Notes under the pieces: model-generated | What the model saw: the letters and a program-made list of their open reading frames with translations, nothing else | What the model was told of the DNA's origin: nothing | Database searches by the model: none | Program-made: the position numbers and the translations under genes | Source of the DNA: a bacterium | Lineage (GTDB): Bacteria; Patescibacteriota; Doudnabacteria; UBA920; VMFF01 | Reading direction: 5' to 3' | Length of the DNA: 36,194 nucleotides | Assembly (NCBI GenBank): GCA_021842385.1 | Contig: JAKCAE010000009.1 | Span: 1-36,194 of the forward strand | Shown here: one piece after another, positions 1 through 36,194 of the stretch | Numbering within the stretch: position 1 is the stretch's first letter | How the letters are laid out: every line of letters starts with the position of its first letter

Positions 1-145
1 TCCTGTTTTTGTGAATCCAGATAGTGAAAGAAACTAAGAATATAGCCACAAGTATTTCCAGAAAATTCAGAGGAACATTTACTATTTGGAAACGGATAAC
101 ATAACTTGGGGCAAGAACAAGCAATAGACAGAGAAGATAGAACAT
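1..145 (-). CDS. Partial CDS (N-terminus only, runs off window): hydrophobic protein, probably O-antigen ligase/Wzy-like membrane protein
   Basis: Open minus frame from ATG at 145 to the window edge: MFYLLCLLLVLAPSYVIRFQIVNVPLNFLEILVAIFLVSFTIWIHKNR; ATG directly follows the TAG stop (146-148) of the PBP gene. Confidence 0.55.
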   Translation of the reverse strand, partial: MFYLLCLLLVLAPSYVIRFQIVNVPLNFLEILVAIFLVSFTIWIHKNR

Positions 146-2662
146 CTATTTAAATCTTAATTTAATGCTAGTGTCTGCTGTGTTGCCTTTGTCATCAACC
201 GCATGTAGTGCAAAGGTATGTAGTCCAGAAGCAAGTTGTTGGGAGATTTGGAAGCTGTAAGGATCAATGTTAATACTTTGAACAAAAGAACCGTCTACGA
301 GTAAATCAACCCTGGTTATTTTGTTATTTGTATCTGGCGAAACATGGGTTTGAAGGATAAATGGGACTTGTGCGATCGTAGATCCGTCAGGGGGTGAGAC
401 TACCGTGATTGTTGGTGGACTTCCTACGTCTATCTGGTTATTTGGTAGTTCTGGGATTGGAATTTGAGGCATATCTCCTTTGGGAATATATGAGTAGCCG
501 TGAGTTATGGCCCAGGAAGCAACGGGTTGTTCCCAGGATGGATTATCAGGTCTTTCAGAATGCAAAGTTGTTAGACCTCCTGGAAGGTGCAGGTCGTCGT
601 ATTCTTTTGGTACAGAAAAGTTTGCAAAAACATCAGTTTTTGTAGCTGTGGTGTATGCACCAGGAAGTTTTCCGGAGAGTGCATCCACTGTTATGTTTTG
701 AATGCCATCAGGGATTGGAAAATCTTCTGCTGGAGTGTCTTTTAATGCTTCTGTCATAAATTGTTTCCAGATTGGCGCTGCTGTTATTACAGCATCTGTC
801 TTCATTAAGGTGCCGTCATTATTTCCGGTCCAGACACCGGCAACTAAAGATGGGGTAAATCCAACAGTCCAGCCATCATGAAAGTTTTGTGTGGTTCCTG
901 TTTTGGCAGCAACGGTTCTTCCTGGAAGCGTTAAATATACCGAGCTTGAACCAAAAGTAAATTGCCTGGATTCATTATCGGTCATGATGCTTATTAATTC
1001 ATAAACACTTTGAGGATCTAAAACTTCTTTGCTTTGATCTTTGTATTCTTCTAAAACATTTCCGTTAGCATCCTCTATTTTCAAGATCCCGGCAGTGTCG
1101 TGGTGTACCCCCTCGTTTGCAAACGTTGCGTAACCGCTGACATGATCGACTAATGTTACTTCACACCCCCCAAGAACTAAAGACAAACCACAATCTTTTA
1201 ACGGACTGGTAATGCCAACATCACGCATTGTTTGTATGGCATTATCAACTCCTATTAAATCAAGAGTTTTAACTGCAGGAATGTTTAAAGAGCCTGCAAG
1301 AGCTTGTCGTATCGAAACAGGACCGTGAACTTGCCCGTTATAGTTTTTTGGAATGTAGTCTTTGTTACCGTATTTTCCAAAGTTTGTTTCTACATCTAAA
1401 CGCAAGGTTGCTGGAGCTTGAGAAAACTCCGGTTTAAAAGCTGTGACGTAAACATATGGTTTCATTGAAGAGCCGGCTTGTCTTAAAGAGGTTGCAACAT
1501 TAACCTCAGGCTCAAATGTGCAATTTAGGCCTGGTTTGCAACCAGTTGGAGTTGATTCTGCAAAGAAGTCCTTTGAGCCAACCATGGCTAATATTTGGCC
1601 TGTTTTAGGGTCTATGGCAACAAGTGCTGCGTTGTTTCCATTGTACGCTTTGGCATTTTTTGCGACCCCGTCTTCAATTGCTTTTTCCGCTTTTTCTTGA
1701 AGTTTTAAATCAAGGGTTGTTGTTATCTTTAATCCTCCGCTTTCAAGGTTGGCGTCCCCGTATTTTGCTGTTATATAGCTTTGGATATATTGGACAAAGT
1801 GTGGAGCAAGCATTCTGTTTCTTATCTTTTGGAAAACAACAACTTCGCTTTTTGCTTGGTTGTATTGTTCTTCTGTAATGTATCCTTGTTTTTTCATTTC
1901 AGAAAGAACAGTGTTTTTTCGCGCATCTAGAGCATCTCTGTGGCTGCCGTTTGGTTGGTAGTAACTTGGTGATTGTGGCAAAGCCGCCATGTATGCTGCT
2001 TCAGCAAGATCAAGATCTTTCGCATGTTTATTAAAATATGTTTGAGCAGCAGCTTCAATACCATAGGCATTGCTGCCGTACGGTATTTCGTTAAGGTATA
2101 GTTTTAAAATATCATCTTTGGTAAACCTTTCATTGATTTCAATTGAAAGTATAATCTCCTTTATTTTTCTGGACCAGGTTTTCTCTCTTGTTAAGATCGC
2201 ATTTCTGACAAACTGTTGGGTAATGGTGCTGCCTCCTTGAGCTTTGCTGCCAGAAACAAGGTTTATCAAAACAGAACGCATTATTCCTTTTAGATTAATA
2301 CCACTTTCGTTGTAGAAGTCTTTGTCTTCTATGGCAATGGTTGCGTTTCTGACAAAGTCGTTCATTTCAGAGTAAGGAATGAGGGTGCGTTTGTATTCGC
2401 CGTGAACTTCATAGAGGAGGTCTCCGTCCCTGGACAGGATTTTTGTTGATTGAGCAACCTGTCTTGTTAAAAGGCGGTTTGGATCAGGTAAGTCCTTGGA
2501 ATACCAAACGAAAAGAAAGGCGATAGTTGCAAAACCCAAGGCCATAAGGCGTACTATCCAGGTCCAAAAACGTTTTGTTTTTATTAGGGTTTTTAGTTTT
2601 TTGAAGAAACCAACGCCTTTTTTTACATAGTTTTGGGGTCGGTAGTAGTTTATTTTGTTCAT
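146..2662 (-). CDS. Penicillin-binding protein 1A-like (GT51 transglycosylase + transpeptidase) with C-terminal Ig-like domain
   Basis: GT51 motifs (ATIAIEDKDFYNESGI, GGSTITQQFVRN), transpeptidase SxxK (SSMKPYVY) and KTGT; C-terminal beta-rich PPTITVVSPPDGSTI region. Confidence 0.95.
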   Translation of the reverse strand: MNKINYYRPQNYVKKGVGFFKKLKTLIKTKRFWTWIVRLMALGFATIAFLFVWYSKDLPDPNRLLTRQVAQSTKILSRDGDLLYEVHGEYKRTLIPYSEMNDFVRNATIAIEDKDFYNESGINLKGIMRSVLINLVSGSKAQGGSTITQQFVRNAILTREKTWSRKIKEIILSIEINERFTKDDILKLYLNEIPYGSNAYGIEAAAQTYFNKHAKDLDLAEAAYMAALPQSPSYYQPNGSHRDALDARKNTVLSEMKKQGYITEEQYNQAKSEVVVFQKIRNRMLAPHFVQYIQSYITAKYGDANLESGGLKITTTLDLKLQEKAEKAIEDGVAKNAKAYNGNNAALVAIDPKTGQILAMVGSKDFFAESTPTGCKPGLNCTFEPEVNVATSLRQAGSSMKPYVYVTAFKPEFSQAPATLRLDVETNFGKYGNKDYIPKNYNGQVHGPVSIRQALAGSLNIPAVKTLDLIGVDNAIQTMRDVGITSPLKDCGLSLVLGGCEVTLVDHVSGYATFANEGVHHDTAGILKIEDANGNVLEEYKDQSKEVLDPQSVYELISIMTDNESRQFTFGSSSVYLTLPGRTVAAKTGTTQNFHDGWTVGFTPSLVAGVWTGNNDGTLMKTDAVITAAPIWKQFMTEALKDTPAEDFPIPDGIQNITVDALSGKLPGAYTTATKTDVFANFSVPKEYDDLHLPGGLTTLHSERPDNPSWEQPVASWAITHGYSYIPKGDMPQIPIPELPNNQIDVGSPPTITVVSPPDGSTIAQVPFILQTHVSPDTNNKITRVDLLVDGSFVQSINIDPYSFQISQQLASGLHTFALHAVDDKGNTADTSIKLRFK

Positions 2663-2668
2663 ACAGGG

Positions 2669-2674
2669 ATTATA
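2669..2674 (-). promoter_or_regulatory. -10 box TATAAT, 6 bp before the PBP ATG
   Basis: minus strand TATAAT-CCCTGT-ATG. Confidence 0.6.
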
Positions 2675-2695
2675 TCTTAGATGCTTAAAAGTTGC

Positions 2696-2701
2696 TATAA
2701 T
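2696..2701 (+). promoter_or_regulatory. Extended -10 (TGCTATAAT) 6 bp before tyrS ATG at 2708
   Basis: GTTGCTATAATATCTGCATG. Confidence 0.65.
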
Positions 2702-2707
2702 ATCTGC

Positions 2708-3880
2708 ATGAAAACAGATATAAACGAAATATTAACCCGCGGTGTTAATGAGATAATTGACCCGGTCAGTTTAAAGAAACGTTTAAGCGGCAAAAAGAAA
2801 CTGCGTGTTAAGTTAGGTATAGATCCAACGGCAAAATCAATTCATATTGGTAGAGCTGTTGTTTTGTGGAAACTTCGGGCTTTGCAAAACGCTGGACATA
2901 AAATAGTTCTGATTATTGGTGACTTCACAGGCTTGATTGGTGATACTTCAGACAAGGATAGTGAAAGACCAATGCTTTCTACTAAGGAGGTTAAGGCAAA
3001 CATGAAGAGCTATATCTCGCAGTTTGGTAAGATTATTGATTTAAAGAAAGCTGAAATTCATTACAACTCCAAATGGCTTAAGAAACTTGGATATTTGGAG
3101 ATTGCAGAACAGGCAGATCAATTTTCTTTGCATGAGTTTGAAGCACGAGAAAATATTTCCCGAAGGATGAAAGATCAAAAACGTATCAGTTTAAGGGAAT
3201 TGCTCTATCCTTTGATGCAAGGGTATGATTCTGTTGCCATAAAGGCAGATCTGGAAGTTGGTGGAACTGATCAGCGCTTTAATTTGCTGGCAGGTCGGGT
3301 CCTACAGCGTTTTTACAAACAAACTCCCCAGGAGATTATGACCTTTGATCTATTAGAAGGAACAGACGGAAGAAAAATGAGTTCTTCTTGGGGCAATGTC
3401 ATTAACATTACAGATTCGCCAACTCAAATGTTCGGTAAAACAATGTCTATTCTGGATCGTTTAATTGTGCCTTACTTTGTGATGTGCACACCGCATATTG
3501 CTCTTTCTAAAATTGAAGCTTTAGAGAAAGATTTGAAAGCAGGAAAGCTAAATCCAAGAGATGCAAAGGCTTCTTTAGCAACAGAATTAGTGCGTTTATA
3601 TCATGGGAACAGAGCGGCAGAAAAAGCTCGTCAGGAGTTTGATAAGGTGCATAAGGACAAGGAAATACCCACGAATTTAAAGGGTTTTAAGCTAGCTGGA
3701 AGAAGCATCGTTGAGATATTAATAGGTGCTGGGCTTGCGCAAAGTAATACCATAGCTAGGCGTTTGATCGATCAGGGCGGAGTTAAAATCGACGGAAAAA
3801 CTTGTGAAAGTTATATCGCTATTGTTCCTAAAGATTCTATTGTTTCAGTTGGTAAACGAAACTTTGTAAAGATTATTTAA
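2708..3880 (+). CDS. tyrS: Tyrosyl-tRNA synthetase
   Basis: KLGIDPTAKSIHIGRAV (HIGH-like), GRKMSSSWGN (KMSKS), C-terminal S4 domain; start at ATG 2708 preferred over 2681 because of the -10 box position. Confidence 0.95.
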   Translation: MKTDINEILTRGVNEIIDPVSLKKRLSGKKKLRVKLGIDPTAKSIHIGRAVVLWKLRALQNAGHKIVLIIGDFTGLIGDTSDKDSERPMLSTKEVKANMKSYISQFGKIIDLKKAEIHYNSKWLKKLGYLEIAEQADQFSLHEFEARENISRRMKDQKRISLRELLYPLMQGYDSVAIKADLEVGGTDQRFNLLAGRVLQRFYKQTPQEIMTFDLLEGTDGRKMSSSWGNVINITDSPTQMFGKTMSILDRLIVPYFVMCTPHIALSKIEALEKDLKAGKLNPRDAKASLATELVRLYHGNRAAEKARQEFDKVHKDKEIPTNLKGFKLAGRSIVEILIGAGLAQSNTIARRLIDQGGVKIDGKTCESYIAIVPKDSIVSVGKRNFVKII

Positions 3881-3905
3881 AAAACAGGGCCTTAGCCCTG
3901 TTTTT
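3881..3905. terminator. Bidirectional intrinsic terminator between convergent genes
   Basis: AACAGGGC-CTTA-GCCCTGTT flanked by A-run and T-run. Confidence 0.85.
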
Positions 3906-5664
3906 ATCTTTCTGCAAATCCACCGGCTTGTATTTGCCAGAGTCTTTGGTATGTTCCTTTTTTTGCTCTAAGTAGTTCTTTGTGTTTGCCTTCCTCTGTT
4001 ATGCCCCCGTTTTCAATTACTATTATTCTATCCATATTCATAATTGTTGAAAGTCTGTGCGCAATGACAATCGTTGTTTTTCCTTGCATTAGATTTATCA
4101 TTGCATCTTGAATTAGTTTTTCAGATTCAGAATCCAGTGAAGAGGTTGCTTCATCAAGAACTAAGATCGGAGCATTTTTTAAAATTGCTCTGGCTATTGC
4201 AATTCTTTGTCTTTCTCCACCAGAGAGCTTGATCCCTCTTTCTCCGACAAAGGTATTGTATTGTTCCGGGAATTTGTTTATGAATTCGTCGCAATGCGCG
4301 AGTTTAGCTGCTTCCTTGACTTCATCATCAGTTGCATTTAACTTTCCGTACCTAATGTTCTCCATTAAGGATCTATGGAAGAGAATAGGTTCTTGAGGAA
4401 CTAGGGAAATGTTTTCTCTTAGACTTGCTTGGGTTACATTTGCGATATCTTGATCATCAATGAAGACCTTGCCTTTTTGTAGATCAAAGAATCTAAAAAT
4501 AATTCTGGTAACTGTTGATTTTCCTCCCCCGGATGGTCCTATTAAAGCCACTTTTTCTCCGGCTTTAATGTTTAGGTTAAACTTTTTGAGTACAGGACCT
4601 GTTTTTTGATAGCCGAATTCAACATCTTTGAAGCTAATGGCACCTTTTGTTATGATTAGATTTTTTGCTCCTTTTCTGTCTGTGACTTCGTGAGGATCTA
4701 GTAAGATTTCAGTCATTTCCTGTGCATCTGACATTGCTTCGTAGTATTTACGAATGTTTTTACCAAAGTTCCAGAGATGGTCAAAGAGCCCAATTATATA
4801 TATTTGAATTAAAGCAAAATCCCCTACTGTCAGATGTGCTGTTTCTCTGTATTTTATGGCGAAGAAAAAAACAAAGAATTCTAAAAGAAGCATTAACAAA
4901 GATTGGATCATTTCAGCAACACCTGCTAAAGTCCAGCTAAAGTGCTGTATTTTATACCATTTCTGTTGAAGAGCATTAAATGATTTAATTTCAAAGTCTG
5001 CGGTTCCAAACAGCTTTATATTCACATTGTTAGTAATTGTGTCTGCTAACTGTCCGGTTAGTTGACTGTCAATTTTTGACCTATCAAGATCATATTTTAG
5101 TTTGTATTCAGAAAAGAAAAATTGAAAACCGATGTAGGCAAGAGCCCAGGCTAAAACGACCAGTCCCACAACCCATTGTCTTAAGGCAAGAACAATTACA
5201 ATTATTGAAATCCTCAGAACAGTTTGAGAGATATTCCAGTAAGCAATATCAACGATCACTTCGTATGATCTGGAGAATTTGTTTACCTTTCTAACCAAAC
5301 TTCCTGCAAAGTTGTTGTTAAAAAAATTGTAAGAATGACCCTGTAAATATTTGAAACAGGTATTAGTTAAATCTTTTATGACTTTTAATTCAAAGTATTG
5401 GTTGAGGAAGGTCGCGCTTCTCCAAAAAATCCATGAGGTTAATGCAGCCAGAAGCATGTATATAAGTATGGAGAAAAGTCTCGCGGTCATTCCAGGTTGA
5501 TTTAATGCAATTTCATTGAAAAGCATTTTGTAAAGGAATGGTCTAAAAAGATCTGCAGAAACAGCAAAAATCATGGTTAGCACCATGAACCCAAAAATCC
5601 ATGGATATTTCTTAGAGTGGTCCCAAAATATTTTTATGGTTTCTTTGGTTAGATTTTTATTCAT
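3904..5664 (-). CDS. ABC transporter, fused permease and ATP-binding (half-exporter)
   Basis: Walker A GPSGGGKST, signature LSGGERQRIAIARAIL, Walker B ILVLDEATSSLD, N-terminal TM domain. Confidence 0.95.
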   Translation of the reverse strand: MNKNLTKETIKIFWDHSKKYPWIFGFMVLTMIFAVSADLFRPFLYKMLFNEIALNQPGMTARLFSILIYMLLAALTSWIFWRSATFLNQYFELKVIKDLTNTCFKYLQGHSYNFFNNNFAGSLVRKVNKFSRSYEVIVDIAYWNISQTVLRISIIVIVLALRQWVVGLVVLAWALAYIGFQFFFSEYKLKYDLDRSKIDSQLTGQLADTITNNVNIKLFGTADFEIKSFNALQQKWYKIQHFSWTLAGVAEMIQSLLMLLLEFFVFFFAIKYRETAHLTVGDFALIQIYIIGLFDHLWNFGKNIRKYYEAMSDAQEMTEILLDPHEVTDRKGAKNLIITKGAISFKDVEFGYQKTGPVLKKFNLNIKAGEKVALIGPSGGGKSTVTRIIFRFFDLQKGKVFIDDQDIANVTQASLRENISLVPQEPILFHRSLMENIRYGKLNATDDEVKEAAKLAHCDEFINKFPEQYNTFVGERGIKLSGGERQRIAIARAILKNAPILVLDEATSSLDSESEKLIQDAMINLMQGKTTIVIAHRLSTIMNMDRIIVIENGGITEEGKHKELLRAKKGTYQRLWQIQAGGFAER

Positions 5665-6130
5665 TTTTTTTAAATCCTGCGCAGAGGGCTATTGCTAGAG
5701 CGTCAGCAGCATCGTCTGGTTTAGGCAATGATTTTAAATTGAATGTTTTTTGAACCATTAGCTGAACCTGTTTTTTTTCTGCTTTGCCATAACCACAGAT
5801 TATTGATTTAACTTGTAGAGGAGTAAATTCAAGTAGTTTAACCCTTTTTTGCTGTAAAGTTAAAAGCACAACCCCTCTTGCTTGAGAAACAGTCATTGCG
5901 GTTTTTGCGTTATTTTCAAAGTAAAGTTTCTCTACGCCAGCAACTTCAGGTTTGTATTTGGTTATTATTTTTGCAAGATCTCTTTGAACTTCCAAGAGCC
6001 TTTCTGAGTCAGTTTTTGTTTTTTTGGTTGAGATTATTCCAAAGTCAATTATTTCAAAGTTGTTTTTTTGTTTTTTGATCAAGGCATAACCTGTTGTGGC
6101 TGTGCCTGGATCTATACCCAGTATTGTCAT
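5657..6130 (-). CDS. ruvC: Holliday junction endodeoxyribonuclease RuvC
   Basis: MTILGIDPGTATTGYALI start and PDDAADALAIALC C-terminal motif; the ORF-track start at 6238 is too far upstream. Confidence 0.93.
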   Translation of the reverse strand: MTILGIDPGTATTGYALIKKQKNNFEIIDFGIISTKKTKTDSERLLEVQRDLAKIITKYKPEVAGVEKLYFENNAKTAMTVSQARGVVLLTLQQKRVKLLEFTPLQVKSIICGYGKAEKKQVQLMVQKTFNLKSLPKPDDAADALAIALCAGFKKNE

Positions 6131-6137
6131 ATGTTTG

Positions 6138-6848
6138 TTAAAGATTTGCTGAGGTGTGTACTGCAACAACATCTTCATCATCTGAAAGCGCATCAAAGAG
6201 CTTTTGAACCGCAGGAATTTGTTCTGAAGCCAAATCAACTCCCTGTGAGGATTCCATAATGATTTCTGCTTGTGCTATTTTCGCACCTTTTTCTGTTAAT
6301 GTGTTTTTTATTCTCTCGAGATCTTCTGGTTTGGTGTATATTTCAAGACCTTCTGCTGATTCCCTGACATCATCAGCTCCCGCATCAATTGCAGTCAATT
6401 CAATGTTTGTTAAATCACTGGTTCTTTCTACTAGTATTTGTCCTTTAGTCTGAAACTGCCAAGCAACAGAACCGGGTTGCCCGATGTTTCCGCCGTTTTT
6501 TGTAAAAATAGTACGAATGTTTTGGAATGTTCTGTTAGGATTATCACTTGCTGCTTCAACAATGAAAGCTGTTGCAGAAGGACCATATCCTTCGTATTGC
6601 AGAGTTTGGATATTGCCTGCATCAGCTCCAGACGCTTTTTTTATTGCCCGCTCAATGTTGTCGTTAGGCATTGCGTTTTCGCGAGCTTTTTGGATAGCTA
6701 GGCGCAGCTTAAAGTTGGTGTCAGGGCTTGCTCCGTTTTTAGCAGCAATGGTAATTTGTTTTGAAAGTTTGGAAAAAAGCGCTCCTTTTTTTACATCAGC
6801 AGCTCCTTTAGTTCTTTTGATCTGAGCCCATTTAGAATGTCCGGACAT
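6138..6848 (-). CDS. YebC/PmpR-family DNA-binding regulatory protein
   Basis: MSGHSKWAQIKRTKGAADVKKGALFSKLSKQI signature; adjacent to ruvC as often seen. Confidence 0.96.
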   Translation of the reverse strand: MSGHSKWAQIKRTKGAADVKKGALFSKLSKQITIAAKNGASPDTNFKLRLAIQKARENAMPNDNIERAIKKASGADAGNIQTLQYEGYGPSATAFIVEAASDNPNRTFQNIRTIFTKNGGNIGQPGSVAWQFQTKGQILVERTSDLTNIELTAIDAGADDVRESAEGLEIYTKPEDLERIKNTLTEKGAKIAQAEIIMESSQGVDLASEQIPAVQKLFDALSDDEDVVAVHTSANL

Positions 6849-6849
6849 A

Positions 6850-7515
6850 TTATTTGAAACTTACTAGTACAGTTATTTCTCCCTTTATATTACCTCTTGC
6901 TTGCAGTTTGTTTAAGACCTCTGCAGCTGTTCCTCTGATGAATTCTTCGTGGAGTTTAGTTAATTCTCGGGCTACCACAACTTTTGCACCTGGCCAAGAG
7001 TTTGCAATGAAGCCAACACTTTTTATTATCCGATGCGGCGATTCATAGAAAATGATGGTTGCTTCTAAGTCTTCCGCGCTTTTCAACTCATTGGTAAATT
7101 TTATCTCAGTCTTTGGGACAAAGCCCAAGAATATGAATTTGTCAGTTGGTAATCCTGATGCACAAAGTGCCGTTATTGCAGCATTAGGACCTGGTATTGG
7201 TGTTATTTCTATTCCTCTATCAACTGCTTCTCGCACGATTCTAAATCCTGGGTCTGAGATGCCCGGCGTACCGGCGTCACTTAAAAGAACAGCTTTTTTT
7301 CCATGCAACTCTTTTAAAATTATTGGCAATTTTTGTTGTTCGTTGTGTTCAGCGAATTGAATAAATTTTTTTGAAGGTATATTTAGGTACTCGAAAAGAC
7401 GTTTTGAGTATGATGGATTTTCTGCGATGACTAGATCACATTCAGCAAGGGTCTGTTTTGCTCTTTCAGAAAGGTCTGAAAGGTTTCCTATTGGGGTTGA
7501 AAGTATGTAGAGCAT
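6850..7515 (-). CDS. rsmI: 16S rRNA (cytidine1402-2'-O)-methyltransferase RsmI
   Basis: LYILSTPIGNLSDLSERA, LLSDAGTPGISDPGF, PGPNAAITALCASGLPTDKFIFLGF. Confidence 0.95.
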   Translation of the reverse strand: MLYILSTPIGNLSDLSERAKQTLAECDLVIAENPSYSKRLFEYLNIPSKKFIQFAEHNEQQKLPIILKELHGKKAVLLSDAGTPGISDPGFRIVREAVDRGIEITPIPGPNAAITALCASGLPTDKFIFLGFVPKTEIKFTNELKSAEDLEATIIFYESPHRIIKSVGFIANSWPGAKVVVARELTKLHEEFIRGTAAEVLNKLQARGNIKGEITVLVSFK

Positions 7516-7574
7516 TGTTTTATGTTTACCACTTGTATTTTAGCAGGAAGTGTAAGTTTAGTCAGTTTTTATTA

Positions 7575-7604
7575 GCAAAACAAAACTCCCCCAGTAAGGA
7601 GAGT
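7575..7604 (-). terminator. Intrinsic terminator of the candidate ncRNA
   Basis: minus: ACTCTCC TTACTG GGGGAGT TTTTGTTTT. Confidence 0.65.
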
Positions 7605-7754
7605 TCTGTTGAAAAGTTCCACTCAAAGAGCTATTTTACTATTGCAATGCACTTATCGCAATTAATAATGTTAGTTAAGCTAACATTTTGTTTTTATATT
7701 CTATTGTATTTTATTTTTGTTTCAATTCACCTCGCGGCGAATTTGAACTTTTCT
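7575..7754 (-). ncRNA. Candidate structured non-coding RNA, ~180 nt (family unknown)
   Basis: Minus promoter TTGACC-N17-TATAAT at 7789-7761; 5' GAAAAGUUC (7753-7745) complementary to GAACUUUUC (7619-7611); GNRA hairpin AAUUCGCC-GCGA-GGUGAAUU; hairpin AAUGUUAG-CUUAA-CUAACAUU; terminator ACUCUCC-UUACUG-GGGGAGU-UUUUGUUUU; no plausible ORF. Confidence 0.6.
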
Positions 7755-7760
7755 GTTACT

Positions 7761-7789
7761 ATTATATCAGAAAAAAGCTTCTTGGTCAA
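7761..7789 (-). promoter_or_regulatory. Sigma-70-type promoter of the ncRNA
   Basis: TTGACC-N17-TATAAT on minus strand (GGTCAA 7784-7789, ATTATA 7761-7766). Confidence 0.75.
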
Positions 7790-7811
7790 CAGTTTGTCTC
7801 GGTGATATACT
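7782..7811 (+). promoter_or_regulatory. Divergent promoter for the membrane protein gene at 7835
   Basis: TTGGTC-N18-TATACT; the -35 shares bases with the minus-strand -35. Confidence 0.55.
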
Positions 7812-7834
7812 AATTTTGAAATTAAATTAAATAT

Positions 7835-8764
7835 ATGAATGCAAATACGGATTTAAGTGTTAAGGTGTTGTTTAGCAAAGCCTGGTTTGATTACAGGTCA
7901 AAGTTTGTTGTTTTGTTTGGTATTCTCTCAGCGCCTCTCGTGGCTTTGCTTTTATCATATTTTCTTGCTGAAATATTGCCGCCGCTTTCGTATTTGTTGT
8001 TAGTTTTAGCAGGGGTTTTGGTTTGGGTAAGCCAGATTGCGATGATTTATGCTTTAAAAATACCAGGGATTAAGATCGTAGATGCATACGGTAAGGCATT
8101 TTTGAAGATTTTTTCTTTGCTCTGGACCGGAATTTTAGTAGCCGGTAACTTAGCTTCAGTATTTGCGATCCCTTTGATTCTAGGTTTGGTGGTTTTCTTT
8201 ATGTATCAGGCAGGGATTTTGCAGAATTTCAAGCCTTTGTTTTATGGGATCGCCGGTTTAGCTGCTTTTTTGGCTGTTCTTTATGCTATATATTTTGCCA
8301 TTCTATATCAGTTTACAACTTATGCTTTGATAGGTTTAGAAAAGAAAGGGGTGTCTGCTTTGCTGGCAAGTGTTTCTTGTGTCAAAGGAAAGTGGTTTTT
8401 TGTCTTAACAAGAATTTTAGTAACAGTAGTAATCCTTACGCTGCCCATGTTTCTCCTGGATATTGCATTGATTAATCAGCAGGAGCTTTTTAATCTCATC
8501 CAGTCTGTCTATGGGTATGTAATTACACCGTTTGTGGTTGCATATATGTATAACTTGTTTGTTGGACTAAAAGAAATTCAGACTGTTGATCTTGCAGAAA
8601 AAGCTTCTCAAAGAAATTGGGTAGTTGGCAGAGCAGCATTTGGTTTTGCGACCGTGTTTGGTCTGCTTCTGTTCCTGTCTGTTGTTCAGAAAACAGATTA
8701 TTTCCCGGTTTTAAAAGCACGGCTTGGAGAAATACAGCAGCAGAGTAAAATATTAGGAAAGTAA
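7835..8764 (+). CDS. Multi-pass integral membrane protein, unknown function
   Basis: 309 aa ORF with several long hydrophobic segments; own promoter and terminator. Confidence 0.8.
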   Translation: MNANTDLSVKVLFSKAWFDYRSKFVVLFGILSAPLVALLLSYFLAEILPPLSYLLLVLAGVLVWVSQIAMIYALKIPGIKIVDAYGKAFLKIFSLLWTGILVAGNLASVFAIPLILGLVVFFMYQAGILQNFKPLFYGIAGLAAFLAVLYAIYFAILYQFTTYALIGLEKKGVSALLASVSCVKGKWFFVLTRILVTVVILTLPMFLLDIALINQQELFNLIQSVYGYVITPFVVAYMYNLFVGLKEIQTVDLAEKASQRNWVVGRAAFGFATVFGLLLFLSVVQKTDYFPVLKARLGEIQQQSKILGK

Positions 8765-8769
8765 TTTAA

Positions 8770-8796
8770 AATCCCCGAGAGTCTCGGGGATTTTTT
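8770..8796 (+). terminator. Intrinsic terminator
   Basis: ATCCCCGAGA-G-TCTCGGGGAT-TTTTT. Confidence 0.9.
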
Positions 8797-8797
8797 C

Positions 8798-8873
8798 TGG
8801 TGGGCATGCCAGGACTCGAACCTGGGACCAATTGTGTATAAGACAATCGCTCTACCAACTGAGCTACATGCCC
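8798..8873 (-). tRNA. tRNA-Ile(UAU)
   Basis: Cloverleaf GGGCATG/CATGCCC, D-stem GCTC/GAGC, anticodon stem ATTGT-CTTATAC-ACAAT (anticodon TAT), T-arm CCAGG-TTCGAGT-CCTGG, encoded CCA. Confidence 0.92.
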
Positions 8874-8885
8874 TTAAGCTGCCTA

Positions 8886-11327
8886 TTATATTACAGCACT
8901 AGAGGCAACTTTGTCACCATCATCAAGACGCATGACTCTAACACCCTGGGTTGCTCTGCCTAGTGTTGAGATGGTGTTTAGTTTTGTTCTCAGGGCTTGT
9001 CCGCTTCTTGAAAAGAGTACAAGATCATGTTCTTCGCTTGCTGTGACAATATGCATGGAAATAATTTTACCTGTTTTGTCTGTAACTTTCAACGTCTTTA
9101 TTCCCGAGCCTCCGCGTTTCTGAACTTTGTAGAAAGAAAGGTCTGTCTTTTTACCCAAGCCGTTTTCTGTAATGACTAGAACTTGAAGATCTTTTGTATT
9201 TTCACCTTTTGAAATAATGTCCATGCTCATTAAAAAATCCTTGCCTTTTAAGCGCATACCCCTTACTCCGGCTGCTCCTCTGCCCATTGGTCTGATGTCT
9301 TTTTCAGAAAAACGGATTGCTTGGCCCATTTCTGTTGAGAGCATTATCTGGTCATCGCCATTTGATAGATTAACCCATTTTAGTTCGTCGTCATCTTTTA
9401 GTTTGATGGCAATCATACCGCTTCTGCGGACTTTTGCGAAAGCGTCAGATTCCACTTTTTTTATGAGCCCTTTCTTAGTTGTCATGACCAAGTATTTTGC
9501 CGGAGATTTTTTAGATTGACAAAGAATTGCAGTGGCATATTCTCCAGAGCCAAGCTGGAGAAAGTTAACTAGCGCTTGTCCTTTGGCAACCCTGGAGCTT
9601 TCTGGTATTTCATAGACTTTTGTTTGAAAAATACGTCCTTTGTTGGTAAAGAACATCATATCATCGTGAGTGTTTGCTGAGATGACAACATCAACAACAT
9701 CCTCTTCCTTTGTTGTCATACCTATGACCCCTTTACCACCGCGTCCTTGAGTTTTGTAGGTGTCTGGAGCCAGACGTTTAATGTAACCTGATTTGGTGGT
9801 TGTAATTATGACGTTTTCTTCAGGAATGAGATCTTCTGCTTTAAATTCCCCTATTGGGGTTTTTACAACCTGGGTTCTTCTTTCATCGCCAAATCTGTCT
9901 TTAAGTTCTGCAACTTCTTTTTTAATTATGGCTAGTATTTTCTTTGCTGACTTTAAGATGTCTTCTAATTCGGCAATGAGTTTTTTCTTTTCTGCTAGTT
10001 CTTCATCAATTTTTTTCCTTTCTAGTCCTGCTAGGGTTTGCAAACGCATGTCTAAGATTGCTCGTGCTTGAATTTCTGAGAGTTTGAATTTTTTTACTAG
10101 GTTTTCAAAGGCTTCTTCTTTGGTTGGAGACTTTTTGATTACTGCGATTACTTCGTCGATATGATCCAAGGCTTTTTTTAAGCCTTCTAGGATGTGTGCT
10201 CTTTCTTTGGCTTTGTTCAAATCAAACTCGGTTTTTCTTCTGACAACAATTTGTCTGTGTTCGAGGTATTTTTCAAGAATGGTTTTTAAGTTTAAAACCA
10301 TTGGTTCAATACCATCGACCAACGCCAACATGTTTAAGTGAAATGTTTCTTGAAGCTGGCTGTATTTAAAAAGCTGGTTTAGAATTTTGTTTGCTAAAGC
10401 GTCTTTTTTGAGGTCTACGACAATACGCACGCCATCTTTGTCTGACTCATCTCTTAAGTCTTTTATACCCTCAACCTTTTTTTCTTTGACTAAATCTGCA
10501 AATTTTTGAAGCAAAGTTGCTTTGTTAACACGATATGGAATTTCTGTAATGATTATTTGGTATGCTCCGGTTTTTGTTTCAACTATGTCAGTCTTGGCAC
10601 GCATGACTATGCTGCCTTTGCCTGTAGCATATGCTTCTTTTATGGCATTGATGTCGTAGATTATACCACCAGTTGGAAAATCTGGTCCTTTGATGAACTG
10701 TAAGAGGTCTTCTGTTGTTGCCTTGGGATCATCTATGAGTAATGTTATGGCGTCACAGAGTTCTGTGAGATTATGCGGAGGAATATCTGTAGCCATACCA
10801 ACAGCAATACCCAATGTTCCGTTTAAAAGAAGGTTAGGAAGCTTTGCTGGCAAGACAACTGGTTCTTTCTTGGTTGCATCAAAGTTATCTCTATAGTCAA
10901 CAGTTTCTTTTTCAATATCTGTAAGTAGTTCCTCTGCCATTTGGCTCATGCGCGCTTCTGTGTATCTGTAAGCAGCAGCGCCATCACCATCCATTGAGCC
11001 AAAGTTTCCTTGACCATCAATGATTGGATAGCGCATGGCAAAATCTTGAGCCATGTGCACCATGGAATCATAGACTGCCACATCGCCATGTGGGTGGTAT
11101 TTTGCAAGCACGTCACCGACCACAGATGCGGATTTTCTAAACTTTGCATTGTGTCTTAAACCTTGTTCGTGCATGGAATACAAAATGCGCCTGTGTACTG
11201 GTTTTAAGCCGTCTCTGACATCTGGTAGGGCACGATCCACGATCACGCTCATAGCGTAATCAAGGAAGCTTTCTTGCATTTCTGATTCTATTGTGCGTTG
11301 GCGTAAGACGCCGATTTCTTCTGACAT
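8886..11327 (-). CDS. gyrA: DNA gyrase subunit A
   Basis: [28 protein letters not shown]-type N-terminus ([27 protein letters not shown]), [11 protein letters not shown] active-site Tyr, repeated C-terminal beta-pinwheel blades. Confidence 0.96.
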
Positions 11328-11328
11328 A

Positions 11329-11559
11329 TTATTGATTCTGTCCTGATGCTGGTGTTAATTGTGTCTTGTCCATTTTAAAGTTTTTTATGGAGTTTTGTAT
11401 GGTCTTGAAAAGCTCGAGGTTTTTAGGGGATCCGCTGTCATAGTTTCCGATTAAGATCCATGCGCCAATTAGGACAATTGCTGCTACGACTGTTGTTAAC
11501 CAAAGCAGTTGTACTTTTTTTTCTTTTGGCTTTGCTCTTAGTTTTTCTAACCACTGCAT
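11329..11559 (-). CDS. Small single-TM protein, unknown
   Basis: 76 aa with one TM segment ([21 protein letters not shown]), ATG abuts upstream CDS stop. Confidence 0.6.
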
Positions 11560-12191
11560 TATCTTAGCGGCTCCAGGATAATTATCTTCATGGGCTGCTC
11601 TACTGTGAGGTCTTTTTTCTTTAGCGTTAGCTTGTCCATTTTTTCATGTTTATTCCCAAACTCTTTAAGGAACTTTTCTTCTGTGTCAGCATGGATCTTC
11701 AATCCAGGCATTTTGTAGTGCATCGGGATGACAAATTTTGGCTCTATGAAGTTAACAGCCTTTGCTGCTTCATCTGAGTTGAGAACTCCATTTGCTCCGA
11801 TTGGTACTAGCATGACATCAACGTCACCAATATCTTCCAGCTCATCTTCACTTAAGGATAGTTTTTCAATGTGTGCCATGTGTAAGATTTTTATACCCTC
11901 GACTTCAATTAAATAAATGGTTATTACCCTACCATTCTTATCTTTAACAGGAATACCTGTTATTGTGTGTTCTTTAACATCATATTCCCCGGGTCCGTTA
12001 ACAATGAAAGGCTCTCCTGAAAAACCTGAGGTCCAGGAATACAGCTCATTACCTTTCTCAGAAAGGATGACTAAATCAGCTGCTCCGCGAGGTGGAGTTA
12101 GTCCAGAGTCCTTGCCAAAAGGATCAATTATTGATGTGGATTCTTTCCCTGTTATCTTAAACGAACTTAGTCCAAAATATGAGATTTGCAT
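11559..12191 (-). CDS. MBL-fold metal-dependent hydrolase-like protein
   Basis: MQISYFGLSSFKITGKESTSIIDPF...VIPMHYKMPG pattern typical of UPF0173-like MBL proteins. Confidence 0.8.
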   Translation of the reverse strand: MQISYFGLSSFKITGKESTSIIDPFGKDSGLTPPRGAADLVILSEKGNELYSWTSGFSGEPFIVNGPGEYDVKEHTITGIPVKDKNGRVITIYLIEVEGIKILHMAHIEKLSLSEDELEDIGDVDVMLVPIGANGVLNSDEAAKAVNFIEPKFVIPMHYKMPGLKIHADTEEKFLKEFGNKHEKMDKLTLKKKDLTVEQPMKIIILEPLR

Positions 12192-12251
12192 GTGTATATT
12201 TTACCAAAAAAAGAGCAATTTTGGAAGCCTAAAATGAGTCTTAAAAACACC

Positions 12252-12276
12252 GAGCCCTGAGGGTTAGTCAGGGCTC
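12252..12276 (-). terminator. Hairpin at 3' end of the Zn-ribbon/HTH gene
   Basis: GAGCCCTGA-gggttag-TCAGGGCTC, then T-run on minus strand; stop codon lies in the stem. Confidence 0.7.
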
Positions 12277-12951
12277 TGGTTTTGGTGGGAAGCGCGCGCC
12301 GCATACTAGACAATACCCGTCAGTATTCGGGTTTGCTTCTGCTTCGGCATGGGTTTTAGGGCAACCCTCTTTGGCTTCAACTTCGATAGTGTGACCCCAA
12401 ATTCTGTTGAACAGCTCTGCCAGGAATTGCTGTCTGCGTTTGCCGCAGTTTGTGCAGTGCTTGGCATAGCGCGGCTGAATATCACCGCATTGCTTGCAGG
12501 GGATTCCCATGCCTCGAGAGTAGATTTCGGACAGTGCTTCTTCCATATCAACGGTTTTGCTCGGGCAAACTCTCTCAAAAGCAATGCAGATTCTTTCGAT
12601 GAGATTTTCCCGCAGAGCTCTAGCTTTTCCCGCAGACACGTTTAGCGCTTCTGCAATCTCCCCGATGCTGTCTTGCTCTGCATAGAGCAGGTACGCAACT
12701 AGGAACATCTCATCGCTCAGTTCTTGAGCAAGAGGAGTGCAGGCCTCTTTAACTTCCTCTCCCGTGGCATCCTCTGAATCAAGGTAGTCTACATCCTCAT
12801 CATCAAGGAGGTCGTCTGCTTGATCATGGGTCATACCAGGCGCCCATGTCTCTATTGCCATTCCGAAAGCATCTGTGGGGGCGTGTTGATCTCCCCGCCA
12901 GGATTCGTCATCTGGCAGCTCGAAGGAGCTGTCTTCTTCCCATTCACTCAT
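12268..12951 (-). CDS. Uncharacterised protein: acidic N-terminus, sigma-70-region-4-like HTH, two Cys-rich (zinc-ribbon-like) segments
   Basis: Start ATG at 12951 with SD GGAGG (AGCGGAGGAGCCATG); HTH-like DSIGEIAEALNVSAGKARALRENLIERI; CKQCG...CTNCGKRR and CPKTHAEAE...CLVCGARF. Confidence 0.75.
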   Translation of the reverse strand: MSEWEEDSSFELPDDESWRGDQHAPTDAFGMAIETWAPGMTHDQADDLLDDEDVDYLDSEDATGEEVKEACTPLAQELSDEMFLVAYLLYAEQDSIGEIAEALNVSAGKARALRENLIERICIAFERVCPSKTVDMEEALSEIYSRGMGIPCKQCGDIQPRYAKHCTNCGKRRQQFLAELFNRIWGHTIEVEAKEGCPKTHAEAEANPNTDGYCLVCGARFPPKPEP

Positions 12952-13010
12952 GGCTCCTCCGCTGATTTTTGCCCCCGTATGTTGCAATATTACACTAAGT
13001 TTCTTGATCC

Positions 13011-13039
13011 TTGCAATATATATGGTTTTTTAGTATACT
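13011..13039 (+). promoter_or_regulatory. rpsA promoter
   Basis: TTGCAA-N17-TATACT. Confidence 0.75.
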
Positions 13040-13045
13040 TTGGAA

Positions 13046-13187
13046 GCTTAATGAACTCGCACGTTTATTAAATATTAAAAAGTCATTAGGCCTTTGCAAG
13101 GAACGTGCGGTTAAGAATTAACTAACAGAATAGATTTGCGGATTTACCGCATCAATTCTCAAGTTAGTTCTTGGGATTTTTTATTTC
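13046..13187 (+). promoter_or_regulatory. Structured 5' leader of rpsA (candidate attenuator/autoregulatory element)
   Basis: CGCACGTT(13058)...AACGTGCG(13102) pair; AAGAATTAAC(13113)/GTTAGTTCTT(13163) enclosing TGCGG-ATTTA-CCGCA; followed by GGGATTTTTT; no SD. Confidence 0.6.
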
Positions 13188-14330
13188 ATGTCAGAAAAAA
13201 CAGCTACAACAAATGCTCAAACAATGAACGATCTCTTGCAGTCAGGCCTTGAAATTAAGGTTTTGAAGCCAGGGGAAGTTGTTGCGGGAAAGATTTTGTC
13301 TGTAGGGAAAAATGAAGTTTATGTAGATATTGAAGGTTATGGTTTAGGCGTAGTTCGTGGTCGTGAGCTTTATGATGACGAAGCAACTCTCTCTTCTTTA
13401 AAACCAGGAGATGAAGTTTTTGCTTCTGTGGTTGATATTGAAAACAAAGACGGCAACATTGAGCTTTCGTTCCGCCAAGCAGGTCAGGAAAGGGTCTGGT
13501 CTACTTTGCAAGAAAAGATGCAGACTAAAGAAATAGTCCGTACTAAAATTTTAGAGGCAAACAAAGGTGGCTTGATGGTTGAAATTAACAATGTTATGGG
13601 ATTTTTGCCGGTTTCTCAGTTATCAACCGAACACTATCCAAGAGTTGAAGACGGTGACAAGAACAAGATTTTGTCTGTCTTAAATCAGTTTGTTGGTCAG
13701 ATGTTTGATGTTCAGATTATTACAGCAGATCAGAATGAAGAGAAATTGATTGTATCAGAAAAAGCAGTTTATGAAAAAGAATTGCAAGATAGAATCAGCA
13801 AGTTAAAGATTGGTGATGTTGTCACAGGAACAGTTTCTGGAATTGTTGATTTCGGGGTCTTTGTTAAATTCGGAGATTTAGAAGGCTTGGTGCATATTTC
13901 TGAGTTAGCTTGGCAACGCATCGAGCATCCAAAAGATATTGTTAAGGTTGGACAAGAAGTTAAAGCTGTTGTCATTGGTTTGGACAAAGGTAGAATTTCT
14001 TTGTCTATGAAGCAGTTAGAAAAAGATCCGTGGCAGGACAGTGTTAAGAAATACCAGATTGGTCAAGTCGTCAAAGGAAAAGTTTCCAAGATTATGCCTT
14101 TTGGTGTATTCGTCGAACTTGATGACCAGATTCAAGGCCTTGCGCACTTAATGGAATTGTCACACGAAGAAGTTAAGAGTGCTGAAGATGTTTTAAAGGT
14201 TGGAGATGAGAAAGAGTTTAAAATTATTTCAATTGAACCTCAAGAGCATCGCCTTGGTTTATCAATTAAAGCGTTGACTGAAAAACCAGAAGAGAAGAAA
14301 GAAGAAAAAGCAGAAGAGCCAACTGCTTAG
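13188..14330 (+). CDS. rpsA: Ribosomal protein S1-like, four S1 RNA-binding repeats
   Basis: Repeated S1 motifs (GDVVTGTVSGIVDFGVFVKFGDLEGLVHISELAW; GQVVKGKVSKIMPFGVFVELDDQIQGLAHLMELS). Confidence 0.9.
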   Translation: MSEKTATTNAQTMNDLLQSGLEIKVLKPGEVVAGKILSVGKNEVYVDIEGYGLGVVRGRELYDDEATLSSLKPGDEVFASVVDIENKDGNIELSFRQAGQERVWSTLQEKMQTKEIVRTKILEANKGGLMVEINNVMGFLPVSQLSTEHYPRVEDGDKNKILSVLNQFVGQMFDVQIITADQNEEKLIVSEKAVYEKELQDRISKLKIGDVVTGTVSGIVDFGVFVKFGDLEGLVHISELAWQRIEHPKDIVKVGQEVKAVVIGLDKGRISLSMKQLEKDPWQDSVKKYQIGQVVKGKVSKIMPFGVFVELDDQIQGLAHLMELSHEEVKSAEDVLKVGDEKEFKIISIEPQEHRLGLSIKALTEKPEEKKEEKAEEPTA

Positions 14331-14340
14331 TATTGTGGTA

Positions 14341-14370
14341 AAAAAACACCGGTAGAATCCGGTGTTTTTT
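14341..14370. terminator. Bidirectional intrinsic terminator
   Basis: ACACCGG-TAGAAT-CCGGTGT with flanking A/T runs. Confidence 0.85.
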
Positions 14371-14668
14371 ATTTTCCACTAATAATTTTTAGTAGTGCAT
14401 CAAAATTGTCTTGAGGTGTTGTTTTGTTATCTTTTTCAAGGCCGCATTTTTCGCAACGATGAGTGATGATATATTCCCCATTTTTTAAATGCACAGCAAT
14501 TGGTCGCATTAAACCTTGGCAGGAGGCTTCCCTATCTCCCGGATTTCTATCCACATGTTTACTGTAGAGACAGTTAAAGCAATGGTTAGTGTAACCATTG
14601 CCTTTGTTTTTTTGGCCACAATGTTTGCAAACAAAATCTTCGATTTTTCTTGAAAAATGTTTGCTCAT
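14369..14668 (-). CDS. RNHCP-domain (Cys-rich) protein
   Basis: MSKHFSRKIEDFVCKHCGQKNKGNGYTNHCFNCLYSKHVDRNPGDREASCQG; start moved to 14668 so it does not overlap the tRNA. Confidence 0.85.
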   Translation of the reverse strand: MSKHFSRKIEDFVCKHCGQKNKGNGYTNHCFNCLYSKHVDRNPGDREASCQGLMRPIAVHLKNGEYIITHRCEKCGLEKDNKTTPQDNFDALLKIISGK

Positions 14669-14675
14669 TTTATTC

Positions 14676-14762
14676 TGGTGCCGATGGTGGGACTCGAACC
14701 CACAAGCCCTTACGAGCAAGAGATTTTAAGTCTCTCGTGTATACCAGTTCCACCACATCGGC
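14676..14762 (-). tRNA. tRNA-Leu(UAA)
   Basis: Type II tRNA with long variable arm; anticodon stem AGAGA-CTTAAAA-TCTCT; GCCGATG acceptor; encoded CCA. Confidence 0.93.
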
Positions 14763-14792
14763 TCGTTTAATATATTAAGTTATACCTGCTAT

Positions 14793-14866
14793 GGAGGCCA
14801 CGACCGGAATCGAACCGGTGCATAAAGATTTTGCAGATCTCCGCCTTACCACTTGGCTACGTGGCC
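14793..14866 (-). tRNA. tRNA-Cys(GCA)
   Basis: GAGAT-CTGCAAA-ATCTT anticodon arm; U73 discriminator (TCCA); acceptor GGCCACG. Confidence 0.93.
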
Positions 14867-14940
14867 AGTTTTGTTTTGTCTTTTGAAAATCTATATAAGT
14901 TTAGCGCATTAGAAGATATTTTTCAAACGGTTTTGAGATA

Positions 14941-14969
14941 AATAAAACCCCGCCGGTTAAGGCGGGATT
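14941..14969 (-). terminator. Intrinsic terminator of the lysozyme-like gene
   Basis: minus AATCCCGCC-TTAACC-GGCGGGGTTTTATTT. Confidence 0.8.
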
Positions 14970-14986
14970 CTATTTCGCTTTCATTT

Positions 14987-15589
14987 TTAAGCTGACTCTG
15001 TTTCTACCTGTTGTTCTATTTCAACCAAGTCGTTGTAGACTTGTGTAGTTGCTGCATACCAGTTGGAACTTCTTGGATAAACGTATATTCCGTTCATCTG
15101 TTTTAAAGTCCAGCCTTTGTATCTCCTGTCAATTAACTTCTGTAAGTCAATGATCCAGTCAGCTGTAGAGTCATATCTTTTAAGACCGGCATAACCTTTT
15201 CCAAATTCTCCGTAAATGCCGCTACAGTTATTATAGTAACAACGTTTACCGAGAGAGCTTTCTGCGTTTGAGATAGCGATGATTGTTTTCCAATCATCTT
15301 GAGCCAGTAATATTTCGGTGTAATCCGCTAAAGGTGCGTCTTTACTTTCCAAATATTGTCTGACCAGGGTTACTTTCTTGTCGATCTTAGCATATTTCGC
15401 ATGGTCCATTGTAATTAATGAACCAGGGTTTTGAGTTTTGATTTCAAAAACGATGCTTTTGTCTGAACCAACAGTCTGGGCGTGAGCCACCAAGGAGCCG
15501 GGATGAATCCCAGTTACCAAGGAAACAAGAGCTATTAAAACGGCGAACTTGTTCTTAGCAGACTGAAGGGCCTTCAAAGAAGCGTTCAT
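14987..15589 (-). CDS. Secreted glucosaminidase/lysozyme-like protein
   Basis: N-terminal signal-peptide-like segment (FAVLIALVSLVTGIHPGSLVAHA); SNAESSLGKRCYYNNCSGIYG...WIIDLQKLIDRRYKGWT resembles lysozyme-like/glucosaminidase domains. Confidence 0.65.
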   Translation of the reverse strand: MNASLKALQSAKNKFAVLIALVSLVTGIHPGSLVAHAQTVGSDKSIVFEIKTQNPGSLITMDHAKYAKIDKKVTLVRQYLESKDAPLADYTEILLAQDDWKTIIAISNAESSLGKRCYYNNCSGIYGEFGKGYAGLKRYDSTADWIIDLQKLIDRRYKGWTLKQMNGIYVYPRSSNWYAATTQVYNDLVEIEQQVETESA

Positions 15590-15692
15590 TTTATATGATC
15601 AATTCCTTTCTTCCCTTAAATATTTAGATTTCAAAGTTCTGAAGCCTTTTTAGGCTTTGCGGACCTTTACTTGGACGGTTTTCACCGTACAA
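15590..15692 (-). promoter_or_regulatory. ~100-nt structured 5' leader of the lysozyme-like gene, candidate cis-regulatory RNA
   Basis: Hairpins ACGGT-GAAA-ACCGT (15875-equivalent + coordinates 15675-15688) and AAGCCT-AAAA-AGGCTT (15642-15657) separated by CCAAGTAAAGGTCCGCA. Confidence 0.45.
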
Positions 15693-15698
15693 GAAAGC

Positions 15699-15727
15699 AT
15701 TGTATCATACATTAGCCCATCTGTCAA
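15699..15727 (-). promoter_or_regulatory. Promoter of the lysozyme-like gene
   Basis: TTGACA-N17-TACAAT; a second TTGACA lies just upstream. Confidence 0.75.
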
Positions 15728-15765
15728 GGGATATGTCAAGGTGACTTTTGGTATTAAAAATGGTC

Positions 15766-15792
15766 TAAAAAAGCCCATTTTATTGGGCTTTT
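15766..15792 (-). terminator. Intrinsic terminator downstream of the ketoisomerase gene
   Basis: minus AAAAGCCCAATAAAATGGGCTTTTTT. Confidence 0.85.
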
Positions 15793-15804
15793 CGATGACA
15801 CCAG

Positions 15805-16218
15805 CTATATTTTTAGCTCTTTGAGCTTTTGTTTGTATTTCTCGTAGTCTTCAATATAGTCTTCCCTATTAGGGTTGTAATTTGTTGAGCTTATAGCCAA
15901 AAGAACCGCATCCTTGCTAAAGTCTTTGAAACCATGCCAAACGTAGTTTCCGATATACAAAGCGCTATGTGGGGCTTTCATTTGGATTTCTTCTAATCCA
16001 TTTCCTTGATCTATAACTGCGGTGCAGGATCCTGAAACCATAACAAAAAGCTCTTCTTCTTTTAGATGGCAGTGTTGCCCTGTGTTGCCTGTTGGGTTGG
16101 TTATGAAATATACCCGCTTAACTTCAAAGTCAATGTATTCTTTGAGTTCCAGCGGGCTGAGTGCAAAGTTTGAAGCTTGTATTTGTTTGACTTCAAACTG
16201 TTTAAATTGTAATTGCAT
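15805..16218 (-). CDS. WxcM/FdtA-like dTDP-sugar 3,4-ketoisomerase (cupin)
   Basis: VKRVYFITNPTGNTGQHCHLKEEELFVMVSGSCTAVIDQGNG and YIGNYVWHGFKDFSKDAVLLAISSTNYNPNREDYIEDYEKY. Confidence 0.85.
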   Translation of the reverse strand: MQLQFKQFEVKQIQASNFALSPLELKEYIDFEVKRVYFITNPTGNTGQHCHLKEEELFVMVSGSCTAVIDQGNGLEEIQMKAPHSALYIGNYVWHGFKDFSKDAVLLAISSTNYNPNREDYIEDYEKYKQKLKELKI

Positions 16219-16224
16219 TTTATT

Positions 16225-17472
16225 TTACTTAATGTGTTCGTTTATATCAGCGTTTCTTTGTTTAATCTTAGCGATCCATTCTTGATTGTGCAAATACCAT
16301 TCTATTGTTTTAGGAATTGCTTCTTCAAATCTGTGTTCTGGGTACCAACCAAGTTCGTTCATAATTTTTGCTGCATCAATGGCGTATCTTCTGTCATGAC
16401 CCGGTCTGTCTGGAACAAATTTGATCATGGATTCAGGTAAACCAAAGTATTGCAGAATTAATTTTGCAATCTCCAGATTACTCTTTTCATTGTTACCACC
16501 AATATTGTAAACTTCGCCAGGGATTCCTTTATGTAGCATCAAATCTATTGCTTTAACATGATCAAGAACAAAGAGCCAATCGCGAATATTTCTACCGTCT
16601 CCGTAGATTGGGAATTGTTCCCTGTTTAATGCTTTGGTTATTAAATATGGGATTAATTTTTCCGGGAACTGGTAAGGGCCGTAATTGTTTGAGCAGTGGC
16701 TGACAATCACAGGGACTCCAAAGGTGTTGTAGTAAGCTCTGCAAAGTAGGTCTCCACCGGCTTTTGCAGCAGCATAAGGAACGTTTGGTTCAAATGCTGT
16801 TTCTTCGGTAAACATTCTTTGTTCACCAAGTTCTAAGGATCCGTATACCTCATCTGTTGAAATATTAACGAATTTGAAAAGATTGTGTCTTCTGGTTGCA
16901 TCAAGCAGTGTTTGTACACCAACAGTGTTAGTCATAACAAACTCTCTGGAACCAATGTGGATGCTTCTATCAACGTGTGTTTCCGCTGCGAAGTTAACTA
17001 TGGAATCAATCTTTTCTTTAACTATTATTTCATCGATGAATTTCTGATCAACAATATCACCTTGGTAGAAAATATAGTTTGAACGGTTTTCAATATCAAT
17101 TAAATTATCAATGTTTCCTGCGTATGTAAGTTTGTCTACGTTTACAATTTTGTAATGCGGATATTTTGTAACCATGTGTCTGACAAAGTTGCTACCAATG
17201 AAACCAGCTCCGCCGCATACCAAAACATTCATCTGCCTTACTTCTATATTCATGCCTTTGAGAACAGATGCAAAAATCTCAGCAGAAAGTCCTGAGATTT
17301 TTATGGCATCATGTATTTCAATTTCTCTTTTTTTGTAAAGTTTAACAGCCAAGCGGGTTCGCTCAGATGTGGTCATCTGGTTTAGTATTTCTTTGCTGTA
17401 TGCTTCTGTTCCGGTATTGTTTCCGTTGTAATTTGGGTCTAAGTGTGGTGGAAATGGAGGAGTAAATTCCAT
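16225..17472 (-). CDS. rfbB: dTDP-glucose 4,6-dehydratase with ~80-aa N-terminal extension
   Basis: GGAGFIGSNFVRHM, STDEVYGSL, PYAAAKAGGDLL, HCSNNYGPYQFPEKLIP; extension SERTRLAVKLYKKREIEIHDAIKISGLSAEIF; alternative core start ATG at 17232. Confidence 0.92.
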   Translation of the reverse strand: MEFTPPFPPHLDPNYNGNNTGTEAYSKEILNQMTTSERTRLAVKLYKKREIEIHDAIKISGLSAEIFASVLKGMNIEVRQMNVLVCGGAGFIGSNFVRHMVTKYPHYKIVNVDKLTYAGNIDNLIDIENRSNYIFYQGDIVDQKFIDEIIVKEKIDSIVNFAAETHVDRSIHIGSREFVMTNTVGVQTLLDATRRHNLFKFVNISTDEVYGSLELGEQRMFTEETAFEPNVPYAAAKAGGDLLCRAYYNTFGVPVIVSHCSNNYGPYQFPEKLIPYLITKALNREQFPIYGDGRNIRDWLFVLDHVKAIDLMLHKGIPGEVYNIGGNNEKSNLEIAKLILQYFGLPESMIKFVPDRPGHDRRYAIDAAKIMNELGWYPEHRFEEAIPKTIEWYLHNQEWIAKIKQRNADINEHIK

Positions 17473-17500
17473 AGTCGTTATTTAAAAAGGTTTACATCGT

Positions 17501-17529
17501 AGACTACCAGAATATGTTGTATTTGTCAA
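17501..17529 (-). promoter_or_regulatory. rfbB promoter
   Basis: TTGACA-N17-TAGTCT on minus strand, ~22-nt leader to ATG 17472. Confidence 0.65.
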
Positions 17530-17668
17530 AGGCAAAGCGGGCCGAACTTGTGGTCCGACCCGCTCTTGTGCGCTTGATGCGCGCCTTGGTGTCACTGGAA
17601 ATTTTTTTGTAGATGTAATATAATTAGCGAGATTTGATGATTCAAATCTTTTCTTTTTAATTACCCGC

Positions 17669-17755
17669 GCCCGGGTGGCGAAACTGGCAGACGCACTACC
17701 TTGAGGTGGTAGCGGGAGCAATCCCATGGGAGTTCGAATCTCCCCTCGGGCACCA
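17669..17755 (+). tRNA. tRNA-Leu(GAG)
   Basis: Type II; CTACC-TTGAGGT-GGTAG; GCCCGGG acceptor; encoded CCA. Confidence 0.93.
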
Positions 17756-17773
17756 AAAAGTTTTTTTGCACGA

Positions 17774-17850
<77 letters not shown>

Positions 17851-17855
17851 TGTAT

Positions 17856-17930
17856 GCCTCGGTAGCTCAGTGGTAGAGCGCAGCCCTGAAGAGGCTGGCG
17901 TCGTCAGTTCGATTCTGACCCGAGGCACCA
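17856..17930 (+). tRNA. tRNA-Phe(GAA)
   Basis: CAGCC-CTGAAGA-GGCTG; GCCTCGG/CCGAGGC; CCA. Confidence 0.93.
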
Positions 17931-17941
17931 TTAAAATTCAA

Positions 17942-18015
17942 GCGGCTATGGTTCAATGGTAGAACTCTTCCTTGCCAAGGAAGTGACACGGGTTCGATTC
18001 CCGTTAGCCGCTCCA
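17942..18015 (+). tRNA. tRNA-Gly(GCC)
   Basis: CTTCC-TTGCCAA-GGAAG; GCGGCTA/TAGCCGC; CCA. Confidence 0.95.
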
Positions 18016-18020
18016 AAGAA

Positions 18021-18055
18021 AAAAGAACTTCACTATTTTAGTGGAGTTCTTTTTT
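18021..18055. terminator. Intrinsic terminator after the tRNA cluster
   Basis: AAGAACTTCACT-ATTTT-AGTGGAGTTCTT-TTTTT. Confidence 0.85.
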
Positions 18056-19019
18056 ATTCCTCTTCTATTTTCCAGCTACCGTCTTCTTGCTTTATTATTT
18101 GTCCCGGTATTTCAAAACCAGAAGCGAGTTTGTGTCCGCCACCGCCAAAGAGGTGTGCTAGGAAAGAAACATCCATATTCTTATTTTCTTCACTTCTTAA
18201 GCTCCCTTTTACTTGATTACCGTCTTGCCTTAGGAAGAGTGCGAATTTAATACCAGGGATTTTGTTTAATGTTTCAACAAAACCTTCAAAAGTACTACTT
18301 GATACTTCTCCGAGATTATCAAGATCTTCTTGGGTAATTACGCTTATAGCGACCTTGTCGTCGTTTAAGAGTTTAGTGTTTTCAATTGCTTTAGCCCAAG
18401 CTTTTAATGCTGTTAAGTCTTTATTCTGATATGTTGATTCATAAATCTTGTCTATCCTTGCTCCATATTTCATTAACTCTCCCGCTGCAATTAGGGTTGA
18501 AGGTTGGGTGTTTGAATGCATGAAAGAACCTGTGTCTGTAAACATGCCTGTTAATAAGCATTTTGCAATATCGCTATTAAATTGTATTTTAAGGTACTTA
18601 AAGAAATCGTAAACTAATTCGGCGACTGATGATTTTTGTGGATCAACTAAGTTTACAGTTCCATACATTTGATTGTCGGGATGGTGGTCTATGTTTAGTA
18701 TTGGGAGACCAGAGTCGATTATTCCTTCTAATCCGGTTCTAGCTTTTTTGCCGCATCCAAAAAGAATTATTCCGTCATAGAATTCTTTTGTTACTGGATT
18801 GGGTAATTCTGACAGGATCAAGTTTTGTTTTGGCAAGAATTGCAAGCCCGAAGGAACTCCGCCGTCAGCAACTAAGGTCGTTTTTTTGCCCATTGTTTCT
18901 AAAACCATTGCCACGGCAAGCATTGAACCGCCGTCATCACCGTCTGTTCTAGAATGTGAAGCCATGAGAAAGTGATTTTTATGTTCTAGGAACTGTTTTG
19001 CTTCTTCAAAGTTATTCAT
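18054..19019 (-). CDS. DHH/DHHA1-family phosphoesterase (NrnA-like oligoribonuclease)
   Basis: ASHSRTDGDDGGSMLA, LNIDHHPDN, GMFTDTGSF, LFGGGGHKLASGF. Confidence 0.9.
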   Translation of the reverse strand: MNNFEEAKQFLEHKNHFLMASHSRTDGDDGGSMLAVAMVLETMGKKTTLVADGGVPSGLQFLPKQNLILSELPNPVTKEFYDGIILFGCGKKARTGLEGIIDSGLPILNIDHHPDNQMYGTVNLVDPQKSSVAELVYDFFKYLKIQFNSDIAKCLLTGMFTDTGSFMHSNTQPSTLIAAGELMKYGARIDKIYESTYQNKDLTALKAWAKAIENTKLLNDDKVAISVITQEDLDNLGEVSSSTFEGFVETLNKIPGIKFALFLRQDGNQVKGSLRSEENKNMDVSFLAHLFGGGGHKLASGFEIPGQIIKQEDGSWKIEEE

Positions 19020-19380
19020 TGTTTTCTCTTTCTTTTTCTATTTTCTGGAAAATATTGCTGATATGTTCTGCGTATCTTGCACTGGTGTCTAGATGGAAAG
19101 ATATTCTTGGAACGATCTTAACCTCTATATGTCTGTTTAATTCTCCTTGGATATCATAAAGGTTCTTTTTTAGAAGGTCTAAAATATGTTCATCATTTCC
19201 GTTTACTATTGTTATCCATATTTTTGCCCAGCGTAAATCTCGGGAGGTTTCTACCTTAGATACGGTGACAATGCTTTTGCTGTTTTGAAAGTATGGTAAA
19301 AGAATTTCTCCCAAAAGCCGCTGGATTAGGGAGTTTATTTTTTCTATGCGGTTAGTTCTTTTTTGAGGAGACTTCTGCAT
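19012..19380 (-). CDS. rbfA: Ribosome-binding factor A
   Basis: NRIEKINSLIQRLLGEIL...VTVSKVETSRDLRWAKIWI...; downstream of infB. Confidence 0.9.
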   Translation of the reverse strand: MQKSPQKRTNRIEKINSLIQRLLGEILLPYFQNSKSIVTVSKVETSRDLRWAKIWITIVNGNDEHILDLLKKNLYDIQGELNRHIEVKIVPRISFHLDTSARYAEHISNIFQKIEKERENNE

Positions 19381-19406
19381 GTCTTTAAAGGCCCTGCAAG
19401 CAGGAC

Positions 19407-21347
19407 TTATTTGTTAGAAATGAGTTCTTTGGCTTTTAGCTTTTCTTCAAATGATTCTATGATGTCACCCTCAACGATTTTTGTTCCTGAAAGTTTTACT
19501 TTCATGCCGAATTCATTGCCGCTGGTTATTTCTTTAGCGGCTGTTTTGCTTTGTTGAAGTTCTAATATTTCTCCCCTGCCTGCTTCTTCCCCGTTTCTTA
19601 TGACGGCAATTTCTCCTGATTTTTTAAGCATTCCTTGCTCTACCCTGCCTCCCACAATCATGGTGTTTTTTTCTGTCATGAAGACTTTGAGAATCTTTGC
19701 TTTGCCAAAGGTCGTTTTAATCAATTCAGGGGAAAGCATTTTGACAACCGCAGTTGTAACGTTTTCTATGAGTTCATAGATGATGTCATAGAGATCGATT
19801 GTTACTTTTTGTTGTTTTGCTAAAGCCAGAGCTTTACTGTTTGCTTTAGTGTTGAAACCAATGATCGTTGCTTTTGATGTGGCTGCTAAGGTAACATCAT
19901 TTTCATTAATTTCTCCTGCTCCTTCTGAGATGACGTTTATGGTAACTTCATCGTTCTTTAATTTATCTAATGATTGTTTAATTGCTTCTAAAGAACCCAA
20001 AACATCTGTTTTTATGATCAGGTTTAGAGTTTTGCTGCCTGCTTCCACTTTTATTCTTTGACTTTGAGTTATTCTCCTGACTCTTTCTTTTCTTTGGATT
20101 TGAAAAGCAATTTGTTTAGCCTCTTCTAATGTTTCTCTGGTTGTTAGAATATCGCCTGTTTGGGGAACATCAGAAAGACCGGAAATCTGCACTGGTGTTG
20201 AAGGTAGAGCTTCTTTAACTTTTTTGCCATACTCATCCTCTAATGCTCTGACTCTGCCAAAAGCACCACCGATTGTAACAATATCACCGATTTTTAATTG
20301 ACCGTTTTGAATGATAACTGTGGCAACAGGACCTTTGCCTTGTGAAAGATGTGATTCAATAACCGTGCCAAGGGTTTTGCCGTTCGGATTGGCCCTAAAG
20401 TTTTCTACCTCGGCTGTCAGCAGCACCATTTCTAAGAGATCATCAATTCCCTGTCCTGTTTTCGCAGAGATTGGTACAGCAATTGTCTTACCGCCCCAAT
20501 CTTCTGTTAAGACACCATGTTCAGCAAGTTCTTGTTTAACTCTCATGATGTTTGCACCCTCTTTGTCTATCTTGTTTACCGCAACAATTAAAGGGGTGTT
20601 TGTAAACTTTGCTCTGTTGATAACCTCAATTGTTTGAGGTTTGACTCCATCATCTGCAGCAACTACCAAGATGATTATATCCGTAACATTGGCTCCTCTG
20701 GCGCGCATTTCTGAAAAAGCCTCATGCCCTGGTGTATCTAGTATGGTTATTTGTTTGTTGTTTTTTTTGACTTGATAGGCTCCAATGTGTTGGGTTATTG
20801 CTCCTGCTTCTCCTGCAACAACATTTGTTTTTCTGATGTAATCAATTAAAGAAGTTTTTCCATGATCTACGTGCCCCATGATCGCAACAATCGGTGGCCT
20901 TGCTTTTAATGTTGATTCTTCTTCCTTTTTGAGCATTTCTGCAAGAGAGCTTGCTCCCATTTCTGCGTCAGTTTGGGTTTTTTCTTCTTCTGCGTTAAAA
21001 CCAAGCTCTTCGGCAACAATTGCTGCTGTATCAAAATCTATTTCTTCATTAATGTTTGCCATGACCCCGTTTTTTAACAAAGCTTTTATGACTTCTTGCA
21101 CTGACAAACCTAAAAGGTCAACGTAGTCTTTCACTTTAATGAATGCTGGGAGTTTAATATTTTTTGGAACTCTTGGGGTTGTTGGAACTATTTTTTGTTT
21201 CGGAAGTAAGGCGTCTAAGATTTGTCTTGCCAGGTAGTTGTCGATTTTTCTTGCACGAGGGGACAATCTAATACCAGCTTCAGCCACTTTTTGGCGAAGC
21301 TCTTTTTCTTTTAAATTTAGTTGTTGTGAGATTGAACTTAGATCCAT
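19407..21347 (-). CDS. infB: Translation initiation factor IF-2
   Basis: [57 protein letters not shown]. Confidence 0.97.
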
Positions 21348-21408
21348 AACTTGTATAGTATACGGATTTTATGGGGAAAAATCAAGTTTTTGATATTTTC
21401 ATTTAGTC

Positions 21409-21437
21409 TTGAAAGAATCTCTAAATCTTGATATCTT
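21409..21437 (+). promoter_or_regulatory. Promoter for the orphan CDS at 21474
   Basis: TTGAAA-N17-TATCTT. Confidence 0.55.
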
Positions 21438-21473
21438 TGTATGTCCTACAACACAAACGGTTAAGGAGGAACT

Positions 21474-21848
21474 TTGGAACTAGAGAAAATTGTAGGAACC
21501 TTGGAGAAGCTGCCGACCAGCTTTCCCGATCTGAAACACAAGTTGTGTGCTGTCCAGATTTTAGGGAAGCGCTATGTCGGTGAAGTGGTTTCCATTTCCT
21601 GGGATGCGCAGAGCGGTGTTTTTAGCATTAGCCTTGCGCACGCCCAAGAGGTTCCGGACTTCATGGTCAGGGAAGTGGGGGTTCGTAGACTCAGGATCTC
21701 TGAAGAAGTCGTGGGTGACTGGCTGCACGAGCATCACACGACCCCTGAAACCCATGTCTTCTACTCCCCAGACTCGCCTGGGTATAGGCTGATGGCCAAG
21801 ACTGGCGATGAGATACTCGTTGTTCAATCATATGACTACAACCTCTGA
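21474..21848 (+). CDS. Uncharacterised 124-aa protein, TTG start with strong SD
   Basis: AAGGAGGAACTTTG start context; GC-richer codon choice than neighbours; own terminator. Confidence 0.65.
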   Translation: MELEKIVGTLEKLPTSFPDLKHKLCAVQILGKRYVGEVVSISWDAQSGVFSISLAHAQEVPDFMVREVGVRRLRISEEVVGDWLHEHHTTPETHVFYSPDSPGYRLMAKTGDEILVVQSYDYNL

Positions 21849-21864
21849 AGGTTTCTTTAACGCA

Positions 21865-21906
21865 AAGAGGCGCGCCCTTTCCCGGGTTTGCGCCTCTTGC
21901 TTTTTT
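21865..21906 (+). terminator. Intrinsic terminator
   Basis: AAGAGGCGC...GCGCCTCTT then TTTTTT. Confidence 0.85.
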
Positions 21907-21910
21907 GTAT

Positions 21911-22756
21911 TTAAAAAGTCCTGTTTTTACCAACAATCATTCTCAATTTTTGTGGACTTATTGTGACCAGTGATGGGATTCTTGAGACCTCATTTCCATC
22001 AACTGTTATTTTGTAGCCCCTTGGTTCCAGAAACTCTATTTGTTGGCAACGTATTGCTGTTGCTCCTGGTATTCTTTCGTAGCAACCGCTTTCTATTTCT
22101 TTTTTGTATCTCGCTGCTGTAAAGCGCGAAAGTTTTTCAATCATGATTATATCTAAATGTCCATCTTGGGGGTTGCCGATTGGGCCACCCGCGCACATTG
22201 CAGTCCCTCTGGTGTTTATGATTAATGCCCCCATTGTTTTTGAAGCTATAGTATACGAGTCATCAATGCGCATTCTTAAATCAATAGTGCTTCCGGCAAA
22301 AAGCTTCATGGAAGCCATTAGTCCCATTGGTTTGTTAGTTTGTTCACCAACTCCAAGTTCTAAGTAGCTTAAAAAGTAACTTTCGTTTATTTTTGCTAAA
22401 TCCAGTTTTTCTATACGTCTGCTGGCGATTGTTTTAACGCAAGTGTGGAGATCAGTCATACCTAATATTCTTCCCAATTGCGTGTCTTTGGAAAAAGGGA
22501 TAAAACCCAAAGTAAAATCTCGATCCTTGGTTGCAACAAGCATCTGACTAAATGTTTCGTCTGTTCCGCAAGCAACAAGAGTTTTAACTCCCCGACTTGC
22601 TGCAGTATCAACCAAGTCTTGCATTAACCTTAATGGTGTAATGCGAGCCATTTCGCCACTGACATTGAATTCTGTAAGCAAGCTTTGAAGTTCTGCTTGC
22701 TGGCGCTCAAAGTTTTTTTGCGGAATGTTATGAGGATCAAGAATGTAATAATACAT
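21911..22756 (-). CDS. Diacylglycerol/lipid kinase-like protein
   Basis: RGVKTLVACGTDETFSQML, LGFIPFSKDTQLGRILG, GHLDIIMIEKLSR. Confidence 0.75.
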   Translation of the reverse strand: MYYYILDPHNIPQKNFERQQAELQSLLTEFNVSGEMARITPLRLMQDLVDTAASRGVKTLVACGTDETFSQMLVATKDRDFTLGFIPFSKDTQLGRILGMTDLHTCVKTIASRRIEKLDLAKINESYFLSYLELGVGEQTNKPMGLMASMKLFAGSTIDLRMRIDDSYTIASKTMGALIINTRGTAMCAGGPIGNPQDGHLDIIMIEKLSRFTAARYKKEIESGCYERIPGATAIRCQQIEFLEPRGYKITVDGNEVSRIPSLVTISPQKLRMIVGKNRTF

Positions 22757-22772
22757 CTAGTTAACACTCCGT

Positions 22773-23162
22773 TTATTTTTTCTTTGTCGCATTCTCCTCT
22801 ATTGGTTCGATAACTCCACCGTTTACATCTTTCATTGTGCATTTACCCGCAAAGTAGGCCCCTTCCTCTACTTGGAGTGTTCCGCAGGACATATCCCCCA
22901 CTAAACGCCCTGTTTTACCCAATACCAAAGCCCCGGAAACCTTAACATTTCCTTGGACAATCCCTGAAATTATGGCGTTTTCTGCTTCTACGTCAGCAGA
23001 TATTTTAGCACTTTCTCCGACAAACAAGTTTTGGGAAGTTTTTACCTTTCCAGTCACAGTTCCGTCGATTCTTAGGTTGCCCTGGCTTTTTAAGTCCCCA
23101 TCAATTTTCACCGATGGTCCGACTATGCTCTCTCCGTTTTGCATTCCTTCTTTTTTCTCCAT
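22773..23162 (-). CDS. Bactofilin (polymer-forming cytoskeletal protein)
   Basis: SIVGPSVKIDGDLKSQGNLRIDGTVTGKVKTSQNLFVGESAKISADVEAENAIISGIVQGNVKV. Confidence 0.92.
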   Translation of the reverse strand: MEKKEGMQNGESIVGPSVKIDGDLKSQGNLRIDGTVTGKVKTSQNLFVGESAKISADVEAENAIISGIVQGNVKVSGALVLGKTGRLVGDMSCGTLQVEEGAYFAGKCTMKDVNGGVIEPIEENATKKK

Positions 23163-23168
23163 ATGTTT

Positions 23169-23636
23169 TTAGTTAATTATTTTTGATTCTTTAATTGCTA
23201 ATTCTTCTTCTTTAGTTAAGGTAAATTCGCTCTTACTCTTTATTATTGGTTTAGCATAAATCCTGTTTGCATCTCTGCCGTGCATTGAAGTGATGACAAC
23301 GCCATTGTTGTGATCATCTAACAGTGCCATTGAAAAACTTAAGTTCCCGCCATCATCTGCAAAAGGGTTGTATCGAACTAACCCTATTTTTTGGATGGAA
23401 TACTTTTGTTGTTTGCGTAAATCAGCAACTGCTTCTTCCAGAATATCGTTTTGCTTGTTTAGCTCATTTAGTTTTTTGCTTTGAGCTATTATGAACTGCT
23501 CGAGATTAGCAGCTTCGTTTCCTGTAAAAAAAGCCTTTGCGGTTTTTCTAAAACGCAAAAGCATAACAATTGCAAAGATTGCCGCAGTTAAGCTTCCTCC
23601 AGCAATAATAACGGTTGCAAGCTCCAAAGTGTTCAT
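23169..23636 (-). CDS. DUF4446-like protein (N-terminal TM)
   Basis: MNTLELATVIIAGGSLTAAIFAIVML...IQKIGLVRYNPFADDGGNLSFSMALLDDHNNGVVITSMHGRD. Confidence 0.85.
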   Translation of the reverse strand: MNTLELATVIIAGGSLTAAIFAIVMLLRFRKTAKAFFTGNEAANLEQFIIAQSKKLNELNKQNDILEEAVADLRKQQKYSIQKIGLVRYNPFADDGGNLSFSMALLDDHNNGVVITSMHGRDANRIYAKPIIKSKSEFTLTKEEELAIKESKIIN

Positions 23637-23705
23637 AGGCAGAGTCATAATACAATGAATACGCACTTGCCGCAAACCCCTTTGCCCATGGTATACTCTA
23701 TGTAT

Positions 23706-23858
23706 ATGCAAGAACAAGAGTATGAATTAATTAAAAAAGATTTGTACAAGGTGCTCACTTTGAATGCTTTGTATTTAATCGCAATTTTGGTCCTGTATTT
23801 TACAGATCAGAAAAGTCATTATCTTCAAAATTGGTTTGCTAAAATTCTACATTTCTAA
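23706..23858 (+). CDS. Small single-TM protein (50 aa)
   Basis: TATACT box 8 bp before ATG; MQEQEYELIKKDLYKVLTLNALYLIAILVLYFTDQKSHYLQNWFAKILHF. Confidence 0.6.
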   Translation: MQEQEYELIKKDLYKVLTLNALYLIAILVLYFTDQKSHYLQNWFAKILHF

Positions 23859-23864
23859 AATTCT

Positions 23865-25127
23865 ATGGGGAAAGTTTTAGAAATTAAGTGTCCTGATTGC
23901 GGACCAGTGCCAATTCATCATGGTCTTTCAAAGGCCATTTTGATTATTGATTGGCTTTCAACTCCGTTAAACAAAGTTTCAATTGCCTTGACTCGTTTAG
24001 TTTCTAAGATTTTTAATGGTTTTGGCATTGATGATATTGGCTATATTTTTTGGTTGTTAAGTAAAGTAGGTTTAGCAAAGGTTAATTATGTCCCCGATGA
24101 TTTAAATTCAGACAGAGCAAAGTGTATTTGGGAGGCTGCAAATGCTCGGGGTATTAAGGTTAAAGAAATACGGGCTTTTGGCAGGACCTTAGAGCTTTTT
24201 GTGGCTGAATATAATGGGAAAAAGCTGCTTTTTGAAGGGTTGCCAAGACCAAAAGGCCCTCATTCTAAAGGCTATTATTGGATGGATAACAAAGCGCAGA
24301 TGAGGGCTGAGTTTATTAAAGCAGGAATTCCGGTTGCTTTTGGAGGTGTTGCTTTTACTTTCAATGCTGCTAAAAAAGTTTTAGAAAGGGTTAAAGCTTT
24401 GCATCAAGAGTCGCTTATTTCTGAAAAATCAATTGGTAGCGGTTTTGTGATTACTAAGCCACATATTGGTTCACGTAGCAGACATACAAATATTCATTTA
24501 GAAACTGAACAAGATTTAATGCGAGGTTTTAAGATTGCGAAAAAACTTTCTCCTTTTGTGATTGTTGAACAGGAGTTAGCTGGTATGGTACATAGAGCAG
24601 CAGTTTTAGGAGGAAAGTTAGTTGCTGTGCTGCGTCGTGAACCGCCCTATGTTGTTGGTGATGGAGTTTCTACTGTTAAGCAGTTGATTGTTTTAGAGAA
24701 TGAAAATCCAAAAAGACAAGGACCGTATTTTCATCAGATCCCAATTGACGAACAAACTGAAGCAGAACTTGTTCGTTTAGGTTTGTCTTATGATTTTATT
24801 CCCTCTCTTGGACAAACAGTGATTGTTAGAAATAATATTGGCAGAAGCTCTGGTGGTTCTAATTCTGACGTTACAGATTTGGTGCATCCTGACAACAAGA
24901 TTTTGTTTGAAAAAGTTGCAACTGTTGTCGGAGATTCCATTATTGGTATTGATTTTATAATTGAAGACATATCAAAGTCCTGGAAGGAACAGTATCCTTG
25001 CGGAGTGATTGAATGTAACAGCGTGCCGTTTTTAGATTTACACCACTTCCCTCTTCGTGGTAAGGCAATTGATACATCCTCTGCCCTGTGGGATGTGGTT
25101 TGGCCGGAAACTAAACCTGTGCTTTAA
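23865..25127 (+). CDS. ATP-grasp ligase resembling the ATP-grasp part of cyanophycin synthetase-like proteins
   Basis: SGFVITKPHIGSRSRHTNIHL, FVIVEQELAGMVHRAAVLGGKLVAVLRREPPYVVGDGVSTVKQLI, IGIDFIIEDI...GVIECNSVP. Confidence 0.8.
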   Translation: MGKVLEIKCPDCGPVPIHHGLSKAILIIDWLSTPLNKVSIALTRLVSKIFNGFGIDDIGYIFWLLSKVGLAKVNYVPDDLNSDRAKCIWEAANARGIKVKEIRAFGRTLELFVAEYNGKKLLFEGLPRPKGPHSKGYYWMDNKAQMRAEFIKAGIPVAFGGVAFTFNAAKKVLERVKALHQESLISEKSIGSGFVITKPHIGSRSRHTNIHLETEQDLMRGFKIAKKLSPFVIVEQELAGMVHRAAVLGGKLVAVLRREPPYVVGDGVSTVKQLIVLENENPKRQGPYFHQIPIDEQTEAELVRLGLSYDFIPSLGQTVIVRNNIGRSSGGSNSDVTDLVHPDNKILFEKVATVVGDSIIGIDFIIEDISKSWKEQYPCGVIECNSVPFLDLHHFPLRGKAIDTSSALWDVVWPETKPVL

Positions 25128-25699
25128 GCTGAGAAACTTTTTTCAAAGGTTTCGGAATCAATATATAGTTTGGATTTAATGCCTAAGTTTACAGCAACTT
25201 GGGTGTTTTCTATTTCATCATCCCAGAATTCAATATTTTCTGGTTTTGTTTTTATCTTTTCCAGGATTGTTTCAAAGAATTCTTGTTCTGATTTTTTGTA
25301 TCCTAAATCGCAGGAGAAAAACATTCCGTCAAAATGTTTTTTTAAGATGTTCTCTATATATCTAGCCCGGTATTTTTCTTGATCTGCAACAAGGTAGCAT
25401 TTATGACCCTTTTTGCGCAAAAGATCAATGATTTCAAGGATTTTTTGGTTTGGGATAACATCTGAGGAGAACCAATAGTCTAGAAAATCTTCTACTGTTC
25501 CCTGCCATTTCCATTTAATCAGGTAAGGTTTTAATTGTTCTTTTAAGTCTGCTTTTCCTGTTTGGCAAATTCTGAAATCTTTTTCAAAAAATTCCGCAAT
25601 CATTTTTAAAGGGATCTCGTATTCTTCGGAGTATGTTTCGCTAAATAGTTTTGGCCTAGTTAAAACTAAGCCATCAGCGTCAATTAAAAGCGTTTTCAT
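25124..25699 (-). CDS. HAD-superfamily hydrolase
   Basis: MKTLLIDADGLVL, CYLVADQEKYRARYIENILKK, EFWDDEIENTQVAVNLGIKSKLY. Confidence 0.85.
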   Translation of the reverse strand: MKTLLIDADGLVLTRPKLFSETYSEEYEIPLKMIAEFFEKDFRICQTGKADLKEQLKPYLIKWKWQGTVEDFLDYWFSSDVIPNQKILEIIDLLRKKGHKCYLVADQEKYRARYIENILKKHFDGMFFSCDLGYKKSEQEFFETILEKIKTKPENIEFWDDEIENTQVAVNLGIKSKLYIDSETFEKSFSA

Positions 25700-25704
25700 A
25701 TGTT

Positions 25705-25778
25705 TGGTGGACCTAGGCGGAATCGAACCGCCGTCTGAGCAATGCGAATGCCCTATTCTGCCACTGAACCATAGGCCC
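25705..25778 (-). tRNA. tRNA-Ala(CGC)
   Basis: GGGCCTA/TAGGTCC with G3:U70; GGGCA-TTCGCAT-TGCTC; encoded CCA. Confidence 0.92.
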
Positions 25779-27061
25779 TAGTCTTTTGTTAGTCCTAGAA
25801 TCATACCAATCAACAGCCATAATAACAACTGGGTTTGTTGCAGGGTATAGAAATAGTGGTCAAAAAACATTAAGAAAATTAACGCACAAAATGTTGATGT
25901 TAGAACGGTCGCATAAATGAGACTTTCCCCTTCTTTTGTTCGTATGTTTGATATTCCTGTTTTCAATACTTGTATAAAAAGAATCAAGATTAAAACCAAT
26001 CCAATTGTTCCTGTTTCACATGCAACCTCTAAGAAGAAATTATGTGGTGGTTGTATTTGCCACGATTCTTTTAGATCCAGTTTCTTAGACATTTCAGGTA
26101 TCATGTTCCCTATTCCCACACCAAAGACAGGATGTTGTTTAAATATCTCCCAACCCGCTTTGTTATACAGAGTTCTGTTGTAGCTAGTTGGTGCTGTATT
26201 TGTTCTTGCGTTTAGATATGGGAAAAGAACTGCAACAGCGAGAATTGTCGTAACAAGAACAGCGACTAAAAGCTTTTTATATTCAAAAGCTTTTTTTATC
26301 AGCAGTATAAATATGAGGGCAAAACATATATACAGAGCGACAAGACCGGATCTTGAGAAAGTTAAATAGTTTCCAACAATCATTATTATTAAAGAAATTC
26401 CATAGAGGATCCTTTGTTTGTTTCTTGATTCTTGAAAAAATAAATATATTGCTGTTGCACATGCAAGAATCAGAAAAGCAGATAGTTGGTTTGGATGTGC
26501 AAAGGTGCCGTATGCTCTGATGAATTTTTCTCCATCCATATCTATTTTTGCAACTCCCGAAATGTACTTCCCTATCACCTGTTCCCCAAAAATTCTTAAA
26601 CCAAGCGAGTGTTGCACGAGAAACTGCCCAAAAGCTATTAAACTTTGGAAAACTCCTGAAAAAACTAGAGAGATAGCTAAAATTCGTTTATATCCTGCTT
26701 CACGTGATACATTTAGCGTAAAAATGGCTAATATAAGCCATTCCATTGATTTTATAGCAAAATATATGCTGTTTTCACCACGTGGTGAAATAAAGAAAAG
26801 AGGTATCAAGATATTTAGAGCAATAAGAGCAAAAATCCAGTATTTATGCTTATTTTTGGATATATTTTTAAGGAATAGCCAAATAGCGATAGTTGTTGAG
26901 AGTACTATATCTGAGAGAAAAACCGAAATAGCTAGATATTCAGAGAATTGTCCATTCAAATTCGTAGAAATATCAAAGAAAATATGCCTTTTTTGAAGGG
27001 CAAGAGTAAAAACAAGCAGAAACACTAACGTTTTAAAGATTTTTTCAAATATTGGTTTCAT
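25778..27061 (-). CDS. O-antigen ligase/polymerase family membrane protein
   Basis: Many TM segments; YGTFAHPNQLSAFLILA, LTFSRSG, GVGIGNMIPEM...QPPHNFFLEVACETG. Confidence 0.88.
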   Translation of the reverse strand: MKPIFEKIFKTLVFLLVFTLALQKRHIFFDISTNLNGQFSEYLAISVFLSDIVLSTTIAIWLFLKNISKNKHKYWIFALIALNILIPLFFISPRGENSIYFAIKSMEWLILAIFTLNVSREAGYKRILAISLVFSGVFQSLIAFGQFLVQHSLGLRIFGEQVIGKYISGVAKIDMDGEKFIRAYGTFAHPNQLSAFLILACATAIYLFFQESRNKQRILYGISLIIMIVGNYLTFSRSGLVALYICFALIFILLIKKAFEYKKLLVAVLVTTILAVAVLFPYLNARTNTAPTSYNRTLYNKAGWEIFKQHPVFGVGIGNMIPEMSKKLDLKESWQIQPPHNFFLEVACETGTIGLVLILILFIQVLKTGISNIRTKEGESLIYATVLTSTFCALIFLMFFDHYFYTLQQTQLLLWLLIGMILGLTKD

Positions 27062-27202
27062 GTGTAACTAAAACTTGATTATTTAGCCTATTTATGGTTT
27101 AATATTTGATTTATTTTCAAATCTGTGTTCTTTTCATTATTATATGTTAGCTAGACGCAATAACCAAATACAGATAATATATCTAGGTAAATACTACTTT
27201 TT

Positions 27203-27279
27203 GCCCTCGTAGCTCAGTGGATTAGAGCGGTTCCGTCCTAAGGAAAAGGCCGTAGGTTCGATTCCTACCGAGGGCACCA
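27203..27279 (+). tRNA. tRNA-Arg(CCU)
   Basis: TTCC-GTCCTAA-GGAA; GCCCTCG/CGAGGGC; CCA. Confidence 0.9.
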
Positions 27280-27286
27280 TAAAATT

Positions 27287-27360
27287 GGGCCCATAGTTCA
27301 GTGGTAGAACGCGTCCATGGCATGGATGAGGTCGGAGTTCGATTCTCCGTGGGTCCACCA
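27287..27360 (+). tRNA. tRNA-Ala(GGC)
   Basis: CGTCC-ATGGCAT-GGATG; GGGCCCA/TGGGTCC with G3:U70; CCA. Confidence 0.92.
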
Positions 27361-27370
27361 AAATACAATT

Positions 27371-27447
27371 CGGGATGTGGCTCAATTGGCTAGAGCGCTC
27401 GCTTCGGGTGCGAGAGATTCCCGGTTCAAGTCCGGGCATCCCGACCA
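27371..27447 (+). tRNA. tRNA-Pro(CGG)
   Basis: CTCGC-TTCGGGT-GCGAG; CGGGATG/CATCCCG; CCA. Confidence 0.93.
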
Positions 27448-27452
27448 AGAAG

Positions 27453-28106
27453 ATGCAATTTCCAACATACAAAAAAGAAAAGGAAAAAATACAAAACGGA
27501 TTTCAATATATAATTGGCTGTGACGAAGTTGGGGCTGGTCCTTTAGCAGGCCCTGTTGTTGCAGCAGCATGTATATTAAAGAGTGAAACAATAGGGGAGC
27601 GCAGAACAGAAAACAGTTGGTATTACAGAGTTCGTGATTCAAAAACAGTGAGTGAAAAAGAAAGAGAAGTATTAGCTCTTTGTATAAAAGAACATTGCAA
27701 ATGTTTTGCGGTTGCAGAAGTAAGTTCTCAAGAAGTCGATGCTTTGAATATTCACAATGCGAGTTTGCTTGCAATGCAAAGAGCAGTTTCATCTGTGTTA
27801 GAACAGCTTAAAATACAAGATCAAAGCAAAGTTTTTGTTTTCGTTGACGGAAAGTATAAGATAAAGGAAATAGGTTTAGAGCAAGAGCCTGTTATTTCAG
27901 GCGATTCTCAAATACTATCAATCGCAGCCGCCTCTATAATTGCAAAAGTCCATAGAGATGAGTTGCTCAGGAAGGTTGATGAGGTTTTCCCGGAATATGG
28001 TTTTGCAAAACATAAGGGGTATGGAACTAGGGAACATATCCAAGCAATTCAGAAGAATGGGGTCTTAGATATTCACAGAAAATCTTTTTTAAAAAACATC
28101 ATTTAA
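27453..28106 (+). CDS. rnhB: Ribonuclease HII
   Basis: IIGCDEVGAGPLAGPVVAAACIL, VRDSKTVSEKERE, SIAAASIIAKVHRDELL, HKGYGT; start at 27453 just after tRNA-Pro. Confidence 0.95.
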   Translation: MQFPTYKKEKEKIQNGFQYIIGCDEVGAGPLAGPVVAAACILKSETIGERRTENSWYYRVRDSKTVSEKEREVLALCIKEHCKCFAVAEVSSQEVDALNIHNASLLAMQRAVSSVLEQLKIQDQSKVFVFVDGKYKIKEIGLEQEPVISGDSQILSIAAASIIAKVHRDELLRKVDEVFPEYGFAKHKGYGTREHIQAIQKNGVLDIHRKSFLKNII

Positions 28107-28111
28107 TTTAT

Positions 28112-28202
28112 GGAAGAGTGGCCGAGTGGTTGAAGGCGCAGCTCTCGAAAAGCTGTATGGGTCAAAAGCTCATCGTGGGTTCGAATCCCACCTCTTCCGC
28201 CA
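28112..28202 (+). tRNA. tRNA-Ser(CGA)
   Basis: Type II; CAGCT-CTCGAAA-AGCTG; GGAAGAG acceptor; encoded CCA. Confidence 0.93.
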
Positions 28203-28225
28203 AGTAAATTAAGAAAAAGTTTTAT

Positions 28226-28318
28226 ATGGATTTAATATTAAGTGAAAAATTAAATGCAATAGGTATCATTGGAATAATTTTTGCGGTTGTTGCTGTGCCC
28301 CTTCTTTTTATGGTTTAA
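28226..28318 (+). CDS. Possible 30-aa single-TM small protein
   Basis: ATG...TAA: MDLILSEKLNAIGIIGIIFAVVAVPLLFMV; not in the ORF track because of length. Confidence 0.35.
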   Translation: MDLILSEKLNAIGIIGIIFAVVAVPLLFMV

Positions 28319-28347
28319 ATTTATGTTAAATTTCGAAACATTATAAT

Positions 28348-28740
28348 ATGATAGAAAAAAGCGCGGGTATAATCATAGAAGACAGTAAACTACTTTTAGT
28401 TAGTGGTGGTAATAATAACTTTTTTTGGTTGCCCGGTGGAAAGTTGGAAGAAGGAGAAACACCAGAAGCTGCCTTGAGGAGAGAGTTAAAAGAAGAGTTG
28501 GATATAGAATTGTTATCTTTTCGTCCATACATTACGTATATTTCTGACCAGGAAGAAGACGGAACTATTCGCAAAGTTTATGCTTATATCATAAATTATG
28601 ATGGCTTGATCAATCATCAAGCTGAAATAGACAAGATAGTTTGGTTGAGTAAAGAAGATTTCGTAAAAGAAGTAATACCTTTACAATCTGGGGTTAAGAT
28701 TCACCTCATTCCGCGGTTGATAAAAGATGGTTTGTTATAG
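28348..28740 (+). CDS. NUDIX hydrolase
   Basis: GGKLEEGETPEAALRRELKEELDIE Nudix box. Confidence 0.95.
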   Translation: MIEKSAGIIIEDSKLLLVSGGNNNFFWLPGGKLEEGETPEAALRRELKEELDIELLSFRPYITYISDQEEDGTIRKVYAYIINYDGLINHQAEIDKIVWLSKEDFVKEVIPLQSGVKIHLIPRLIKDGLL

Positions 28741-28743
28741 ATA

Positions 28744-28768
28744 AATCGCTCTAAGAGCGGTTTTTTGT
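28744..28768 (+). terminator. Intrinsic terminator
   Basis: ATCGCTCT-AAGAGCGGT-TTTTT. Confidence 0.8.
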
Positions 28769-28780
28769 TATGCTAAACAC

Positions 28781-29416
28781 ATGATAAAAGCAGTTATCTT
28801 CGACATAGATGGAGTCTTAATTGATTCTGTGAAAGCCAATCATAAACTTTTTAGGGGTCTCTTAAAAGAAGCGGGATACAAAAAACTACCGACATTTAGT
28901 GAATACAAAAAGCTTTTTCATTTAACAGCTCTTGATACTTTTAAGGAATTGACTGGTGCAAAGAAAAAAGAAATCAATAGACTTATGCAAATGTTGCATG
29001 GTCTTAAAAGATCCTCTAGCTCAATCAAAGTAACTCCAGGTTCTGTTGCTACTATAAAGAAGATATCCAAAGATTATCGTCTAGCCTTAGTAACTTCTCG
29101 AATAGAAGCGGGTGTTGAGCATTACTTAGAGGTAACCAAGACCAAAACACTTTTTGAAGTGATTGTGCATTATGGACATTACAAAAAACCTAAACCACAC
29201 CCAGAACCACTTTTGCTTGCATGTAAAAGACTAAAGATTAAACCAGAGCAAACTGTGTACATCGGAGATACTCATACAGACATAGCAGCCGCTAAAGCTG
29301 CAAACATGAAAGTTATTCTCTATCCAAAAACCAAATTAGTTGGTGCAACCGCATATGCTCTAAAGTTTTCTGATATTCCTAGGATTGTTTCTTTGATGAA
29401 TAAGGGCAAGATATAA
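28781..29416 (+). CDS. HAD-superfamily hydrolase (phosphoglycolate phosphatase-like)
   Basis: IKAVIFDIDGVLIDSVKAN, ALVTSR, KPKPHPEPLLLACKRL, YIGDTHTDIAAAKAANM. Confidence 0.93.
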   Translation: MIKAVIFDIDGVLIDSVKANHKLFRGLLKEAGYKKLPTFSEYKKLFHLTALDTFKELTGAKKKEINRLMQMLHGLKRSSSSIKVTPGSVATIKKISKDYRLALVTSRIEAGVEHYLEVTKTKTLFEVIVHYGHYKKPKPHPEPLLLACKRLKIKPEQTVYIGDTHTDIAAAKAANMKVILYPKTKLVGATAYALKFSDIPRIVSLMNKGKI

Positions 29417-29432
29417 AGTATTTGAAGAAAAT

Positions 29433-30518
29433 ATGAAGAACATTTTAGTAATCTATACATCAATAGGTTTAGGTCATAAAAAGATAGCAGAAAATATTGC
29501 TGCTGTTTTACAGAGCGATTCAAACAATAAAGTCGAGCTTTTGGATCTTTATGATGTAGAATCAGGAGGCTTAAAAAAATATGGTGAAAAACTCTATTAC
29601 TTCTTTTTGAAATATTCCCCTTGGATTTGGGAGTTTTTTTACATCAACAAGATTTTTGTTGTGCTAACCCTGCCTTTCAGAACATTTGTTGCGGGCTTTA
29701 ATTCTAAAAAGTTAGCCAGAGTTTTAATAAACAAACATTATGATGTAGTCGTTTCCACTCACGCAAACTCTTCAGCAATAGTTTCATACCTCAAAAGTCA
29801 AGGCATGTATACTGGGAAGTTTGTTATTGCTTTTTCTGATTATCATCTGCATAGATATTGGCTGCATGATAATGCGGATTTGTACCTTGCAAATATAGAC
29901 GAACAAAAGCAAGAAATGGTTTCTCGTGGAATAGCTCCTAAAAAGATAGTGGTATCTGGTATGACGCTTCGAAAAGAAGAGTCTGTAGCTGATAAACAAA
30001 AGGTGAGAAACAAATTTAATTTACATGAAACTGACAAAGTAATAGCTGTTTTAGCAGGTAGTCGGGGTTTTGGCATGAACTCAGAGATTATCGATCAACT
30101 CGCAAAAATAGACGCGTCGATTTTTGTAGCCTGTGGAACAAACGAAGAAACAAGAACGCACTTAATTCAAAAATATAGAAATTTTTCTAATATAAAAGTT
30201 TTAGGTTACGTAAACACTAGGGAACTCGCGGCAATCGCAAACGTAGTTGTTACTAAACCTGGGGGTTTAACAGTTGCAGAATGTTTAGAACAGCGTGTTC
30301 CGATTTTAGTTTCTCATTTTTTGCCGGGTCAGGAACGATTAAATATAGAGTATCTAAAAAGGCATGGTTTAATAATGCCTTTGTCTACAGATTACTATAA
30401 TGCTGTTAAACACGAATTAGTGACTGGTGCGTTCGCTGCTAAGTTAAAAGAGAACCCTGATGTGAAACTGATTGTGCGATATGGGGAGGGTATTTGTGAA
30501 GCAATCGCAAAGCTTTAA
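29433..30518 (+). CDS. Glycosyltransferase, MGDG synthase/MurG-like
   Basis: YTSIGLGHKKIAENIAAVL, SDYHLHRYW, GYVNTRELAAIANVVVTKPGGLTVAECLEQRVPILVSHFLPGQERLN. Confidence 0.85.
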   Translation: MKNILVIYTSIGLGHKKIAENIAAVLQSDSNNKVELLDLYDVESGGLKKYGEKLYYFFLKYSPWIWEFFYINKIFVVLTLPFRTFVAGFNSKKLARVLINKHYDVVVSTHANSSAIVSYLKSQGMYTGKFVIAFSDYHLHRYWLHDNADLYLANIDEQKQEMVSRGIAPKKIVVSGMTLRKEESVADKQKVRNKFNLHETDKVIAVLAGSRGFGMNSEIIDQLAKIDASIFVACGTNEETRTHLIQKYRNFSNIKVLGYVNTRELAAIANVVVTKPGGLTVAECLEQRVPILVSHFLPGQERLNIEYLKRHGLIMPLSTDYYNAVKHELVTGAFAAKLKENPDVKLIVRYGEGICEAIAKL

Positions 30519-30524
30519 AAAGTG

Positions 30525-30553
30525 TTGACCAGAATGTTTAATTTTAGTAGTAT
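30525..30553 (+). promoter_or_regulatory. Promoter of the Hsp20 gene
   Basis: TTGACC-N17-TAGTAT. Confidence 0.55.
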
Positions 30554-30587
30554 AAAATTACGAATTTAACAGAGTGAAACAATAAAT

Positions 30588-31130
30588 ATGGCTAAAGAAA
30601 AAAGATCGTTTTTCGGAAAAATAATGGGCGGGGATGAACCAGCCCAACAGGTAAACGTCAGCACAGAACAGTATGTGCAGCCTTTGCAGACTGTTACTGA
30701 GATTGAAGAAGAACAGGTTTTGGCAGAGTCTGATGACAGAGAAGACCTAGAAGTTGAAACTCCTTCTCAAGCAAGCGCTGAAGAAGAGTGGATGTCAGAT
30801 TATGAAGGTACTTTAAACATTGACCTCTATCAAACCCGAGACAATGTCATTATTAAATCAACAATTGCTGGAGTTAAATCTGAGAATCTAGATATCACCA
30901 TTGCAAACGATATGGTCACTATAAAAGGTGAACGTGTTAAAGAAGAAAAGATTCCAGCAGAAGATTATTTCTATCAAGAATGCTACTGGGGCGGTTTTTC
31001 CAGAAGCGTCATACTACCAGTTGATATTGACAGCGAACACGTTGAGGCAGACTTAAAAGACGGCATTTTAACAGTAATATTACCTAAGGCTGCTAAGGCA
31101 AAAACCAAGAAGATTAAGGTAAACGGTTAA
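30588..31130 (+). CDS. Hsp20/alpha-crystallin small heat shock protein with ~75-aa acidic N-terminal extension
   Basis: YEGTLNIDLYQTRDNVIIKSTIAGVKSENLDITIANDMVTIKGER...FSRSVILPVDIDSEHVEADLKDGILTVILPKA. Confidence 0.93.
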   Translation: MAKEKRSFFGKIMGGDEPAQQVNVSTEQYVQPLQTVTEIEEEQVLAESDDREDLEVETPSQASAEEEWMSDYEGTLNIDLYQTRDNVIIKSTIAGVKSENLDITIANDMVTIKGERVKEEKIPAEDYFYQECYWGGFSRSVILPVDIDSEHVEADLKDGILTVILPKAAKAKTKKIKVNG

Positions 31131-31141
31131 ATAGTTATTTT

Positions 31142-31174
31142 AAATGCCTCTGGGCTAAACCAGAGGCATTTTTT
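31142..31174 (+). terminator. Intrinsic terminator
   Basis: AAATGCCTCTGG-GCTAAA-CCAGAGGCATTT-TTT. Confidence 0.9.
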
Positions 31175-31191
31175 ATGTTAAAATATTGGAT

Positions 31192-33390
31192 ATGGGAAGA
31201 CCGAGAAAACAAAAAGAACATTTGATTCCAAAACCAAGCCTAAACCTGAGCCCAGAGACCAAAAAAGGGTTAGCTGTGGTATTGTTTGTGGCTCTGTTTC
31301 TCATCACCCTTTTGTCGTTGTTTGATAAAGCGGGGATAGTTGGAGAATACATTTCCAAGGGCTTCATTTTCGGTTTTGGTTACATTGCATACTTCATCCC
31401 AGTAGTTTTCTTACTAGTTGGCATTGCTTTGTACAAACAAGACGTTGACGAAGAGCATGGTCAGCATTTTTACTTCCGAACATATTTAGGAGCTTTCATT
31501 CTAGCTGGATCTTTAGCTGGCCTGATCCATATTTTTTACATGCGCGAAGGTGAAGCTGCTTTAGATTTAGTTTCTAAAACGACTGGAGGCGGATATCTTG
31601 GAGCGCTTTTTGGGTATCCATTTTTTTCATTAACAGGATTCTGGGCTTCATTAGTCATTTTAATAGGCATAATGATTACTGGTTTGCTCATTACTTTTGA
31701 TGTTTCTCTGTCAAAATTAATTCCTTCAAGAAGTGAAGACTCGGAAGATCAGAGAAAGATAAATTACGATGTAGGACCGATAAAGATAAACAGTATGGGG
31801 AAAAATGGTTTTGTTTCCGAAAAAGTTTCTTCAAAGAACAAGATGACTGAAGAGGAAGAAAAGCCAAGACTAAAAACAAAACCAGAACCTGTAATATCAT
31901 CTCCTGCTTCTGACAAAAAGATTGATATGCCCGCAATTGTCTTGGATGATCGAAAAGACTGGAAGTTGCCGCCTTTTGATTTGTTAGAAGATTCAACAAA
32001 TACAGTAGATAGCGGAAATATTGAAGTTAATGTTTCCATAATACAGAAAACCCTTGCTGATTTTGGTATTGAAGTAGAAATGGGGGAGGTTAATGTTGGA
32101 CCAACTGTTACCCAATACACATTAAGACCGGCAACAGGTGTTAAACTTTCTCAAATTGCTGCTTTACAAAATGACTTAGCCCTGGCTCTTTCTGCCCACT
32201 CAATCAGAATGGAATTGCCAATACCAGGAAAAGCTTTAGTTGGTATTGAAATACCTAATGTTTCTAAGGCCATAGTCAGATTAAGAGAGGTTTTGCAAAC
32301 AGAAAACTTTGTTAAACATCCATCAAACCTTGCTTTTGCTTTAGGAAGAGATGTCTCAGGACATCCAATGGTTGCTGATCTTGCGCGTATGCCGCATTTA
32401 ATGATTGCTGGTGCAACTGGTTCTGGGAAGTCTGTGGCTTTAAATTCTTTCTTAGTTTCATTGCTTTACAAAAATACCCCGCAAGACGTTAAGTTCATTA
32501 TCATAGATCCAAAACGAGTGGAAATGGCCTTGTATAATGGTATCCCTCATTTAATGACCCCAGTTGTCATAGATCATGAAAAAGCAATTAATGCGCTAAG
32601 ATGGGCTGTTGCTGAAATGGATCGTAGATACAAAGTTTTGTCAGAAGCAGGGAATAGGAATATAACAGAATACAACGCCAACGCAGCCTTAAAAATGAAC
32701 TACTTGGTTGTTGTTGTGGATGAGCTTGCTGATTTAATGGCAGTTGCAAAAAATGATGTTGAAGCAGCCATTGTCCGTCTTTCCCAGATGGCAAGAGCAG
32801 TCGGAATTCATTTAGTGCTTGCAACCCAGAGACCTTCTGTAGAAGTCATTACGGGTTTAATTAAGGCAAACATTACCTCAAGAATGGCTTTTGCGGTTGC
32901 TTCCCAGATTGATAGCAGAACAATAATAGACTCTATGGGAGCCGAATCCTTGCTTGGTAACGGAGACATGCTGTTCGTAACAGCAGAAGTTACAAAACCA
33001 AGACGTATCCAGGGCGCCTTCATCGGTGAAAAAGAAGTTAACCGAGTTGTCGATTTCTTTAAAAAACAAACTGGTGCTGTAATATACAATGAAGAAATTT
33101 TAGAAAAACCAAAACACAATATGTCCATACCAGGACTTTCTAACGATGACGGCGGCGATGAATTGCTTGCTGAAGCTGAAGAGGTTGTCAGACAAGCAGG
33201 AAAAGCTTCGGCTTCGCTGTTGCAGCGCAGATTAAGAGTTGGTTATGCACGCGCCGCTCGTTTGTTGGATCTTCTTGAAGATAGGGGAATAATAGGGCCG
33301 GGCGATGGAGCTAAACCACGAGAGGTTTATGCTTCGAGCGAAATGGGCTCTGTTGCTGATGAGGAGTATGGCGATGACTCAAATATTTGA
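31192..33390 (+). CDS. ftsK: DNA translocase FtsK/SpoIIIE family
   Basis: MIAGATGSGKSVALNSFL, VVVVDELADLMAV, ATQRPSVEVITGLIKANITSRMAF, C-terminal gamma winged helix; ATG 31192 placed 7 bp after a TAAAAT box. Confidence 0.95.
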   Translation: MGRPRKQKEHLIPKPSLNLSPETKKGLAVVLFVALFLITLLSLFDKAGIVGEYISKGFIFGFGYIAYFIPVVFLLVGIALYKQDVDEEHGQHFYFRTYLGAFILAGSLAGLIHIFYMREGEAALDLVSKTTGGGYLGALFGYPFFSLTGFWASLVILIGIMITGLLITFDVSLSKLIPSRSEDSEDQRKINYDVGPIKINSMGKNGFVSEKVSSKNKMTEEEEKPRLKTKPEPVISSPASDKKIDMPAIVLDDRKDWKLPPFDLLEDSTNTVDSGNIEVNVSIIQKTLADFGIEVEMGEVNVGPTVTQYTLRPATGVKLSQIAALQNDLALALSAHSIRMELPIPGKALVGIEIPNVSKAIVRLREVLQTENFVKHPSNLAFALGRDVSGHPMVADLARMPHLMIAGATGSGKSVALNSFLVSLLYKNTPQDVKFIIIDPKRVEMALYNGIPHLMTPVVIDHEKAINALRWAVAEMDRRYKVLSEAGNRNITEYNANAALKMNYLVVVVDELADLMAVAKNDVEAAIVRLSQMARAVGIHLVLATQRPSVEVITGLIKANITSRMAFAVASQIDSRTIIDSMGAESLLGNGDMLFVTAEVTKPRRIQGAFIGEKEVNRVVDFFKKQTGAVIYNEEILEKPKHNMSIPGLSNDDGGDELLAEAEEVVRQAGKASASLLQRRLRVGYARAARLLDLLEDRGIIGPGDGAKPREVYASSEMGSVADEEYGDDSNI

Positions 33391-34318
33391 AACTAAGAAA
33401 ATACACATGGAAACTCTTCCCGAATATCTAAAAGCAGCTCGGGAGAGTTTTTCATATGATTTAAAACATGTCGCTAAGATTACAAATATTTCTCCGAAGT
33501 TCATTGAAAATCTAGAACAAGGCTATTATCATCGTTTGCCTGCTGATGTCTATGTTCACGGCTTCTTAAGAAAACTTGCCGAGCTTTACAGGACCCAGGC
33601 TGATGTTTTGATTGAACAATACAAAAAAGAAAGAGGTGTGCATGATCAGATCACTAAGAAAGCTCAGGTTGCTTACAAAAGCTATACTGATACGAAATTT
33701 GAAATCACTCCAAAAACTTTAACTTTTGTGGGCCTTGGGTTATTTGTTCTCTTCATTTTTGGTTACCTCTTCTATCAAGTTCATGCATTAAATCAGCCAC
33801 CAAGAATTACCATCACCCAACCCCAGGATGGAGCAAGAATTACCAGTTCTTCAGTAATAGTGCAGGGGCATGTAGATGTTGGCGCAACATTAAGCATGAA
33901 TGATCAGCAAATCTTTGTTGATTCAGAAGGGAACTTTAAACAGCCGATAAGTATTTCTCCGGGTGAAAAAGTTTTAATTTTTTCTGCTAAAAATAATTTT
34001 GGTAAAGAAAGTACAAAGCAACTTGTAGTTATAGGGGACTTTGGTAGTAAAGACACCCCAGCTATAAACGCTGTTAATTTGATAGTAAGTGGTGGTCCTA
34101 ATCCAACCTGGATCACTGTGCAGATAGATGACGGAGCAGTGCAGAACGATAATTTAAGTCCTGGGGTAACTAAGATATATTTTGCAAAAAATAAGATAAC
34201 TCTTAGCACAGGAAACGGTGGCAGTACATCAGTAAATCTGAACGGCAAAAACTTGGGCAAAGTAGGTAAAGAGGGCGAGGTTGTCAGAGATATTCCTTTT
34301 ACTGCAGAAGGGAAATAG
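33374..34318 (+). CDS. RodZ-like protein: HTH, TM segment, extracellular Ig-like region
   Basis: METLPEYLKAARESFSYDLKHVAKITNISPKFIENLEQGYYHRLPADVYVHGFLRKLAEL; TM LTFVGLGLFVLFIFGYLFYQV; overlaps the ftsK 3' end. Confidence 0.8.
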   Translation: MTQIFETKKIHMETLPEYLKAARESFSYDLKHVAKITNISPKFIENLEQGYYHRLPADVYVHGFLRKLAELYRTQADVLIEQYKKERGVHDQITKKAQVAYKSYTDTKFEITPKTLTFVGLGLFVLFIFGYLFYQVHALNQPPRITITQPQDGARITSSSVIVQGHVDVGATLSMNDQQIFVDSEGNFKQPISISPGEKVLIFSAKNNFGKESTKQLVVIGDFGSKDTPAINAVNLIVSGGPNPTWITVQIDDGAVQNDNLSPGVTKIYFAKNKITLSTGNGGSTSVNLNGKNLGKVGKEGEVVRDIPFTAEGK

Positions 34319-34377
34319 CACTTAATCATTTTTTAATATGAGTGTGCTAGTATATATGTATCATTAAAGAAAAAAGT

Positions 34378-35421
34378 ATGGCTAAAATACAGAAAAAATC
34401 TACAAGCAGTGAAACTCGAAACAAAGCTGTAGCAGCAGCACTTTCTCAGATCAGAGATAAGTTTGGCGAGGGTTCTATCATGACACTCTCAGAAAATCAT
34501 TCCATGGAAGTCGAAAGTATACCCACAGGATCAATTTCACTTGATTTAGCACTGGGAATAGGTGGAGTTCCTAAAGGAAGAATTATTGAAATATACGGAC
34601 CTGAATCATCCGGAAAAACAACCCTTGCTCAACATATTGTTGCAGAGGTTCAGAAAAAAGGCGGAGTTGCGGCATTCGTTGACGCAGAACATGCGATGGA
34701 TCCAGAGTATGCTTCTAAAATAGGAGTTAAATTAGATGAACTACTTATTTCTCAACCCGATACAGGCGAACAAGCTTTGGATATTGTTGAAACATTAGTT
34801 CGTAGCAATGCCGTTGATGTTATTGTTGTTGATTCGGTTGCTGCTCTAACTCCAAGAGCAGAAATTGAAGGAGAAATGGGTGACAGCCACATGGGTTTGC
34901 AAGCAAGATTAATGTCGCAGGCACTACGCAAGCTTACCGCAATAATTGCTAAATCTAAAAGCACAGTTATTTTCATAAACCAGATCCGCATGAAGATTGG
35001 TGTTATGTTTGGCAATCCTGAAACAACAACAGGCGGTAATGCCTTAAAGTTTTATGCATCCTTAAGATTAGAAGTTAGAAAAGCCGCCCAGATTAAGTCA
35101 GGAGAAAAGATTATTGGTTCCAGAGTAAAGGTTAAGGTTGTTAAAAACAAGGTTGCTGCGCCTTTTAAAACAGCAGAATTCGATATTATGTACAACGAAG
35201 GAATATCCAAAGCCGGAGATCTTTTAGACACTGGTGTTGCTTATGGCGTTATAACTAAAAGCGGCAATTCATATTCCTATGCAGATACAAAACTTGGCGT
35301 GGGGCGTGAAAATGCTAAGGTCTTTCTGAAAGCCAACGATGAGATTATGACAGCCGTTGATAAAGTGGTTAGAGAAAAGTTTGAAGCAGGGGAAGTGCCG
35401 GTCAGTGAAGACGAGGAATAG
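34378..35421 (+). CDS. recA: Recombinase A
   Basis: [66 protein letters not shown]. Confidence 0.98.
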
Positions 35422-35458
35422 TTTTTCCTTAAACTGAATATTTTGGTATAATACAAAC

Positions 35459-35477
35459 AAGGGCAATCGCCCTTTTT
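35459..35477 (+). terminator. Small intrinsic terminator-like hairpin between recA and the exonuclease gene
   Basis: AAGGGC-AATC-GCCCTT-TTT. Confidence 0.6.
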
Positions 35478-35483
35478 GTATTT

Positions 35484-36194
35484 ATGCCAAAGAACCAAGC
35501 AAAACAATCTAATAATAAAGCGGTAACCTTTTGCAGCTTAGATATTGAAACTTCCGGATTTGATCCTTCTGAAAGCGAGGTTTTAGAATTGGGTATGGTT
35601 TTCTTTGAGGTGGAAGAAAAGAGAATAAAGGTGTTGAAAGAGTGGCAGTCGGTTTTCAAACCAAATAAAGAAGTTCCTGCAAGAATTTTGGCGCTCACCG
35701 GAATTAGTCAAGATGAGTTAGATGAAGCACCGGCTTTTAAAGATAAATATGATGAGATACAAAGTCTTGTTAAAGATTGTGTCATAGTTGGACACAATAT
35801 CAGTTTTGATACTAAATTCTTGGAAGGTTTTGGTATTAAGTTTTTTGGAAAACAAATTGATACTCTGGATTTAGCACAGATGCTTTTACCAAACAATTCT
35901 TCATACAACCTCGAAGCCTTGATGAATTTTTTAGAAGTTGCTCACAAAGATGCACACCGGGCTTTAGCAGACGCTAAAGCAGTTTTGGTTGTCATTGAAA
36001 GGTTGCTGCAGTATTTTGCAACATTCTCTGGAAAATTGAAAAAAGAATTAAGAGATCTTTTTCCTCAAAAATTATTTCCGGAATTCTATGAGTTTCTAGA
36101 AACCGATTTCAAGCCTCGAGAGGTATTAACCAAAGAGAGAAATCTTCAGGTGCATGAGAGCAAAGAAATTGCTCAAGCTTTGAAAGAAGAAAAG
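35484..36194 (+). CDS. DnaQ-like 3'-5' exonuclease domain protein, truncated by window end (possibly exonuclease-DinG helicase type)
   Basis: FCSLDIETSGFDPSESEVLELGMV, VGHNISFDTKFL, DTLDLAQMLLPNNSSYNLEALMNFL, HRALADAKA; frame open to the window edge. Confidence 0.85.
   Translation, partial: MPKNQAKQSNNKAVTFCSLDIETSGFDPSESEVLELGMVFFEVEEKRIKVLKEWQSVFKPNKEVPARILALTGISQDELDEAPAFKDKYDEIQSLVKDCVIVGHNISFDTKFLEGFGIKFFGKQIDTLDLAQMLLPNNSSYNLEALMNFLEVAHKDAHRALADAKAVLVVIERLLQYFATFSGKLKKELRDLFPQKLFPEFYEFLETDFKPREVLTKERNLQVHESKEIAQALKEEK

Follow-up and report, generated by a model that had tools for sequence, protein, structure and literature searches.

A conserved predicted small RNA of the Patescibacteria order that holds Candidatus Doudnabacteria shares an A-rich element with putative mRNA leaders

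Small RNAs of the CsrB/CsrC type are stand-alone decoys that present a motif of mRNA leaders, in repeated GGA loops, and titrate the factor that binds those leaders. The RNA described here would resemble them in mechanism, as titration of a motif is proposed for it below, but it carries a single copy of a different, A-rich motif and no repeated GGA loops, and its binding factor is putative. The 6S RNA (SsrS, RF00013) is similar in other respects, being a stand-alone RNA of about 180 nt with a closing stem and a terminator; it differs from the present RNA in that the latter has several hairpins and an invariant A-rich linker, obtains no score with the 6S model, and does not have a central bubble in a long rod. 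In Bacteroidetes, whose start regions are A-rich and lack a Shine-Dalgarno sequence, non-Shine-Dalgarno features of the mRNA upstream of the start codon tune initiation (PMC6847099). The leader element reported here is distinguished from those start regions by its specific sequence, GAAACMAAAAYMAAAA, by its location downstream of a promoter and often after a hairpin, and by its enrichment before exported or membrane proteins. Catalogues of candidate structured RNAs (PMC2864571, PMC8632094, PMC8040213) contain comparable intergenic, covarying RNAs that are annotated without a function; the present RNA appears to be set apart from these by its occurrence in one Patescibacteria order and by the element that it has in common with mRNA leaders.

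A sequence-only reading of the locus had called the RNA undescribed, and this description still applies: no Rfam 15 family matched it, and no account of either the RNA or the leader element was found in the literature, of which our coverage is incomplete. Judged from its sequence, the RNA appears to be a new family of intergenic structured small RNA, unusual in sharing an element with mRNA leaders. Sequence is the basis of the analysis throughout, and the genomes used are draft metagenome assemblies. Patescibacteria are reduced cells that probably rely on surface proteins to exploit other organisms, and their small RNAs and translation signals have hardly been explored.

The features of the predicted RNA are listed in Table 1 with their positions in the window, that is, the whole stretch of 36,194 nucleotides that was analysed. 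The promoter that the sequence-only reading had proposed for a start near 7754 is present as described, with a TTGACC box at 7789-7784, a 17-nt spacer and a TATAAT box at 7766-7761; it matches the consensus at 11 of 12 positions and has in addition a TG before the -10 box. The proposed closing stem (P1) was likewise confirmed as 9 bp of perfect complementarity between GAAAAGUUC (7753-7745) and GAACUUUUC (7619-7611), and the GNRA hairpin, A-rich linker, 8-bp hairpin, AUUGC...GCAAU pairing and GC-rich terminator all reappear in the predicted fold. The minimum free energy of this fold is -54.5 kcal/mol, compared with -28.6 +/- 3.3 kcal/mol for 200 dinucleotide shuffles (z = -7.8), none of which was as low. 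The stability of the 7754-7575 RNA is far beyond chance.

Table 1. Positions of the predicted RNA, its parts and the neighbouring gene in the window
Feature	Position	Strand	Evidence
Whole predicted RNA, ~180 nt, start A at 7754	7575..7754	-	Fold z -7.8; covariance-model homologues with covariation
Promoter TTGACC-17-TATAAT, with TG of extended -10	7761..7789	-	11/12 consensus matches
Closing stem P1, 5' arm GAAAAGUUC	7745..7753	-	Helix 1: 95.9% of cells paired, 4/10 pairs with two-sided changes
Closing stem P1, 3' arm GAACUUUUC	7611..7619	-	Predicted fold and structure score
Hairpin P2, AAUUCGCC-GCGA-GGUGAAUU	7724..7743	-	Fold and alignment; stem and length differ among genera
A-rich linker, 37 nt, between P2 and P3	7687..7723	-	Nearly invariant across copies
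Linker core GAAACAAAAAUAAAA, the shared leader element	7723-7709	-	Order-specific enrichment
Hairpin P3, AAUGUUAG-CUUAA-CUAACAUU, 8 bp	7667..7687	-	Two-sided changes at 5/5 counted pairs
Hairpin P4 (AUUGC...GCAAU), AUUGCGAU-AAGUGC-AUUGCAAU	7641..7662	-	Two-sided changes at 6/6 counted pairs
Conserved pyrimidine stretch CUCUUU, 5' of the P1 3' arm	7625..7630	-	Alignments; CUUCUU in most f2 copies
Intrinsic terminator, 14-bp hairpin and U-tail	7575..7610	-	Predicted fold
rsmI, outside the RNA, next gene downstream	6850..7515	-	Pfam TP_methylase 2.8e-27
Promoter-like site of rsmI, CTGACT-17-TAAAAT, TG before -10, 3' of terminator	7537..7565	-	

When the window was searched with Rfam 15 at gathering scores, only tRNAs were found, and relaxed scores gave nothing credible in the region of the RNA; the cmscan comparison that had been suggested as a check thus matched no family, 6S included. 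CRISPR-repeat-like Rfam matches (E about 2) were discarded, as they reflect only a hairpin followed by GAAAC. The absence of a plausible ORF, remarked on in the sequence-only reading, was borne out by the homologues, across which no conserved ORF was found inside the RNA. A 115-codon ORF beginning with TTG on the opposite strand (7458-7805) exists mechanically but was rejected, as the homologous locus L051 has no counterpart of at least 50 amino acids.

The genes around the RNA have their best matches on contigs of Candidatus Doudnabacteria. Copies of the RNA were found by BLAST in genomes G001 (85% identical) and G004 (74% identical). More distant copies, upstream of rsmI in family f2, consist of a promoter, AGAAAAGU, the P2 hairpin, the near-invariant linker and a final ACUUUUC, followed by the terminator. 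The homologues belong to two families of the order, f1 (which includes the window copy) and f2, and lie in one conserved neighbourhood upstream of rsmI. A covariance model, R1, was built from 11 f2 copies and contained no f1 copy. It recovered f1 copies at the syntenic place, namely L051 with 55.7 bits (E = 1.6e-8), L066 with 38.8 bits (E = 3.7e-5) and the window copy with 31.7 bits (E = 0.001). Among 49 genomes of the order, strong R1 matches were limited to f1 and f2, and the RNA was not detected by the model in families f3-f5. A second model, R2, gave no convincing copy outside the order among 287 genomes of the phylum, in a search that scored few candidates per genome and may miss weak copies; its weak matches there look like coding or random A-rich sequence.

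Standard pairs fill 94% of the pair cells in the 20 distinct copies, and 25 of 36 pairs have changed on both sides, including every counted pair of P3 and P4. An extra hairpin, P5, follows P4 in family f2 and is missing from the window copy. The covariation score of the 20 copies was 0.506, against 0.158 +/- 0.014 for shuffles and 0.06-0.10 for slid structures; fitting the alignment to the model biases it towards the named structure, but the gap to the slid controls is still large. Compensatory changes in this model-fitted alignment exceed both kinds of control, as expected of a conserved structured RNA, and the search for conservation and covariation upstream of rsmI that had been suggested earlier was therefore successful. 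A real conserved RNA at 7754-7575 is, in our judgement, almost certain.

The linker is the most conserved part of the RNA and is nearly invariant in all copies; by inspection its form is a G followed by AAAYMA repeats. Weak matches to the model proved to be mRNA leaders that have GAAACAAAAAUAAAA in common with the RNA. The strict pattern GAAACMAAAAYMAAAA had 95 matches in the 49 genomes of the order, compared with 6 for the reversed pattern, whereas in 177 other genomes of the phylum there was no excess (about 31 versus 33 reversed, counted by hand). Thirteen of the 95 are copies of the RNA, as judged by position and counted by hand. The motif count is informative only for the strict pattern over many genomes; with two mismatches, the window's own genome showed no excess (71 versus 64). 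When 85 distinct sites were read, a -10-like box was located 12-80 nt upstream in 63 and a candidate start codon close downstream in 47. Once the RNA copies among the fetched loci and the sites within long ORFs had been removed, 76 sites were left; a -10-like box precedes 63 of these and is of the extended type in 50, and the distances cluster at 21-36 nt. By these counts the GAAACMAAAAYMAAAA linker is a predicted 5'-UTR element, recurrent in and specific to this order.

Many of the genes behind the element appear to encode exported or membrane proteins. A strongly hydrophobic N-terminal segment was present in 21 of the 32 genes whose ATG closely follows the element and in 21 of the 153 genes of the order that served as background (Fisher p = 6e-9, odds ratio 12; hydrophobicity serves here as a proxy rather than as a signal-peptide predictor, and the p-value is optimistic as some of the 32 genes are mutual orthologues). 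One element-bearing leader in the window's own genome precedes a CAP-domain protein. The upstream hairpin recurrently has CCAAAAU in its loop; this word occurs at 10 of the 76 sites and its reverse at 1 of 76.

Our preferred reading, to which we give a probability of roughly 0.4, is that the RNA acts as a decoy titrating a leader-binding factor or the ribosome. The RNA would be a terminated transcript with a promoter, a 5' hairpin and the element arranged as in the mRNAs, in which hairpins and a terminator take the place of the start codon. Its closed ring of hairpins would display the GAAAC(A-rich) element unpaired and without a start codon. In trans, the RNA could then compete with leader-bearing mRNAs for the reader of the element, which might be an RNA-binding protein or the 30S subunit acting through the A-rich sequence, and titration of this reader would adjust the synthesis of surface proteins. 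A decoy would be the simplest explanation for the shared element, and we infer this role because the element is presented in a stable ring that has no start codon. As expected of a decoy, the motif of the putative target leaders, GAAACMAAAAYMAAAA, is also found in the RNA; there is one element per RNA, where a decoy such as CsrB would have several copies. Two observations count against a decoy. The leader element is used in families f3-f5, in which the RNA was not detected, so that the element works without the RNA. In addition, a search of 30 genomes of the order did not find Hfq, which binds A-rich RNA, so that the obvious A-rich binder is missing. A wider proposal is that the GAAAC-A-rich 5'-UTR element marks an order-wide regulon of mRNAs for exported and membrane proteins, whose whole surface programme the RNA tunes in two families, with neither Hfq nor 6S RNA found; we regard this as possible though somewhat doubtful.

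An extended -10 sequence (mostly TGCTATAAT or TGCTATACT) lies 5-7 nt 5' to the RNA in all 20 homologues, a terminator hairpin follows it in nearly all, and together with the covarying fold and the lack of a conserved ORF this upholds the original reading as an independent small RNA. The alternative offered at the same time, an attenuated leader for rsmI, is contradicted: we conclude that the RNA is probably not an rsmI leader because the next gene varies among relatives and -10-like sites follow the terminator in most copies. The rsmI ATG does stand at 7515, 60 nt past the 3' end, as had been noted, while relatives may have another gene between. In the window and in genus g4 the RNA is followed by rsmI, in L066 and L051 by nth (endonuclease III), and in most of f2 by a gene of about 92 amino acids, so the same downstream gene is not retained as a cis leader of rsmI would predict. 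A more general cis-acting attenuator, a 5' leader of the 92-aa gene/nth/rsmI/yebC operon that is regulated through terminator readthrough, would account for the finding that in each of the 19 copies whose next gene was read, this gene shares the strand of the RNA and lies 47-213 nt from it. The varying identity of the next gene argues against this, as does the -10-like sequence before the next gene; this sequence is of the extended type in the window, L066 and L051 and -10-like in most other copies (consensus matches rather than mapped starts), examples being TGCTAAAAT in the window and, directly ahead of nth, TGCTATGAT in L066. We noticed no alternative pairing that could act as an anti-terminator, and an attenuator is on the whole improbable. 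A short leader peptide, encoded or remnant, might be started by the AUG that follows the linker in the window and in L066, as it does in real mRNAs, but the frames have 3 and 7 codons, and no AUG is found there in L051 and nearly all f2 copies; this is extremely unlikely. Scarcely less so is a 6S RNA that has diverged and presents RNA polymerase with a mimic of an open promoter. The length, closing stem and stand-alone transcript are similar, and the order is otherwise without a 6S match: the 6S model (RF00013) gave none over the cut-off in 39 of its genomes, in a search that detects the E. coli, B. subtilis and other controls. The window has no Rfam 6S score either, so the 6S likeness first suggested was not sustained, and the consensus is a closing stem with 3-4 separate hairpins in a ring rather than a long rod opened at its centre by a large internal loop. 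An SRP RNA was rejected as well, as no SRP domain IV is recognizable by eye and the small and large bacterial SRP RNA models found nothing in 30 of the order's genomes, among them G000 (the small model detected most controls; B. subtilis was missed by both).

The main rival to a decoy is that A-rich sequence, when unpaired, has a general part in stability or in loading ribosomes; the sequence could be shared for stability or translation only. The RNA would then be a structured small RNA, house-keeping or regulatory, unrelated to mRNA leaders, with a linker of the kind that protects or loads highly expressed transcripts. The very strong conservation of the entire fold rather than of the linker alone, the fixed synteny with vertical descent, and the presence of the element where the RNA is absent are consistent with this; against it, no part is more conserved than the linker, whose sequence is specific (G, then AAAYMA repeats), the reversed pattern being 16 times rarer. 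We consider such a role rather unlikely. Base pairing in trans, between a U-rich P4 loop (AUUUU) and the A-rich leader element or the CAAAAU loops of mRNA leaders, is quite improbable. Most f2 P4 loops do contain AUUUU or GUUUU, complementary to the AAAAY of the element, but complementarity (100) was no greater than for shuffled loop-linker pairings (99.0), the U-run is missing in family f1, window included, and only A-U pairs would form. A pseudoknot between the linker and the P4 loop was rejected, being absent in f1 and not above shuffling.

Some further observations concern individual loci. Extended -10 sequences (TGCTATGAT in L066, TGGTATGAT in L051) occur no more than about 10 nt from the start codon of nth, which suggests that leaderless mRNAs may exist in the order. 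CCAAAAU loops on differing stems were seen just 5' to GAAAC in L230, L247, L253, L260, L272, L276, L277 and L176 (the G000:C23 leader), suggesting that this loop may be a second recognition element of the leaders. An mRNA leader of G043 (L161/L268; G043:C41, about 29874-30052, minus strand) reaches an R1 score of 52.6 bits and is almost a repeat of the RNA's 5' half; the ORF that follows has the hydrophobic N-terminus MEISKEFSLKSTAAILAAFAV. This leader suggests that the RNA and the mRNA leaders may have a common origin. In L218 (G026) and L220 (G022) the leader is long, about 320 nt, has the element close to the promoter and precedes homologous proteins that look secreted; L220 contains another GAAACAAAAACAA farther along. 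Both leaders could be relatives of the RNA that act in cis. Finally, L009/L150 (G023:C43:227-396), close to the end of a contig, holds a divergent RNA copy in which a U-run terminator is not obvious; this copy is followed by ACAAAAACAAAAATG and an ORF, and is possibly the RNA fused to an mRNA leader.
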